Positions 1 to 64,000 of a stretch of DNA of 64,000 nucleotides are shown here, in pieces (the first letter of the stretch is position 1; each line of letters starts with the position of its first letter). Position numbers and translations under genes: made by a program. The notes under the pieces were generated by a model. It did no database searches. It was given only the letters and a program-made list of their open reading frames with translations, and was not told the origin of the DNA. Source of the DNA: Nitrosomonas sp. (GTDB taxonomy: Bacteria > Pseudomonadota > Gammaproteobacteria > Burkholderiales > Nitrosomonadaceae); contig JAMWZR010000008.1 of assembly GCA_024282035.1 (NCBI GenBank), positions 29,156-93,155 of the forward strand, read 5' to 3'.

Positions 1-1929
1 ATCGGTATCGATCTGGGTACGACCAATTCCTGTATCGCAGTTATGGAAAGCGGCAATCCAAAAGTCGTGGAGAACTCGGAAGGTACGCGTACAACGCCCT
101 CCATCGTGGCTTATACCGAAGATAATGAAATCCTGGTCGGTGCTTCGGCTAAACGTCAGGCTATTACCAATCCCAAAAACACCTTGTTTGCGGTCAAACG
201 GTTGATCGGACGTCGATTCGATGAAGATATGGTGCAGCGGGATATCAAAATGGTGCCTTACGGTATCGTCAAAGCGGACAACAATGATGCGTGGGTAGAA
301 GTGCGTGGCAAAAAAATCGCGCCACCAGAAGTGTCGGCTCAAGTATTGATGAAGATGAAAAAAACAGCAGAGGATTATTTGGGTGAAACCGTAACCGAGG
401 CTGTCATTACCGTACCTGCGTATTTTAACGATTCGCAGCGTCAGGCCACCAAGGATGCCGGGCGTATTGCCGGTCTGGAGGTAAAGCGGATCATTAATGA
501 ACCTACAGCTGCGGCATTGGCTTTTGGGCTGGATAAAAAAGAGGGTGACCGCAAGATTGCTGTCTATGACTTGGGTGGTGGTACCTTTGATATTTCCATC
601 ATTGAAATTGCCGAAGTCGAGGGTGAACACCAATTCGAAGTGCTGGCCACCAATGGTGACACCTTCCTTGGTGGTGAGGATTTTGATTCGCGCGTTATCG
701 AGTACCTGGTTGATGAATTCAAGAAAGAGACCGGTATTGATCTGAAGAAAGATATGTTGGCTCTGCAACGTCTGAAAGATGCTGCTGAGAAAACGAAAAT
801 CGAATTGTCTTCGAGCCAGCAGACCGAGGTCAATCTGCCTTATATCACGGCAGATGCGTCGGGACCCAAGCACTTGGCTGTGAAGATTACACGGGCCAAA
901 CTGGAAAGTCTGGTCGAGGATCTGATTGAGCGTACCGCTGGACCTTGCAGAACTGCGATAAAGGATGCTGGTTTGACAGCTTCGGAAATCGATGATGTGA
1001 TTCTGGTCGGTGGTCAGACTCGTATGCCCAAGGTGCAGGATAAAGTAAAAGAGATCTTTGGCAAGGAGCCGCGAAAGGATGTCAATCCAGATGAGGCAGT
1101 TGCTGTTGGTGCAGCGATTCAGGGTGGGGTTCTAAAGGGTGATGTCAAAGATGTGTTGTTGCTTGATGTGACACCGCTGTCACTGGGTATCGAAACGCTG
1201 GGTGGAGTGATGACCAAGCTGATCCAGAAAAATACCACGATTCCTACCAAAGCACAGCAGGTGTTTTCAACGGCTGATGATAGCCAGACAGCGGTGACCA
1301 TTCATGTATTGCAGGGTGAGCGAGAAATGGCATCGGGTAACAAGAGTCTGGGTCAGTTCAATCTGACGGATATTCCACCTGCACCACGTGGCATGCCGCA
1401 AATCGAAGTGACATTCGATATCGATGCCAACGGCATATTGCATGTGTCTGCCAAGGATAAGGCGACGGGTAAGGAGAACAAGATCAAGATTCAGGCCAGT
1501 TCGGGATTGTCCGACGAAGAGATCGACCGTATGGTCAAGGATGCCGAAGCGCATGCTGAAGAAGATCATAAATCGCTGGAACTCATTTCGAGTCGAAATC
1601 AATGCGATGCCATGATTCACTCAGTCAAGAAATCACTGAAAGAATATGGCGATCAACTGGATGGGGCTGAGAAATCGAAAATTGAGGCAGCATTGAAAGA
1701 TGCTGAAGATGTTCTCAAAACAGACAAGAAAGAAGATATTGATGCCAAGACGCAAGCCCTGACTGAAGCTGCGCATAAGCTTGCCGAAAAAATGTATCAA
1801 CAGAACGATGCACAAGGTGGTCAGCAAGCACAGCCTGGACCAGGATCAACGGCTTCGCATCAAGGTGAAAAACCCGTTGAAGGGGAAGTGGTTGATGCAG
1901 AATTTGAAGAAGTGAAAAACAAGAAATAA
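1..1929 (+). CDS. dnaK: Molecular chaperone DnaK (Hsp70), 5' end outside the window
   Basis: ATP-dependent Hsp70 chaperone of the cytoplasm that binds exposed hydrophobic peptides and works with DnaJ and GrpE. The reading frame is open from base 1 and begins inside the family's N-terminal motif ([11 protein letters not shown]), so only about four codons lie upstream of the window; the ATG at 43 is internal. About 642 residues are visible: the actin-like ATPase domain (phosphate-2 motif DLGGGTFD, then the linker [13 protein letters not shown]), the substrate-binding beta-sandwich and the helical lid, ending in a Gln/Gly-rich tail and an acidic VDAEFEEV end typical of proteobacterial DnaK. It is followed by dnaJ after 135 bases, the usual order. 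grpE would be expected just upstream but cannot be seen. Confidence 0.97.
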
Positions 1930-1946
1930 GTATTGATTAGCGTTAT

Positions 1947-1999
1947 AAACGCAGAGACGCAGAAAAGAGGATGGCAATCCTCTGGCGTACTCTGCGTTT
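1947..1999. repeat. Long imperfect inverted repeat between dnaK and dnaJ
   Basis: The arms AAACGCAGAG (1947-1956) and CTCTGCGTTT (1990-1999) are perfect complements, and inside them AGAGGAT (1966-1972) pairs with ATCCTCT (1977-1983), giving a long hairpin with a GGCA loop. There is no T-run after it, so it is not a classical terminator. It could attenuate or process the dnaK-dnaJ transcript, or be a REP-type palindromic element. Only one copy is seen in this window. Confidence 0.6.
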
Positions 2000-2064
2000 T
2001 AGTATTTGTAACCAGAATGTTCATTAAATCAACATTAAAATTTAATAGATAGCAGAGAAAAAAC

Positions 2065-3171
2065 ATGAGTAAGCGCGATTACTATCAAGTGCTCGGTGTG
2101 GCCCGAGACGCCGATGAGGCTGCAATAAAGAAGGCCTATCGCAAACTGGCGATGAAATATCATCCGGACCGCAATGCTGGCGATGTCAAATCGGAGGAAA
2201 TGTTCAAGGAAGCCAAGGAAGCTTACGAAGTGTTGACGGATAGCAGCAAGCGGGCAGCGTATGATCAGTTCGGACATGCCGGTGTCAACGCCGGAGCAGG
2301 AGGAGGGGGAGCGCAAGGATTCAGCGATGCGTTCAGTGATATTTTTGGAGATATTTTTGGTTCCAGGAATTCGCGTTCCAATATGCACCGGGGAGCTGAT
2401 TTGCGCTATAACCTAGAGATTACTCTGGAGCAGGCGGCACATGGGACGGAAACCAAAATTCGTATTCCAACCATGGAGAAATGTGAAACCTGCCACGGTG
2501 ACGGAGCAAAGCCGGGTACTTCTCCCAAAACCTGTACAACGTGTAATGGTCATGGACAGGTCAGGATGCAGCAGGGTTTCTTTTCCATTCAACAAACCTG
2601 TCCAAAATGCCAAGGCACCGGCAAGGTTATAGCTCATCCTTGTTCAACTTGTAATGGTGTGGGACTGGTTAAACAGCACAAGACCCTGAATGTGAAAATT
2701 CCGATGGGAGTGGACGATGGTGATCGCATTCGGGTGTCGGGAGAGGGCGAGGCTGGATTGAACGGTGGGCCCCCAGGAGATCTGTATGTGGTCGTTCATC
2801 TGGCGGCGCATTCCGTGTTCCGACGGGAGGGAGATCACTTGCATTGTGAGATCCCAATTAGCTTCACCGTGGCCGCACTGGGTGGAGAAATTGAGGTACC
2901 GACATTGGAAGGGCATGCCAAGATCAAGATTCCAGCAGAAACTCAGACAGGAAAGGTTTTCAGGCTACGCAGTAAAGGGATTAAAGGGGTGCGCAGTCAC
3001 GATAAAGGCGATTTACTCTGTCATGTCGTAGTGGAAACCCCAGTCAAACTGACAGCACGACAAAAGGAATTACTTGAGGAGCTTGAGGACATCAGCCTTA
3101 AGGATGGACCAAGACATAGTCCACGGGCGAAATCGTGGATGGACAAAGCACGTGAGTTTTTCTCCGAGTAA
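2065..3171 (+). CDS. dnaJ: Chaperone protein DnaJ (Hsp40)
   Basis: Co-chaperone that stimulates DnaK ATP hydrolysis and delivers unfolded clients. The 368-residue protein has the full type I layout: J-domain (residues 1-70) with HPD at 33-35, a short Gly/Phe region (about 72-105, with a Gly run and repeated DIFG motifs), a zinc-binding region with four CxxCxGxG repeats ([32 protein letters not shown]), and the C-terminal peptide-binding and dimerisation domains. The ATG at 2065 gives the canonical N-terminus [12 protein letters not shown]. It lies directly after dnaK on the same strand and is probably co-transcribed with it through the hairpin at 1947-1999. Confidence 0.97.
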
Positions 3172-3178
3172 AGTATTA

Positions 3179-3193
3179 CAACCTGACAGGTTG
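3179..3193. other. Short near-perfect palindrome after dnaJ
   Basis: CAACCTG-A-CAGGTTG, two 7-base arms around one base, lies eight bases after the dnaJ stop and before the convergent chemoreceptor gene. There is no T-run. It may be a protein-binding site or part of an mRNA 3' hairpin, or chance. Confidence 0.3.
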
Positions 3194-3284
3194 AAGCAAT
3201 ATACCCACATGTAGTAAGGCACGAGATGAATTGCTGCATGAGGTAAAATTCAGCACTCATTTGTGTCAGTATTCAATATCAGGA

Positions 3285-4913
3285 TCAGGTTGCTGAATCT
3301 CCGGGAGATGTTTCTGGGGTGACGGGACTATGATCGATAACGTTGAATATCGAAACTGCATTGACCAGTTCATTGGCTTGTTGCTGCAGTGAAGAGGTTG
3401 CCGTGGTGGCTTCTTCAACCAGTGTGGCATTTTGCTGTGTCACTTTTTCCATTTGTGAGATTGCTTGATGCATCTGCTCGATACCGATGCTTTGCTCTTT
3501 CGATGTGGTGGTGATGTCGGACATGATTTCGGTAACTTGTTGGATTGAATTGACTATTTCATCCATGGTTTTTCCTGCGCCATTGACCAGTGTGGCGCCT
3601 TCGTCCACCTTGTGAACTGAATCCTCGATCAGCGTTTTTATTTCTTTGGCTGCCTTGGCGCTGCGCTGTGCCAGATTGCGAACTTCAGTAGCCACCACGG
3701 CAAATCCTCTTCCCTGTTCTCCTGCACGTGCAGCCTCGACGGCTGCATTGAGCGCCAGGATGCTGGTTTGAAATGCAATGCCGTCGATGACATTGATTAT
3801 ATGTGCAATCCGGCTGGAGCTTTCACTGATCGACGACATGGTCGCAATCACATCTTTCATCATGATGCCGCCTTTTGCTGTAATTTCACTTGCGGATTGT
3901 GAAAGCCGGTTGGCATTCATGGAATTGTCGGTATTTTGTCGAACGGTTGCCGTGAGCGCTTCCATGCGTGATGCTGTTTTTGCCAGCGACGAAGCTTGAT
4001 GTTCCGTTCTGCGAGATAGATTCAGATTGCCTGTGGAGATCTCGGATGTGGCTTGGCGGACTGTGGCTGCATTTCTCTGGATATCGTATACGGTCGCCCT
4101 TAAATTAATGCTCATTTGACCGATCGATTTCGATAGCTGTCCGAACTCATCTTTGTGATTAATTTCGATTTGATGGGTTAGGTCCCCAGTGGCAAGTGTG
4201 TTGGCAATATCGATCATTTGCTTTAGCGGAGACAAGATGTTTTTTGACATATTAAAAGCAAAATACAGCATGAGCGATACACTGGCCAATGTCATAGCGG
4301 CGATAATTTTACTCAGAGCAGAGAAGTCTGGTAACTGAGATAGATGCCACCAGCTCAAGCCACCGATGAGGAGCAGACACAATGCTGGAACAGTCATGCA
4401 TAAAGCAATGCGCTTGCCAATGGTGAGATTCAGTAGAGCCCTGAGTTTGCCGATAAAATCGGTTCTCATGACCTGTCCCGATTCTATTTTTAGATCACCG
4501 GCCTTGCCTTCCAAGAATTTTTTGTAAATGGGACCGACTTCGTCGATGCTCTCTCGAGAGGGTTTGATTCGTACGGATAGATATCCGGTGAGCTTTCCAT
4601 TCTCACGCAGGGGTATTGCATTGGCATTGACCCAATAAAAATCGCCATTTTTTCGTCTGTTTTTGACCAATCCTGTCCAAGGTTGACCTTTTTTTAGCGT
4701 ATTCCATAAGTCTGCAAATGCTTCAGGAGGCATGTCAGGGTGGCGGATGATATTGTGCGCTTTGCCGAGCAATTCTTCCTCAGTGTAACCACTGGCCTCG
4801 ATAAATGCCTGGTTGACGTGAGTGATCCTGCCTTTGGTGTCGGTAGTGGAGAGTAATAACCTGTTATCTTTGATAATGTATTCATTATTCGTAACAGGAA
4901 GATTTATTTTCAT
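3285..4913 (-). CDS. PAS-domain methyl-accepting chemotaxis protein (Aer-like)
   Basis: Membrane chemoreceptor signalling to CheA/CheW. In the 542-residue protein an N-terminal cytoplasmic PAS domain (about 15-120, with GYTEEELLG and a FYWVNA strand) precedes two closely spaced membrane helices (about 168-187 and 202-222), a HAMP domain (about 223-275) and a C-terminal MCP signalling domain. The signalling hairpin tip is conserved ([20 protein letters not shown]). There is essentially no periplasmic loop, so sensing must be through the PAS domain, as in the redox/aerotaxis receptor Aer; a flavin cofactor is likely but is inference. It is transcribed away from the histidine kinase operon at 5399, whose PAS domain closely resembles this one. 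No che or flagellar gene is nearby. Confidence 0.9.
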
Positions 4914-5398
4914 GCCAATCCTTTGGTTTTTCTTTGGAGTATCGTTGCAATAACGGTTAGTGAATAAATATATTGTGTAGGTAGGTTCTCATTATTAGTT
5001 AGTCGATCATGATCATTAAGTGTAAGAATAATCTCTCATTTTTGGATGATTGGCGAAACTTTGATTTGCTAATTCTGATACGGATCAAATTGACAATCTC
5101 ATAATATGTTTTAATGGCAGAAAATCTTGTCTGAAAGCCATTCCTAGTTAGATATGCAATTTCTGAACCATTCAAGGTTGGATTGGGATGTAATACGCAA
5201 GTGGTGACTCAAATCTTAGGACAAGCGGTTAACGAAATTCATGGTTCTTTTCTATTCAATGAGATAGTAAGAAATTTCCTATAGTTTTTAATCTGATGGA
5301 TAGATACTATTGGACCCTTCGATAAAATGTGTCTGTAATTTTGCAAGTTTGCAGGAATGAGGAAAATTTGATGCAGTCGTCACAAAAAAATTAATAAT
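4914..5398. other. Divergent intergenic region (485 bases)
   Basis: AT-rich region between the outward-transcribed chemoreceptor and histidine kinase genes, so it should hold both promoters. A small palindrome ATGATCAT is present near 5010. I could not identify a convincing -35/-10 pair, an RNA gene or a coding frame. Confidence 0.4.
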
Positions 5399-7000
5399 AT
5401 GACTGTTCGTAATCGAGCCCATAATCTTAATCGGATGAATCCATCAATGGTGGTGCATGCTGGTAAATTGAACAGAAAAACACTTTCCAGGAAATCATCG
5501 AGTAGTGCGCAGTGTCTGGAGAGTAGGCGTGATGAAATGACTGTGAGACAGAAAATCATCAAACAAGCGGCGTGTTATGACATTTCGCGTTTGATGCTCA
5601 AGAATCAGCCCGTGGAGGACATGTGCCAGCAAATCGTCAATTTACTGAAACAGGCCTGGTCTTCAAGCGATAGTGTATGGCCTTTTATTGAAGTCTTTAA
5701 TAAGTGCTACAAATTCAGTATGTTTGCTGAATCTGCGAAGCAGAAATTCTGTATTCCGGTCATGGTAAACGGGGCAATTTGTGGACAACTTTGTCTTTTC
5801 TATGATGAAAGCAGCCCAGTTCAATGGGAAGATGAAGATGATTTTGTGTTACTAAAAAATGTGGCAGAAGACTTGGGCTTGTGGCTGGAGAGACAACGGA
5901 CTGCGGAGGGTGGACAGAATATTTCCGATCGGACCGGAATGATTGAAAAAGGTGTGCATGAACATGGCTGTGTGATCATTACCGATCAAGATGGAAGAAT
6001 CGAGTATGCCAATCAAAATTTTTGTCTGATTTCCAAATTTTCCACGGAAGAATTACTGGGACAGAATATTCGTATCATTAACTCCGGTTTTCACGATAGT
6101 GCCTTTATTCAGACTTTCTGGAACACGCTAAAAAGTGGCAAGACTTGGAAAGGTGAATTCAAGAATCGTGCGAAGGATGGCACATTTTATTGGGTGGATG
6201 CGACGGTTTTTCCCATTCTGGATGACAGTACAGGGATGTCAAAACGATACGTGACAATCTGGACTGATGTTACTGCCTACAAAAAACTGGAGCAGAAAAT
6301 GGAAATGCAGGTCAAGGAATTGGCCAGATCCAACGATGAACTGGAACAATTCGCTTACGTCGTGACGCATGATTTGCAGGAACCACTCCGAGCAATTAAC
6401 AGTTTTGTACAACTGCTGAAAAAGTATTGTGATGAGCGCCTGGATGTTCGTGCGAATGAGTTGATTGCACATGCCGTGGCGGGAACCCAAAGAATGCAGA
6501 TGCTGATCGATGATTTGTTAACTTATGCACAGGTTAACGCAAACCAAACATTGGTGGATGTCGATTGTGAACTGTTACTGACCAACGTGTTGACTGATCT
6601 GTCAGTCATCATTGGTGAATGTCAGGCCGAAGTTGAATATCAGAAATTACCGGTAATCAGAGGTATTCCATTTCAGTTCATACAGTTATTTACGAATTTG
6701 ATCAATAATGCGCTCAAATTTCAGCGTGAGCAGCCACCCAAGATCTGTATCGGTGTCCAGGAAAACTTGGACAAGTGGATTTTTTCTGTTAGCGATAATG
6801 GCATAGGCATTGAAGAGCAGTATCTGGAGCGGATTTTCAGGGTATTCCAACGGTTGCATAGTCGTAAAGAATATGTCGGTACGGGGATTGGATTGGCGAT
6901 ATGTAAAAAAGTGGTCGAACATCACGGCGGACGTATCTGGATTAAATCGCAGCCCAATGTAGGCTCTACCGTTTACTTTACAATTCCGAAGCTTAATTAA
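5399..7000 (+). CDS. PAS-domain sensor histidine kinase
   Basis: Cytoplasmic two-component sensor kinase, 533 residues from the first ATG. After a basic N-terminus comes a GAF-like region (about 55-180), a PAS domain (about 190-300, with FSTEELLGQN and FYWVDA), a phospho-acceptor helix with the His in VTHDLQEPLRAINSF, and a HATPase domain with N-box LINNALKFQ, G1 DNGIGIEE and G2 GTGIGLAIC. No membrane segment is seen. The HisKA type (HDLQEPLR) is that of bacteriophytochrome-like kinases, which commonly pair with Rcp1-type receivers such as the next gene, 11 bases downstream. The start is uncertain: the ATG at 5537 (MTVRQKII) is also plausible because the first 46 residues match no domain and the ATG at 5399 lacks a clear ribosome site. 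The signal sensed is unknown. Confidence 0.88.
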   Translation: MTVRNRAHNLNRMNPSMVVHAGKLNRKTLSRKSSSSAQCLESRRDEMTVRQKIIKQAACYDISRLMLKNQPVEDMCQQIVNLLKQAWSSSDSVWPFIEVFNKCYKFSMFAESAKQKFCIPVMVNGAICGQLCLFYDESSPVQWEDEDDFVLLKNVAEDLGLWLERQRTAEGGQNISDRTGMIEKGVHEHGCVIITDQDGRIEYANQNFCLISKFSTEELLGQNIRIINSGFHDSAFIQTFWNTLKSGKTWKGEFKNRAKDGTFYWVDATVFPILDDSTGMSKRYVTIWTDVTAYKKLEQKMEMQVKELARSNDELEQFAYVVTHDLQEPLRAINSFVQLLKKYCDERLDVRANELIAHAVAGTQRMQMLIDDLLTYAQVNANQTLVDVDCELLLTNVLTDLSVIIGECQAEVEYQKLPVIRGIPFQFIQLFTNLINNALKFQREQPPKICIGVQENLDKWIFSVSDNGIGIEEQYLERIFRVFQRLHSRKEYVGTGIGLAICKKVVEHHGGRIWIKSQPNVGSTVYFTIPKLN

Positions 7001-7011
7001 TCGACTACGAC

Positions 7012-7458
7012 ATGCGCAATAATAAGAATAATCGCTTGAATGTGATCTTGATGATTGATGACAACCCAACGGATGTTTTATTAATCAAGGAGGCTTTTGC
7101 ATTTTGTGAAGGTGATTTTGAGATTCAGGTAGCTGAAGATGGTGTTTTTGCGATGGAATTTCTCAGAAAGAAAGGGCAATTTCTTGACGTGCCGCGCCCC
7201 GATATTATTTTGCTGGATTTGAACATGCCACGTAAAAATGGCCTGGAAGTCCTGACGGAAATCAAGGCAGATAAGAATTTGAAAAGTATACCTACTATGA
7301 TTTATACCTCTTCGGCGGTGAAAGAAGATATCAAGGCGGCCTATAACAATCATGCCAATGGCTATATCAGAAAATCTGTCGATTTTGATGAATGTATCAA
7401 CACAGCCAGAGCGATCAAGGATTTCTGGTTTACCGCGTCGATCTTGTACGAGCCCTGA
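7012..7458 (+). CDS. Single-domain response regulator (CheY/Rcp1 type)
   Basis: A 148-residue stand-alone receiver domain without output domain. Conserved features are the acidic pair in MIDDNPTD, the phospho-acceptor Asp in ILLDLNMP, the switch Thr/Ser in YTSSA and the Lys in YIRKS. Sequence style (DDNPTDVLL, LNMPRKNG) is that of the Rcp1 group that serves phytochrome-like kinases. It sits 11 bases after the PAS kinase and 6 bases before the next kinase gene, so it probably acts as phospho-acceptor or relay between the two. Function beyond phosphotransfer cannot be read from the sequence. Confidence 0.9.
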   Translation: MRNNKNNRLNVILMIDDNPTDVLLIKEAFAFCEGDFEIQVAEDGVFAMEFLRKKGQFLDVPRPDIILLDLNMPRKNGLEVLTEIKADKNLKSIPTMIYTSSAVKEDIKAAYNNHANGYIRKSVDFDECINTARAIKDFWFTASILYEP

Positions 7459-7464
7459 ACGACC

Positions 7465-8919
7465 ATGACTGCTTCTCCCATTCATATTTTATTGATCGAA
7501 GATAACGAAACGGATGCAATACTGGTTCAGAGTGACCTGCAGCAGGCCATGAAGGATCAGTTAAGCCTAGTGCATACCGAAAGATTAAACTCGGCTCTGG
7601 AGTTGATCAAACAGCAATCATTTGATCTTATTTTGTCGGATCTAACCTTGCCCGATAGCGATGGCGTGACGACCATCAACCGTTTGCGTGAGCATGCTGC
7701 AAGTATTCCTATTGCAGTTTTATCCTTTCGTGACGACGAGAAGCTGGCGATCACGGCGATCAAGGCGGGTGCGCAGGATTATTTGGTCAAGGGCAGTTTG
7801 ACAGAAGGTGTTTTGGCACGCGTTATCCGTTATTCGATTGAAAGAAAGAGAATCGAGGAAAGCAATAAAAAAGCGCAACAAAGGTTTCAGACCATCTTTG
7901 AGAAAGCCCCATTGGGCATAGCGCTAGTTAATCTGCAGACGGGACGATACTACGATGTCAATCCCAAATATGCGGAGATAGTCAAAAGAAGTGTCGAAGA
8001 ATTACGAGTAATCAATCAGTCCGATATCATTCACCCGGATGACATACCGGACTATGAAAATGAAATTCGCCAGATCGTAAATCAGCAGGTACCGGATTCC
8101 AAGATAGTAAAAAGAATCGTGCGCTCTGATCATACGGTGATCTGGCTGGAAATGTCTATTGTGCCATTCGAACTGATCGGTAATACCGAGATGTGCTACT
8201 TGTGCATGATCGAAGATGTCACCGAACGGAAACGTTTGATCGAAAACTTGCGGCATTTGACGACACACTTGCAGGATGTCAGAGAAGAAGAACGAACCCG
8301 GATAGGTAGAGAGATCCACGACGTACTGGGTGGAACACTGACTGTATTGAAAATGGATCTGGACTGGCTATCCAAGAAAATTACCAAGGAACCCTTGCAT
8401 GAGCGGGTCATGTCCCTATATCGATTAACCGGTGAAGCTATTGAAACGGCACGCAGGGTATCTGTCAATTTACGCCCCAATGTGTTGGATAATCTGGGGT
8501 TATGCGGAGCAATCGAATGGCTGGTGCGTGAAATTGAACAACGAACAAGCATCAAGTGCGCATTAGAATCTTCTATTTCACACTTATCATTTTTGGACGA
8601 GCATGATGAAACGAATGTTTTCAGGATAGTTCAGGAAGTTTTCATCAATATCACTTTACATGCCAATGCAACAAAGGTTGAAGTGGAACTTTTCGAAGAG
8701 GATTCAGGACTTGTCATCATTGTAAGAGACAATGGCATTGGCATAACGGAATCGCAATTGCTAGACCCCGGATCTTTTGGAATAATCGGAATGAATGAAA
8801 GAATACAGCAGCTAGGTGGAAAACTGGAAATCTGTGGTTCGCCATCCCAAGGCAGTGTGGTAACGCTTAAAATACCGCGATCAGCGATTGAAACCGTAGA
8901 GGAGTCCACAAATGATTAA
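7465..8919 (+). CDS. Hybrid sensor kinase with REC, PAS and HisKA_3 domains (NarX/DegS family)
   Basis: 484-residue soluble kinase. The N-terminal receiver domain (about 4-125) has the acidic pair in LIEDNETD, phospho-Asp in LILSDLTLP and Lys in YLVKGS. A PAS domain follows (about 140-255), then a HisKA_3 dimerisation domain with the phospho-His in IGREIHDVLGG, and a HATPase domain (DNGIGITES, GSFGIIGMNER). HisKA_3 kinases pair with NarL/FixJ-type regulators, and one is encoded immediately downstream with an 8-base overlap. The N-terminal receiver may take phosphate from the upstream PAS kinase or Rcp-like protein, coupling the two modules; that is inference. The start at 7465 lies 6 bases after the preceding stop. 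Confidence 0.9.
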   Translation: MTASPIHILLIEDNETDAILVQSDLQQAMKDQLSLVHTERLNSALELIKQQSFDLILSDLTLPDSDGVTTINRLREHAASIPIAVLSFRDDEKLAITAIKAGAQDYLVKGSLTEGVLARVIRYSIERKRIEESNKKAQQRFQTIFEKAPLGIALVNLQTGRYYDVNPKYAEIVKRSVEELRVINQSDIIHPDDIPDYENEIRQIVNQQVPDSKIVKRIVRSDHTVIWLEMSIVPFELIGNTEMCYLCMIEDVTERKRLIENLRHLTTHLQDVREEERTRIGREIHDVLGGTLTVLKMDLDWLSKKITKEPLHERVMSLYRLTGEAIETARRVSVNLRPNVLDNLGLCGAIEWLVREIEQRTSIKCALESSISHLSFLDEHDETNVFRIVQEVFINITLHANATKVEVELFEEDSGLVIIVRDNGIGITESQLLDPGSFGIIGMNERIQQLGGKLEICGSPSQGSVVTLKIPRSAIETVEESTND

Positions 8920-9544
8920 GGTACTGGTTGCTGATGATCATGCCCTGTTTCGCGATGGTCTGAGACGTATCTTTAGTGAAACGGATGATATTCAGGTTGT
9001 TGCAGAAGCAATCGATGGCAAGGATATTCTCAAGAAAACCCGGGAGACTGAATGGGATGTTTTATTGCTGGATATCAATTTGCCGGATATGAATGGTCTG
9101 GACATCCTGAAAAGGGTGTTGTCGGCGCATCCCTCTGCACGGATACTGGTGCTCAGCATGTATCCCGAAGAAGAGTATGCCATTCGGGCCATACGCTCGG
9201 GTGCATCGGGCTATCTGACCAAGGATAGTCCTACGGACCAACTGATCAACGTCATCCGCCGCTTGTCCAAAGGCGGAAAATATGTCAATCCCGAACTTGC
9301 TGAAAAGTTGCTGTTTAATCCGGTCTTGGATTCAGGAATACTGACGCATACCACTTTTTCGGATCGGGAACTGCATGTTTTTAAGCTGATTGTTGCCGGT
9401 GAATCGCTGACTGCGATTGCCAACAAGCTGTCGCTGAGCGTGAAAACGGTCAGCACTTATCGTTCGAGAATTCTAGAAAAGATGAATATGCGTAATAACG
9501 CGCAGCTGGTTCGATATGCTATTCAGCATCGGCTGGTTGAATGA
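8912..9544 (+). CDS. NarL/FixJ-family response regulator
   Basis: 210-residue DNA-binding response regulator and presumed output of the four-gene signalling operon. The receiver domain (1-120) is complete: acidic pair in VADDHALF, phospho-Asp in LLLDINLP, Ser in VLSMYP and Lys in YLTKDS. A LuxR-type helix-turn-helix follows (about 145-205, FSDRELHVFKLIVAGES, LSVKTVSTYRSRILEKM). The gene overlaps the kinase gene by 8 bases, implying translational coupling. Its 3' end overlaps the convergent hydrolase gene by 26 bases. The regulon is unknown. Confidence 0.93.
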   Translation: MIKVLVADDHALFRDGLRRIFSETDDIQVVAEAIDGKDILKKTRETEWDVLLLDINLPDMNGLDILKRVLSAHPSARILVLSMYPEEEYAIRAIRSGASGYLTKDSPTDQLINVIRRLSKGGKYVNPELAEKLLFNPVLDSGILTHTTFSDRELHVFKLIVAGESLTAIANKLSLSVKTVSTYRSRILEKMNMRNNAQLVRYAIQHRLVE

Positions 9545-10175
9545 TCGGGTAGCTAAATTCTCTTGTAATCAATTGCTTGAGTATCAGCAATTTTCCATGA
9601 AAAAAATGCTCAGCCCCCGGAATGAACACGACTGGTTGTGAAGTGGGGGCAGCCCAGTCCAGTACTGCTTCGGGTGGGACGATGTCGTCCTTGTCGCCCT
9701 GAACGATCAAGGCATAGGCGGTGAATTCGGGTACTGGGGGTGCCTGTAAATGCACAACTGAGGGTGCAACCAAGATCAGGTACTGTGGATTGAGTATCTG
9801 TGCAGCATGTAACTGCACTGCGCCCCCAAATGAAAAACCAGCCAGCAACAATGGTAACCGAGGTAAAAGCGTAGGATACTGATCACGGATGCTTTGGGTG
9901 ACAGCAATCACGTCGGCAATTTCGCCTATCCCATGATCAAAGCTTCCCTGGCTTTGTTCGACACCCCGAAAATTGAATTTGACACACAGAAAACCAAGTT
10001 GCAGCAGGGTGGTGAAGATGGTTTGCACCACCTTATTGTTCATGGTGCCACCGTGCAGAGGATGAGGATGGGCTACTATGGCCATGCCTATAGGTGTCGA
10101 TGCCGGTATGCCCAGGAGTGCCTCGAGCTTTCCGGCAGGACCATCGATCATCATCTTGTGCAGCTGATTCTGCAT
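9519..10175 (-). CDS. Alpha/beta hydrolase family protein
   Basis: 218-residue cytoplasmic alpha/beta hydrolase. The nucleophile elbow is GFSFGG (Ser about 115), preceded by the HPHPLHGGTM oxyanion-region motif typical of this COG2945-like family. The likely Asp and His of the triad are in QGDKDDIVPP and GAEHFFHGKL. Substrate is not predictable. It is convergent with the NarL-type regulator (26-base overlap) and lies upstream of no obvious partner; the 2Fe-2S ferredoxin gene on the same strand ends 32 bases before its start. Confidence 0.85.
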   Translation of the reverse strand: MQNQLHKMMIDGPAGKLEALLGIPASTPIGMAIVAHPHPLHGGTMNNKVVQTIFTTLLQLGFLCVKFNFRGVEQSQGSFDHGIGEIADVIAVTQSIRDQYPTLLPRLPLLLAGFSFGGAVQLHAAQILNPQYLILVAPSVVHLQAPPVPEFTAYALIVQGDKDDIVPPEAVLDWAAPTSQPVVFIPGAEHFFHGKLLILKQLITREFSYPIIQPADAE

Positions 10176-10207
10176 GACTAAACCATGCCTCGTCTGTCGA
10201 GAGCCAG

Positions 10208-10516
10208 TCAGATCTTCAGTCGTTCGACAATTTTGCCTTTGATCAGATGCTCATCGATGATTTCATCGATATCTTCCTGATCGATATAGGTATACCAGGT
10301 TTCATCGGGGTAAATGACAATGATCGGACCTTCGTCACAGCGATCTAGGCAACCGGCATTATTGATGCGAATCTTGCTTTTTCCACTGAGTTTCAGGGAT
10401 TTGATACGCTGCTTGGCGTAATCGCGCAATTCCTGTGCGTTGAAATTGTTGCAGCATTTGGCGTTGCCTTCGCGTTGGTTGGTACAGAAAAAAACATGGT
10501 GTCGATAATAACTCAT
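10208..10516 (-). CDS. Thioredoxin-fold (2Fe-2S) ferredoxin
   Basis: 102-residue protein of the thioredoxin-like 2Fe-2S ferredoxin family. The putative cluster cysteines are in VFFCTNQREG and in the AGCLDRCDEGP loop, with further cysteines in KCCNNF. I start it at the ATG at 10516 (MSYYRHHVFFC); an upstream in-frame start at 10576 would overlap potD and adds a segment unlike the family. It follows potD by 35 bases and could be read from the pot transcript. An electron-transfer role is established for the family; the partner is unknown. Confidence 0.85.
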   Translation of the reverse strand: MSYYRHHVFFCTNQREGNAKCCNNFNAQELRDYAKQRIKSLKLSGKSKIRINNAGCLDRCDEGPIIVIYPDETWYTYIDQEDIDEIIDEHLIKGKIVERLKI

Positions 10517-10551
10517 GATGTATGGATAAGAATTAAGATAGAGAAGATAGT

Positions 10552-11652
10552 TTAACGCAATTTGATTTCTGTCCAAATGCGACTGAGGGCACGCCGTTGT
10601 TTGTGATTCAAGTCAGTAAGCATTTCAAGGTGCAATAGTGCCGACGGATCGGGGAAAATGACAGGGTAGTGTGTTAATTCGGGACGAATGAATGCTGTTG
10701 CATCCCGGTTAGGATTGCCGGAGCCGATCAGGTTGGTCAATTCAGCTGAATTTTTTCCATCCATCATGAAATTGATGAATTGATGAGCCAGGTCTGGGTG
10801 CTGACCGCTGCGGTGAATAACCATGCTATCCAACGACATGACGGCTCCCTGTCTCGGTATCGTGTAATCGATCGCAAATGAGCGGCCGGTCTTGTGTGCA
10901 TCCAGGGCTGCCTGAAACAGATCATTGGAATACCCCTGGACAACCCACAAATCGCCAATGGCAAGCTCGCGAATGTAACTGGTATTGCTAAACGCAGCCC
11001 AGTAAGGCTTGGCACGAATGATCAACGCCTCGGCCTGGTTCCAGTGTGCTTCATCCTGATCGTTGGCTGAATAACCCAGGTACAGTAGCGCGGAGGCCAT
11101 CAATTCACGTGGGCTGTCCAGAACCGTGACACGATGTTTGATCTTTTGCAGATATTCCGGTTCGAAGATGAGCGCCCAGGTGTCGGTTGGCAAACCCAAT
11201 TCCTGAATTTTATTCTTGTTGTATCCGAGCAGAGTCAGTGTGTAAGCATAAGGAACGGAAAATTGATTGTCCGGATCAAACCGCGTGTTCAAATAAGCGG
11301 ACTCGATATTCTTCAGGTTTGGCAGTTGTGCTTTGTTCAAAGGCAACAGTGCCTGCTGCCGGATCAGAGTATGCAAGGCGTTACCGGTCGGTACGATCAA
11401 GTCGTAACCTGTTGCACCTGCTGCCAGCTTGGCCAGCATTTCCTCGTTGTCGGAAAAATAGTCTTGTTTGACCTGACAATTACAAGTTGTTTCAAAGCGT
11501 TGAATGGTCTCCGGAGCAATATAATTGTTCCAGTTGAATAATTGCAGGGTGCGGGTATTCGTTTTGTCGGAAGTCATGGAATCCATTCCGGAGCAACCGC
11601 TCAGCCATACTACCAGGATAAGTGCCAGATTGCGTATTGATAGACCTAACAT
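10552..11652 (-). CDS. potD: Spermidine/putrescine ABC transporter substrate-binding protein (lipoprotein form)
   Basis: 366-residue periplasmic polyamine-binding protein, last gene of potABCD. The N-terminus is a lipoprotein signal (hydrophobic stretch then LSGC, Cys 19), so it should be anchored in a membrane rather than freely soluble as E. coli PotD is. The family hallmark LFNWNNYIAPETIQRFE opens the mature part, and the acidic/aromatic pocket residues (FSDNEEMLAKL, YDLIVPT, VVQGYSND) fit a polyamine-binding fold. It starts 15 bases after the potC stop. Specificity for putrescine versus spermidine cannot be told. Confidence 0.92.
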   Translation of the reverse strand: MLGLSIRNLALILVVWLSGCSGMDSMTSDKTNTRTLQLFNWNNYIAPETIQRFETTCNCQVKQDYFSDNEEMLAKLAAGATGYDLIVPTGNALHTLIRQQALLPLNKAQLPNLKNIESAYLNTRFDPDNQFSVPYAYTLTLLGYNKNKIQELGLPTDTWALIFEPEYLQKIKHRVTVLDSPRELMASALLYLGYSANDQDEAHWNQAEALIIRAKPYWAAFSNTSYIRELAIGDLWVVQGYSNDLFQAALDAHKTGRSFAIDYTIPRQGAVMSLDSMVIHRSGQHPDLAHQFINFMMDGKNSAELTNLIGSGNPNRDATAFIRPELTHYPVIFPDPSALLHLEMLTDLNHKQRRALSRIWTEIKLR

Positions 11653-11667
11653 TTCAGGAAGTCTGGT

Positions 11668-12450
11668 TTAACGGGATGGATCGCGCAGCATACTGCTGTC
11701 GAAGCGGCTTGCAAGGATGATCAGGGTGAGTGTCAATAGCATCAGCAACGTGGAGATGGCATTGACTTCCGGTGTCACTGCCACTTTGATCATGGTGTAG
11801 ATCTGAATCGGCAGAATGGGTTCACCGATACCTTTGGTAAAGAATGTGATGACGAAATCGTCAATCGATAGTGTGAATGACATTAGCGCGCCTGCGATGA
11901 TGGCTGGCTTGATCAACGGTAGGGTCACGTGATAGAAGGCTTGCCAGGGCGTGGCACCCAGATCGCGCGCAGCTTCAAAAATCGACTCATCCATGCCCTG
12001 CAGGCGTGCCCGTACGATGATGGCGACAAAGCCGATACAAAAAGTCGTATGGGCGAGGATGATGGATAGCAGACCCAACGTCAGGTTCAGTACCTGCAAA
12101 TAGAAAAGCAGCAGTGAAACACCTAGCAGAATTTCTGGCATGGCCAGCGGTGTGAAGGCCAAAATGGGTAATACTTTCAGCTTATAACGGTGAATCGCCA
12201 GACCAGCCATGGTGCCCAGGATGGTGGCTGATGTGCTGGCACAGCAGGCAATGAACAGAGAATTGCGCACAGCAAGCAACATTTCGTGATCGTGCCAAAG
12301 AGTCTGGTACCAATGCAGTGTAAATCCCACCCATTCGGCATTGAGCTTGGAGTCATTGAAAGAAAATACAATGACGATGCACAAGGGGATATAAAGGAAA
12401 GCATAAACCAGCATGGCAATCAGTCGGAGTAGAGGGGAAGAATGGCGCAT
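11668..12450 (-). CDS. potC: Spermidine/putrescine ABC transporter permease PotC
   Basis: Inner-membrane permease, 260 residues from the ATG at 12450 (MRHSSPLLRL), with about six membrane helices and the ABC-permease EAA loop (FEAARDLGATPWQAFYHVTLPL-like, residues about 163-184) that docks on PotA. I prefer this start because longer in-frame starts run into potB and add a segment with no membrane character. It lies 29 bases after potB and 15 before potD in the potABCD operon. Confidence 0.92.
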   Translation of the reverse strand: MRHSSPLLRLIAMLVYAFLYIPLCIVIVFSFNDSKLNAEWVGFTLHWYQTLWHDHEMLLAVRNSLFIACCASTSATILGTMAGLAIHRYKLKVLPILAFTPLAMPEILLGVSLLLFYLQVLNLTLGLLSIILAHTTFCIGFVAIIVRARLQGMDESIFEAARDLGATPWQAFYHVTLPLIKPAIIAGALMSFTLSIDDFVITFFTKGIGEPILPIQIYTMIKVAVTPEVNAISTLLMLLTLTLIILASRFDSSMLRDPSR

Positions 12451-12479
12451 GGTTTTTTCGGGTATATCCGCGATTTCTT

Positions 12480-13376
12480 TCAAGGAGATCGCATGACAGA
12501 CCGGGCAAGCCAGGTAAAAAAAACGGTCGCACCCAGTACGGCAATGGTCAGCATGATGGAGAGTGTTGAACCGAATGGCCAGTCCCGGGTACCCAGGAAT
12601 TGATCCTTGATGAGATTGCCGATCATGATATCTCCGGTTCCGCCCAAGATATCGGGAATGGCAAACATGCCAAGAACCGGGATGAATACCAGTGCCGATC
12701 CTGAAAAAATCCCAGGCAGAGACAATGGCCAGGTGACGCACCAGAATTGCTGCCAGCGATTTGCACCCAGATCCTGGGCAGCATCGAGCAGAATCGGATC
12801 ATGTTTCTCCAGGTTGGTGTACAGCGGTAGAATCATGAAAGGCAGGTGTACATAAACCATGCCGATCAAAACTGCAAATGGGGAGAATAGCAGTGTTACC
12901 GGTTCAAGACCCAGCACACCCAGAATGTGATTGATCACGTGACTGAGCGTGGATTCTGGGCCAAGTATGATCATCCAGGCATAGACACGAATCAGAAAAT
13001 TGCTGGCGAAGGGCAGGACGACCAGCATGATCATCAGGTTACGGAATTTTCTGGGGCTATTGGCGATCAGCAGTGCCAGTGGATAGGCCATGGCGATGCA
13101 GATGATCGTGGTCAGGGTGGCAATGAAAAACGATTTGAGAAAAATTTCCAGGTATATCCAGTCGCTCAGAAAGAACTGATAGGTTTCCAGGGTTAGGCCC
13201 GAATCTATGCTGGTGTGCTCGGAGAAAATAGTCAGAGGAGCAAGACCGCCGAACTCCCCGGGCAGACGGAATGATGTGACTATCATGATCAGGCTGGGTG
13301 CCACAAAGAAGATCAGTAGAAATACGAGTGGTGGTCCACTGATGAGCCATTTGATCAGGCGGTTTGATAATTGCAT
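12480..13376 (-). CDS. potB: Spermidine/putrescine ABC transporter permease PotB
   Basis: 298-residue inner-membrane permease that pairs with PotC to form the translocation channel. About six membrane helices are visible, starting with one at residues 12-33, and the EAA coupling loop is at LLDAAQDLGANRWQQFWCV. The ATG at 13376 gives a short basic N-terminus (MQLSNRLIKW). The gene follows potA after 24 bases. Confidence 0.93.
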   Translation of the reverse strand: MQLSNRLIKWLISGPPLVFLLIFFVAPSLIMIVTSFRLPGEFGGLAPLTIFSEHTSIDSGLTLETYQFFLSDWIYLEIFLKSFFIATLTTIICIAMAYPLALLIANSPRKFRNLMIMLVVLPFASNFLIRVYAWMIILGPESTLSHVINHILGVLGLEPVTLLFSPFAVLIGMVYVHLPFMILPLYTNLEKHDPILLDAAQDLGANRWQQFWCVTWPLSLPGIFSGSALVFIPVLGMFAIPDILGGTGDIMIGNLIKDQFLGTRDWPFGSTLSIMLTIAVLGATVFFTWLARSVMRSP

Positions 13377-13400
13377 GGTCGATCAAGTACGCGCATTGAA

Positions 13401-14486
13401 TCAATCCGGAAAGAAATGTGCTGCATTTTCCTGCCAGTTTATCGCAACCGGGTCACCTATTTCAAAGAGTTGAGCCTGACCGGGTACAGAATTGGCCAGA
13501 AGAGCCTCGATATGAATTTGATCAGCGAGCTCAATGATATAGGTGGTGACATCGCCAATATACAGAAAATCCCGGATACGTCCCACTCGTTTTCCGTCAT
13601 TTGGAGTGTGCGGATCAAGTGCAGTGATATTGACCTGTTCCGGGCGGATGGCCATGACCCCCTTGTCATTGACATTGACAGATGCTTTGGACGGTATCCT
13701 GATTTCCCCGAGATGACTGACATTCAACGTCAAATGCTGAGTCGAGACGGCTATCACCTGTGCGCCCAGCAAGTTAATCTTGCCAATGAAATCCGCTACG
13801 AAACGATTGACTGGAAAATTATAGATAGTGGCGGAAGTATCCACCTGTTCGATCCGGCCACGATTCATGACCGCGATGCGGTGCGACAGCGCCAATGCTT
13901 CGTTTTGTGCATGAGTCACATAAATGAAGGTGACACCGGCATCAGCTTGAAGATTGATCAATTCTCTCTGCATGCTTTCACGCAATTTCTCGTCAAGTGC
14001 ACCGAGAGGTTCATCAAGCAGCAACAGGCGCGGTTCGTTGATCAGTCCGCGCGCAAAAGCAACACGCTGCTTTTGTCCCCCCGATAATTCATGTGGGTAA
14101 CGGTCCGAAAATTGAGTAAGCTCGACTTCGGCCAGTGTTCGGGTTACACGTTGTTCGATTTTCTCAGGCGATTTTCCCGCCATTTTCAATGGAAATCCAA
14201 TATTGCCGGCAACGGTCATGTGTGGAAACAGGGCGTAACTCTGGAACACGGTATGAAATGGCCGTTTTTCTGGTGGAACTGAAATGATATCTTCGTTATC
14301 CAGCAAAATTTGACCTGCATCCGGCGCATCAAAACCGGCAATCATACGCAGTAATGTAGTTTTTCCGCACCCGGAGGGGCCGAGCAGGGTAAAGAATTCC
14401 CCTGCCTCGATCTTGAGACTGACATCATCAACTGCGACAAAGCTGCCGAAGCGCTTGGTTACATTGCGAATTTCGATGAGTGACAT
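13401..14486 (-). CDS. potA: Spermidine/putrescine ABC transporter ATP-binding protein PotA
   Basis: 361-residue ATPase energising polyamine uptake, first gene of potABCD. It has Walker A GPSGCGKTT (about 36-44), Q-loop VFQSYALFPH, signature LSGGQKQR, Walker B LLLLDEPLGALD and the switch His in YVTHAQNEA. A C-terminal TOBE/regulatory domain (about 240-361) is present, the site of spermidine feedback in E. coli PotA. The 93 bases between ubiB and this gene's start should hold its promoter. Its own strand neighbour ubiB is functionally unrelated. Confidence 0.95.
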   Translation of the reverse strand: MSLIEIRNVTKRFGSFVAVDDVSLKIEAGEFFTLLGPSGCGKTTLLRMIAGFDAPDAGQILLDNEDIISVPPEKRPFHTVFQSYALFPHMTVAGNIGFPLKMAGKSPEKIEQRVTRTLAEVELTQFSDRYPHELSGGQKQRVAFARGLINEPRLLLLDEPLGALDEKLRESMQRELINLQADAGVTFIYVTHAQNEALALSHRIAVMNRGRIEQVDTSATIYNFPVNRFVADFIGKINLLGAQVIAVSTQHLTLNVSHLGEIRIPSKASVNVNDKGVMAIRPEQVNITALDPHTPNDGKRVGRIRDFLYIGDVTTYIIELADQIHIEALLANSVPGQAQLFEIGDPVAINWQENAAHFFPD

Positions 14487-14579
14487 GATCGCGCGCCAAG
14501 GCAGATTGGTCGTTGATCAATCTAATGAAGTGCTGGAAGATGCATTTGCTGGCCGGCACCGGCAGATCAGTTGCAGAAG

Positions 14580-16094
14580 CTATTGTAAAACCTGCCACAT
14601 CAGCATGGCGGTCAATAGAATCGCTATGAGTGCCAGTAATCGATTCTGACGTTTTTCTTCAGCTACCAGATCTGCCATACGCTTCTCCAGTTCATGATTG
14701 CGGTTTTCTGCCAGCGCTTGATGCACCAGACGGGGAAATTCCGGCAGAATCACAGCCCAATTCGGGGCCTCTTTTTCAACTCGACTGGCAAAACCACGCC
14801 AGCCAATTTGTTCCGCCATCCAGCGTTCCAGGAAAGGCTTGGCCGTTTTCCATAGATCGAGATCGGGGTCAAGATCGCGTCCCAGTCCTTCGATGTTTAA
14901 TAATGTTTTTTGCAGTAACACCAGTTGCGGCTGGATCTCGACGTTGAATTGCCGTGAAGCTTGAAACAGTTGCAGCAGCACACGCCCGAAGGAAATCTCT
15001 TTCAGTGGTTTATCGAAAATGGGTTCGCACACGGCACGAATGGCTGCTTCGAAATCATCTACACGCGTTTCCTTGGGAGCCCAGCCAGCTTCAACGTGGG
15101 CTTGTGCGACGCGTCCATAATCGCGCCTGAAGAAAGCGAGGAAGTTTTGCGCCAGATAGTTCTTGTCTTCATCGCTTAATGTACCCATGATGCCGAAATC
15201 AACTGCGATATAACGGCCATTTTCCCCGACAAAAATATTTCCAGGGTGCATGTCCGCATGGAAGTACCCATCTCGGAATACTTGGGTGAAAAATATTTCC
15301 ACGCCGGAACGTGCCAGTTGCGGAATGTCGATGCCGTGTTCCCGCAGAGTGTCGACATGACTGATCGGAATACCTTTGACGCGTTCCATGACCATGACAC
15401 TGCTGCGGCAGTAATCCCAATATACTTCTGGTACAAACAGTAACGGTGAATTGAGGAAATTGCGTCGTAACTGGCTGCAGTTTGCGGCTTCTCGCATCAG
15501 ATCGAGTTCATCATCCAGGTGGCGTGCAAATTCAGAGACAACCTGGCGTAATTTCAGTCGCTTGCCATCCGACCAGACCGATTCCGCCAACCATGCACCA
15601 GTATCCATCAATGCAATGTCATGCATGATGATAGGAGCCAGATTGGGGCGTAAAATTTTTACCGCAACTTCGGTGCCATCGTGCAATTCAGCAAGATGAA
15701 CCTGTGCTACGGAAGCACTGGCAATGGGTGTAGGGTAGAATTTGAAAAAAACCTGTTCGATTTTTTGCTCATATTCCTTTTCCAGTGTAGATAGAACCAG
15801 TTCATAGGAAAAAGGGGGAACCTGGTCCTGCAGTTTGGCCAGTTCATCAGCAATGTCCTGAGGCAGGATGTCGCGTCGGGTCGAAAGCATCTGTCCAAAT
15901 TTAACAAAAATCGGTCCCAATGCTTCCAGTGCCAGGCGTAATCTTTCTCCCCGAGGTTTGTCGAGGTTACGCCAGAATGTCAGAACCCGAATAATGGGGC
16001 GCAAGAATCTCAGCCGACTGTGGCTCAGTACAAACTCGTCTAACCCAAACCGGAAGGCAACATAAAATATTTTTAGAAAGCGGAATAGGCGCAT
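14580..16094 (-). CDS. ubiB: Ubiquinone biosynthesis accessory kinase-like protein UbiB
   Basis: 504-residue ABC1/ADCK-family atypical kinase required for ubiquinone synthesis. Family marks are the KxGQ motif ([18 protein letters not shown], about 64-81), the Ala-rich loop ([12 protein letters not shown]), the invariant Lys (VAVKILRPN), HADMHPGN and VDFGIMG catalytic motifs. Two C-terminal membrane helices would be expected; one is clear at the end ([18 protein letters not shown]). It lies 69 bases downstream of ubiJ, a common proteobacterial pairing, so the two are probably co-transcribed. Confidence 0.95.
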
Positions 16095-16163
16095 GAGTTG
16101 GTCAATTCTGGGATGAAGAGGGAAATCCTGATGACATTTGCTGATCCTTGTGAGCGTAACTAT

Positions 16164-16742
16164 TTATCGCAGTGACAGTTGATCGAGTCGTTGCTCCAGT
16201 TGATCCGTTTGCAACTGCAGGGCCTTAATATCGGCAGCAAAATATGTGAAAGTAGCGGCCTTAGCCAGAATAGACTGTTCTTCCGTACAATATTCTGTCC
16301 AGGATTGGCGTAAAAGCGACATGCTTTCGGTGTGCCAATGCAGCAGACGCATGCCGGATTGGGCAAGACGATGGGCAGGAATGTCTCCAAAGGTTTTGCT
16401 CATTTCCGATTCCAGAAGTACTCCAATATCGAGCGATTTGGCGATGCTGATTAGTGCGTCACCCAGAGATCGATTGCCAGTAATGGAGATCTGTTCAAAA
16501 GCACTGACTTCTTTTGCCAGTAACCGAGGCAGAATCGACGGTGATAGCGTCAGAGTGACATCAGGATCGGTATCATCCTGCATGGGTTGCATGACTCCCG
16601 ACTCGTCGATGCGCATGCGGTGAGTCAATAAGGGGAAAAGGCGAATACCAATCGCCATTCCGGCAAAAGATTGCAGTCTTTTGGAGGCCCATTGTTCATT
16701 GTACAAAATATGATTGATCGGTGCGATGCAGGATATCAACAT
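16164..16742 (-). CDS. ubiJ: Ubiquinone biosynthesis accessory factor UbiJ (SCP2 domain)
   Basis: 192-residue protein with an N-terminal SCP2-like lipid-binding domain and a C-terminal helical/coiled segment (ADIKALQLQTDQLEQRL). In E. coli UbiJ and UbiK support the soluble ubiquinone-biosynthesis complex by binding lipid intermediates. The assignment rests on domain type, size and position directly before ubiB. ubiE, often next to them, is not here. Confidence 0.8.
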   Translation of the reverse strand: MLISCIAPINHILYNEQWASKRLQSFAGMAIGIRLFPLLTHRMRIDESGVMQPMQDDTDPDVTLTLSPSILPRLLAKEVSAFEQISITGNRSLGDALISIAKSLDIGVLLESEMSKTFGDIPAHRLAQSGMRLLHWHTESMSLLRQSWTEYCTEEQSILAKAATFTYFAADIKALQLQTDQLEQRLDQLSLR

Positions 16743-17297
16743 TTTTGTTCTAATTGCCCGAGATTTCTATCGATCCTAATTACGAATACGGTTATGACTG
16801 CTCGATCACGTGATTGTATGGAACATACAATGCATGTTACGCATGACATCGTGCAATCCTTTTTGCTTGTGAGTATAGCATCATAAATTGAGTGAATCGC
16901 AAACCTGAGCCAAAGTTGCTGCAGTGATCCAGCGAAATGCTCAGTCTAGGGAAAAATGAGTCTGGGGTGTAACTCGACCCAAGATCGAATGAATAGTCTT
17001 GAAAGTATACGACGTCATACCGGGAGCGATATCACTAGGTATCAGCGCGAATGTGGGAAATATCACCGTCAAAACCAGAATATGAGGGTATATTCCCTAT
17101 CTGTTTTCAGCTTTGCAAACAACTGACCGGGATTACACTTTCACTCAGATATCGTAATGCGGCGTAAGGATGAGATGAGATGAGATGAGATGCGCTGTAA
17201 CACCTTGCTGAGGTAGATGTCCGGTATGCAATCCAAGTTTTGATTAATGATTTTGACGAGGCCCTTTAATCCCTATTGCTTGCAATAGGGATTTTTT
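16743..17297. other. Gene-free region (555 bases) with repeat and terminator
   Basis: No supported coding frame lies here. It contains a pentanucleotide repeat (17169-17192), a GTATG-GAA-CATAC inverted repeat near 16817-16828, and it ends in a strong intrinsic-terminator hairpin whose T-run is on the plus strand (17268-17299). Both flanking genes run on the minus strand, so a plus-strand terminator suggests a small plus-strand transcript from this region; no good promoter could be fixed by eye. Confidence 0.45.
17169..17192. repeat. Pentanucleotide tandem repeat (GATGA, about 4.8 units)
   Basis: Four complete GATGA units plus GATG in an ORF-free region about 75 bases before the plus-strand terminator. 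Such simple repeats can vary by slippage; no gene frame depends on it here. Confidence 0.75.
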
Positions 17298-17299
17298 TT
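17268..17299 (+). terminator. Intrinsic terminator, plus-strand orientation
   Basis: Perfect 11-base arms AATCCCTATTG (17268-17278) and CAATAGGGATT (17283-17293) around a CTTG loop, followed by eight T residues (17292-17299) that run into the rlpA stop codon on the other strand. The T-run faces the plus strand, so it would stop transcripts coming from 16743-17267. On the minus strand the same hairpin could protect the rlpA mRNA 3' end. Confidence 0.75.
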
Positions 17300-18272
17300 A
17301 GTCGATCACAACGACCGGGGTGACAGCAAGATGCTGAGAAATGGTGTTCGCGGCTTGTTTTGCCAGAATGGTATCGGAATAAGGACCTGCATGAACCCTG
17401 TATAAACCGTTGTTCTTGGTTACGTTGATGGTGGTATCGAGCCAAGGCAGTTTCTTGCGGGCCCGTGACAGAAAATTATGTGCATTGTCCTGCGAACCAA
17501 AAGCACCTAACTGCAGGTAAACCGTATTCACTGCAGATGGATTGCTGCCCGTATTCTGTGTTATCGGAATCGGCATGTCCGAAGATTTTCGAGCTAGGCG
17601 TGTGCGATCATCATCCAGTAAGATACTTTCGACTTCAACATGTCCGCTGCCGCCGTCCAAAATACCTAGTTTAAGTGCGGCGGTATAAGACAAATCAATC
17701 AGGCGATCGGACAGGAAGGGGCCACGATCGTTCAAACGCACCACGACGGATTTTCCATTGGTCAGATTAGTAACGCGCGCATAACTGGGCAGGGGCAGGG
17801 TAGGATGTGCAGCTGTCATGGCATACATATCATAAATTTCACCTGTGGCCGTATTGTTGCCGTGGTATCGGCGACCGTACCAGGAGGCAATGCCACGTTC
17901 TTTATAAGCATTGAGCTCAGTCATCGGTCTGAACAATTTCCCCATGGCAACGTAAGGTTGCATATTTGCTGCCCGCAACGGTTCACTTCTGGGAACAGCA
18001 TCCGGGGTCAAATGTAAATTGGGAGGGGGATTGTCACCTGGTCCATCATCAAGATAATAACCGCCTCCTTTTCCGACTGATCGGCCGGTGTGAGAGGATG
18101 TTTCTCCCTTGGCAAGGTTTGATGAAGATCTCGCTTTGGATTTGTGCTGGTTACCGTATTGAGGCGGGCTACTGCAAGCAGACAGTAGAATCACGGTCGA
18201 GAGCGAGACACCGGCAAGAAACCTCAATCGCCTTTTGAAGCCATGATATAAAACCGAATCCGTATCTGTCAT
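17298..18272 (-). CDS. rlpA: Septal ring lytic transglycosylase RlpA (DPBB and SPOR domains)
   Basis: 324-residue lipoprotein that cleaves denuded glycan strands during cell separation in related bacteria. The N-terminus is a lipoprotein signal (VILLSAC, Cys about 33). The double-psi beta-barrel domain (about 120-210) has the family hallmarks GIASWYGRRYHGN, the catalytic Asp in VRLNDRGPF and the RLIDLSYTAA motif. A SPOR peptidoglycan-binding domain ends the protein (about 247-324, VYLQLGAFGSQDNA). The ATG overlaps the rodA stop by 4 bases (ATGA), so it is the last gene of the mreBCD-mrdA-rodA-rlpA operon. Confidence 0.93.
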   Translation of the reverse strand: MTDTDSVLYHGFKRRLRFLAGVSLSTVILLSACSSPPQYGNQHKSKARSSSNLAKGETSSHTGRSVGKGGGYYLDDGPGDNPPPNLHLTPDAVPRSEPLRAANMQPYVAMGKLFRPMTELNAYKERGIASWYGRRYHGNNTATGEIYDMYAMTAAHPTLPLPSYARVTNLTNGKSVVVRLNDRGPFLSDRLIDLSYTAALKLGILDGGSGHVEVESILLDDDRTRLARKSSDMPIPITQNTGSNPSAVNTVYLQLGAFGSQDNAHNFLSRARKKLPWLDTTINVTKNNGLYRVHAGPYSDTILAKQAANTISQHLAVTPVVVID

Positions 18273-19369
18273 GTTTTTATGAGTTTAGGATGTGTTTGAA
18301 TACTCATCAAAATACCAAATCCGAGCAACATTGTCACCATTGATGTCCCACCATAGCTGATCAAAGGCAATGGCACGCCGACAACGGGTAGGATACCACT
18401 AACCATGCCCATGTTAACGAAGATATAAGTGAAAAAAGTCAGTGTAATTGATCCAGCAATCAAACGGGTGAATTGTGTGGAGGCATTGGCGGTAATGATC
18501 ATGCAGCGTCCGATAACCGCTAAATACAATAGTAACAGCAGTGTATTACCGATCAATCCGAATTCCTCGGAAAAGACTGCGAAGATAAAATCCGTGCTTT
18601 GCTCAGGTAAAAAATCCAGTTGAGTCTGTGTGCCATTTTGCCACCCCTTGCCAACAAGGCCGCCGGATCCAATGGCAATTGAAGACTGGATGGTGTGATA
18701 TCCGGCGCCAAGCGGGTCTTGTGATGGATCAAGCAGGGTCATGATGCGCTGCCGCTGGTAATCGTGCATGTACGACCACATCACCGGGAAGCTTGCAGCT
18801 GCAGCTACGATCAGACCGGCAATGATGCGCCAGGACAGACCTGCAAGAAACAACACATAAAAGCCGCTGGCCGCAATCAGAATGGCCGTTCCGAGATCGG
18901 GCTGTTTGAGTATCAGTGCGACGGGCAACATCAATACGATCACGGCTCCTAGATAATCGCGCAGACGCAGTGTGATTTCATGTTTGTCAAAATACCAGGC
19001 CATCATCAGTGGGATAGCGATTTTCATCAATTCCGAAGGCTGGATTTTGGTGACCCAGATGTCAAGCCAGCGTCGTGCGCCATTGCTGATCTCGCCGAAC
19101 AGAGCCACGGCAATCAATAATGCAAAGCCCAGAACGTACATCGGCAAAGCCAGTCGCTTGATTTGTTGTAATGGAATATTGGCTACCAGCCACATGATGA
19201 CCAAGGCAATGACCATATTGACCATTTGGTGACTGACCTTGTTGATATTGGCGCCAGTTGCGCTATACAGCACGGTCAAACCGACTAGCATCAGGGCGAG
19301 GATACCGGCAAGCAGCAATCCATCGATGTAGCGCGTCAGGTAGTACCAGATTTTGCGTATGTCGATCAT
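18269..19369 (-). CDS. rodA: Rod-shape SEDS glycosyltransferase RodA
   Basis: 366-residue SEDS-family polytopic membrane protein that polymerises peptidoglycan with PBP2 in the elongasome. About ten membrane helices are visible. SEDS motifs include GARRWLDI, the catalytic-region QPSELMKIA, KQPDLGTA, FAVFSEEFGLIG and the C-terminal PLPLISYGGTSM. It follows the PBP2 gene after 39 bases and is coupled to rlpA by a 4-base overlap. Confidence 0.95.
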   Translation of the reverse strand: MIDIRKIWYYLTRYIDGLLLAGILALMLVGLTVLYSATGANINKVSHQMVNMVIALVIMWLVANIPLQQIKRLALPMYVLGFALLIAVALFGEISNGARRWLDIWVTKIQPSELMKIAIPLMMAWYFDKHEITLRLRDYLGAVIVLMLPVALILKQPDLGTAILIAASGFYVLFLAGLSWRIIAGLIVAAAASFPVMWSYMHDYQRQRIMTLLDPSQDPLGAGYHTIQSSIAIGSGGLVGKGWQNGTQTQLDFLPEQSTDFIFAVFSEEFGLIGNTLLLLLYLAVIGRCMIITANASTQFTRLIAGSITLTFFTYIFVNMGMVSGILPVVGVPLPLISYGGTSMVTMLLGFGILMSIQTHPKLIKT

Positions 19370-19408
19370 GGTGTTGCTGGCATGAATGCGCGCTGTAATT
19401 GTTGTCGA

Positions 19409-21322
19409 TTACAGATGGTCATGCTGATGCTCATCGACAGGTTCGGATAACTGTGCAATTGTGGGTTCGGGGTGTTGTCCGAGCAAGTAGTAATCAAAAA
19501 CCTTGCGGGCAATCGGTGCTGCGGTCGAACCGCCTGTACCGCTATTTTCGACCAGCACAGCCAGTGCAATCTTGGGGTTATCCGCTGGGGCGTAAGCAAT
19601 GAACATGGCATGATCCCGATGCCGCTCATTGATAGATTTCTCATTGTATCGCTCCCCCTGCTTGATACCGATCACTTGTGACGTGCCGGTTTTTCCGGCA
19701 AACGAGTAACCGGCATTGATACCGGCTTTTGCTGCCGTGCCGCCAGGACGAGTGACATCGACAAGAGCATTCTTGACGATTTCCAGATGACTGGGTTTCA
19801 TGCTGACTTGGTAGAGCAATTTGGCAGGTACTTCCTCGGTATTGCCCGTTTTGCTGTTTTGAATTTGCTTGACTAGATGAGGCAGGTATGCTTTGCCATT
19901 GTTGGCGATGATCATGGTTGCGAATGCCAGCTGCAGTGGTGTGGTCAGATTGTATCCCTGTCCTATGGCAACCGATATGGTGTCTCCGGCATACCATTTC
20001 TGTTTGTATTGCTTCATTTTCCAGGCTGCCGAGGGCAGGAGTCCGGAAACTTCTCCTTCGATATCAATACCTGTTTTTTTGCCCAATCCGAACTGGCCAA
20101 TGAAGTTGTGAATGTTGTCGATGCCAAGATCATTGGCTAGGCTGTAGTAATAAGTGTCACAGGAGACGACCAGGGAGCGGTGCAGGTTGACACGTCCATG
20201 TCCCCCGGGCTTCCAGTCGCGATAACGGCGATCCACTCCAGGTAAAGAAAAGAATCCCGGATCGCTCATGGTATATTCGGGCGAACGTTTTCCTAGTTCC
20301 AGTGCAGCCAGTGCCATGAATGGTTTGAATGTAGAACCCGGAGGATAGACGCCGCGCAGCGCACGGTTGTTCAGGGGGCGATCGATAGAATTGTTGAGCA
20401 GATTCCAGTTTTCCTGATCGATGCCGCCAATGAACAAGTTGTTGTCATAACCCGGCTTGCTGACAAAAGCGAGAATTTCGCCGTTATTCGGATCCAGTGC
20501 CACGAGAGCACCACGAAAGTCGCCAAAAGCTCTCTCGGCCGCTTCCTGTAATCCCAAATCCAGAGTCAGGACCAGATTGTTACCCGGGGTGGGAGGAGTG
20601 CGCGACAAGACCCGGATGGAGCGACCAGCTGCATCCGTTTCCACCTCCTCAAAACCGGCGATACCGTGCAACTGTCTTTCGTAACTTTGCTCTATGCCGA
20701 TTTTGCCGATATGTTGCGAGCCGCGATAGTTATTCAGTTCACCGTTGGATTCGAGTTGCTCCAGATCCTGGTCGTTGATACGGCTGATATAACCGACAAC
20801 ATGCGATACCCGCTCTTTTTCCGGATACTGCCGAAACACGCGAGCCTTGATCTCGATACCGGGGAAACGGTAGCGGTTAACGGCAAAACTGGCGATTTCC
20901 AAGTCGGTCAACCGGCTACGAATGGGTAAGCTCTTGAAGCGCTTGCTTTCCCGGAGCAATTTCTTGAAACGCTGGCGATCGGTGGGAGTGATCTCGATTA
21001 GCGTTGCCAGTTCATCGAGTGTGGCATCGAGATTCGGTACCTTACTGGGTATCACTTCCAGTGTATACGCTGAATAATTCTGTGCCAGTGTTTTGCCGTG
21101 CCGATCAAAGATCAGGCCGCGATTGGGAACCAGTGGCAATATGGAAATCCGGTTGGCTTCCGCTAATGTATGGTAATGATCTTGCTGGGTGACCTGCAGA
21201 TAGTAAAAACGGACATACAGAATCGAAAAGAACAGGATTACGAATCCGCTACTGACTGCCAGGCGGATGCGAAATTTACGCAGTTCTTCAGGATGATTTC
21301 GTAGTTCGACCTTGTGATTCAT
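19409..21322 (-). CDS. mrdA: Penicillin-binding protein 2 (elongasome transpeptidase)
   Basis: 637-residue class B PBP that crosslinks side-wall peptidoglycan. One N-terminal membrane anchor (about 24-45) is followed by the non-catalytic dimerisation domain (PNRGLIFDRHG) and the transpeptidase domain with SxxK in PPGSTFKP, SxN-like SCD in VVSCDTYYY and KTGT. It overlaps mreD by 4 bases. A His/Asp-rich tail (EHQHDH) at the extreme C-terminus is unusual but short. Confidence 0.95.
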   Translation of the reverse strand: MNHKVELRNHPEELRKFRIRLAVSSGFVILFFSILYVRFYYLQVTQQDHYHTLAEANRISILPLVPNRGLIFDRHGKTLAQNYSAYTLEVIPSKVPNLDATLDELATLIEITPTDRQRFKKLLRESKRFKSLPIRSRLTDLEIASFAVNRYRFPGIEIKARVFRQYPEKERVSHVVGYISRINDQDLEQLESNGELNNYRGSQHIGKIGIEQSYERQLHGIAGFEEVETDAAGRSIRVLSRTPPTPGNNLVLTLDLGLQEAAERAFGDFRGALVALDPNNGEILAFVSKPGYDNNLFIGGIDQENWNLLNNSIDRPLNNRALRGVYPPGSTFKPFMALAALELGKRSPEYTMSDPGFFSLPGVDRRYRDWKPGGHGRVNLHRSLVVSCDTYYYSLANDLGIDNIHNFIGQFGLGKKTGIDIEGEVSGLLPSAAWKMKQYKQKWYAGDTISVAIGQGYNLTTPLQLAFATMIIANNGKAYLPHLVKQIQNSKTGNTEEVPAKLLYQVSMKPSHLEIVKNALVDVTRPGGTAAKAGINAGYSFAGKTGTSQVIGIKQGERYNEKSINERHRDHAMFIAYAPADNPKIALAVLVENSGTGGSTAAPIARKVFDYYLLGQHPEPTIAQLSEPVDEHQHDHL

Positions 21323-21888
21323 AGGGCATCGGGATCAGGTTTTTGTTTCAGCGGTATGCTGATCAGAACAGCAATGGGCGCCCAAAGCAGGATACCGGAG
21401 AGGGTAGCCGAAAAATAATGCCATCCAGGAAAATTGGAACCACCAGCCATGGCAACCAGAACAATGATAGCTTGCATGACAAACAGGATTAAACCGACTT
21501 GTGGAGCTTGTTGCATCAGGTTGAAGATGCGTAACCTACGTCCGAGAATCAACGCAAGGTAAACGGCAATGCAATAAGCCAGTGCATGTTGTCCGAAAAT
21601 GCTGGTATTGCCGGCATCCATCATCAATCCCATGAGAAATGCAATGCTCATGCCCATTTTGTGGGATTCATTGACGCACCAGTAAATTAACGTAATGGCA
21701 ACGAAATCGGGACGGAAGATCAGAAATTCCTGTTGCAGCGGCAGCAGATTCAGTGTGAGTGCGATAATCAGGCTGAGCAGGATATACCCTGTGCTGGCCG
21801 GCAAGTAGATCTCTTCTCGAAAATAACCCTCTGTATCAGAGTGATTGTCATTATTTACTTTGCGATTCAATTTTGACTGTCTCTGCAA
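21319..21888 (-). CDS. mreD: Rod-shape-determining protein MreD
   Basis: 189-residue inner-membrane protein with about five membrane helices, linking MreB filaments to the wall-synthesis machinery. The first in-frame start appears to be TTG at 21888, giving a 38-base overlap with mreC; another TTG lies six codons later, and no ATG precedes the first conserved helix (GYILLSLIIALTLNLLP). The start is therefore uncertain, but the position between mreC and mrdA and the helix pattern support the call. Confidence 0.88.
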   Translation of the reverse strand: MQRQSKLNRKVNNDNHSDTEGYFREEIYLPASTGYILLSLIIALTLNLLPLQQEFLIFRPDFVAITLIYWCVNESHKMGMSIAFLMGLMMDAGNTSIFGQHALAYCIAVYLALILGRRLRIFNLMQQAPQVGLILFVMQAIIVLVAMAGGSNFPGWHYFSATLSGILLWAPIAVLISIPLKQKPDPDAL

Positions 21889-22741
21889 GTTCGTCCGTAG
21901 GAGGCGGTGTTAACGATAAAATCAGGACTTGGCGATTGCGATCGACGCCGGCGATTGGTGTGCCGATGATATGTGCAAAATCATCAACAGGATCCCGCTC
22001 TATTTTATCAACCGTTGCAACTGGAATACCGGGGGGATAAATACCACCAATTCCTGATGTGACTAACAGATCGCCGGGAATGATATCCGTATTGACGGAC
22101 AAATAACGTAACAGTAGAGCGTCCTGCTTTCCCGTACCGGAAATGACAGAGCGCAACCCGTTGCGGACTACTTGTACCGGAACCGAATGATTCTTGTCAA
22201 TCAATAACGTGACTTCCGAAGACCAAGGATAAATACGCGTAATTTGTCCGACAATGCCCTGATCATCAATGACGGCCTGCCCCAGCTTGATGTCGTGCTG
22301 ACTACCTTTGTTGAGCGTAATTTTATGATTGAATGGATCACGGGGCGTGTATAGGATTTCTGCCATCACAGCTTGGGTATGTGTGTCAGCCTCGATACCT
22401 TGCATGGCGCCCAGCAGCTTGCGCAATTGCACATTTTCCGCTTCCAGCGACTGTAATTTCAGTAATTTCTCCCGGTCTTCCTGGTATTGCTGTTTCAACC
22501 ACTGATTTTCTTCAACGAGATAGAAACTGGCGATCAGTTTTTCGATTTGATCATAAATGTTGGTCGGGATATAGGCAATTTTTTGTAGGGGAAAAATGAC
22601 GATGCCGACAGCTTGGCGTAACTCCGGAAACCGCTTGAATCGCAAGTCTTCGGCGATAAGAATGCAAGCGAGCAGTGCGAATACGAACAGTCGCGCAAAT
22701 GGACCGGGTCCATGCCGGAAAAACTGAGGATCAGCTGTCAT
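21851..22741 (-). CDS. mreC: Rod-shape-determining protein MreC
   Basis: 296-residue bitopic protein with one N-terminal membrane helix (about 15-32), a periplasmic coiled coil (about 75-115, EENQWLKQQYQEDREKLLKL-like) and the beta-barrel MreC domain (NKGSQHDIKLGQAVI, LLVTSGIGGIYPPGIPVA). It forms periplasmic assemblies that activate PBP2-RodA. It lies 68 bases downstream of mreB and overlaps mreD. Confidence 0.93.
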   Translation of the reverse strand: MTADPQFFRHGPGPFARLFVFALLACILIAEDLRFKRFPELRQAVGIVIFPLQKIAYIPTNIYDQIEKLIASFYLVEENQWLKQQYQEDREKLLKLQSLEAENVQLRKLLGAMQGIEADTHTQAVMAEILYTPRDPFNHKITLNKGSQHDIKLGQAVIDDQGIVGQITRIYPWSSEVTLLIDKNHSVPVQVVRNGLRSVISGTGKQDALLLRYLSVNTDIIPGDLLVTSGIGGIYPPGIPVATVDKIERDPVDDFAHIIGTPIAGVDRNRQVLILSLTPPPTDELAETVKIESQSK

Positions 22742-22809
22742 GACTTCCAGTGTTGATTATTCTGGCAGTCCGTCATTCAAGGATTTGAAAAGTGAACTGC
22801 CGGATTGAC

Positions 22810-23997
<1,188 letters not shown>

Positions 23998-24002
23998 TTA
24001 AC

Positions 24003-24290
24003 ATGACTCTGACTGTCGATGATGTAAAACGTATTGCTGATCTCGCATACATTGAAATTAATGAAGATGAAGCCCATGCTGCGTTGACCCAGCTTTCGGG
24101 GATCTTTGGTCTGATTGAATCCATGCAAGCTGTAGATGCATCGAATGTCGAACCCATGTCACATGCCCAGAGTGTGACGCAGCGCTTGCGCGAGGATACG
24201 GTCACCGAAATGGATCAACGCGAACTGTTTCAATCCATTGCACCTGACGTAGAAGCCGGGTTATATCTGGTTCCCAAAGTTATCGAATGA
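24003..24290 (+). CDS. gatC: Glutamyl/aspartyl-tRNA amidotransferase subunit C
   Basis: 95-residue subunit that stabilises GatA in the GatCAB complex, which converts misacylated Glu-tRNA(Gln) and Asp-tRNA(Asn) to the amide forms. Family features are [18 protein letters not shown] at the start and the VEPMSHA and LVPKVIE segments. It leads gatCAB and is divergent from mreB, an arrangement seen in related betaproteobacteria. Confidence 0.95.
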
Positions 24291-24375
24291 TGGTCGTGGA
24301 TAATCGGAACGTTTCTGTTCAGACGAGCATCTGTTAAACCTTGTTTTAAGCGAATTCTATCTTTTTTCATAAATC

Positions 24376-25824
24376 ATGCTAAATGCCAGCCTCAAGCAGT
24401 TGTCCGCTCAACTTGCTCAGAAAAAAATTTCCAGTGTCGAGCTGACGACAGAATGCCTCGATCGCATCAAGCGCCTGAACCCTGAGTACAATGCCTTCAT
24501 CACGGTGAACGAGGAAATGAGTCTGGCACAGGCACAAGCAGCGGATGCCATGATTGCTTCCGGCCAATCTGGACCGTTGACCGGCATTCCGGTGGCGCAA
24601 AAGGATATTTTTTGTGCCAAAGGCTGGTTGACCACATGTGGATCAAAAATGTTGTCGAATTTTGTGTCACCTTACGATGCAGGCGTCATCGAACGTTTCA
24701 ATGCAGCGGGAGCAGTCAATATCGGCAAGACCAACATGGACGAGTTCGCCATGGGATCGAGTAATGAAACCTCGTATTTTGGTTTCGTTAGAAACCCTTG
24801 GGATATCAACGCCGTACCGGGGGGCAGTTCAGGTGGTGCGGCTTGCGCCGTTGCAGCCCGCTTGGCACCGGCCGCCACCGGTACTGACACGGGTGGTTCC
24901 ATCCGGCAACCTGCTGCATTGTGTGGCATTTCAGGAATCAAACCCACTTACGGTCTGGTATCGCGATATGGCATGATCGCTTTTGCATCCAGCCTGGATC
25001 AAGGTGGACCAATGGCTAAATCGGCTGAAGACCTGGCGATGCTGCTGAATGTCATGGTGGGTTTCGATGTACGTGATTCCACAAGCCTGCAGCGCGATGT
25101 GGAAGATTATGCTGGTGAACTGCAGAAGCCGTTGCACGGTTTGCGTATCGGCTTGCCGAAGGAATACTTTGCTGCCGGAATGAGTAGCGAGGTTGAACTG
25201 GCAGTGACCAACGCCCTGGAAGAATTTCGCAAACTGGGTGCTCAGACGATTGAAGTATCGCTGCCAAATGTGCCCTTATCGATTCCTGTCTATTATGTGC
25301 TGGCGCCAGCGGAGGCCTCGAGTAACTTGTCGCGTTTCGATGGAGTGCGCTATGGCCATCGTGCCGAATCCTATACCGATCTGGCAGATATGTACCGTAA
25401 ATCCCGAGCGCAAGGTTTTGGTGCCGAGGTCAAGCGCCGAATCCTGATCGGTACGTATGTGTTGTCTCACGGATACTATGATGCGTATTACATCAAGGCG
25501 CAGAAACTGCGGCGGCTGATCGCACAGGATTTTGCCGATGCCTATCAACAATGTGATGTCATCATGGGACCCACGACACCTACTGTTGCATTCAATCTGG
25601 GAGAAAAGAGTGGTGATCCGATCCAAATGTATCTGTCGGATATCTACACCAGTGCGGCCAATCTGACCGGAATGCCAGCGATGTCGATTCCGGTGGGATT
25701 CGGTGAGAAAAAGAGACCTATCGGCCTGCATCTCATCGGTAATTATTTTAGGGAAGCACAATTATTGAATATTGCCCATCAGTATCAGCAGGTCACTGAC
25801 TGGCATGTGCAATCGCCAGTCTGA
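24376..25824 (+). CDS. gatA: Glutamyl/aspartyl-tRNA amidotransferase subunit A
   Basis: 482-residue amidase that releases ammonia from glutamine for tRNA transamidation. The amidase-signature Lys is in PVAQKDIFC (about 77), and the Ser-cisSer pair in the Gly/Ser-rich segment around [10 protein letters not shown] and [12 protein letters not shown] (about 150-180). Length is normal. It begins 85 bases after gatC and is followed by gatB after 46 bases. Confidence 0.96.
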
Positions 25825-25870
25825 GTTTGTTTGTTATCGTGAAACCCAATTTATAGCCGGAAATCAAATC

Positions 25871-27310
25871 ATGCAGTGGGAAATTGTCATTGGTCTGGAA
25901 GTGCATGCTCAACTTTCAACACGATCCAAAATTTTTTCAGGGGCTTCAACAGCCTATGGTGCGCCACCCAATACTCAGGCGTGTGTTATCGATCTGGCAT
26001 TACCTGGTGTACTGCCGGTATTGAACAAAGGTGCGGTGGAACGCGCCATCCGCTTTGGATTGTCGGTTGGAGCAGCCATCAATTCACCATCCATTTTTGC
26101 ACGCAAAAATTATTTTTATCCGGATTTACCAAAAGGTTATCAGATCAGTCAGTATGAGTTGCCGGTGGTGCAGGGTGGAACCATCCAGATTCAAACAGAA
26201 AGTGGAGAGAAAATAATCCGGTTGACGCGTGCGCATCTGGAAGAAGATGCCGGCAAATCATTGCATGAGGATTTCCATGGTATGAGCGGTATCGATCTGA
26301 ATCGCGCAGGCACGCCGCTGTTAGAAATAGTGTCCGAACCCGATATACGTAGCAGTGCCGAAGCCGTGGCTTATGCCAAGACATTACATACGCTGGTACG
26401 CTGGATTGGGATTTGTGATGGCAACATGCAGGAAGGATCGTTTCGTTGTGATGCTAATGTTTCGGTGCGCCCCAAAGGTACGGAGAAACTCGGTACACGA
26501 TGCGAAATCAAAAATCTCAATTCATTTCGTTTTCTGGAGAAAGCTATTGATTTCGAAGTGGGCCGGCAAGTCGAGATTCTGGAAGATGGTGGAGTAATTC
26601 GTCAGGAGACCCGTTTGTACGATGCCAATCGGGACGAAACGCGCACCATGCGAACCAAAGAAGATGCCAACGATTACCGCTATTTTCCCGATCCGGATTT
26701 ATTACCGTTGGAAATTTCTCCAGCATGGATAGAGCAGATTGGACAAACATTGCCGGAATTACCTCGTGCTCGCCAGCAGCGTTACATGGCCGAATTTGCG
26801 CTGTCGCAGTACGATGCGTCGGTACTGACCGCTTCACGCGAAACCGCCGATTTTTTTGAAGCAACGGTCAGACATTTGCCAGGTCATGGAAAATTGTGTG
26901 CCAACTGGATCATGGGAGAAATCAGTGGGCAATTGAACAAGGATGGTATCGAGGTTGGTTCCTGCCCGATCGGTCCGGACCGGCTAGCGACTCTGCTGGC
27001 ACGGATTGTCGATGAAACCATTTCAGGTAAGGCGGCTAAAACGATATTTGACAGTCTGTGGAAGGGTGAGTCTGGACAGGATGTCGATATCATTATCGCC
27101 GAGAAAGGGCTGAAACAGATCACCGACGATGGTGCTCTTGAAACTCTGGTCGATCAGGTGCTGGCAGCCAACCCACAACAGGTTGCCGATTATCGTGGTG
27201 GTAAGGAGAAGGCTTTCAACTCACTGATTGGTCAGATCATGAAGGCCACACAAGGTAAGGCAAATCCTGCGCAAGTAAATGCCATGCTCAAAAGAAAGCT
27301 GGAAGCCTGA
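25871..27310 (+). CDS. gatB: Aspartyl/glutamyl-tRNA amidotransferase subunit B
   Basis: 479-residue subunit that activates the misacylated tRNA with ATP and binds tRNA. It starts with the canonical [13 protein letters not shown] at the ATG at 25871; the frame is open further upstream but would overlap gatA. Conserved catalytic-region motifs include [31 protein letters not shown] and [11 protein letters not shown], and a C-terminal YqeY-like domain ([17 protein letters not shown]) binds tRNA. Last gene of gatCAB. Confidence 0.96.
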
Positions 27311-27733
27311 TTGACCGGTCTTCTGAACAGAATAAAACGAGGTTGTTTTTTCCTATCCAGCCGGTCTATGGATGTGAAAAGGAGAAGGTTCGCAATATCA
27401 GGTGCATCATTTTTTTATCGTGTCATATTTCCGTAGTTTCTTCCGAGGCAACTATCCGTTAGGATTTTGCGTTCAATCAACATACTGAATCCATCACCCC
27501 GTAATATATCTCCAGTCGTACACCCGCTTTAAAATGAGTTGACCGTTTTGTCAGTGGCAAATGTCACAGCAATGCTAAGTGCATGTGCTGATAATGGAAT
27601 GTCACGAGTCTGGCAAGGCATTGTGGTGGCGAGACGCGCATTTTCTGGGAAGATCAATTATCTGGTATGCGACCAATGAAAAAAGGTTATTCAGGGTAAA
27701 TCAATACAATATGGATTTTTGCGAGCTTTTACC
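27311..27733. other. Intergenic region between gatB and the LuxR-type gene (423 bases)
   Basis: No coding frame, tRNA or clear terminator was found. A small palindrome GACCGGTC (about 27313-27320) and TTCTG-AA-CAGAA (about 27321-27332) lie just after gatB. This region must hold the promoter of the downstream regulator gene. Confidence 0.35.
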
Positions 27734-28873
27734 ATGCAATATGACTTAGAAAAAGTAAATGCACTGATCGCTCAAATTTATGACGCCGCTCTGGATGACG
27801 CGCAGTGGCCTGTTGTAGTGCAGGGACTTGCACGCCTTCTCAAGGCTGAAGACAGTATTTTGTTTGGTTCACCTGAAAACACCAGTAATCAGATGATTGT
27901 GCTGTCCCCATTGCTTCATGCCGGCATTGATGCCGCAAAAGCGTATGAAGCTTACTACTGGAAACATGATATTTGGCGGGCTGGCGCCACACAACATCAG
28001 TTAGATTATAGTGGCGCCATTTTTCACGGAGACCAGTTTATTGATCGACGTTCATTCAAGGATACCGAGATCTATTGTGATTTTTTTAAACCTATGATGA
28101 ATGGAACCGGGGTCGTTCTGACCTCGATTATCGAAGAGTCTGCGCAACAGCACCCCAATCCGGTTGTACTCAGTTTTTATAAATCATTCTCGGCTGAACC
28201 GTTCAATCGACAGGATGAAGATTTGATCCGGCATTTGATGCCACATTTTCAACGTTCGCTACTGATTCGCCGCAAAATGATGGAAGAAAAGCTGAGGCGT
28301 CAGTTGATGGAACAAGCTTTTGATCAGGGTAAGGATGCTACTCTTCTTCTGGATGAAGCATGTAGGGTATTGTTTGCTAACCGAAAAGCCGAGTCAATGC
28401 TGAGCTGGGGCAATCTGACCATCAAGCAAAATCAGTTATTCAGTCATGATTCGACCGAAAATAGCGCGCTCAAAGTTGCTTTACATAGTGCGATGAGAGG
28501 TGTTGGTGGTGTACAGAAATTTGATCACTTTTCCTCTTCTGCCACTCGAATCGCATTATTTTCGCCTATTAAAGCCATACAAGGAGAGCAATCAAACGCG
28601 GCAGCAAGGATTATGGTGATCATTACCGAAATTGGTCAGTGTAAGAATAGCGAGCTTGCGAGTTTTGCTAGGCTGTATGGATTGACGAATGCAGAGACGC
28701 GTGTCCTTGAGCAATTGTTGCAACAACAGGATACTCGCGAAATATCCAGCATATTGAAGATCAGTATCAATACGTTACGCTCTCACCTCAAGGCGTTGTT
28801 TGCAAAAACACATACCAAGAATCAACGTGATCTGGTCAATTTCTGTCGATCGCATCCCACGATTAATTTTTGA
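27734..28873 (+). CDS. LuxR-family transcriptional regulator
   Basis: 379 residues from the ATG at 27734 (MQYDLEKVNAL). The long N-terminal region (about 1-310) matches no domain I can name; such proteins typically hold a PAS-like or autoinducer-type sensing fold. A LuxR helix-turn-helix is at the C-terminus (about 315-375, LTNAETRVLEQLLQQ, ISINTLRSHLKALFAKT). A TTG five codons upstream is also possible. It is the first of three consecutive LuxR-HTH regulator genes before the copper oxidase pair; regulation of that pair is plausible but unproven. Confidence 0.8.
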   Translation: MQYDLEKVNALIAQIYDAALDDAQWPVVVQGLARLLKAEDSILFGSPENTSNQMIVLSPLLHAGIDAAKAYEAYYWKHDIWRAGATQHQLDYSGAIFHGDQFIDRRSFKDTEIYCDFFKPMMNGTGVVLTSIIEESAQQHPNPVVLSFYKSFSAEPFNRQDEDLIRHLMPHFQRSLLIRRKMMEEKLRRQLMEQAFDQGKDATLLLDEACRVLFANRKAESMLSWGNLTIKQNQLFSHDSTENSALKVALHSAMRGVGGVQKFDHFSSSATRIALFSPIKAIQGEQSNAAARIMVIITEIGQCKNSELASFARLYGLTNAETRVLEQLLQQQDTREISSILKISINTLRSHLKALFAKTHTKNQRDLVNFCRSHPTINF

Positions 28874-29291
28874 GGTTTTTTAATATGGGAGCAAGTAAGG
28901 AAGTAGAAATGTATCTCACCCATATAGATGATGTTCTGAAAAGATAGATCTGTAATCATGATAAGTATGCATAAATGAAATACTCTTAATACATTGAATT
29001 TATGTAGGTAGAGTGTATTTCCTTAAGTTTTGGACTGAGAAGAAATGGACAGTTTGCAGCGATACTTTAAGTTTGTATTTGAGTGTTGTTGAAACAAAAA
29101 TTGAGTTGATTAGTGATAGAGAGTGTGAGTTAGCATGCTATATAAAGAACAGATTGAGATAGAGTGTTCAGAAATTTTCTGCCGATCCTTCTATAGGGAG
29201 AGAGCTAATCGCATACGCTGAAACAGTCGCCAGAACTCATGATCCTATGTTCGTTGTCGTTAGATGAAGGATCAAAATTAGGGGGCACATA
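28874..29291. other. Intergenic region upstream of the first tandem response regulator (418 bases)
   Basis: AT-rich, without a supported gene. Its last part holds TTAGATGAAGG-TCAA (about 29260-29276), which recurs with one change upstream of the second regulator (about 30153-30169), so part of it belongs to a duplicated upstream module. A good ribosome site (AGGGGG) precedes the ATG at 29292. Confidence 0.4.
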
Positions 29292-29972
29292 ATGAAATCA
29301 AGCAATACAAAGATAAATATTCTGGTGGCTGAAAGTATAGAGTTGGTCCGTATCGGATTGCGGTCTCTATTCAGTGAACACGCATCGTTTCATCTGGTTG
29401 CTGAAACAGCTTATATGATGGAGCTGCTTAATCTGGCCAAATTACATAAACCGGATGTCGTAATCTTAGATTTGCAATTGAGCGATGGCAACAATGTTGC
29501 AGAATCGATTGCTCGGCTGACGTATGCAAGTCCTGGTAGCAGGGTGCTAGCTTTCTCACAGAATAATTCTGAAAACGCCTATTTGCAGGCATTGCATTCC
29601 GGGGCTGCTGGGATCATTAGTAAAGGACATTCCTGTAAGATGATACTCAAGGCGATTAATGCCATTGCATCGGATGAAGGTTGGTTTGATCGTCCGATGG
29701 TTCGGTCGACAAGAGTGTCGAATAGAGTTCACAATAAACTGGTCAGTGTACAAAATGATGATGTGTTAATTGATTCTTCAAAATTGAGCAACTGTGAACG
29801 CCGCGTTGCTGGCCTAGCAAGTCAAGGGTTGTCCGCAAAGGAAATTGGCGCAAGGCTATTGATATCAGAAAAGACGGTGCGTAACCAATTATCTGTAATA
29901 TATAAAAAAATGGGTGTTAAGAAACAAGTGGAACTGTGCCTGAAGGCTCATGAATACAAATATTTTCAGTGA
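29292..29972 (+). CDS. Response regulator with LuxR HTH, first of a tandem pair
   Basis: 226 residues: receiver domain (about 8-125) and LuxR-type helix-turn-helix (about 160-222, LSNCERRVAGLASQGLSAKE, LISEKTVRNQLSVIYKKM). The phospho-acceptor Asp (VVILDLQLS), switch Ser (LAFSQNN) and Lys (IISKGHS) are kept. The usual acidic pair (DD) near the N-terminus is replaced by Glu-Ser (LVAESIELVRIG), so Mg binding and phosphorylation may be altered. The neighbouring gene at 30227 is a close paralogue with the same substitution. No histidine kinase gene is adjacent. Confidence 0.88.
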   Translation: MKSSNTKINILVAESIELVRIGLRSLFSEHASFHLVAETAYMMELLNLAKLHKPDVVILDLQLSDGNNVAESIARLTYASPGSRVLAFSQNNSENAYLQALHSGAAGIISKGHSCKMILKAINAIASDEGWFDRPMVRSTRVSNRVHNKLVSVQNDDVLIDSSKLSNCERRVAGLASQGLSAKEIGARLLISEKTVRNQLSVIYKKMGVKKQVELCLKAHEYKYFQ

Positions 29973-30025
29973 AGAATAAATTCGGGATATTTTGTCTGAA
30001 AAAAACTAAAAAAGACCACAATGCT

Positions 30026-30169
30026 GGGACAAATGCCATCTATTCTATCAAATCCCAATTTGATAAAATCAAAAGCCAAATAAATTAGATAGATAGTGGC
30101 GACTCTGGTTTCTTCCGTGTTGTTGCGAGTCTTTAGAAATAAAAATAACAACGGCTAGATGAAGGCTCA
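30026..30169. promoter_or_regulatory. Upstream module with inverted repeats, copy 1 (before second regulator)
   Basis: GGGACAAATGCCATCTATT (30026-30044) is followed by TATCAAAT-CCCA-ATTTGATA (30046-30065, perfect 8-base arms) that overlaps TTTGAT-AAA-ATCAAA (30059-30073, perfect 6-base arms). The block is repeated, diverged, at 30964-31075 before the oxidase genes, with shared GACAAATG-CATCTATT, TTTGATAAAAT, TAGATAG-GG and TGTTGTTG-type segments in the same order. The ATCAA/TTGAT half-sites resemble FNR-family half-sites, but the spacing is not canonical. Confidence 0.5.
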
Positions 30170-30226
30170 AGCGCTTGCTCCAAGTCTCCTGATTTTGGCC
30201 ATAGGACTGATGTCCATTGCCCAAAT

Positions 30227-30955
30227 ATGGTTGAACGATCTCAAAACAAAATTCGTATTTTGGTTGCGGAAAGCTTCGAACTGGTTCGTATCGGATTACG
30301 TTCCTTGTTTGAAAATCATGCTTCCATCCGGCTTGTCGCTGATACCAGTTGTATTGAAGAGCTCATCAATCTGACTCTACAGCACAAACCGGATGTGATT
30401 CTGGTCGATCTGCAATTAAACAATGGTAATTGTGTTGGCCATATTTCCAAATTACTGAACGCCTGCCCGCAAAGTAAAGTTCTGGCTTTCTCACACCAGA
30501 ATAATGAAACTATCTATCTACAAACTTTTCGTGCCGGTGCAGTAGGTATTATTAGTAAGCATCATTCTTCTGAATTGTTGTTAAAAGCCATCTATGCCAT
30601 TCATGCTGGTCAGGTTTGGTATGACCGACATATTACCAAGCTGTTGTGGCAAGCCCAATTTGATCATCACCCGGCACAGGTTGAAGCGTTGCCTGACGCA
30701 CAATCCATACCGCAACCTAAATTGAGTGATAGTGAGCGCCATATTGCTTTTTTGGCATGCAGAGGGCTTTCAGCCAAGCAAATTAGTACACAATTATTTG
30801 TAACGGAAAAGACAGTCAGAAATCAGTTGTCTGTAATTTATAAAAAGATTGGTGTAAAGAAACAAATCGAATTGTGCTTGAAAGCACCACTCTATAACTA
30901 CTTCAGGGATTCCTACAATACCGGGATGTTTAACCCGGAAGATTCCGAGAAATAG
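30227..30955 (+). CDS. Response regulator with LuxR HTH, second of a tandem pair
   Basis: 242 residues with the same architecture as the gene at 29292: receiver domain then LuxR HTH (LSDSERHIAFLACRGLSAKQ, FVTEKTVRNQLSVIYKKI). The shared LVAES-ELVRIGLRSLF start, with Glu-Ser in place of the acidic pair, and the near-identical recognition helix show a recent tandem duplication, and both may read the same operator. Phospho-Asp (ILVDLQLN), Ser (AFSHQNN) and Lys (ISKHHSS) are kept. It lies 229 bases before the copper oxidase start at 31185 and is the best candidate for its regulator. Confidence 0.88.
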   Translation: MVERSQNKIRILVAESFELVRIGLRSLFENHASIRLVADTSCIEELINLTLQHKPDVILVDLQLNNGNCVGHISKLLNACPQSKVLAFSHQNNETIYLQTFRAGAVGIISKHHSSELLLKAIYAIHAGQVWYDRHITKLLWQAQFDHHPAQVEALPDAQSIPQPKLSDSERHIAFLACRGLSAKQISTQLFVTEKTVRNQLSVIYKKIGVKKQIELCLKAPLYNYFRDSYNTGMFNPEDSEK

Positions 30956-30963
30956 CTTCACTT

Positions 30964-31075
30964 CGGGGACAAATGACATCTATTTCCCCATAATCCCCTT
31001 TGATAAAATATTTTATCGCTAATTGAAGTAGATAGCGGTGAATTGCATGACTGTGTTTTGTTGTCGTATTGGCGT
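30964..31075. promoter_or_regulatory. Upstream module with inverted repeat, copy 2 (before copper oxidase pair)
   Basis: GGGGACAAATGACATCTATTT (from about 30965) followed by the perfect 16-base palindrome GATAAAATATTTTATC (31002-31017), then TAGATAGCGG and TGTTTTGTTGTCG. The order and sequence match the block at 30026-30169, so the regulator gene and the oxidase genes appear to share an upstream region by duplication. It is the natural place for the oxidase promoter and an operator. Confidence 0.5.
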
Positions 31076-31184
31076 GAATCGCGGATTTCGGAATGACAAT
31101 TACTGACAGTTGTCGAGGAGGGTTTCGAATGTTTACCGTATTCCGCCAGTTATGTTTTATTACATTTATGGAGGGGTGTTAAAA

Positions 31185-32186
31185 ATGCTGTTTCAATCAA
31201 ACCAGTTGCCTGGTGCACTAGAACACGAAGAAGGTTCTAGCGCTGCGCAACCAGTAATGAACCAGCCTTCTCTGAAGCAAAAGCTTCTGAGGCTTGGTAT
31301 GGGTGCGATGGTGTCTTTCCTGATGGTTCAAAGCTGTTTCGCTGCTCAACACGTCATTTCACTGACTGCAGAAGAGACACGTGATGATGGTTTCGGTAAC
31401 AAATTGCTGGCTTACAAAATGGTGAGCCATCATATTGATGGTCATAATGTAACCGACCGCTACAGCCCAGACGCAACGATTCCAGGGCCGACGATCGAGC
31501 TGACTGAAGGCGACAAAGTCAAAATATCCATTTTCAATGCGATACCTAATAACAATGTTGCGGTAGCTGGTATCAGCAAACAGGTCAGTATTCACGTGCA
31601 TGGCGTTCACTACAATATTTTGAGTGATGGTACGTTGAAAGTGATCAACCAAGTCGATGACGAAGGTGCAGGTGCTGGCCTAGTACAAACTTATTCTGTA
31701 TATGAATATGAATGGGATGTTGCACCCGGAACAGCAGGTACATGGGCATATCATGATCACAATTTTGAAACCCATAACGGTTCAGAACACAGAGGTTTAT
31801 TCGGTGCCATCATTGTCAACCCTGTTGGTGGCCCAACTTTTGCCAGGGAATATGTGCTGTATTTAGGTGACGATGCATTCTGGGGTATGGAAATCGTTGG
31901 TCATACCAAGAAGCAAACCAAACATGGCCCGAATCCTACCTTATCTGCCAAAGCAGGAACTCGAGTACGTTTCCATCTGATTGCCTTGGGAACAGACATT
32001 CACACATTCAGACTGAATGGCTATCAATGGTTTGATCCAGGTACAAACAATCTTATCAGTCAAGTTGCGATTGGTCCGCTCGAAAAGCATGTGTTCAGCG
32101 TGAAGGCACTGCAAGATGCGCAGTATGTCGATACAAACCTGACAAACAGGCTGCTGGGTATGAGAGGTAAATTCGATGTTCAATAA
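31185..32186 (+). CDS. Two-domain multicopper-oxidase-like protein lacking C-terminal copper ligands
   Basis: 333-residue exported protein. The ATG at 31185 has a strong ribosome site (GGAGGGG, 8 bases ahead); a 30-residue N-region precedes a signal peptide (about 31-53, ending SCFA). Two cupredoxin domains follow. Domain 1 keeps both N-terminal multicopper-oxidase His pairs: H137/H139 (IHVHG) and H190/H192 (YHDH). In domain 2 the equivalents are lost: of HxxHxH only H273 remains (IHTFRLN), and the HCHxxxH site reads V315-D316-T317 and N321, although the axial Met (M326) position is kept. Alone it should build neither a type 1 nor a full trinuclear site. The next gene has the reverse pattern, so the two proteins may form one enzyme. 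Known two-domain oxidases form the trinuclear site between subunits. Confidence 0.85.
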   Translation: MLFQSNQLPGALEHEEGSSAAQPVMNQPSLKQKLLRLGMGAMVSFLMVQSCFAAQHVISLTAEETRDDGFGNKLLAYKMVSHHIDGHNVTDRYSPDATIPGPTIELTEGDKVKISIFNAIPNNNVAVAGISKQVSIHVHGVHYNILSDGTLKVINQVDDEGAGAGLVQTYSVYEYEWDVAPGTAGTWAYHDHNFETHNGSEHRGLFGAIIVNPVGGPTFAREYVLYLGDDAFWGMEIVGHTKKQTKHGPNPTLSAKAGTRVRFHLIALGTDIHTFRLNGYQWFDPGTNNLISQVAIGPLEKHVFSVKALQDAQYVDTNLTNRLLGMRGKFDVQ

Positions 32187-32223
32187 AATAGAGAACAAGC
32201 ACCTAATTGATAAGGATAGTGCA

Positions 32224-34986
32224 ATGAACAATAAGAATTCATCGGGTACCAGAAAACAGGCACTAATGATCCTGTTTTTTGTCGCTACATTTTTGACCTC
32301 TGCGATAGCATTTGCTGCGGTTCATAGTTTTAATCTGACTGCTACAACATTGCCAAATGGTCAATTGGCTTATGCATTGGGAGCGAATGAGGCCGTTATT
32401 CCCGGACCGGCGCTGTTTGTAAAGGAAGGCGATACCCTCAAGGTTTCGCTGAAAAACGATACCAGTGCCGCTGTTAGTTTCAAGGTTCCAGGTTTGTCTG
32501 TAGCAAATCCTGCTAAGGTTAATCCGGGTCAAACCAAAAATTTTACGGTACAAGCCAGCAAGGCAGGTACCTATGTTTATCATGGCGACATGAACGGTAA
32601 GGAATTGCTGGGATTGTTTGGTGCGCTGGTGGTGGATAAAGCCACGGGGCCAGTAGATCGCTATGTAGAAGACAATGGTAAAATCGTTTCTGTGAGCAGA
32701 AATAATATCGACAAACAGTTCGTTCTGTTCATGGTCGGATCTACTTTTTGGGGTACGGAAGTCGCTGCGGACGGCACGCAAAAACCACTGTGGGCCAATC
32801 CTCATCCCGGTGCAGTTGAAAACGACATCGTGCGTTTCCACATTCTGTCGATTGGCCCCGGCCATACCTTCCACTTGCATGCTCATCGCTGGTTGAAGAA
32901 AGACACACAGGAAGTGATCGATACCAAATTGCTGGCTGAAGGTACGGATACGCATTCATTTACCATCAAAGCCGGAACAGGTGTTGGTGCAGGTGCTTGG
33001 CAGTATCATTGTCATCTGATTGCGCACATGGAAGCAGGCATGCATGGCAACTTCAAGGTGGAAGCTTTGGGAGGAACTGGAACCAGTGTCGTAGGTGCAT
33101 CGCCTTACGGCAGGATTTTGCTGGGGCCGAAAGATGAGCCTGGCTTGGTGACCTTTGAAGTGAGTGACGAGCCTGCAAGCTGGTTTAGAAGCGCACGTGG
33201 CGATGCCATCGTGGAACTGAGCAAGCCAAGTGCTACCGGCTCACCACTCCAAGGTGCAGACATCAAGACCAAGTCTCTGGATGTGATTGTTCCCGGCAGC
33301 AGTGTGAATTTCATCATGTCGGACACCAATGGCGTGCATACCATCAGTTCCCTGTTATGGCCAAGCGGGGCTGAACACATGCCCTATGATCAAAGCAGTG
33401 CATACCGTGGCGGGGGATTTGTCACCTTACATACGCCAGGGCTGTATGTCTTTACCTGTAAGGTTCATCCGTACATGTTTGGTGCCGTGATTGTCGACGA
33501 CCCTGCTACTGAAGGTCTTGATTTGGGTAATCCTGCCAGAAACTTCACAATCGATCTGGTTACCGGCATCAAAGATTTGCCAACCAGCAGCGATTTGGCA
33601 GTGCGTTTGCTGAAAACTTTCTTTATTGCCACAGCACCTGATAACTGGCAAGACTACTCATCGGGATTGTGGAATGTCAGATTCCCGACTTTACCAGTGA
33701 GAATTTCCGGTGCGCCATTTGGAAATGTTCAAGATGGAGGGTTGGCTGCACCACTGTCGATTTTGAATGTTAACAATCAAGCTTTGACTGTTGGAGCTGC
33801 TCCAGCAACACCTGGTGTTGGTGAGGTGTGGGTCAATACCCAGTTTGAAAAAACTGCCGGAAAATACAAACCCGGAACCTCGACTGTTGTGGATACCACC
33901 ACATGGAAAGTTAAACGTAAGGTTGCGTTGCCGCAAATCAACAACAACAATCCGCACAATATGTGGTCAAGCCGTGACCAGTCGGTGATTTACCAGACAC
34001 AGTGGTTTGATAACAAGTTCTCGATGATCGACCGTGAAACGGGCTCGCTGATCAAGAACATTACCGTGGGTTATTCACCTTCGCACGTGGTGACTTTGCC
34101 AACCAATGATGACATTACTATTGCTGTCAACGGTGAGAACGGTGTCATGGTCATTCCGGCAGGCACGACGAATGTCACCAAAATGATGCCAACACAGGCA
34201 CAAGGCCATATTTCTGCCAATCCGCATGGTCACTGGATCAGTGCTGATGGTAAGAAAATCGTGACGCCAAACATCAATACCGATGATATCGGTATCTATG
34301 GTGCCAACGGTGGTATCCAGGCACGGACACCAACCGGGAACAATGCACCAGGCGCGCATCCGATCGCGATCGGTATGATGCCGGATTCCAGCAAGATTTA
34401 TGCGGCGAATCTGTTGCACCATTCCATGACCGTTTTGAACGGAAATAATGGTGCACTTTTGAAAACTATTAACCTGATTGCAGATTACAACCCCATCGAT
34501 GGTACCTTTGCTGATAATGATGCAAATGGCGAAATTGCAGTAGGAGTATTGCCAATCCAGTCACCAGTATCTCCAGATGGCAAAGCAGTTGTTGTTGCCG
34601 CAACAGGTGGTCAGATCGTCATCATTGATACAGCTACAGATGAAATCGTCAAGATGCTGCCTTGCGACCCAGGTTGTCATGGCGCCAACTTTGGTGCAAA
34701 AGCTGGCGGCGGGTATTACGCTTATGTCACGACGAAATTTGGTAACAGACTGACTGTGGTTGATATCGATCCAGATAATAATGGCAATATCAGTGATGCA
34801 GCTATCGCGGGTTATGTCTCTTTGGTTGATGATGTCAATACGGCCAAGGATGATAACGTCAGCGGTTTACCTGGTTTTGGTGGCCAGGGTGTGCTGGCTG
34901 TGCCTAACGTTTATAACGGCTGGGTACAAAATGTTCCTGAAATTTGGGCGCTTACCGATAAACAAAGAAGTCCAATTGGAAAGTAA
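32224..34986 (+). CDS. Multicopper-oxidase-like protein fused to a third cupredoxin domain and a beta-propeller
   Basis: 920 residues from the ATG at 32224 (an ATG at 32176 would overlap the previous gene by 11 bases). A signal peptide covers about 10-31. Cupredoxin domain 1 lacks the N-terminal ligands: the HxH pair is K87/P89, and the second pair keeps only H120 (YHGD). Domain 2 is complete: H214, H217, H219 (HTFHLH) and H262-C263-H264, H268, M273 (HCHxxxHxxxxM), giving type 1 copper and half a trinuclear site. A third cupredoxin domain (about 305-425) has its own type 1 set: H372, C412, H415, M418 (CKVHPYM). Residues about 535-905 form a YVTN-like propeller with several His motifs (NPHN, NPHGHW, GAHP, LLHHS, CHG). 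It lies 37 bases after its partner and is followed by a strong terminator. The substrate is unknown; periplasmic location is inferred. Confidence 0.87.
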   Translation: MNNKNSSGTRKQALMILFFVATFLTSAIAFAAVHSFNLTATTLPNGQLAYALGANEAVIPGPALFVKEGDTLKVSLKNDTSAAVSFKVPGLSVANPAKVNPGQTKNFTVQASKAGTYVYHGDMNGKELLGLFGALVVDKATGPVDRYVEDNGKIVSVSRNNIDKQFVLFMVGSTFWGTEVAADGTQKPLWANPHPGAVENDIVRFHILSIGPGHTFHLHAHRWLKKDTQEVIDTKLLAEGTDTHSFTIKAGTGVGAGAWQYHCHLIAHMEAGMHGNFKVEALGGTGTSVVGASPYGRILLGPKDEPGLVTFEVSDEPASWFRSARGDAIVELSKPSATGSPLQGADIKTKSLDVIVPGSSVNFIMSDTNGVHTISSLLWPSGAEHMPYDQSSAYRGGGFVTLHTPGLYVFTCKVHPYMFGAVIVDDPATEGLDLGNPARNFTIDLVTGIKDLPTSSDLAVRLLKTFFIATAPDNWQDYSSGLWNVRFPTLPVRISGAPFGNVQDGGLAAPLSILNVNNQALTVGAAPATPGVGEVWVNTQFEKTAGKYKPGTSTVVDTTTWKVKRKVALPQINNNNPHNMWSSRDQSVIYQTQWFDNKFSMIDRETGSLIKNITVGYSPSHVVTLPTNDDITIAVNGENGVMVIPAGTTNVTKMMPTQAQGHISANPHGHWISADGKKIVTPNINTDDIGIYGANGGIQARTPTGNNAPGAHPIAIGMMPDSSKIYAANLLHHSMTVLNGNNGALLKTINLIADYNPIDGTFADNDANGEIAVGVLPIQSPVSPDGKAVVVAATGGQIVIIDTATDEIVKMLPCDPGCHGANFGAKAGGGYYAYVTTKFGNRLTVVDIDPDNNGNISDAAIAGYVSLVDDVNTAKDDNVSGLPGFGGQGVLAVPNVYNGWVQNVPEIWALTDKQRSPIGK

Positions 34987-35029
34987 TCATTTGATTTTTA
35001 AGTAACGGAAGTGTAGTTTCCGAGGTGTT

Positions 35030-35063
35030 CGGCTACCAGTTTTACTGGTAGCCGTTTTTTTTT
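35030..35063 (+). terminator. Intrinsic terminator of the copper oxidase operon
   Basis: Perfect 10-base arms CGGCTACCAG (35030-35039) and CTGGTAGCCG (35045-35054) with a TTTTA loop, followed by nine T residues. It lies 43 bases after the stop of the long copper protein. Confidence 0.9.
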
Positions 35064-35200
35064 GTGATAGCCATTATTGGACACCCATCGCATTGTTTAC
35101 AGTGTTCAGTAAAAGATTCTCAATGCAGTGAATAGTTTGACTTGTGCGATGAGGCAGAGTGAGACCATCAAACCATTTCAGTTCCTGAAAAAACCGATGG

Positions 35201-35284
35201 TCATTTTTTGAATTTCTGCGCAATGATGAAACCGGAAATCAGTGCAATGACAGAATAAATGGTGATATCGAAAAGATCGTTCAT
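35201..35284 (-). CDS. Putative 27-residue single-pass membrane peptide
   Basis: ATG at 35284 to TGA at 35201 encodes 27 residues: an acidic N-terminus (MNDLFD), one hydrophobic helix (ITIYSVIALISGFIIA) and a basic end (QKFKK). This layout is typical of small membrane subunits. An AGGA lies about 10 bases upstream of the ATG. No homologue is recognised, and the gene is too short to be certain. It is convergent with the copper oxidase operon and precedes nothing obvious on its own strand. Confidence 0.4.
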   Translation of the reverse strand: MNDLFDITIYSVIALISGFIIAQKFKK

Positions 35285-35371
35285 ATGTGAAGTATCCTAT
35301 AGGGTAATGAGTAGTTGGATGCGCATACCCATGGCTGGTTTTGATCAAGGGATCCTTGCGCTATCGGTATG

Positions 35372-35878
35372 TTACAGGCTTTGCACCAAGTAAGGAGAAT
35401 TTAGCGAATGAATGATGATTTCTCTGATGATGTGTACATGGTAACTTGATCGGTAAGGAAACCGGAGGAGTTTGAATCCAGCTGTTTTGCAAGCCCTTTC
35501 AATAAATTTGTCTCTTGCACGGGCTTCACGTTGAATATGATCATGATCATCCAATTCAATTACAGCAACGATCGCAAGTGTATGTTTTTCGCACAGTATA
35601 TAGTCAAAATGCTTCGGTGAATGTCTGTGCAGCGCTGCACTACAGCTTTGCAGTTCAAAGATTTCACCGGGTGTGAGTACATCGGTAATGCGTACCTTGG
35701 CAATGATTTCATAACCTCGGGGGAGTGATTCGTTGAGAATTCCGAGGAAATTGTGCTCGGAATGAGAGAGCATTTCTTCCATGGATTGATAGCGGCAGTT
35801 TTTTCTTCTTTTGTTCGATCTGAGCAACGTGATTGTCTTGGCAAAAATTCCACTAAGTTTCATGAGGACCTGATTCAA
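35372..35878 (-). CDS. DUF2726 domain protein
   Basis: 168-residue soluble protein. The C-terminal two thirds (about 45-155) fits the DUF2726 family, whose fold is related to restriction-endonuclease-like nucleases: a strand-rich core with DYILCEKHTLAIVAVIELDDHDH and a following basic helix (ARARDKFIERACKTAGF). The Asp/Glu residues could form a PD-(D/E)xK-like site, but activity is not established. The N-terminus is basic (LLRSNKRRKN). It stands alone between the copper operon and an acyltransferase gene. Confidence 0.7.
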   Translation of the reverse strand: MNQVLMKLSGIFAKTITLLRSNKRRKNCRYQSMEEMLSHSEHNFLGILNESLPRGYEIIAKVRITDVLTPGEIFELQSCSAALHRHSPKHFDYILCEKHTLAIVAVIELDDHDHIQREARARDKFIERACKTAGFKLLRFPYRSSYHVHIIREIIIHSLNSPYLVQSL

Positions 35879-36067
35879 GGATAAAAATATAGGTTGGTAT
35901 CGGCACTTCGAATTGAATTTTAAATTTTGTTAGCCCCAGCGTTTCGCAATCAACAAACAAAGGTTCGGCAGTAACTTAGAATCCTGGTTAGTAGAATTTG
36001 ACCGATGCAGTATTCTGGACCATCATGGTCAGCATCAACGCAATACCAGACAAGGTGGATTAAAGTG

Positions 36068-37120
36068 ATGGTGCATGGTATCGGTCATGGCAGGGTTAAC
36101 GAGTTGGATTTGTTAAGATTTCTTGCTGCGTTGACAGTTGTTTTTCATCATTATTCGCTGAATGGTTTTGCGATAAATTTCCAGACCATCTCACCCTATC
36201 CGCTACTATCTTCTATATTTAGATATGGTTATCTGGGAGTCGACCTATTTTTCATGATTAGCGGATTTGTCATTTTGATGACTGCCGCTAGTGGAGACCT
36301 GAGACATTTTGTTTTGTCCAGGTTGGTTCGTCTTTATCCTGCATTCTGGGCGTGTTGTACTATTTCGTTTGTGGTTATTCTGACAATGGGATCATCGGAA
36401 TACTCGGCGACTTTTGGTCAGTACCTTGTCAATATGACGATGTTGAGTGGTTTTATAGGAGTGGAATCAATTGATAGCGTATATTGGTCCTTGTTTATAG
36501 AGCTTAAGTTTTACGCCTTGGTGGCAATCATTCTACTATTGGGCAGGATTCAACAAATCGAAACGATATTCATGATCTGGCTGGCTATCACCATAGCATT
36601 AATGATTTATCCAGTTTGGTACTTCAAAATTGCACTTCTGGATGGTTATTCCGCCAATTTCATAGCTGGTGCAACATTTTTCTTCATGTGGTCCAAGGGA
36701 ATCACTTGGAGACGTTGTTTGGTGATCATTCTGGCTTGGTGTTGCGCTTTGTATCAATCAACAATCGATGTACATGAGTTTGAGATTCGTATCCGGAATG
36801 ACCTGAGTCCTTATGTCATAGCCATCATTGTCAGTTCATTTTTTGTGATCATAGGCTTGATCGCATGCAGACAAACCGGTGCGATCGGTCGAGTAAACTG
36901 GATATGGCTCGGCGCCATAACTTACCCGCTATATCTATTACATCAGGGCCTTGGTTTCATGATTTATAATGCTCTATATACCCAAATCGATCCACACATA
37001 TTATTCTGGAGCCTAGTCATTGGCATGGTATTGCTATCATTCTTGATTCATATTGCTATCGAAAAACCAATGTCAAGATCAATGAAAAATATTCTAACCA
37101 AACTGGTTGGGAAAAACTGA
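36068..37120 (+). CDS. Acyltransferase 3 family membrane protein (OafA/YrhL type)
   Basis: 350 residues from the ATG at 36068, chosen because the family starts just before NELDLLRFLAALTVVFHHYS; an ATG at 36005 adds 21 unconserved residues. About ten membrane helices are visible. The conserved His (VVFHHYS), GYLGVDLFFMISGFVI and RLYPAFW motifs mark integral-membrane O-acyltransferases, which acetylate or succinylate surface sugars. The substrate is unknown and no polysaccharide locus is nearby. Confidence 0.85.
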   Translation: MVHGIGHGRVNELDLLRFLAALTVVFHHYSLNGFAINFQTISPYPLLSSIFRYGYLGVDLFFMISGFVILMTAASGDLRHFVLSRLVRLYPAFWACCTISFVVILTMGSSEYSATFGQYLVNMTMLSGFIGVESIDSVYWSLFIELKFYALVAIILLLGRIQQIETIFMIWLAITIALMIYPVWYFKIALLDGYSANFIAGATFFFMWSKGITWRRCLVIILAWCCALYQSTIDVHEFEIRIRNDLSPYVIAIIVSSFFVIIGLIACRQTGAIGRVNWIWLGAITYPLYLLHQGLGFMIYNALYTQIDPHILFWSLVIGMVLLSFLIHIAIEKPMSRSMKNILTKLVGKN

Positions 37121-37331
37121 AGAATCAGGCTTATTGTATGACACCAGAAGATATTTAATGAGCAGAATCAGGCAATATTTGGATTAGATTCTGAAAAAAA
37201 ATGACATTGCTATGAATCTTTGAATCAGTCTTTTCTGATAGAGCGGTCAGTTATTTTATGTAATAGACTCAACAATAAAGCCAGATTAGGTTTCTGACTT
37301 TATTGTGATACAGCAGTAATTTGAGTCCGTA

Positions 37332-37613
37332 TTACTTGCGGTCGGCTCCGACTTTGAGATTGGGATTGGAACCAGTAGGGTTGTGTGGATTGATTCCTGA
37401 AGGAATCTGTAAGTTTTGCTCAGAGCTTTTTTCCTTTGCTACTTTTTCCTGATCCAGAACGTAGCCAGAATTTTTAAATTCCGGTCCGATACTTTCCATT
37501 TCGATAAACTTATGAGTTGGATGAAAAGATCGATCAAAAGCCATTGCATTACCAGCTAGCATGGTACTGCTCAAAATGATGACTGCTAATGTTGATTTTT
37601 TACTTTGAGTCAT
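37332..37613 (-). CDS. Small secreted protein of unknown function
   Basis: 93 residues with a clear signal peptide (about 1-25, STLAVIILSSTMLAGNAMA) and a mature, polar, Pro/Asn-rich part ending NPHNPTGSNPNLKVGADRK. No domain is recognised. An AGGAGA ribosome site precedes the ATG on the minus strand. It is followed upstream by another exported protein gene on the same strand. Confidence 0.65.
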   Translation of the reverse strand: MTQSKKSTLAVIILSSTMLAGNAMAFDRSFHPTHKFIEMESIGPEFKNSGYVLDQEKVAKEKSSEQNLQIPSGINPHNPTGSNPNLKVGADRK

Positions 37614-37755
37614 ATGAGTCTCCTTTTTTACGGTTCAAGAAAGTACTACCGTGTAGTTTTAACTATCTGGCAGAACGTATAGCATATTTGAGGTGGTATG
37701 GCAAACTTGAGCACCTCGTAGAGATCTTATTCAAGACAGGTATCAAGTCGCGTGA

Positions 37756-38277
37756 CTATTGTAGGGGATTAACAGCAACGCAGCGCTCGGCAATCCAGCG
37801 TGCCGTTGTTTCTGCCGATGCAGGAATGGAGTTACCGCCCACGGTACTATCGAAGTCGATATGGCCCGTGAAGCTCTCGTTGCTTGTAAATGTACCTTTT
37901 GCAGATCCGTTGCCATGAAAGTATTGGTTGGCACAACTCAGATCCAGGGAGTACTTGTTACCGTTGCGAGTTGCATTTTGTATGGTACAGCCTGAACGGT
38001 TTTCGTAAAAATATGTTGGGATATCCTGTTGTGCCATTTCTGGAGTAATACAGAGGTGAGAAGTAGCGGTGCCGTTATCGACTTTGGGTAGTTTAAATCC
38101 ATAATGTTTGGCTAATAAAGCGAGTTGCTGCATTTGTTCGGAAGGAATATGCGGCACAAGTGCCAGCAAATCAGATCTTGTGGTAACTTCCCACAGTCCG
38201 GGACGGGTAGACTGTTGTGCATGAGCCGCTGAGAGCACGAACAAACTGGCTACAACTGAGATGAGCATTTTTTGCAT
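37756..38277 (-). CDS. DUF3617 family exported protein
   Basis: 173 residues from the ATG at 38277 (an in-frame GTG lies seven codons upstream). A signal peptide (about 1-20, ending AHAQ) is followed by the DUF3617 hallmark RPGLWEVTTRSD and a CITPEMA motif, with cysteines spaced as in the family (CTIQN, LSCANQ, CVAVN). These periplasmic proteins have no assigned function. Confidence 0.8.
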   Translation of the reverse strand: MQKMLISVVASLFVLSAAHAQQSTRPGLWEVTTRSDLLALVPHIPSEQMQQLALLAKHYGFKLPKVDNGTATSHLCITPEMAQQDIPTYFYENRSGCTIQNATRNGNKYSLDLSCANQYFHGNGSAKGTFTSNESFTGHIDFDSTVGGNSIPASAETTARWIAERCVAVNPLQ

Positions 38278-38401
38278 GAATTTTAATCGCCATTTCACTA
38301 CTGTAGAGATGAGCTAGTAATTGGAACAGTCGAGCCTATATATGCTTTCAGAATTGGGAAGAAAGTGGATTTTCTATTGTATGATTTTTAAGAATCGCAG
38401 A

Positions 38402-39385
38402 TTAAAGAAATGAACCGAGAGCTTTATATAAATTAAAGCAGCTAATAGAGGTGATCAAGACACCGACCAAGATTAACAGGGTACGCGCATGGAATTTTTT
38501 GCATAGATAAGCGGCAAAGGGAGCAGCGAAAAGCCCTCCAAACACCAGGCCAATGATCAGTGGCCAAGTATCAGTTTCCATTAAAAGTGCAAAAACGGCT
38601 GCACTGGCCAAAGTCAAAAAGAATTCCGCGAAATTAACCGAACCAATAGTGGTACGAGGGTCGTTACCTGTGCCAACAAGCGTCGTGGTCACGATCGGCC
38701 CCCAACCACCACCGCCTGCTGCATCCATGAAACCACCGAAACAAGCCAGTTTGCCAACATGTTTAGGCGCATCGCGGCGAATCTGAAGCTGGCGGAATGC
38801 TTTGCTGAGAATGTAAATTCCCAGCAAAATCAGATAGCCGGATATGAAAGGTTTAAACATCGCGCTATCGATATGTGTGACCAATACAGCTCCAAGTATG
38901 CCGCCCAGCATTCCGGGTACCAGTAAACGGGTGAACAGTTGTTTATCGACATTGCCGAATTTGGCATGAGCAATTCCCGATACACCAGTGGTAAAAATCT
39001 CGGCTATATGTACGCTGGCGCTGGCCGCTGCAGGAGTTGCGCCGGACATGAGCAAAAATGTCGTAGCTGTTACGCCATAAGCCATACCGAGTGCACCATC
39101 GATTACCTGAGCCAGAAAACCCACCGCCACTGCACTCCAGAAAGTTTTGCTCTCGATCGTGTCATTGATAATTTGTACGCTATCACCCCAATCTTGCGCA
39201 AGGAAGAAGCGACCAATCAGAAAAACAATCAGTAGTATCAATACAATGACAGCAAACCAAACGGCCGCCTTCAGAAAGGGATGGGCTTCCAGATGGGAAA
39301 CAGTATCTTCAACAGGAGGGATGCCGAGTTGCTGATGTTCTTCGTTGACGGTGTTGCTGCTGAGATCGAGATTGCGGATTTTCAT
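38402..39385 (-). CDS. Sulfite exporter TauE/SafE family permease
   Basis: 327 residues from the ATG at 39385. A cytoplasmic N-terminal extension (about 1-40) precedes eight or so membrane helices. The two family repeats are visible (AQVIDGALGMAYGVTATTFLL and GGFMDAAGGGGWGPIVTTTLVG). Members export sulfite, sulfonates or related anions; the substrate here is unknown. No sulfur-metabolism gene is adjacent. Confidence 0.88.
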   Translation of the reverse strand: MKIRNLDLSSNTVNEEHQQLGIPPVEDTVSHLEAHPFLKAAVWFAVIVLILLIVFLIGRFFLAQDWGDSVQIINDTIESKTFWSAVAVGFLAQVIDGALGMAYGVTATTFLLMSGATPAAASASVHIAEIFTTGVSGIAHAKFGNVDKQLFTRLLVPGMLGGILGAVLVTHIDSAMFKPFISGYLILLGIYILSKAFRQLQIRRDAPKHVGKLACFGGFMDAAGGGGWGPIVTTTLVGTGNDPRTTIGSVNFAEFFLTLASAAVFALLMETDTWPLIIGLVFGGLFAAPFAAYLCKKFHARTLLILVGVLITSISCFNLYKALGSFL

Positions 39386-39520
39386 GAGTTTTATTTTTTT
39401 AAGTGATGCGCACCTTGGGTCGTGCCGCACTATAACCGTTTTTCAGAAATTTCTTAAATAGTATTAAGCAATACGCATATATTATTTTGGATATATGCAA
39501 CGGTATCAATTCCGCAAAAT

Positions 39521-40189
39521 TTAGATTTTGGTAAATATCAGATCCCAGACGCCGTGACCGAGCTTGAGTCCACGTTGTTCAAATTTGGTTAACGGGCGAT
39601 AAGACGGGCGGGGTGCAAAGTCAGTGGCTGTATTGTGCAATCGGGATTCTTGCTGGAGTATCTGCAAAATCTGCATCGCATATTCTTCCCAATCGGTAGC
39701 GATGTGAATATAGCCTCCACTTCCGAGTCGATCACACAGGCTTGCGACCAATTCTACTTGGATGAGTCTACGCTTGTGATGCCGTGCCTTGGGCCAGGGA
39801 TCAGGAAAGAATATATGTACACCATCCAGAGACTGGGTTGGAATCATATGATGCAGTACAGCAACAGCATCGTGTTGAATGATACGCAGGTTGGTCAGTT
39901 CGAACTGTTCGATCTGATTGAGCAAACTACCCACTCCTGGTGTATGTACTTCAAGTCCCAGATAGTCATTGCCGGGATTGGAGCGAGCAATGGTCGCCGT
40001 GGTTTCACCCATGCCAAAGCCGATCTCCAGAATTTTGGGGGCATGGCGATTGAAAATTTGGTCTAGGTCCAGCTTGTTTTCACTGAATGGAATACCATAA
40101 CGTGGCATGAGCTGTTCACATGCGCGGCGTTGTGCATTGGATATTCGCCCCTGGCGCAGCACAAAGCTACGAATACCGTGCTGGTGCAT
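39521..40189 (-). CDS. trmB: tRNA (guanine-N7-)-methyltransferase
   Basis: 222-residue SAM-dependent enzyme forming m7G46 in tRNA. SAM-binding motif [13 protein letters not shown] and the family's [15 protein letters not shown] and IATDWEEYA motifs are present. It lies 42 bases downstream of thiG; thiS-thiG-trmB is a common betaproteobacterial order. Confidence 0.95.
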
Positions 40190-40231
40190 GAGTTCTAAAC
40201 AAAAAATAAGATGAGTAGATCACGCATTGGA

Positions 40232-41047
40232 CTATTGTGCTGCTTTGCGTGTGGCAGCGTCACTGGCAGGGGCGATCACACCGTCAACTGGTGAACTGGG
40301 ACTGGCGCTATACAATTTTTTGGGCATGCGTCCAGCCAGAAAAGCCTCACGCCCAGATTCAACGGCTTTTTTCATCGCCGAGGCCATGAGTACTGGGTTG
40401 GTCGCAGCTGCAATGGCGGTATTCATCAGCACGCCGTCACAGCCCAGTTCCATTGCGATTGTAGCATCGGATGCCGTACCGACCCCAGCGTCGACTAATA
40501 CAGGGATTTTGGCATTATCGATAATGATCTGTAAGTTCCAGGGATTCAGGATACCCATGCCCGAACCGATCAGTGATGCCAGAGGCATCACAGCTACGCA
40601 TCCCATTTCTTCCAGTTGCTTGGCGATGATCGGATCGTCAGAGGTGTAGACCATCACCTGAAAATCTTCCTTGATCAGAATTTCGGCTGCTTTCAACGTT
40701 TCCACCATATTGGGGTACAGTGTTCTAGGGTCTCCCAGTACTTCCAATTTAACCAGGCTATGTCCATCCAGTAATTCACGTGCTAATCGCAAAGTGCGTA
40801 CCGCATCGTCTACGGTATAGCATCCTGCTGTATTCGGCAGCAGCGTATAGCGCGAGGGGGGCAATACATCGAGTAAATTCGGTTCATTGGCATTTTGCCC
40901 AATGTTGGTCCGCCGTATCGCCACAGTAATGATTTCAGCGCCACTAGCTTCGATGGCCATACGTGTTTCGTTGAAATCCTTGTATTTGCCAGTACCTACC
41001 AGCAAGCGCGAGGTATAGGTTTTACCTGCAATAACTAAATTATCCAT
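40232..41047 (-). CDS. thiG: Thiazole synthase ThiG
   Basis: 271-residue TIM-barrel enzyme that forms the thiazole phosphate of thiamine from deoxyxylulose phosphate, dehydroglycine and ThiS thiocarboxylate. The ATG at 41047 gives [20 protein letters not shown]. Diagnostic segments are [16 protein letters not shown], the active-site Lys in LVKLEVLGD, and the phosphate loop [11 protein letters not shown]. It follows thiS by 40 bases. Confidence 0.95.
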
Positions 41048-41087
41048 GCTTTCCTGTGAATGAGATCGATTGGTTGTCGGCACGGTT

Positions 41088-41291
41088 TTACCCTCCACCC
41101 ACAGCAACCACAATTTCAAGTTGATCGCCATGTTCCAACATTTGAACGGCAAACTGACTACGTGCAACAATTTCACCATTGCGCTCTATTGCGATGCGTT
41201 TGCCTTGCAGCGCAAGATGCTCCACCAGCTGAGTCAGATTGATGGGGGATTCGAATTGTTGCGGCTGTCCATTAATGGTGAGCTGTATCAT
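41088..41291 (-). CDS. thiS: Sulfur carrier protein ThiS
   Basis: 67-residue ubiquitin-like sulfur carrier. The C-terminal Gly-Gly needed for thiocarboxylation is present (VVAVGGG). It precedes thiG on the same strand. I looked for a TPP riboswitch in the 162 bases upstream and did not find its conserved CTGAGA element. Confidence 0.92.
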
Positions 41292-41453
41292 GATTGCATT
41301 GAATGTTTACTTGGAACAATCAGGTAAGAGAAGTAGACGATCTAAAAAGTGGCAAATTTTATCATGCGGGTGATTGGTATCATGAAAAATTTGTACATGA
41401 TGGAAAAATGATGAAGCGCTAAAGTCTTGCGATACCTATTTTTCACCAGTCGA

Positions 41454-42371
41454 TCATGATTCGCGAGGTGTGTCCCAGTAAGGCGATCCACTGAACCGAT
41501 GGACGAGAAAATCCACGAATGCCCTGACGCGCTGAGAGAGGTAGCGGGTTTGCGGGTAAATGGCATAGGCAGCGAGTTCCCACGAGCGGTATTGAGGCAA
41601 CAACGGTACTAAGCTTCCCGACAGTATTTCCTGGTAGACGATAAAAGTAGGTGTCAGGATAATGCCCAGCCCATCCACGGCGGCATCTCGAAGGTATTCT
41701 CCATTGCTGGCTTTCAGGTACGGCAGGATCTTCACGCGTATCAGTTGATCTTGCGGATCATAAAAATCCCAAGTTTCATGGTTAGTGATCAGACTGTAGA
41801 CCAGACAACGATGTTGAGCCAGTTCAGCAGGGGTCTGCGGGTTTCCACTACGCTCAAGATAATCCGGACTGGCACATAGAACAGCGCGAATGGGGGCAAG
41901 TCTGCGCGCAATCAGACTGGAATCCGGCAGATTGGCGATGCGAATGGCAAGGTCAAAGCCTTCAGCCAGTAAATCGATTTGCCGGTCATTGAAATCCAGA
42001 TCAAATTCCATATCGGGATGGATTTGCAGAAATTCTGTGATGGCGGATCCCAGATGCATCAGGCCGAAGCTGTGGGGTATGGCGACTTTCAGACTGCCTT
42101 TCAGGGCACTGTGGTCTTGCGAAGCTGCGCGTTCGGCTTCCAGGATATCTTCGAGAATGCGCACCGACTGATGATAGAAGGTGCGTCCGGTATCGGTCAG
42201 ATTCATTTGACGAGTGGTGCGATGGAACAATTCTGCTCCCAGGTGCTGTTCCAGTTCCTTGAGACGCCGACTCAACACCGACTTGGCCAGGTTCATGCGA
42301 TCGGCTGCAGCACTGATGCTGCCGGCTTCTACAACACGCACAAACGCATTCATGTTTTCAATACGATCCAT
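41454..42371 (-). CDS. LysR-family transcriptional regulator
   Basis: 305 residues: N-terminal winged helix-turn-helix (about 1-60, MNAFVRVVEAGSISAAADRM, KSVLSRRLKELEQHLGAELF) and a periplasmic-binding-like effector domain. It is divergent from the pirin-DoxX genes, a frequent arrangement in proteobacteria in which this regulator controls them. A 27-base palindrome adjoins its start codon (42370-42396). The effector is unknown. Confidence 0.92.
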   Translation of the reverse strand: MDRIENMNAFVRVVEAGSISAAADRMNLAKSVLSRRLKELEQHLGAELFHRTTRQMNLTDTGRTFYHQSVRILEDILEAERAASQDHSALKGSLKVAIPHSFGLMHLGSAITEFLQIHPDMEFDLDFNDRQIDLLAEGFDLAIRIANLPDSSLIARRLAPIRAVLCASPDYLERSGNPQTPAELAQHRCLVYSLITNHETWDFYDPQDQLIRVKILPYLKASNGEYLRDAAVDGLGIILTPTFIVYQEILSGSLVPLLPQYRSWELAAYAIYPQTRYLSQRVRAFVDFLVHRFSGSPYWDTPRES

Positions 42372-42396
42372 ATTGTTGTGTTTTTGAGAACAATAT
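42370..42396. promoter_or_regulatory. Palindromic site adjoining the LysR gene start
   Basis: ATATTGTT (42370-42377) and AACAATAT (42389-42396) are perfect 8-base arms separated by 11 bases, in the shape of a LysR-type operator. It overlaps the first base of the regulator's start codon, which suggests autoregulation and control of the divergent pirin gene. Confidence 0.6.
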
Positions 42397-42493
42397 TTTC
42401 TTATTTGCTGTGTTTATTGTTTCTGAAGCAACGATGATAATACGTTCGTCAAGTGCAGCGCAATCGATCAATTCATCGGAAGGAGTAAGAAAA

Positions 42494-43357
42494 ATGGATG
42501 CAGTAACACAAACGACACGGGTGATACCCGCAGTAGCTGTGCCAGAAGGTGCCGGAGTGACGGTTTATCGTACGATAGGTATGCCAACGCTACGCAATTT
42601 TGATCCATTCTTATTGCTGGATCATATCAGTAGTAACGACCCCAGCGATTATATCGCCGGCTTTCCATTGCATCCGCATCGTGGCTTCATTACTTTTACT
42701 TACATGATCGACGGTCATATGACGCATCAGGACAGCATGGGTAATAGCGGTGACCTGGGGCCGGGGGGGGCGCAATGGATGAAGGCGGCTAGTGGTGTGA
42801 TTCACTCGGAAATGCCAAAGCAGAAGAATGGTTTGTTGCGTGGATTCCAGTTATGGATCAATTTGCCGGCCAGTCGCAAGATGGGTCATCCGGAATATCA
42901 GGAATTTTTAGCACAAGCCTTTCCCGTGGTGGATACGCCGGATTATGCAGTCAAGGTGTTGATAGGACAATTTGCCGGAGCACAGTCGCCGATTGTTGAT
43001 TCCATTACGGAAGTTTCCTATTGGGATGTAAAAGTGCAACCTGGTAAACACTTCCGGCATGCATTGCCCCCGGGGAATCATAGTTTTCTGTATGCATTCG
43101 AGGGCAGCGGACGATGCAATGTGCACCCGGTTTCACAGCATTCGATCATGGCATTGGGTGCGCTGGACAGTACTATCGATTTCGTGGCTGGCAAGGATGG
43201 AGTGCGCATGCTGGTTGTCAGCGGTAAACCGATTCTGGAACCAGTCGTGCAATATGGTCCGTTTGTCATGAACACCAGGGAGCAGATCGATCAGGCTCTG
43301 AAAGATTTTCAAACCAGCCAGTTTGTGCGTGAACGGGCATGGATCAAACGCAATTAA
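42494..43357 (+). CDS. Pirin family protein
   Basis: 287-residue bicupin. The ATG at 42494 follows a strong ribosome site (GGAAGGAG). The N-terminal cupin holds the metal-binding His motifs (HPHRGF, GHMTHQDS) and the family segment GPGGAQWMKAASGVIHSEMP; LQLWINLP follows. Some bacterial pirins are quercetinases or redox-responsive regulators; activity here is unknown. DoxX follows after 26 bases and a LysR gene is divergent. Confidence 0.92.
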   Translation: MDAVTQTTRVIPAVAVPEGAGVTVYRTIGMPTLRNFDPFLLLDHISSNDPSDYIAGFPLHPHRGFITFTYMIDGHMTHQDSMGNSGDLGPGGAQWMKAASGVIHSEMPKQKNGLLRGFQLWINLPASRKMGHPEYQEFLAQAFPVVDTPDYAVKVLIGQFAGAQSPIVDSITEVSYWDVKVQPGKHFRHALPPGNHSFLYAFEGSGRCNVHPVSQHSIMALGALDSTIDFVAGKDGVRMLVVSGKPILEPVVQYGPFVMNTREQIDQALKDFQTSQFVRERAWIKRN

Positions 43358-43383
43358 TCAGTCAATCGTCAAGGAGACACATC

Positions 43384-43761
43384 ATGGGAAAATTGGGGCA
43401 TTTATCAGCGCGGATTTTAATGGGGCAGATTTTTTTATTGTCAGGAGTTTTCAAGATCACCGGTTACGCTGCGACACAGGGTTATATGGAAGCCATGGGC
43501 ATACCCGGCATCATGTTGCCACTGGTCATTGCGTTGGAAGTGGGGGGTGGGCTGGCCATCATACTGGGATGGAAAACACGCTGGAATGCGGCTGCGCTAG
43601 CGGTTTTCACACTTGTCGCTGCAGCCATTTTTCATCGCAATTTTGCCGATCACATGCAACAGATCATGTTCATGAAAAACCTGGCCATCACCGGAGGTCT
43701 GCTATTGCTGGTAGTGCATGGCGCCGGAGGATTCAGTCTGGATAACCGGCGACGCAGGTAA
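43384..43761 (+). CDS. DoxX family membrane protein
   Basis: 125 residues from the ATG at 43384 with an AAGGAGA ribosome site. Four membrane helices and the DoxX motifs (GQIFLLSGVFKI, ALEVGGGLAIILGWKT) are visible. It is co-transcribed with pirin and followed by a terminator. Function in respiration or redox stress is suggested for the family but not settled. Confidence 0.9.
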   Translation: MGKLGHLSARILMGQIFLLSGVFKITGYAATQGYMEAMGIPGIMLPLVIALEVGGGLAIILGWKTRWNAAALAVFTLVAAAIFHRNFADHMQQIMFMKNLAITGGLLLLVVHGAGGFSLDNRRRR

Positions 43762-43783
43762 TTTCGTGTGGATATCGATCATT

Positions 43784-43814
43784 AAAACCCGGTGCGAGAT
43801 GACCGGGTTTTTTT
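43784..43814 (+). terminator. Intrinsic terminator of the pirin-DoxX unit
   Basis: Perfect 10-base arms AAAACCCGGT (43784-43793) and ACCGGGTTTT (43802-43811) with an 8-base loop, and a run of T residues to 43814. It lies 23 bases after the DoxX stop. Confidence 0.88.
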
Positions 43815-43912
43815 GTATCTTCCAGTTGCGGCTTGTCTGATGTGCCATAACCGACTAAACTAATTTCAACTTTAAGCATTCCGGCAGAATTTTCTTCAAC
43901 AGAGTTTCTCAG

Positions 43913-44302
43913 ATGGAAGCGAAATTGCACAGCAAACGTCCGAAGCACCTGAATCTATTCAAAATCAAGCAACCCCTGCCGGCAGTTGTGTCCATTCTGC
44001 ATCGGATCAGTGGTGCACTGCTGTTTTTTCCAGGTATTCCATTGCTGTTGTGCGGCATGCAGCAGCTACTGCAATCTCCTGATAGTTTTGATGGCGTACA
44101 AAATGGGCTGCGTGAACCACTTGTCAAACTGGGTCTGTTACTGCCGCTTTGGTTTTTTTTGCACCATCTTTGTGCTGGAATCCGCCATTTGCTACTGGAT
44201 TTACAAGTTGGATTGGCGTTGACGCAAGCTCGCGCCAGCAGCCGCTGGGTGCTGATCATCGGCTTTATTCTGACGGCCGCGAGCGGGGTGCTGCTGTGGT
44301 GA
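43913..44302 (+). CDS. sdhC: Succinate dehydrogenase cytochrome b556 subunit
   Basis: 129-residue membrane anchor of complex II with three helices. The quinone/haem-region motif SILHRISGALLFF and the haem-ligand region LHHLCAGIRHLLLD are present. First gene of sdhCDA; its TGA overlaps the GTG start of sdhD. Confidence 0.94.
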   Translation: MEAKLHSKRPKHLNLFKIKQPLPAVVSILHRISGALLFFPGIPLLLCGMQQLLQSPDSFDGVQNGLREPLVKLGLLLPLWFFLHHLCAGIRHLLLDLQVGLALTQARASSRWVLIIGFILTAASGVLLW

Positions 44303-44652
44303 AACCATCCAGAAAACTTGCCGTAACGGGTGCGCATTATGGCGCACGGGACTGGTTGGCGCAACGCGTGACCGCCGTATTCATGCTGATCTATCTCGTG
44401 GCGTTGGTAGGAGTTGTCGGTGTGCAGATGCCGCAGGACTACGCAGCCTGGAAAAGTATTTTTCAGCATCAAGGGTTGCGAATTGCGACGTTTATCTTCT
44501 TTTTATGTCTGTACTGGCATGCCTGGATTGGCATGCGCAATATCCTGATGGATTATGTTCATCCGCTGGGCATCCGATTGACCGTGCAAATTGCCGTGAT
44601 TGCTTCGCTGCTGTTCTATGCAGTGTGGGCGGCTGAAATTTTGTGGAGTTGA
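44299..44652 (+). CDS. sdhD: Succinate dehydrogenase hydrophobic membrane anchor subunit
   Basis: 117-residue membrane anchor. It starts at GTG 44299, overlapping the sdhC stop by 4 bases (GTGA); no better start gives the family N-terminus ([19 protein letters not shown]). Three membrane helices and the haem-side [13 protein letters not shown] motif are present. sdhA begins one base after its stop. Confidence 0.92.
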
Positions 44653-44653
44653 T

Positions 44654-46417
44654 GTGGCACTGATCAAAAGAAAATTCGATGTGGTCATCGTCGGTGCCGG
44701 TGGTGCTGGCATGCGTGCCGCGTTACAGTTGTCCGAAGCCGGATTGAAAGTTGCCGTGTTGTCCAAAGTGTTTCCAACGCGCTCGCATACTGTTTCTGCA
44801 CAGGGAGGAATTGCTGCGTCGTTGGGTAATGTGACCGAAGACAACTGGCACTGGCACATGTATGACACGGTAAAAGGTTCGGATTATCTGGGTGACCAGG
44901 ATGCGATCGAGTTTATGTGCCGCCATGCCAACGAAGTCGTGTATGAGCTGGAGCATTTCGGTATGCCGTTTGACCGGCTGGAAAATGGCAAAATCTATCA
45001 GCGTCCCTTCGGTGGGCAGTCACAACATTTTGGTGGCGCGCAAGCCACGCGTTCGTGCGCAGCAGCTGATCGTACCGGGCATGCACTGCTGCATACCTTG
45101 TATCAACGTAACGTCAGTGCCAATACACAATTTTTTGTCGAGTGGATGGCGCTTGACCTGATTCGGGACGAGCAAGGCGACGTGCTGGGGGTTACAGCGC
45201 TGGAGATGGAAACGGGGGAGATTTCCATTCTGCAGGCGCGTGCCACGATGTTTGCCACTGGTGGAGCAGGGCGAATATTCCAGGCCAGTACGAATGCACT
45301 GATCAATACTGGAGATGGCTTGGGTATGGCGGCTCGTGCCGGAATTCCGCTCGAGGACATGGAGTTCTGGCAATTTCATCCAACCGGGGTGTATGGGGTC
45401 GGTGTACTGATCAGCGAGGCAGTGCGCGGTGAAGGGGGGTATCTGCTGAACCGCGAAGGCGAACGTTTTATGGAGCGTTATGCACCCAATGCCAAGGATC
45501 TGGCCAGTCGGGATGTGGTGGCGCGCGCCATGACTACAGAAGTCAAGGAAGGGCGGGGATGTGGTGAAGAACAGGATCACCTGATGCTGAAGCTCGATCA
45601 CCTCGGTGCTGAAATCATCAAGAGCCGTTTGCCCGGCATCCGTGAACTGGCAATGAAGTTCGCTCATGCCGATCCCATCATTGAACCGATACCGGTGGTG
45701 CCAACGGCGCATTATATGATGGGCGGCATTCCGACCAATTACTTCGGACAGGTTGTGGCTCCTTACAAAACCGGGCCAGAAGAAATTGTTTCCGGGTTTT
45801 ATGCGGTGGGAGAATGTGCTTGCGTATCCGTGCATGGCGCCAATCGCTTGGGTACCAATTCATTGCTGGATCTGGTGGTGTTTGGGCGAGCAGCAGCCAA
45901 CCAGATTATCGAAGATCTGAAAACGGATCCGCATCATAAACCTTTGCCCGAGAATGCTGCGGATAAGACACTGGCGCGACTGGATCGTTTGGAAAACCAG
46001 AAGGATGGTGAAAATGTAGCGCAAGTGAATGCCGCGTTGGCCAAAACCATGCAGACCTATTGCGGCGTTTTCCGTTTCGAGGATATGTTGCGTCAGGGTG
46101 TGGAAAAAATTCTGGAAGTGGGGCAACGCGTGGCCGCGACTGAGATTGCCGACAGGAGCAAGGTATTCAATACTGCAAGAATCGAGGCACTGGAACTGGA
46201 TAATCTGAAAGAAGTGGCCACGGCTACGATGATTTCGGCAGAAGCCCGACGCGAGAGTCGTGGTGCGCATGCCCGAGATGACTATCCCCAGCGCGATGAT
46301 AACAAATGGTTAAGACATACCCTGTATTTCAGTGAAGCTAACCGGTTGGATTACAAGCCGGTACGACTCAAACCGCTAACCGTGGAATCCTTTCCACCCA
46401 AAGCCCGAACCTACTAG
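44654..46417 (+). CDS. sdhA: Succinate dehydrogenase flavoprotein subunit
   Basis: 587-residue catalytic subunit of complex II that oxidises succinate with covalent FAD. It starts at GTG 44654 ([19 protein letters not shown]) with GGAG eight bases upstream. The dinucleotide-binding GAGGAG, the flavinylation motif [10 protein letters not shown], active-site HFGMPFDR and the C-terminal [14 protein letters not shown] are all visible. sdhB would normally follow, but an SH3-domain protein gene starts 90 bases on instead. Confidence 0.96.
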
Positions 46418-46507
46418 TAGAGTTTTACGGGACAAATCCGCTGTTGGCAGACACCCTGTATCGTGGGGTCGCTGCTGTGATTTTCAACGCTCAGGTTTCG
46501 TATATAG

Positions 46508-47188
46508 ATGATGAATAAAAATATCGCATTTTTGGTTTTCTGGTTGTATTGCACGCTTTTCTCAACCTTGTCGCTGGCTGAAACTCGCTATGTTTCGGAT
46601 CAAATCGAGGCTACGCTGCGCACCGGACCCAGTCTAGGGCATGCCGTGCAGCGCATGTTACGGGCCGGTGTGGCACTGGAAGTCCTGGAAGAAGACCCGA
46701 AAAGTGGTTACACCCGGGTCAAGACATCCAGTGGTGTCGAGGGCTGGTTGCTGAGCCGCTATCTGATGGCAGAGCCGGATGCGCGTTCACAGGTGGAAAA
46801 ATTTGCCAAACAGATCAATACATCTGCTGATCTGGATGGATCGGTTCGTGCGCAACTGAATGCCATCAAAGAAGAATACGAAAATGCCAGAAAGCGCATC
46901 GGAGTGCTGGAAAGTACCAATAAGCGCCTCGAGAGCGAGCTTGACAGCATCAGGAAGACATCGGCGAATGTGCTGTCGATCGATAAGGAAAACAAGAAAT
47001 TACAGCAGAAACTGGCTGTAACTGAGGAAAGTTTTCTCAATTTGCAAACTGAAAATAACGAACTGGGTGACCGCAAGCAAAGGGACTGGTTTGTTGCCGG
47101 AGCGCTGGTGTTACTGGGAGGAATCGTACTGGGACTGATATTGCCGCGCTTTGCTAAGCGCAGGCATTCCCGTTATGACAGCTACTAG
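46508..47188 (+). CDS. SH3-domain, coiled-coil membrane protein (TIGR04211-like)
   Basis: 226 residues: signal peptide (about 1-24), bacterial SH3 domain (about 27-90, ATLRTGPSLGHAV, VEGWLLSRYL), a long coiled coil (about 105-190) and a C-terminal membrane helix (about 193-213, VAGALVLLGGIVLGLILP) with a basic tail. This matches the TIGR04211 family of periplasmic proteins of unknown role. Its last 35 bases overlap the convergent nuclease gene. Confidence 0.85.
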   Translation: MMNKNIAFLVFWLYCTLFSTLSLAETRYVSDQIEATLRTGPSLGHAVQRMLRAGVALEVLEEDPKSGYTRVKTSSGVEGWLLSRYLMAEPDARSQVEKFAKQINTSADLDGSVRAQLNAIKEEYENARKRIGVLESTNKRLESELDSIRKTSANVLSIDKENKKLQQKLAVTEESFLNLQTENNELGDRKQRDWFVAGALVLLGGIVLGLILPRFAKRRHSRYDSY

Positions 47189-48065
47189 TATGCATTAGCG
47201 AAGGCAATCCGGAATGCTTTGAGTGGTCTTGCAATATCAGCGCGCTGGGATGCTGAACCGGTATGGAATAGCGATCCTTGCTACGTGATACCCAACCCCG
47301 GACTTCCAAAGGGTGATTCAGATAGGTCTGTAGATCTGGAAACAAATGTAAATGGATGTTGGCAATGCGAATATCCGTTTTGTCATTGAATACCAATCGC
47401 GTATATTTCTTGGTTTTGGTCAATGCCTTCGGCGTGCCAGTAAAGCGTTGCCAGCCCTTGGTGTGGTCGGCAATCTGGGAAATGGGGTGAGAACGGTATT
47501 GTTTCATCGACCATATTCCCAGTTGCTGGTGTTCGGCTTGCTGCTGAGCTTGCACGAGTTCATCGGTGTAGCGTAAGTTGGGGGGAATGATGCTGACGAT
47601 AGCCAAACCATTTTTCACCAGAGCCAGATTCAGATGCTGGCCATCCGCCAGAAACAGGTGCGCCAGCTGGCGTTTATATTTGTCCTGCTTTTCCTGATCC
47701 AGCTCGATATAAACCTTGTTGCCATTTTGCAGCTGAGATTGCAGCCATTGCTTGGCTTCAATACCGCCAGCTTCCGCAACCTGTTGCCGGCTTTCGATCT
47801 CGGGCGTATTGATGCCGAGCAAGCGAATATGCCGGCCATTCTTCAGAATGACCGTGTCGCCGTCATAGACCTTGCCCACTTCCTGCAGCTGACGATGATT
47901 GCGATCAACGGTGATGATCCGTTGTGCTCGTGCAGTGGGCTTGTCGGTGTAGGTTATGCGGCCCTGTTCATCGACTTCGCGATAGATCTCATTAGCACAT
48001 CCTGTAGCTGTTGCACAGCCAAACAGGAATAGACTGACGATGATATGGTGTTTGCCAAAAAGCAT
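47154..48065 (-). CDS. Exported thermonuclease-family protein with DUF4124-like N-terminus
   Basis: 303 residues from the ATG at 48065. A signal peptide (about 1-24, ending in a CATATGCA region) is followed by a DUF4124-like segment (EIYREVDEQGRITYTDKPT) and a staphylococcal-nuclease domain (about 62-190) with the catalytic pattern YDGDTVILKNGRHIRLLGINTPE and DKYKRQLAHLFL. The C-terminal part (about 200-290) resembles an OB-like segment. Extracytoplasmic nuclease activity is inferred from the family. Confidence 0.85.
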   Translation of the reverse strand: MLFGKHHIIVSLFLFGCATATGCANEIYREVDEQGRITYTDKPTARAQRIITVDRNHRQLQEVGKVYDGDTVILKNGRHIRLLGINTPEIESRQQVAEAGGIEAKQWLQSQLQNGNKVYIELDQEKQDKYKRQLAHLFLADGQHLNLALVKNGLAIVSIIPPNLRYTDELVQAQQQAEHQQLGIWSMKQYRSHPISQIADHTKGWQRFTGTPKALTKTKKYTRLVFNDKTDIRIANIHLHLFPDLQTYLNHPLEVRGWVSRSKDRYSIPVQHPSALILQDHSKHSGLPSLMHTSSCHNGNACA

Positions 48066-48461
48066 ATTTTTTCTGATAAAAAGTCTGTCAATCAGGAATC
48101 TGATTTCATTCTGCCAAGGTTTGACAGACATGAAGCGAGACTGGGAAGTTGATAAAGGTAGCATATTTTACTTTTTGCATTCGATTCGACTGAGTTTTGA
48201 AGACGCATAAAACGTGAAAGATTGTGAATTTTTTGTAGAGCCGATAGTTTTTTGGGTAAGATACGCATCTGCGTCATCGCTGATGAAAACCTGAACAAGC
48301 GATTTTCCGATACAATTTCGCTGACAAACTTGGCTAGTGGTAATATCGACAGCATTCCGATTTCATGTTGATCCATATTCCGAATCATCTTGTTGTGATC
48401 ATATTAATGTCCCTTAACTAAATAATCATTTGCTGTTCGTCGAATACATCCTGTGCTGAGC
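48066..48461. other. Divergent intergenic region before the mla operon (396 bases)
   Basis: AT-rich and between outward-transcribed genes, so it should hold the promoters of the nuclease gene and of mlaFEDCB. No convincing coding frame, RNA gene or operator was identified. Confidence 0.4.
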
Positions 48462-49283
48462 ATGCCACCCAAAACATTGATTGAGATCAATGACCTGAAT
48501 TTTTCCTATGGTACTCGCGCCATTCTGAAGGGCATCAATATGTCCATGTCGCGAGGCCAGGTCATTGCCATCATGGGGGGTAGCGGCTCCGGAAAAACTA
48601 CGCTGTTGCGACTGATCAGTGGAACATTGCGACCGACATCCGGCCATGTCCGATTTGCCGGAGAAGTCGTGCACGAACTCGATCGCGATGCCTTGTTCAG
48701 CCTGCGTCGCAAAATGGGCATGCTATTCCAGTTCGGCGCGTTATTTACTGACTTGTCGGTATTCGACAATGTGGCTTTCCAGATGCGCGAACATACATCA
48801 CTACCAGAGTCGATGATCCGCGATCTGGTATTGATGAAATTGCATGCAGTCGGTTTGCGTGGAGCGCAGCACTTGATGCCTGCAGAACTATCGGGGGGCA
48901 TGGCGCGTCGTGTGGCACTGGCGCGCTCGATTGCGCTGGATCCGATGCTGATCATGTATGACGAACCCTTTACCGGACTGGACCCGATTTCCCTGACGGT
49001 GATAGGCAATCTGATTCGCCGACTGACCGATGTACTGGGCATGACTTCCATCGTGGTAACGCATGATGTGCAGGAGTCGCTGAAAATCGTTGATTATGTG
49101 TATTTCATCGCCGATGGTGTCATCGCTGCTGAAGGCACACCGCAACAGGTGCGTGATTCAATAGCACCATTTGTGCATCAATTTGTGCATGGTGAAGAAG
49201 ATGGGCCGGTGCCGTTTCACTATCCCGCACCAACCTACCAGCAGGACCTGGATCTCGATCCGAAGGAGATGCCTGTTGTTTAA
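48462..49283 (+). CDS. mlaF: Phospholipid transport ABC ATPase MlaF
   Basis: 273-residue ATPase of the Mla/Ttg2 complex that moves phospholipids between the outer and inner membranes. Walker A GGSGSGKTT, signature LSGGMARR, Walker B LIMYDEPFTGLD and switch VVTHDVQE are present. The ATG at 48462 is preferred over a GTG three codons upstream. It overlaps mlaE by 8 bases. Confidence 0.93.
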   Translation: MPPKTLIEINDLNFSYGTRAILKGINMSMSRGQVIAIMGGSGSGKTTLLRLISGTLRPTSGHVRFAGEVVHELDRDALFSLRRKMGMLFQFGALFTDLSVFDNVAFQMREHTSLPESMIRDLVLMKLHAVGLRGAQHLMPAELSGGMARRVALARSIALDPMLIMYDEPFTGLDPISLTVIGNLIRRLTDVLGMTSIVVTHDVQESLKIVDYVYFIADGVIAAEGTPQQVRDSIAPFVHQFVHGEEDGPVPFHYPAPTYQQDLDLDPKEMPVV

Positions 49284-50073
49284 TCGGATCGTTAGTGGCA
49301 TTCGGTCGATCGGTCACCGGGTCATCGAGAGTATTTGGCGGCTGGGACTGGCAAGCCGTTTTTTTATGCTGGTGTTACTCAAATCGGGTACAAGTTTTCG
49401 CCGTTTTGGTCTTGTCATCCGCGAATTGTATTACTCCGGCGTATTGTCACTGATCATTATCGTTGTTTCAGGGTTGTTTGTTGGTATGGTACTGGGGTTG
49501 CAAGGCTACGAGACTTTGCAAAAATATGGTTCGGAATCTGCGGTGGGTACGCTGGTAGCCCTGTCACTGGTGCGTGAACTGGGGCCGGTGGTGGCGGCTT
49601 TATTGTTCGCCAGTCGCGCAGGATCGGCGATCACTGCCGAAATCGGTCTGATGAAGGCGACGGAGCAACTGGAAGCCATGGCGTTGATGGCGGTCGATCC
49701 GATCGCTCGGATCGTGGCGCCGCGATTCTGGGCTGGTGTGATTTCCATGCCCTTGCTGGCAGCGATTTTCTCGGTCATGGGGATATATGGCGGACATCTG
49801 GTTACCGTGATTTTCATCGGCGTGGATGAGGGATCCTATTGGTCGCAAATGCAAAGTGCAGTTGACTTTCGTTTCGATATTCTCAATGGCTTCATCAAAA
49901 GCTGCTTTTTTGGCGTCGCAGTGACTGCGATCGCCGTTTTTGAAGGCTATAATGCCCCGCCTACGGCTGAGGGGGTGTCCGGTGCAACGACACGCACTGT
50001 GGTGACATCATCACTGGTCATTTTGGGGCTCGATTTTGTTTTGACCGCTTTCATGTTTAGAGGAGTGAGCTGA
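49276..50073 (+). CDS. mlaE: Phospholipid transport permease MlaE
   Basis: 265-residue inner-membrane permease. The only start that gives the family length is TTG at 49276, with AAGGAG eight bases upstream and an 8-base overlap with mlaF. MlaE-family motifs are ALSLVRELGPVVAALLFASRAGSAITAEI and the MKATEQLEAMALM segment. It is coupled to mlaD by an ATGA-type overlap. Confidence 0.93.
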   Translation: MFNRIVSGIRSIGHRVIESIWRLGLASRFFMLVLLKSGTSFRRFGLVIRELYYSGVLSLIIIVVSGLFVGMVLGLQGYETLQKYGSESAVGTLVALSLVRELGPVVAALLFASRAGSAITAEIGLMKATEQLEAMALMAVDPIARIVAPRFWAGVISMPLLAAIFSVMGIYGGHLVTVIFIGVDEGSYWSQMQSAVDFRFDILNGFIKSCFFGVAVTAIAVFEGYNAPPTAEGVSGATTRTVVTSSLVILGLDFVLTAFMFRGVS

Positions 50074-50534
50074 TGCAGCGGACAGCACTGGATTTTTGGG
50101 TTGGATTGTTTGTGCTTATCGGTATTACTGCTTTGATGATACTGAGTATGAAAGTGGGCAATCTGAGCGTTTACAATACTTCGCAGAACTATGTTCTGAC
50201 AGGTCACTTCGAAAACATCGGCGGATTGAAAGTGCGTGCTCCGGTCAAAAGCGCTGGTGTCGTGGTGGGGCGTGTCACGGATATCCAGTTCAGTACACAG
50301 ACCTACGACGCGGTAGTGACGATGAGTCTGGACAGCCGTTTTCCTTTCCCCAAGGATACTTTTGCCAGCATACTGACAGCGGGTTTGCTGGGTGAACAGT
50401 ATATCGGTCTGGCCGCAGGAGGAGATGAGGTCATGCTGAAGGACGGAGATAAACTCATGAAAACCAACTCTGCCATGGTATTGGAAGAGTTGATTGGACG
50501 CTTCTTGTTCGACAAGGCATCAGAAAGCGATTGA
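50073..50534 (+). CDS. mlaD: Lipid-binding MCE protein MlaD
   Basis: 153-residue protein with one N-terminal membrane helix (about 8-25) and an MCE domain (about 37-115, GGLKVRAPVKSAGVVVGRVTDI), which forms a hexameric periplasmic ring on MlaFE. The ATG overlaps the mlaE stop by one base. Confidence 0.94.
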   Translation: MQRTALDFWVGLFVLIGITALMILSMKVGNLSVYNTSQNYVLTGHFENIGGLKVRAPVKSAGVVVGRVTDIQFSTQTYDAVVTMSLDSRFPFPKDTFASILTAGLLGEQYIGLAAGGDEVMLKDGDKLMKTNSAMVLEELIGRFLFDKASESD

Positions 50535-50615
50535 TGCCTGTTCAATGAGATTTGTTAAATAACTGCCCATTGGTTTAGTATTGCAGACTAGTTGAAAATT
50601 TTTGGTGAGGAAACA

Positions 50616-51236
50616 ATGAAGAAACTGTTCGGAATCTTGTTATTCATATTATCCGTTTTACTGACGGTACCGGCTTGGTCGGCGGACATGGCACCGGATC
50701 GCTTGGTTGATGAGACGGTTAAGGATGTCATGAACATCATCCAGAAGGATGAAGAACTGAAGAATGGTAACAAGGAAAAAATGCTGGATCTGATCGAAAA
50801 CAAGATCCTGCCCCACTTCAATTTTACCCGCATGACGCAATTGGCCATGGGACAGCATTGGGCTGCCGCTGCACCGGAACAGCAGAAAAAGCTGGTCGAT
50901 GAATTCCGCACATTGCTGGTACGGACCTATTCGAACGCGTTGCACACCTATCACGATGAAATCATCAAGGTCAATCCTGTCAAGAATCTGGAGAACAAGA
51001 CTGAAACCACCGTGCGTAGCATCGTGATTCAAGGTAAAGGCAAAGAACCGGTACCGATCGATTACAGCATGGAAAAGAAACAGGATGGCTGGAAAGTTTA
51101 TGATGTAACCGTTGCCGGAGTCAGTCTGGTAACCAACTACCGGGGCACATTCAATAGCCAGGTTCGCAAGGGTGGCGTGGATGGGCTGATCAAGTCTCTA
51201 ACCGATAAGAATAAATCACTCGAAGGCAAGAAATAG
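50616..51236 (+). CDS. mlaC: Periplasmic phospholipid-binding protein MlaC
   Basis: 206-residue periplasmic lipid carrier. The ATG at 50616 follows GGTGAGGAAACA and gives a signal peptide (about 1-22, ending AWSA). The Ttg2D/MlaC fold is supported by the FNFTRMTQLAMG motif and the WKVYDVTVAGVSLVTNYRG segment. It lies 81 bases after mlaD. Confidence 0.93.
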   Translation: MKKLFGILLFILSVLLTVPAWSADMAPDRLVDETVKDVMNIIQKDEELKNGNKEKMLDLIENKILPHFNFTRMTQLAMGQHWAAAAPEQQKKLVDEFRTLLVRTYSNALHTYHDEIIKVNPVKNLENKTETTVRSIVIQGKGKEPVPIDYSMEKKQDGWKVYDVTVAGVSLVTNYRGTFNSQVRKGGVDGLIKSLTDKNKSLEGKK

Positions 51237-51265
51237 TCCTTCCGTCATAGCGACTCCGTTTATTC

Positions 51266-51577
51266 ATGATTCATCGCGAAGGAAACAGGATCATCGTGCA
51301 GGGTAAAGTGACCATTGATACGGTTGCGGAGCTAACCCGTTACGGCATGGCGGTCCTGGATCATCCGCAGTTGCTGGTTGATCTGAATGCGGTCACCGAA
51401 ATGGATTCCACCATCATCAGTATGCTTCTGGAATGGTTGCGTGCCGCCGACCGTCAGGGCAATGCACTGCAGTTTGCCAATTTACCGGCAAGTCTTGAAA
51501 GTTTGATTCAACTCTATGGCGTTGCCGAGCTGATTCCGGTCGTATCGGGCCGTGATGTGCAAGGCAGCGCAGTCTGA
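51266..51577 (+). CDS. mlaB: STAS-domain protein MlaB
   Basis: 103-residue cytoplasmic STAS-domain protein that binds MlaF and controls assembly of the transporter. The phosphorylatable Ser/Thr region reads VTEMDSTIISMLL. It lies 29 bases after mlaC. Confidence 0.88.
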   Translation: MIHREGNRIIVQGKVTIDTVAELTRYGMAVLDHPQLLVDLNAVTEMDSTIISMLLEWLRAADRQGNALQFANLPASLESLIQLYGVAELIPVVSGRDVQGSAV

Positions 51578-51606
51578 TCGCCTTTCCCCCAATTTAACGC
51601 TGCATC

Positions 51607-52524
51607 ATGTTGCCTGCTATCGAAGTCCAGCAAGTACGCAAGTGTTACGGCGCGCTTTGTGCTTTGACCGATATCGATCTAACGATTTATCCCGGTGAAT
51701 TTTTTGCCCTGCTGGGACCAAATGGTGCCGGCAAAACGACGCTGATCAGCATCATTGCCGGACTGGCGTTGGCGGATAGCGGTCAGGTGAAAGTGATGGG
51801 ATTCGATGTCATTCGGCAGTATCAGCAATCGCGGCGCAACCTGGGTGTCGTTCCTCAGGAACTGGTATACGATCCCTTTTTTTCCGTAAGGGAAATTCTC
51901 AAAATTCAATCTGGTTATTATGGCATTTCAGATAATGATGCCTGGATAGATGAAATTCTGGAGCGTCTGGATCTTGCCAGTAAGGCCAACGCCAATATGC
52001 GTTCGCTGTCCGGCGGTATGAAACGCCGCGTATTGGTGGCGCAGGCGCTGGTGCACAAGCCACCCGTGATCATACTCGACGAACCAACTGCGGGCGTGGA
52101 TGTGGAATTGCGTCAAACGTTGTGGGCATTCGTCCGGCAATTGAATCGGGATGGCCATACCATCATACTGACGACACATTATCTGGAAGAAGCCGAGACC
52201 CTGTGCAACCGGGTTGCTGTGTTGAAAGCGGGGAAACTGATAGCGCTCGATACTACAAACAACCTGATCGGCAAGATGACTGATAGCAATGTGTTGCGGC
52301 TCAAACTGGATCCGGATGTTGTGCCGCCTGGTTTGCAAGCGTTGCAAATCAGTCATGTCAATGGTATCGCCGAGTTGCGTATCGAAAATTTTGAGCAGGT
52401 GGAAACCATCATTGCTGTGCTGCGTACTGCCCGGATTCATATTGTCGAGATGCAGTTGCAGCAGCCCGATCTGGAGGATGTATTCGTGCATTTGCTAAGC
52501 AATCACCGCAAGGATGGCGCATGA
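51607..52524 (+). CDS. ABC-2 type transporter ATP-binding protein
   Basis: 305-residue ATPase with Walker A GPNGAGKTTLI, signature LSGGMKRR and Walker B ILDEPTAGVD. It resembles the YadG/NodI/DrrA group. Its stop overlaps the start of the permease gene by 4 bases. Betaproteobacteria often carry this pair in the mla operon; its substrate is unknown. Confidence 0.9.
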   Translation: MLPAIEVQQVRKCYGALCALTDIDLTIYPGEFFALLGPNGAGKTTLISIIAGLALADSGQVKVMGFDVIRQYQQSRRNLGVVPQELVYDPFFSVREILKIQSGYYGISDNDAWIDEILERLDLASKANANMRSLSGGMKRRVLVAQALVHKPPVIILDEPTAGVDVELRQTLWAFVRQLNRDGHTIILTTHYLEEAETLCNRVAVLKAGKLIALDTTNNLIGKMTDSNVLRLKLDPDVVPPGLQALQISHVNGIAELRIENFEQVETIIAVLRTARIHIVEMQLQQPDLEDVFVHLLSNHRKDGA

Positions 52525-53276
52525 CTGGTTTCCTGACGTTATTTTTCAAGGAATTATTGCGCTTCTGGAAGGTTTCCTTTCAGACCGTCGTTGCCCCCAT
52601 GGTATCAACCTTGCTGTATCTGCTGATTTTTTATCATGTGCTGGAAGAGCGCATCGAAATCTATCCTGGCGTAGCGTATACGCTATTCCTGATCCCTGGT
52701 CTGGTGATGATGGCGGTGATTCAGAATGCGTTTGCCAATTCGTCTTCCAGTGTGATTCAGTCGAAGATCAGTGGCAATATCGTGTTCATCCTGTTGTCGC
52801 CGCTATCTTATCGCGCTATTTTTTGTGCCTATGTGTTGGCATCGATCGTTCGTGGGTTGCTGGTTGGCCTGGGTGTATACCTGGTGACCCTGATTTTCTT
52901 TGATGCGCCGCTGCAACTTCCGATATGGGCGTTATTATTTGTCATTCTGGGCAGCGCCATGCTTGGTGCCCTGGGGCTGATTGCGGGGATCTGGTCGGAC
53001 AAGTTCGATCAATTGGCGGCATTTCAAAATTTTATCATTTTGCCCCTGACCTTTTTGTCCGGTGTATTTTATACCGTTCATTCACTGCCGATGGGCTGGC
53101 AGTATCTGTCACATTTCAATCCGTTTTTTTACATGATCGATGGTTTCCGGTATGGTTTTCTGGGTGTATCGGATATTTCACCGTATGTCAGCCTGCTGGT
53201 AGTGACGCTTTGCCTCGCGGTGCTATCCACACTGGCCATTTACATGTTAAAAAGCGGTTACAAGTTAAGAACATAA
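52521..53276 (+). CDS. ABC-2 type transporter permease
   Basis: 251-residue permease with about six membrane helices and the ABC-2 motif FLSGVFYTVHSLPMGWQ before the last helices (YadH type). It is coupled to the ATPase gene by a 4-base overlap and followed 33 bases later by the BolA-like gene. Confidence 0.9.
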   Translation: MTGFLTLFFKELLRFWKVSFQTVVAPMVSTLLYLLIFYHVLEERIEIYPGVAYTLFLIPGLVMMAVIQNAFANSSSSVIQSKISGNIVFILLSPLSYRAIFCAYVLASIVRGLLVGLGVYLVTLIFFDAPLQLPIWALLFVILGSAMLGALGLIAGIWSDKFDQLAAFQNFIILPLTFLSGVFYTVHSLPMGWQYLSHFNPFFYMIDGFRYGFLGVSDISPYVSLLVVTLCLAVLSTLAIYMLKSGYKLRT

Positions 53277-53309
53277 AAAGGTTTTCGTAACGACTCCAAG
53301 GAGAAAGTC

Positions 53310-53552
53310 ATGCTATCAGCAACAACAGTAAAACAGTACATCGAGTCTTCGCTACCCTGCGAGCACGTCCAGGTCGAAGGTGACGACGGACACCATTTCC
53401 ATGCTGTGATCGTCAGTGCTGAATTCAAGGGCAAGAACATGGTGCAGCAGCACCAGCTGGTTTACAAATCGCTGGGTGATCGCATGAAACAGGAGATTCA
53501 TGCGTTATCCATGAAAACGCTGACGCCCGAACAGTGGGCGCAGCATGCCTAG
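53310..53552 (+). CDS. BolA family protein (IbaG/YrbA type)
   Basis: 80-residue BolA-like protein with the family's conserved His (DGHHFHAVIVS) and the KNMVQQHQLVYKSLGDRM segment. IbaG/YrbA-type proteins bind monothiol glutaredoxins and 2Fe-2S clusters. In betaproteobacteria this gene usually closes the mla cluster and is followed by murA, which is absent here. Confidence 0.9.
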   Translation: MLSATTVKQYIESSLPCEHVQVEGDDGHHFHAVIVSAEFKGKNMVQQHQLVYKSLGDRMKQEIHALSMKTLTPEQWAQHA

Positions 53553-53731
53553 GAAATATCTGGGAAAAGGATGAGATGCAAGCCGGATAAGGTAAATGCC
53601 AGTGAAAAATGCAATCGTTTTCCGAATCGTCTCGGGTTTCTTTGACCAGGATAGTGGGTGGAGAGTTGTATGCCTTGAAGGATCAAACTATTCGCTATAA
53701 TCTCAATTTTAGAATTTGATCGGAAATTACT

Positions 53732-54520
53732 TTGTTTAGATTACTGGGCGCCATCGCAGGTTTTTTTGTTCTGGGCATACTGGGTGTATTGCTGGGATTC
53801 ATCGTGGGTAGTTTCATCGACCGTTTCAGGGCATTTGGTCCGGGAGGCATGAATCCTTTCAATACGACACGCCGCAAAACCGTTTTTCTTGAAACGGTCT
53901 TCATTCTGATGGGTAAACTGGCTAAAGTCGACGGACGAGTTTCAGAAAGTGAAGTGTCTCACGTCGAATTGTTTATGCACCGACTGGGCATGAATCCCGA
54001 TCAACGGCTCAGGGCGATCGACCTATTCAAACAAGGTGCGACACAGGATTTCGACATTCACCCACAGATCAATGAATTCCTGATGCTTTGTGGCTATTCC
54101 TCGAACCTAAAGCAGATGCTGCTGGTGTATCTGATCATCATGGGACTGTCCGATGGTCAATTGAATGAAGCTGAGGAAGGTTTGCTGCGCGCGATTGCGG
54201 GACGGCTGGGTTATAACGCGCCGACTTTCGATCAGTTACTTGACATGGTGATGAATCAGACCCACTTTGCGGGTGGGCAGAGTACGTCAACCAATGCGCT
54301 CGAGGATGCCTACAAGGCACTGGGTGTCAGCAAGGACAGTAGCGATCAGGAAGTCAAACGTGCTTACCGTAAGTTGATGAGTCAATATCATCCAGACAAA
54401 TTGATGGGACAGGGCGTTCCGGAAGAAATGATTGCCGTTGCGACTGAGCAAGCCAAGGAAGTCCAGACTGCTTATGATCTGATCAAGAAACACCGCGATC
54501 AGGCGCGTGCTGCTGCTTGA
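53732..54520 (+). CDS. djlA: Membrane-anchored DnaJ-like co-chaperone DjlA (TerB plus J-domain)
   Basis: 262 residues: an N-terminal Gly-rich membrane helix (about 4-27, GAIAGFFVLGILGVLLGFIVG), a TerB-like helical domain (about 48-180) and a C-terminal J-domain (about 192-258) with HPD in YHPDKLMGQG. This is the DjlA layout; DjlA stimulates DnaK at the inner membrane. No ATG or GTG precedes the membrane helix: the frame has TTG at 53732 (or ATT two codons earlier), so a rare start is needed. Confidence 0.9.
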   Translation: MFRLLGAIAGFFVLGILGVLLGFIVGSFIDRFRAFGPGGMNPFNTTRRKTVFLETVFILMGKLAKVDGRVSESEVSHVELFMHRLGMNPDQRLRAIDLFKQGATQDFDIHPQINEFLMLCGYSSNLKQMLLVYLIIMGLSDGQLNEAEEGLLRAIAGRLGYNAPTFDQLLDMVMNQTHFAGGQSTSTNALEDAYKALGVSKDSSDQEVKRAYRKLMSQYHPDKLMGQGVPEEMIAVATEQAKEVQTAYDLIKKHRDQARAAA

Positions 54521-54553
54521 TTTCGCCGTAACTTCAGATTGTTTATTGATCCA

Positions 54554-55162
54554 ATGAAACCCTTGCTTTTTAGTTTTCGCCGCTGCCCATTTGCCATTCG
54601 TGCGCGCCTGGCGATCAGTGTCAGTGGTGTGGAAGTGGAGACGCAGGAAGTTAGCTTGCGTGCCAAACCCAGGGAAATGTTGGAGTGTTCACCCAAAGGA
54701 ACGGTGCCGGTACTGAAATTTGCCGATGGCCGAGTGCTCGAGCAGAGTCTCGATATCATGCGCTGGGCGCTGGCGCAAAATGATCCACAGCACTGGCTGG
54801 ATAACGATGTGGCGATCAATGCTGAAATGCAATCACTGATTCAGCGCAACGATGACTGGTTCAAGCCAAAACTGGATCTGTACAAATACGCCGTGCGCTA
54901 TCCGCAGCATCCTGAATCCCATTACCGGGAACAAGCCGAACCCTTTCTCGCCCAACTGGATGAGCGTCTTAAAAACGATGGCCATTTGCTGGCAGGGCGT
55001 TATACGCTGGCCGATATGGCGATTTTTCCGTTCATCCGGCAATTTAGCAACGTCAATCCAGACTGGTTTTACGCATCCCGTTATCCATTCCTGATTCGCT
55101 GGCTGGATGAGTTACTGCAATCCGAATTGTTTCTCGGTGTGATGCACAAGGAAGCTGACTAA
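54554..55162 (+). CDS. Glutathione S-transferase-like protein
   Basis: 202 residues. The thioredoxin-fold domain (about 1-75) has FRRCPFAIRARLA, with a Cys at the active-site position, and the cis-Pro in TVPVL; VLEQSLDIMRWA is the glutathione-binding Glu-Ser. The helical C-terminal domain (about 85-200) contains AGRYTLADMAIFPFIRQF. I start at ATG 54554, since the TTG five codons upstream is less likely. Substrate unknown. Confidence 0.9.
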   Translation: MKPLLFSFRRCPFAIRARLAISVSGVEVETQEVSLRAKPREMLECSPKGTVPVLKFADGRVLEQSLDIMRWALAQNDPQHWLDNDVAINAEMQSLIQRNDDWFKPKLDLYKYAVRYPQHPESHYREQAEPFLAQLDERLKNDGHLLAGRYTLADMAIFPFIRQFSNVNPDWFYASRYPFLIRWLDELLQSELFLGVMHKEAD

Positions 55163-55183
55163 CAATGTGGTGTATGTGAGATA

Positions 55184-55591
55184 TCAGTCGGAAGTTGTGG
55201 TACGAAGAACATGGCGAGCAATCAGCATCGCGCTCGCAATGCCGCTTACCGCCGCTACTGCGAATAGTGACCAAGCATCGATTGGATATGCAAGATATGC
55301 GGCAACAGCCAATCCCAGCGCCAGAGTGACCCACAGTACCTTATTCTTGTAGCGAGGGGCAATGGCTACGGCAACCAGAATAACTGCCCAAGCCGATAGA
55401 GCAACAAAGACATGCACCAGCACCATGAGCCAGTTCTGAATCTGTTCATTTATACAGAAATTGGAAACCATTTCCTCGGTCGAACAGAAAATCTTTTCTA
55501 CGAATGCATATGTGACCAGACCGAGCATGAAAATAGCAAACCATGCCAGAACGACACCAGGAATCAGAAGGAACCATCGCAAGGTATACAT
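55184..55591 (-). CDS. Small membrane protein of unknown function
   Basis: 135 residues with about four membrane helices (near 6-28, 58-78, 85-103, 108-125) and two cysteines in a loop (FCSTEE, NFCINE). No family is recognised. It is convergent with the glutathione S-transferase gene, 21 bases away. Confidence 0.6.
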   Translation of the reverse strand: MYTLRWFLLIPGVVLAWFAIFMLGLVTYAFVEKIFCSTEEMVSNFCINEQIQNWLMVLVHVFVALSAWAVILVAVAIAPRYKNKVLWVTLALGLAVAAYLAYPIDAWSLFAVAAVSGIASAMLIARHVLRTTTSD

Positions 55592-55696
55592 TTCTGATTC
55601 TCGGTATTCAGGTCACATCACATATCCGCTGTACAAGAGCGGGGCAAAGCTGTACCCCTGCAGATCTGCATTACGTCGCCTGCAGGGTTTTGGGCA

Positions 55697-56284
55697 TCAA
55701 TCAGGAGCGAGATTGAATAGTGCTCGTGTAGCCTCATCGGGAGCGCCTTTGAATGCCAGAGCGGTTACTTCAAGATTACCGGTCGTACTGTATATTTTTG
55801 AGAAGCCTGCCAGTTGCAGGGCCTTTAACAGCGATTTTTGTGTAAAGCCGGTCTTGTGGGCAAAAAATTCTTGTCCACTTCGTTCAATTTCAACGCTGTA
55901 ACCGTACAGTACATCCAAAACCATGATTGGACCTGCACGAGATTGGTACAACACATCATCGATATCCAGTCCCTTCTCAATGGTGATTCGCATTACTTCG
56001 TGAATGTCTGGAACCCGGATATGTGCAAATCCACCGTCCTTGAGCATGTGCAGGAATCCAGAAAGAACTTTCTGGACATCATGTCGGTAGTAGTGTTCAA
56101 GGTTATGTGAACAATAGATTGCGTCAAACTGACCACCCTCAAGGGTAGAAAGATTCCGTGCATCGCAAACAATGTCGGGTGAACCTTTTGGATCAATATC
56201 GAGGAGTAAGTGTTCAAATTCTGCATATGGAGGGGGAAGGGGAATTGCCTTGTTGTTGCCACCTACGTTTAGAACTTTTTTCAT
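55697..56284 (-). CDS. Class I SAM-dependent methyltransferase
   Basis: 195 residues from the ATG at 56284 (GAGGTCTGGAA ahead of it). SAM-binding residues are in VLNVGGNNKAIPLP, LLLDIDPKGSPDIV and AIYCSHNLEHYYRHDV, a methyltransferase-11 type pattern often used on glycans or small molecules. The substrate is unknown. It lies in a sparse region and shares an upstream motif (CGTAATAT-ATAAGACATT) with the GIY-YIG gene at 56943-57518. Confidence 0.8.
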   Translation of the reverse strand: MKKVLNVGGNNKAIPLPPPYAEFEHLLLDIDPKGSPDIVCDARNLSTLEGGQFDAIYCSHNLEHYYRHDVQKVLSGFLHMLKDGGFAHIRVPDIHEVMRITIEKGLDIDDVLYQSRAGPIMVLDVLYGYSVEIERSGQEFFAHKTGFTQKSLLKALQLAGFSKIYSTTGNLEVTALAFKGAPDEATRALFNLAPD

Positions 56285-56942
56285 TTCCAGACCTCGTTGG
56301 TAAACTTTGCGTAATATATAAGACATTTATGCCATAAGTAAATACGAACACGTTATCAACTTGGAATTTGCTCAATTAAGTCTGTGATTTGTGAAAAATA
56401 TGATACATGTACTGCAAAAAAACTTATATTTCATGGATTAAATTGCTATGTGGTTTTCAATGACAAGCATTTTTGGGTTGAAAGTAGTGTGGTTGTATTG
56501 AAGTGTTTTTTCCTGTCGAGTTGATTTTTATGCTGAGAAGTTCTGGTGCCGGGGTTGCGTTGGGTGAGTCGTTCCAAGCGACAGCAGTCATGGGTTTTTC
56601 TTCCCACTTTTCTTGAACCTGGGGAGTGGTATCTCAGACCAGATTGAATGATCGTCATAGTGTGGACTGTATTCCAGCAGTTTTACTGTACTTCCGCTAA
56701 TTTTTTTCGGATCTGGATCATGTCTCGAAAATGGAACGGAACCATACTCCGGCAATATCCTCCAAATAATCTCTCGATTATTTCTTGTTCAAGCTCGGAT
56801 ATTGGCGTTCACTGTGAGTCGTGATGTTGTGTGTGTAACACTAAATTGAAGGTAGAACGGAACATACGCAGTGTGCATAGTAGTTTGCTGTGGGGTACAA
56901 AATACTTCACCGTAAACTGTACCATCGATCTCTTGTGGCGAT
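56285..56942. other. Gene-poor region between methyltransferase and GIY-YIG genes (658 bases)
   Basis: Holds the methyltransferase promoter side, including CGTAATATATAAGACATT (56310-56327). A 70-codon minus-strand frame (56446-56658) encodes a very basic, featureless peptide and is not supported as a gene. The composition looks unlike the neighbouring housekeeping genes and may be decayed sequence. Confidence 0.35.
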
Positions 56943-57518
56943 TTAGGTAATTGCTTTGTGTTGGTTGGTATCAGGAATCCTGATAACTTTTCCTTCGCGT
57001 ATGAGTAGACCTAATACGCTGTAGGAAAGATAGTCTTTTTGTTTTCCACGATAATCACTACGCAGACCCAACAGACTTGCTGCATCCGAGTTTGTGATGC
57101 CATCGGGGTTAGCTCTGGTCAATTCTAGTATTGCCATCTTGATTAGATCAAGGCCAAGCTGAGCACGCTCAACAGACCCTTGGGGTACCACGACGCACTT
57201 ACGTGATTTACCGCCGAGACCGCTTGGCACAACTGAGTTTGTAAGCACGCCACCGGTTTCAATGGTTCCAAATGCGGAAATCAATTCTGCTTCCAAACGA
57301 AGTGCCTGAGCTTCCGTAAGATCTTCAACCAGAATGTCCACCATAGGAATGGAGCCAGCAGTAATGATTTCTTTGATCCTAGCGTACTTTTTTGTTGCAT
57401 CAGGCTTAATGAGGTGATCAAAAGCCCTGCTACCAGTGCCTTTTCCAATATAAAAAGGCTTGGCTGGTGAAGTACGTGGGTCTTTCAACGCGTATACGTA
57501 GAAGAAGTTGGTGGCCAT
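56943..57518 (-). CDS. GIY-YIG domain protein with C-terminal winged-helix-like region
   Basis: 191 residues. The N-terminal domain (about 5-95) has the GIY-YIG pattern in FFYVYALKDP and KPFYIGKGTGSRAFDHL, with a downstream Glu in LEAELISAFGTIE, as in the LEM-3-like branch. The C-terminal part (about 120-185) looks like a small winged helix (GITNSDAASLLGLRSD, YSVLGLLIREGKVIR). A nuclease role is plausible from the family; biological function is unknown. It has no operon partner. Confidence 0.75.
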   Translation of the reverse strand: MATNFFYVYALKDPRTSPAKPFYIGKGTGSRAFDHLIKPDATKKYARIKEIITAGSIPMVDILVEDLTEAQALRLEAELISAFGTIETGGVLTNSVVPSGLGGKSRKCVVVPQGSVERAQLGLDLIKMAILELTRANPDGITNSDAASLLGLRSDYRGKQKDYLSYSVLGLLIREGKVIRIPDTNQHKAIT

Positions 57519-58009
57519 ATATTCAGAGGCCTAACGTAATATAAGACATTCTGCTTAATTATCCTGTTAATGATGTCGTATAATTGCAGCAAATCCAGAT
57601 TATCGTCATGTTTTATAACATTAATTGATAAGTCATATAAGACGATTGTTGTAAGTAAATAGGCCTATGTCATTCGCTAACAAAATTGCTCGGCCAAATT
57701 TGTGGGAAAATAAAATGCAAAGCAAGCTAAAACCCAATGCGCATGGATTAAACACGATATTATTTTTCAAGGCAAGCGACATTCGGTTGAGATGGGTGTA
57801 ACTGATGTTGAGTAAAAATGGTCTCATTTGGCCAAAGAACAGTACGTTCCGTATGCATCCAGTTTTAAGGTATAAATTGAATTAAAACATCAAGTTTTGC
57901 GTATCAATATTAAATCTCTGCATATTTCAAGTTTGCGTTATAAAGTTATTGTCAGTCTCCAAGATCATTTGTAAAAATCGATCACAATTGATCTGATACC
58001 AATATTTCC
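57519..58009. other. AT-rich intergenic region before hrpA (491 bases)
   Basis: Contains the GIY-YIG gene's upstream side with CGTAATATAAGACATT (57535-57550) and a further ATATAAGAC (about 57635-57643). No coding frame or RNA gene is supported. It must also hold the hrpA promoter. Confidence 0.35.
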
Positions 58010-61000
58010 ATGAAAAAACTCTCTCCTGAAGTCATCGCCAAGCGGCTTGATCATCTGCCTCGTCCAACGTATGCGGAAGATCTGCCAGTCAACGTTCGCC
58101 GCGAGGAAATCAAGCAGGCGATCAAGGATCATCAGGTGGTGATCATTTGCGGCGAAACTGGTTCGGGCAAGACCACGCAAATTCCAAAAATCTGTCTGGA
58201 ACTGCAACGTGGGGTGCAAGGTTTGATCGGTCACACACAACCGCGGCGGATTGCAGCGCGTACAGTGGCGGGGAGGATCGCAGCGGAGCTGAACACACCG
58301 CTGGGGCAGGCGGTGGGGTACAAGGTGCGATTTACCGACAAGATCGGTGCGGATAGTTACATCAAGCTGATGACCGATGGCATTTTGCTGGCGGAAACGC
58401 AGGGCGATCCGCTGCTGCAGGCTTATGACACGCTGATCATCGACGAAGCGCACGAGCGCAGCCTGAACATCGATTTTTTACTGGGTTATATCAAGCAATT
58501 GCTGCCGAAGCGGTCGGATTTGAAACTGATCGTGACTTCGGCCACTATCGACGCGCAGCGCTTTTCCCGGCATTTCAATGATGCACCGGTGATCGAGGTC
58601 AGTGGCAGAATGTATCCGGTGGACATTCATTATCGCCCGCTGGTGGTAGATGAAGAAGATGATGGCGACGTACAGCTGGCCATCGTCAAGGCAGCCGAAG
58701 AATTACTAGCGATGGGTTCCGGCGATGTTCTGGTGTTTCTGCCGGGAGAGCGCGAGATTCGTGAAACGGCTGAGGCCCTGCGGAAGCATTCGTTTCATCG
58801 TTTTCATGCCAGTATCGAGATTCTGCCGTTGTTTGCCCGCTTATCGGTAGCTGAGCAGGAGCGGGTGTTTCAGCCGGGTGGTGGACGTCGCATCGTGCTG
58901 GCGACCAATGTAGCCGAGACATCGCTAACCGTACCGGGCATTCATTATGTGATCGACACCGGACTCGCACGCATCAATCGCTACAGCTATCGCAATAAAG
59001 TCGAGCAGTTGTTGGTGGAAAAAATATCGCAGGCGTCGGCGAATCAGCGCGCCGGGCGCTGTGGCCGGGTGGCGAATGGGGTGTGTATCCGGTTGTATGC
59101 CGAGCAGGATTTTCAGGGGCGAGCGGCATTCACCGATCCGGAAATCCTGCGTTCATCACTGGCGTCGGTCATTTTGCGCATGCAGTCGCTGAAGATTGGC
59201 GATGTCGAGGATTTTCCATTTCTGGAACCACCATCACCACGCATGATCGCCGATGGCTACCAGTTGTTGGCAGAACTGGGGGCAGTGGATGAGCAGCGGC
59301 AATTGACAGCGGTTGGCTGGCGATTATCGAAATTCCCGATCGACCCGAAGATTGCCCGCATGATTCTGGCTGGAAAACAGGAGAATTGCTTGCATGAGAT
59401 CCTGATCATTGCGTCTGCGCTCAGTGTGCAGGATCCGCGCGACCGGCCGTTCGAACATCAGGCAGCTGCAGATGAGGCGCATCGGCGTTTTCAGGATGAA
59501 CGCTCGGATTTTCTGGCTTACCTGAAATTGTGGGATTTCTACGATGATTTACTAAAACACAAAAAATCCAGTAAGAAGCTGATGGCGCAGTGCCGGGCGC
59601 TTTTTTTGTCTTATCGGCGATTGCGCGAGTGGCGAGAGATTCATGGGCAACTGCATACTTTGATGACAGAGCAGGGTCTGAAGCCTAATGTCATTCCTGC
59701 CGGATACGATGAAATTCATCGCACATTGCTGGCGGGACTGCTTGGCAATATCGGTTTCAAAACCGAAAAAGAGGGTGAATATCTCGGGGCGCGAGGCATC
59801 AAGTTTGCGATTTTTCCCGGATCAGCACTCAAAAAGGGCAAAGCCAAGTGGGTGGTCGCGGCAGAGTTGGTTGAAACCAGCAAACTGTATGCGCGCTGTG
59901 CCGCACGGATCGACCCCGTCTGGTTGGAGCGCATTGCCGGAGAACTGTGCAAAAAACATTATTTCGATCCGCATTGGGAGAAAAAGCGTACCCAGGTTGT
60001 AGCGTTCGAGCAGGTTACTCTCTACGGGTTGATCATCGTGCCGAAACGGCCGGTTCATTATGGGCCGATCCATCCGAAGGAGGCGCGCGAGATTTTCATT
60101 CGCTCCGCGCTGGTGGAAGGGGACTATATCTCCGAAGCTGATTTCTTCGTTCACAACCATGCACTGGTGCATGAAATTGAAGAACTGGAACACAAAGCCC
60201 GGCGTCAGGATGTACTGGTCGACGAACAGGAAATTTTTGCTTTTTACGATGCACTGATTCCGTCTGAGATTACCAATGGTGCCGGTTTTGAAAAATGGCG
60301 CAAGCTGGCAGAGCAGAAAAACCCGCAATTGCTGTATCTGAAACGTGAGTCGTTGATGCGCCATGAAGCGGGACATGTGACCGAGGTTCAGTTTCCCGAG
60401 AATCTGGAGCTGGCAGATGGCAATCGGGTGCCGTTGAACTATCGTTTTGAACCCGGACACGTGTTGGATGGTGTGACGGCGCAGATCCCGTTGCCACTAT
60501 TAAACCGGATCGAGAGTCAGCAACTCGATTTTCTGGTGCCGGGTTTGATTCGCGATAAGATTACGTGGTACTTCAAGGCACTGCCCAAAACGATACGGCG
60601 CATACTGGTGCCGCTGCCGGAATCTGTAACTGAATTCCTGCAGCAGCAGGACAAAGTGCTGCATCGCATTGGTTTGCAGGATGCGCTGGTTCAGTATATC
60701 GAACGCAAAACCACGCTGTCGGTACCACTGGACACCTGGGATATTGGTGCCATGCCCCTGCATTTGCGAATGAACATTCAGGTCGTTGATGATGCTGGCC
60801 GCGAGCTGGCCATGGGGCGTGATCTGGTGCAGTTGCAGAAACAACTTGGACAGGCTGCACAGCAGACGTTCATGCAACGCAAGAACAATGAAGCGCACTT
60901 GGCAATCGAGCGCGATGGCATCGTGCAGTGGGATTTTGCCGAGCTGCCCCGGGAAATCGTGCTGCAACGTCAGGGACAATCGCTGACTGGCTATCCAGCC

Positions 61001-61765
61001 CTTGTCGATGCAACGGAGAGTGTGTCCGTTCGTGTGCTGGACACGGCAGATGCTGCAATGGCGGCGATGCGTTTAGGGGTTAAACGGTTGCTGAGTTTGA
61101 GGCTGAAAGATCAACTCAAACAACTGGACAAGAATATGCCCGGACTCAAACAGGCGGCGATGCAATTGGGTTCGCGCATGCAACCGGGCGAGCTGAAACA
61201 GGATATGCTGGAGACTATCCATGAGCGGGCGCTGCTCGCTGACGATCCACTACCGTGGACTGCGGCAGAATTCGACGCGCAGTTGCAGCGTGCCAGGATA
61301 AGGCTTCCGGATACGGCATCCGCGTTGGCCCGATTGTTGCAACAGCTGGGTAGCGAGTATCAAACCTTGATGCAGCATCTGGCCGTGGTGCGTTTGCCTG
61401 CATTGAAGCAGGAACTGAACGAGCAACTGGAACATCTGATTTATCCGGGTTTCCTGACCCAAACACCCTGGTCGTATTTGCAGTATGTGCCGCGGTATCT
61501 AAAGGCCATGACGCTGCGATTGCAGAAATACAGCAATAACGCCGAGCGTGATCAGCGAAACAGCCAAGAAATTCAAATGCTGTGGCAACAATATCAACTG
61601 CGATTGCAGAAATACGAGAAGTTGGGGTTTCAGGATCCCAGTCTGCAGGAATTTCGCTGGCAAATCGAGGAATTGCGCGTTTCAATGTTTGCGCAGGAAC
61701 TGAAAACGCCGCAGCCGGTGTCGGTCAAAAGGCTGCAAAAATTGTGGGAAAGTGTTCGCGCTTGA
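58010..61765 (+). CDS. hrpA: ATP-dependent RNA helicase HrpA (DEAH box)
   Basis: 1251-residue DEAH-box helicase that rescues stalled ribosomes in E. coli. Motif I GETGSGKTTQ (about 48-57), motif II DEAH (IIDEAHERS), motif III SAT (TSATID), motif V ATNVAETSLT and motif VI QRAGRCGR are all present, followed by the winged-helix/helicase-associated region, the OB fold and the long DUF3418 C-terminal domain. Length is normal. It is transcribed alone, convergent with the next gene. Confidence 0.96.
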   Translation: MKKLSPEVIAKRLDHLPRPTYAEDLPVNVRREEIKQAIKDHQVVIICGETGSGKTTQIPKICLELQRGVQGLIGHTQPRRIAARTVAGRIAAELNTPLGQAVGYKVRFTDKIGADSYIKLMTDGILLAETQGDPLLQAYDTLIIDEAHERSLNIDFLLGYIKQLLPKRSDLKLIVTSATIDAQRFSRHFNDAPVIEVSGRMYPVDIHYRPLVVDEEDDGDVQLAIVKAAEELLAMGSGDVLVFLPGEREIRETAEALRKHSFHRFHASIEILPLFARLSVAEQERVFQPGGGRRIVLATNVAETSLTVPGIHYVIDTGLARINRYSYRNKVEQLLVEKISQASANQRAGRCGRVANGVCIRLYAEQDFQGRAAFTDPEILRSSLASVILRMQSLKIGDVEDFPFLEPPSPRMIADGYQLLAELGAVDEQRQLTAVGWRLSKFPIDPKIARMILAGKQENCLHEILIIASALSVQDPRDRPFEHQAAADEAHRRFQDERSDFLAYLKLWDFYDDLLKHKKSSKKLMAQCRALFLSYRRLREWREIHGQLHTLMTEQGLKPNVIPAGYDEIHRTLLAGLLGNIGFKTEKEGEYLGARGIKFAIFPGSALKKGKAKWVVAAELVETSKLYARCAARIDPVWLERIAGELCKKHYFDPHWEKKRTQVVAFEQVTLYGLIIVPKRPVHYGPIHPKEAREIFIRSALVEGDYISEADFFVHNHALVHEIEELEHKARRQDVLVDEQEIFAFYDALIPSEITNGAGFEKWRKLAEQKNPQLLYLKRESLMRHEAGHVTEVQFPENLELADGNRVPLNYRFEPGHVLDGVTAQIPLPLLNRIESQQLDFLVPGLIRDKITWYFKALPKTIRRILVPLPESVTEFLQQQDKVLHRIGLQDALVQYIERKTTLSVPLDTWDIGAMPLHLRMNIQVVDDAGRELAMGRDLVQLQKQLGQAAQQTFMQRKNNEAHLAIERDGIVQWDFAELPREIVLQRQGQSLTGYPALVDATESVSVRVLDTADAAMAAMRLGVKRLLSLRLKDQLKQLDKNMPGLKQAAMQLGSRMQPGELKQDMLETIHERALLADDPLPWTAAEFDAQLQRARIRLPDTASALARLLQQLGSEYQTLMQHLAVVRLPALKQELNEQLEHLIYPGFLTQTPWSYLQYVPRYLKAMTLRLQKYSNNAERDQRNSQEIQMLWQQYQLRLQKYEKLGFQDPSLQEFRWQIEELRVSMFAQELKTPQPVSVKRLQKLWESVRA

Positions 61766-61793
61766 GATGATGCTGGAATATTTTGTAGCTGAA

Positions 61794-62297
61794 TTATCGG
61801 CGATTGCCTCTGAGTGCAATACCCAGTCCCATCAAACCCAAGCCGGTGAGCACCGTGATGAGCGTATCTAGCGGGTTTTGCGTGTTTGCAAAGCGCTTCC
61901 CTGATGCCATGTCGCTGCTTGATAATAAGGAAAATGTTTGCTTGCCATGATGCTTCATGTATTCGCCAATGGTGGATGTAGTTTGACTTAAATGTGGTAC
62001 TGAAAGGAATCGCCAGCCTGTCAATAGCACGGTGTCAAGTGTGCAGAGATCGTGCAAGCCGGGGTAGGGGGAGTGTATCGTCTGGGAAGCGGTGCCAATT
62101 TGGTAAGTTGTCGTGCCAATGGTTTTGGTTATTACAGAGCCGATCTCCGAGTGTGAAGGCAGCACATGTGTGGCACCGGGATCGTGAAATAGCAACAGGG
62201 CACCGAATTCGTTTTGGGATTCATCGGTATGAGCATTGACTGACAAAGGGATACTCAGAAATAGGGTGAACATGTAACGGAGAGCGATGTTTTTCAT
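61794..62297 (-). CDS. Exported protein with a sorting-signal-like C-terminus
   Basis: 167 residues from the ATG at 62297 (MKNIALRYMF); an earlier in-frame start lies eight codons upstream. A signal peptide (about 1-22, ending VNA) precedes a mature region rich in Thr, Ser and His with no recognised domain. The C-terminus (about 143-167) is one hydrophobic helix followed by Arg residues (LTGLGLMGLGIALRGNRR), the shape of an exosortase-type sorting signal, although the PEP motif itself is absent (NPLDT in its place). Confidence 0.55.
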   Translation of the reverse strand: MKNIALRYMFTLFLSIPLSVNAHTDESQNEFGALLLFHDPGATHVLPSHSEIGSVITKTIGTTTYQIGTASQTIHSPYPGLHDLCTLDTVLLTGWRFLSVPHLSQTTSTIGEYMKHHGKQTFSLLSSSDMASGKRFANTQNPLDTLITVLTGLGLMGLGIALRGNRR

Positions 62298-62508
62298 GAT
62301 ATCGGTTGTGAAATGGCACACATCATAAGCAATGGTTTGTTCAGTCGAATTAAAAACTAACGACGGAACTGTTGTGGCTCGATTTTGTTGATTGGGTGCC
62401 TTGAGCGGGCGGGGCTGATCGTGTCGTGTCGGACTACGATCTGTTTGACTGGTTTCGTTGCATCATACGATGAAGAAAACTGCTAGTCGGCTATCTGGGT
62501 GGAACAGC

Positions 62509-62540
62509 CTGAAAGCACCAAAGGGGTCCAGTGCTTTCAG
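62509..62540. other. Perfect 10-base stem-loop after the first small secreted-protein gene
   Basis: CTGAAAGCAC (62509-62518) and GTGCTTTCAG (62531-62540) around a 12-base loop. It lies 47 bases beyond the stop of the minus-strand gene at 62588. Neither strand has a T-run, so it is a possible 3'-end hairpin rather than a standard terminator. Confidence 0.45.
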
Positions 62541-62587
62541 AACTGTAATTCAATCAGTGAGTAAGTCTGATCGAATGCTACGCTTGA

Positions 62588-62980
62588 CTATTTGGCTGTG
62601 CAAATGCTCGTGGCGGTTGCTACGGTGAATCCTTGACTATTCTTGATTTGTCCGGTCACTTTATTGCCTTGGATGAAGTTCGAGCTAATTGCAGTCGCAC
62701 CTGCGGCGATATTGCCTGCATCACTGTCAAAATCGAATTCAATTTCGCCGGCTCCTGCAACGAGAGGGGATCGTTTGGCATTGTCACCGGAAATGATGCG
62801 GGCTCTGTAACTGCCACTTGGCAAGCCACGGCCATCAACAGAAACTTTGGAACGGTTGGCGCTTTTTTCGCATTTCACACGCACGCTAGCTGCATTGGCA
62901 TCTTCCATTGGCAGTGAGGTTGCAAAAATTGCCAGAGCTGCAGCCATCGCTGTTGAGCTTTTGATCATGAGTTTGTTCAT
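62588..62980 (-). CDS. Small secreted protein, paralogue 1 of 3
   Basis: 130 residues: signal peptide (about 1-31, ending ANA) and a roughly 100-residue mature domain with VRVKCEKSANRSKVSVDGRG near the start, GEIEFDFDSDAGNIAAGATAI in the middle and TSICTAK at the end, so two cysteines bracket it and may form a disulfide. The family is not recognised. Two further copies follow on the same strand (63061 and 63538), each with its own signal peptide region, so the cluster arose by tandem duplication. Confidence 0.75.
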   Translation of the reverse strand: MNKLMIKSSTAMAAALAIFATSLPMEDANAASVRVKCEKSANRSKVSVDGRGLPSGSYRARIISGDNAKRSPLVAGAGEIEFDFDSDAGNIAAGATAISSNFIQGNKVTGQIKNSQGFTVATATSICTAK

Positions 62981-63060
62981 TTTTTCTTTCCTTATATCTA
63001 AAACTTGGTTTGCAGAATCATTTACCGCTTTCGGTCGCTTAGAGGGGTATGACCGAATTT

Positions 63061-63450
63061 TTATCGTGTGCGGCAGGTGCTAGTGGCTTCAATGACGACA
63101 TGACCACTGGCTTCAACGATCTGGCCGGTGACTTTGCCGCCTTGAATGAATTTGGGACTGATCGCGGTTGCACCCGCTGCAATATCACCCTTATCACTAT
63201 CGAAATCGAATTCGATTTCGCCACCGCCTGACACAGGGTTTGAGGCTTTTTGATTGCTTCCGGAAATGATGTTGGCGTGATACTCGCCTGCGGCTAAGCC
63301 ACGTCCATCGACCGATACTTTGGAACGATTGGCTTGTTTTTCACATTTCACGCGGATTCCAGCTGCGCTGGCATCGTTTGGCAGGGTGGTAACGAGAACA
63401 ACTAAGGCTGTGGCCAAAGCTGCTGATGTTTTTGTCAAAATTGAATTCAT
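63061..63450 (-). CDS. Small secreted protein, paralogue 2 of 3
   Basis: 129 residues with a signal peptide (about 1-30, ending ASA) and the same mature domain as its neighbours (IRVKCEKQANRSKVSVDGRG, EIEFDFDSDKGDIAAGATAI, closing Cys in TSTCRTR). The two cysteines are conserved. A GGAGACAAG ribosome site precedes the ATG. No function is known. Confidence 0.75.
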   Translation of the reverse strand: MNSILTKTSAALATALVVLVTTLPNDASAAGIRVKCEKQANRSKVSVDGRGLAAGEYHANIISGSNQKASNPVSGGGEIEFDFDSDKGDIAAGATAISPKFIQGGKVTGQIVEASGHVVIEATSTCRTR

Positions 63451-63537
63451 GCTTGTCTCCGTTTTGTTAAATCGTCGGCGGTGTTATTGTCAATCCGACG
63501 GATATTGGAATCGGGTTGTTGGGTTCTTGTGCCGTTT

Positions 63538-63924
63538 TTATTTTGCACGGCAAAGTGCGGTTGCCTGGGTAACGGTATGACCATTGCCGTCGACGATTTG
63601 ACCGATTACCTTGCCACCTTGAATGAAGGTTGAATCGATTGCTGTTGCTCCGGCTGCGATATTGCCTGCATCGCTATCGAAATCAAATTCGATTTCTCCA
63701 GCGCCTGAAAGAGCTTCGCTAGTTGCATCATTTTCACCTGAAATAATGTGAGCTTTGTAGTTTCCTGCTGCCAATCCACGACCATCAACAGATACTTTGG
63801 AACGGTTAGCTTGTTTTTCACATTTCACGCGTACACTGGCTGCATAAGCATCAGATGTTGGTAATGAAACTGCTGCTACCGCAAAAGTAGCGGCAACTGC
63901 GACTGTGGTTTTGGTAAATAATGA
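63538..63924 (-). CDS. Small secreted protein, paralogue 3 of 3, start codon missing
   Basis: The mature domain (VRVKCEKQANRSKVSVDGRG to TALCRAK) and most of the signal peptide (SLFTKTTVAVAATFAVAAVS, then LPTSDAYA) are intact. Similarity to the paralogues stops at 63924: they begin ATG-AAT before the Ser codon, whereas here the preceding codons read TAA-GAC-CCA. No ATG, GTG or TTG lies in frame before the GTG at 63828, which is inside the mature domain. The gene therefore looks cut at its 5' end by a rearrangement or insertion at about 63924/63925, or by an assembly join near the window edge. Confidence 0.6.
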   Translation of the reverse strand, partial: SLFTKTTVAVAATFAVAAVSLPTSDAYAASVRVKCEKQANRSKVSVDGRGLAAGNYKAHIISGENDATSEALSGAGEIEFDFDSDAGNIAAGATAIDSTFIQGGKVIGQIVDGNGHTVTQATALCRAK

Positions 63925-64000
63925 TGGGTCTTAGGAAGTTAAAGCGGGTTTAGGCGTAATAATTTAAGAACTGCAAGGTAGAGATTATCACGACGATGAT

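Follow-up and report, generated by a model that had tools for sequence, protein, structure and literature searches.

The window, a stretch of 64,000 nucleotides from Nitrosomonas sp., carries two adjoining genes whose products, designated here A and B, each contain two oxidase-type domains. Two response regulator genes lie upstream. The features of this region are as follows.

29292..29972, + strand: orphan response regulator (REC and LuxR-type HTH), upstream of the A/B pair
30227..30955, + strand: another response regulator, paralogous to the first and immediately upstream of A
31185..32186, + strand: protein A, 333 aa, multicopper oxidase of two domains, the first intact and the second without copper ligands
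A residues ~25–53, + strand: signal-peptide-like stretch, identified by eye
31344..31823, + strand: A domain 1 (residues 54–213); half of a trinuclear site, invariant in 59/59 distinct A proteins
31593–31601, + strand: A H137/H139, first His pair of the trinuclear half-site
31752–31760, + strand: A H190/H192, second His pair of the trinuclear half-site
31860..32183, + strand: A domain 2 (residues 226–333); ligands lost at 276, 278, 315, 316, 317 and 321, H273 and M326 kept
32224..34986, + strand: protein B, 920 aa; oxidase domains 1 (degenerate) and 2 (intact), followed by cupredoxin domain 3 and propeller
32317..32637, + strand: B domain 1 (residues 32–138); copper ligands lost at 87, 89 and 122, position 120 variable
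32719..33063, + strand: B domain 2 (residues 166–280); type-1 site H214, C263, H268, M273 and trinuclear half H217, H219, H262, H264
33139..33513, + strand: B domain 3 (residues ~306–430); cupredoxin with H372, C412, H415 and M418 (CKVHPYM), ligands invariant in 57/57
33811..34938, + strand: B propeller (residues ~530–905); Pfam Lactonase, PDB 1l0q, YVTN-type
34663–34680, + strand: CDPGCH motif in the B propeller, from conservation in the B alignment

The start of A is backed by homologues whose alignment with it begins at residue 1, and Met1 of B is kept in 97% or more of the aligned B sequences. The response regulators were considered as part of the A/B system and set aside, as their presence is not constant. 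Cluster members of the upstream regulator lie within 2.5 kb upstream and on the same strand in 32 of the 54 A copies with room for them; by direct similarity the regulator was found at 22 of 55.

Copper ligands and fold of the two proteins

Conservation was counted over 59 distinct A and 57 distinct B proteins, the window's own included. The starting set outside the window comprised 67 A and 71 B frames, from which identical frames, A frames below 300 aa and B frames below 850 aa or not spanning residues 60–850 were left out, as were the short paralogues and any copies that are cut or broken in frame. Two A rows with frames broken in domain 2 (L072 and L111) were kept among the 59, and the B rows left out include one truncated B (L070) that lacks the HTFHLH segment, contrary to the pattern reported here.

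Re-reading of the residues confirmed the assignments and numbering given in a preliminary description of this DNA, both in A (H137, H139, H190, H192, R276, N278, V315-D316-T317 and N321) and in B (K87, P89, Y119-H120-G121-D122, H214/H217/H219, H262-C263-H264, H268 and M273). All four domain-1 His residues of A are invariant in the family alignment. The columns of its lost ligands drift. Among the type-1 positions, the loss of copper ligands described for A domain 2 applies to the Cys of the HCH motif at position 316 and to the second type-1 His, each found in none of the 59 proteins, and with this Cys gone the type-1 copper site of domain 2 is absent from A. The description does not extend to the other two type-1 positions, as H273, the first His of the HTFxLx motif, is present in 52 of 59 proteins and the axial M326 in 57. 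In B, all eight domain-2 ligands, those of the type-1 site among them, are the same in each of the 57 distinct full-length proteins. The corresponding loss in B domain 1 is borne out at positions 87, 89 and 122, but position 120 is still His in 34 of 57.

These losses had been ascribed to substitution and not truncation. This is correct for the C-terminal end, where the final 21 residues of A pair gaplessly with B 260–280, but gaps are present elsewhere: A is five residues short directly upstream of its lost HCH, and in B domain 1 about 14 residues are missing behind the lost HxH and five behind the second pair. Four of the eight trinuclear-site His residues are found in A and the other four in B, so that no single kind of chain holds the complete set, and these half-site losses are complementary and conserved throughout the A (59/59) and full-length B (57/57) proteins. 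In both proteins the ligand-bearing domain is the more conserved oxidase domain (mean pairwise identity 0.71 for domain 2 vs 0.57 for domain 1 within B, and 0.63 for domain 1 vs 0.59 for domain 2 within A). The difference in A is only slight, its dead domain 2 being hardly less conserved than domain 1.

Alignment of A with the first 300 residues of B gave a score of 209, compared with a maximum of 59 in 200 shuffles; the ligand pattern is also conserved family-wide, and the complementary losses are not due to chance. The best PDB matches of both, by sequence and by fold, are small laccases of the two-domain type B. AlphaFold models (pLDDT 88.6 for A and 87.5 for B) match two-domain laccases with a target TM of about 0.7, and cover SLAC and Ssl1 over approximately 300 alignment columns, corresponding to two cupredoxin oxidase domains per chain. 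As modelled, both A and B keep the two-domain laccase fold.

B extends well beyond this fold. Its domain 3 gives NCBIfam matches below the cut-off to pseudoazurin (9.2e-05) and amicyanin (0.01), and has what we take to be an amicyanin-like set of ligands. Within the propeller, His 578, 621, 668, 670, 712 and 819 are present in 57/57 B proteins and C814/C818 in 56/57, and His 733 is also among the residues conserved in the B alignment. Five of the propeller His residues and both Cys residues recur in the four paralogues that were aligned, two of them of the unsplit type and two short.

Co-occurrence and co-variation of the two genes

The presence of A and of the oxidase part of B was scored at E <= 1e-40 across 125 genomes of the family. 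At this threshold A was found in 72 genomes and was undetected in 53, and the oxidase part of B occurs in 71 of the 72. Co-occurrence of the two genes, one of the checks named beforehand, is upheld, the exceptions being broken or cut genes. Match positions place A next to B, on a single contig and the same strand, in 71 of the 72 genomes with A; in G335 they are on different contigs of a draft assembly. One genome (G310; the named record L070 has the same architecture) pairs A with a B from which domain 1 and the greater part of domain 2 are gone and which is out of frame after the signal peptide. This truncated B is a broken gene or an assembly fault. The oxidase part of B was found without A in the 125 genomes only as one broken remnant with two stops (G370), and G356 and G372 contain pieces of B without A. 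Many genomes also carry a short cupredoxin-propeller paralogue that lacks oxidase domains. By eye, one of these (L108, the only one inspected in this way) has no adjoining oxidase among the six frames of 120 aa or longer in its 5.8 kb.

In phylogenetic trees, the A proteins form one clade and the B proteins another (100/99 and 100/100, respectively). The co-variation that had been anticipated was found: the A and B trees mostly mirror each other, including the second copies of several genomes, and A and B distances correlate with r = 0.92 over 53 distinct pairs. The 59 full-length pairs had been chosen for lying on the same strand with −120 to 400 bases between them, and are not independent evidence of adjacency. 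With propeller divergence removed, the distances of A domain 1 and those of B domain 2 have a partial correlation of 0.76, the highest of ten domain pairs, compared with 0.47 between B's own two domains, and it ranked top in 235 of 300 column bootstraps. Within none of three subclades is it the highest. Domain-rate co-variation is overall in favour of a contact of A domain 1 with B domain 2, but carries little weight because the subclades do not single out this pair.

Unsplit relatives and the origin of the pair

The closest relatives found are single, unsplit oxidases encoded in a methanotroph operon (L120–L130 and L135), which has the same domain order along its length as the A/B pair. They occur in ten genomes of a pmoA-bearing family, in one other genome and on one Methylocystis plasmid, where the annotation reads only 'multicopper oxidase domain-containing protein' and 'hypothetical protein'. 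G437 carries the unsplit form but gives no PF02461 match. An nnrS gene is present near the plasmid copy. By eye, all ligands of both halves are kept in 12/12 unsplit oxidases examined, and in 12/12 a separate cupredoxin-propeller gene, resembling the rest of B, follows. The methanotroph operon thus differs from the A/B pair in being neither split nor fused. A search for unsplit relatives in 398 genomes of the phylum gave, with E <= 1e-30 as the limit, matches in just two: the genome of the window and another from its genus. Frames of about 1000 aa that match A domain 1 (L094–L099) were considered as possible intact ancestors and rejected, since by eye their oxidase domains are followed by a kelch/galactose-oxidase-like part.

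The presence of relatives with an intact single oxidase bears out the earlier suggestion of descent from a homo-oligomeric two-domain oxidase. The ancestral operon would have encoded one such oxidase, intact, and a cupredoxin-propeller protein. The oxidase gene would then have been duplicated and one copy fused to the cupredoxin-propeller gene, after which each oxidase copy would have lost the opposite half-site. This order of duplication, fusion and reciprocal loss is the most likely origin judging from the sequences, the direction of evolution being deduced. The duplication may be older, since the tree does not fix the order in which A, B and the intact relatives diverged.

A putative heteromeric oxidase and its alternatives

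In two-domain laccases, domain 1 of one monomer and domain 2 of its neighbour hold the trinuclear site between them (PMC13151041), and type B two-domain multicopper oxidases are described as homotrimers with an active site at each monomer–monomer contact (PMC3192119). A and B resemble SLAC, Ssl1 and CjMCO in having a pair of cupredoxin oxidase domains in each chain, a type-1 site in domain 2 (in B only) and trinuclear ligands split across chains (PMC13151041). They differ from type B enzymes in that each lacks one half-site and B has an additional C-terminal cupredoxin and propeller. Loss of a half-site from each chain leaves no homomer of A or B able to hold a complete site. Most likely the two proteins together make up a single exported multicopper oxidase, an obligate heteromer that arose by reciprocal loss from a duplicated oxidase; complex formation, copper binding, activity and export are all deduced. 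Domain 1 of A would contribute H137, H139, H190 and H192 to the trinuclear copper site and domain 2 of B would contribute H217, H219, H262 and H264, so that the site would form only where these two domains meet. Type-1 copper would be bound beside it in B by H214, C263, H268 and M273, and the contact between B domain 1 and A domain 2 would be structural and copper-free. Electrons would probably reach the type-1 site from the third cupredoxin domain of B, from substrate near the propeller, or from both, and O2 would be reduced at the trinuclear site. In a trimeric ring at most one-third of the contacts could be A-to-B, which would mean one site per trimer or, alternatively, a ring with an even number of members.

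Ceruloplasmin and three-domain laccases also have several domains and a single inter-domain contact that bears the trinuclear site; theirs is inside one fused chain, whereas the proposed A:B site would be between two gene products. The heterodimeric fungal laccase-like enzymes POXA3 and NLAC combine an oxidase with a second type of subunit, described in the part of the source consulted as small, of unknown function and raising stability and activity (PMC10741624). They are like A and B in having a second kind of subunit, but unlike them in that the fungal partner is not credited there with copper ligands. Among the matches listed in the openly licensed literature searched, judged by titles and the openings of abstracts, there was no two-domain oxidase with a site common to two genes.

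A and B could instead be retired oxidases that work apart and form no trinuclear site, A serving as a copper-binding protein or scaffold and B in electron transfer or substrate binding through its type-1 centres and propeller. Each protein by itself does lack half of the trinuclear ligands, domain 3 of B is a second, intact cupredoxin centre, propeller paralogues without oxidase domains are widespread, and one genome pairs A with a B missing most of its oxidase part. We consider this explanation improbable. Relaxed constraint on all former active-site residues, as in a pair of pseudoenzymes, was not found: the retained half-sites are invariant although A diverges to about 50% identity, and the His residues that remain in A and in B domain 2 have no role known outside a trinuclear site. 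In addition, A without the oxidase part of B is confined to 1 of 72 genomes, in which B is broken. It is far less likely still that the half-sites of A and B are completed by other oxidases of the cell, such as a 331-aa two-domain oxidase (G000:C72), with A and B as modifiers. Five more PF07732 matches are present in the genome, but A and B adjoin, are co-inherited and have largely mirrored trees.

The remaining alternative retains the A:B heteromer and adds the His ring of the propeller as a second metal site, making the complex a redox enzyme of nitrogen compounds for which A:B is the electron sink and the donor is no simple phenol or metal ion. The conservation of the propeller His and Cys residues in B and in the four aligned paralogues, the distribution of the genes chiefly in ammonia and methane oxidisers and the nnrS gene near the Methylocystis copy point in this direction. 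Against this, the propeller metal site is putative, His at the same blade position is found in other YVTN propellers, and the unsplit form in G437 is not accompanied by a PF02461 match. The failure to detect A in the 53 family genomes also indicates that A is not essential for ammonia oxidation. This reading is doubtful. A broader form of it, to which we likewise give little credence, is that the A:B heteromer is a multi-centre machine of ammonia oxidisers in which ring symmetry is broken and A-to-B contacts alone are catalytic, the cupredoxin and the His-lined propeller forming a second, as yet undescribed metal site where the substrate, perhaps NO, hydroxylamine or a copper species, would be oxidised while O2 is reduced at the A:B site.

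If the proposed A:B heteromer is correct, it would be, within the openly licensed literature searched, the first multicopper oxidase in which two gene products share the O2-reducing copper cluster following reciprocal losses between duplicate subunits. The pair would provide a natural test of how a homo-oligomeric enzyme becomes an obligate heteromer, as the unsplit form survives in methanotrophs and both could be expressed in parallel. The finding would bear on ammonia and methane oxidisers, in which the copper redox enzymes are only partly assigned.

Complementary ligand sets in two adjoining oxidase genes

The window derives from a Nitrosomonas-like ammonia oxidiser; the nearest named records of protein A are from Nitrosomonas (92 % for L058), and Nitrosospira and Nitrosovibrio supply more distant ones. 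The two oxidase genes lie head to tail, separated by 37 bases:

31185–32186, forward strand: protein A, 333 aa, two-domain multicopper oxidase with domain 2 ligands lost
32224–34986, forward strand: protein B, 920 aa, degenerate oxidase domain 1, intact domain 2

By sequence, two-domain laccases are the best PDB matches of both. When the mature chains are modelled with AlphaFold (pLDDT 88.6 for A, 87.5 for B), the predicted structures match SLAC and Ssl1 at a target TM of ~0.7. Past its oxidase part, B carries a third cupredoxin domain (H372, C412, H415, M418), then a YVTN-type propeller. Neither protein alone holds the complete ligand set within one chain that defines a two-domain oxidase. 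A tandem of two orphan response regulators, paralogues of each other, precedes the pair (window 29292–29972 and 30227–30955); members of their cluster lie upstream of A in 32 of the 54 A copies with room.

The residues named for A and B in the preliminary description are all correct. The losses go beyond the substitutions it lists: alignment also reveals short deletions, with 5 residues missing ahead of the former HCH in A and ~14 following the former HxH in domain 1 of B. The frames collected to assess conservation, 67 of A and 71 of B, come from 36 named loci together with regions of further genomes of the family. Among 59 distinct A proteins (including that of the window, and L072 and L111, whose frames break in domain 2), H137, H139, H142, H190 and H192 are invariant, while positions 276, 278, 315, 316, 317 and 321 vary; none of the 59 has Cys at 316 or His at 276, 278, 315 or 321, and His occurs once at 316 and once at 317. 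Remnants of the type-1 site persist in A (H273 in 52/59, M326 in 57/59). Every one of the 57 distinct full-length B proteins has H214, H217, H219, H262, C263, H264, H268 and M273, and columns 87, 89, 120 and 122 are variable. Since retained ligands are invariant while lost positions vary, the complementarity is an old one, maintained by selection.

Searches of openly licensed papers showed no oxidase in which two gene products jointly form the trinuclear site. The small partner of fungal heterodimeric laccase-like enzymes is described as raising stability and being of unknown function (PMC10741624).

Distribution of the pair

At E <= 1e-40, A is found in 72 of 125 genomes of the family and the oxidase part of B (residues 32–285) in 71, all within those 72. 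This fits the obligate pairing proposed earlier; among the matches listed, genomes without A contain only pieces of B, namely an oxidase remnant that resembles B and is interrupted by two stops (G370), a piece at a contig end (G356) and a remnant of residues 587–916 (G372). In the 72nd genome, G310, B starts at residue ~252. On G310:C17 and in L070 (6909–8975), B is without domain 1 and the greater part of domain 2, and its signal-peptide start runs into the HCH segment in a different frame; either the gene is broken or the assembly is at fault. Match positions place the two genes side by side in 71 of the 72 genomes; in the draft G335 they are on separate contigs. In G347, an additional, truncated copy of A (L111) adjoins a pair. 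In L075 (G359:C193) and L079 (G325:C155), whole pairs have been duplicated jointly within one genome, giving tandem A-B-A-B arrays. Order-wide, A occurs at the same threshold in only 6 of 300 genomes, all of the same genus.

A was undetected in 53 of the 125 family genomes, some of them incomplete, and so is dispensable for ammonia oxidation. The window's own assembly has no match to PF02461 (ammonia monooxygenase subunit), probably an assembly gap; G063 and G107 of the genus each have one. The family also encodes a second large oxidase of ~1000 aa (L094–L099), with oxidase domains, a His-rich linker and, by eye, a kelch/galactose-oxidase-like part.

Unsplit relatives and origin

When 369 genomes of the class were searched with a profile (E <= 1e-12), two carriers were found in addition to the window's genome and another of the same genus. 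In the first carrier's family, 10 of 121 genomes contain a close relative (E <= 1.1e-91) and four more match weakly. This family is taken as methanotrophic because all 13 genomes tested match PF02461 (pmoA/amoA), including three that lack the close relative; the second carrier, G437, has no PF02461 match. A further relative is on a Methylocystis rosea plasmid (L135, NZ_CP044330.1). In all 12 unsplit cases, a single two-domain oxidase has, by eye, every ligand of the two halves (HxH, HDH, HTFHLH or HSFHLH, HCHxxxHxxxxM), and it is followed directly by a cupredoxin-propeller gene, complete at ~610 aa in L120, L121 and L135 and ending with the fetched stretch in the other nine. Eleven of these genes align to B from residue ~270–306 onward (41–43 % identity). 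The Methylocystis gene is 69 % identical to that of L120, which suggests horizontal transfer. A sigma-70 family gene precedes the unsplit operon in L135 (annotated) and L121 (G437:C17; by eye), and on the L135 plasmid folE and an nnrS gene are near the operon.

A tree built from 87 oxidases has one branch for A (100/99), one for B (100/100) and one for the unsplit relatives (99/99), and does not fix the order of these three groups. The A and B subtrees are largely mirrored, including several genomes' second copies, with small differences. In the simplest history, we infer, an intact oxidase gene ahead of a cupredoxin-propeller gene would have been duplicated, one copy then fused to the propeller gene, and the two copies finally lost reciprocal half-sites.

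Proposed heteromer and the propeller of B

Several conserved propeller residues may bind metal. His 578, 621, 668, 670, 712 and 819 occur in 57/57 B proteins, and His 733, Cys 814 and Cys 818 in 56/57. Alignment with two unsplit-type and two short paralogues shows that both Cys and five of the His are shared with them. By eye, several of the His recur at the equivalent position in one blade after the next (PxH...SPDG), an arrangement suggestive of a metal site within the propeller channel. In the window, the propeller (33811–34938) has seven conserved His and a CDPGCH (CxxxCH) motif, possibly a metal or atypical haem site. Many family genomes, among the matches listed, have a paralogue of the C-terminal part alone (cupredoxin and propeller, ~610 aa), for example:

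L107, 1974–3794: short cupredoxin-propeller paralogue
L108 (G000:C85), 2061–3893: short cupredoxin-propeller paralogue, no oxidase gene seen adjoining

In two-domain oxidases, the histidines of the trinuclear site are supplied by two neighbouring monomers, domain 1 of the one and domain 2 of the other (PMC13151041; PMC3192119). Given this arrangement and their ligand sets, A and B are taken as one heteromeric oxidase. The trinuclear site would be possible at one contact only, A domain 1 to B domain 2 (A1-B2), with type-1 copper in B domain 2, to which the third cupredoxin could pass electrons. Domain rates agree in part with such a site: mean pairwise identity in A is 0.63 for domain 1 versus 0.59 for domain 2, and in B 0.71 for domain 2 versus 0.57 for domain 1. 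With propeller divergence removed, partial correlation over ten domain pairs is highest for A1-B2 (0.76) and lowest for B1-B2 (0.47). A1-B2 ranked top in 235/300 column bootstraps and 259/300 half-samples; it did so in none of three subclades, and co-variation thus lends weak support to this contact. In a three-membered ring, only one contact of three could be A-to-B, and in an even ring, such as A2B2, every second contact could be. This arithmetic gives a sharp prediction for the mass of the putative complex.
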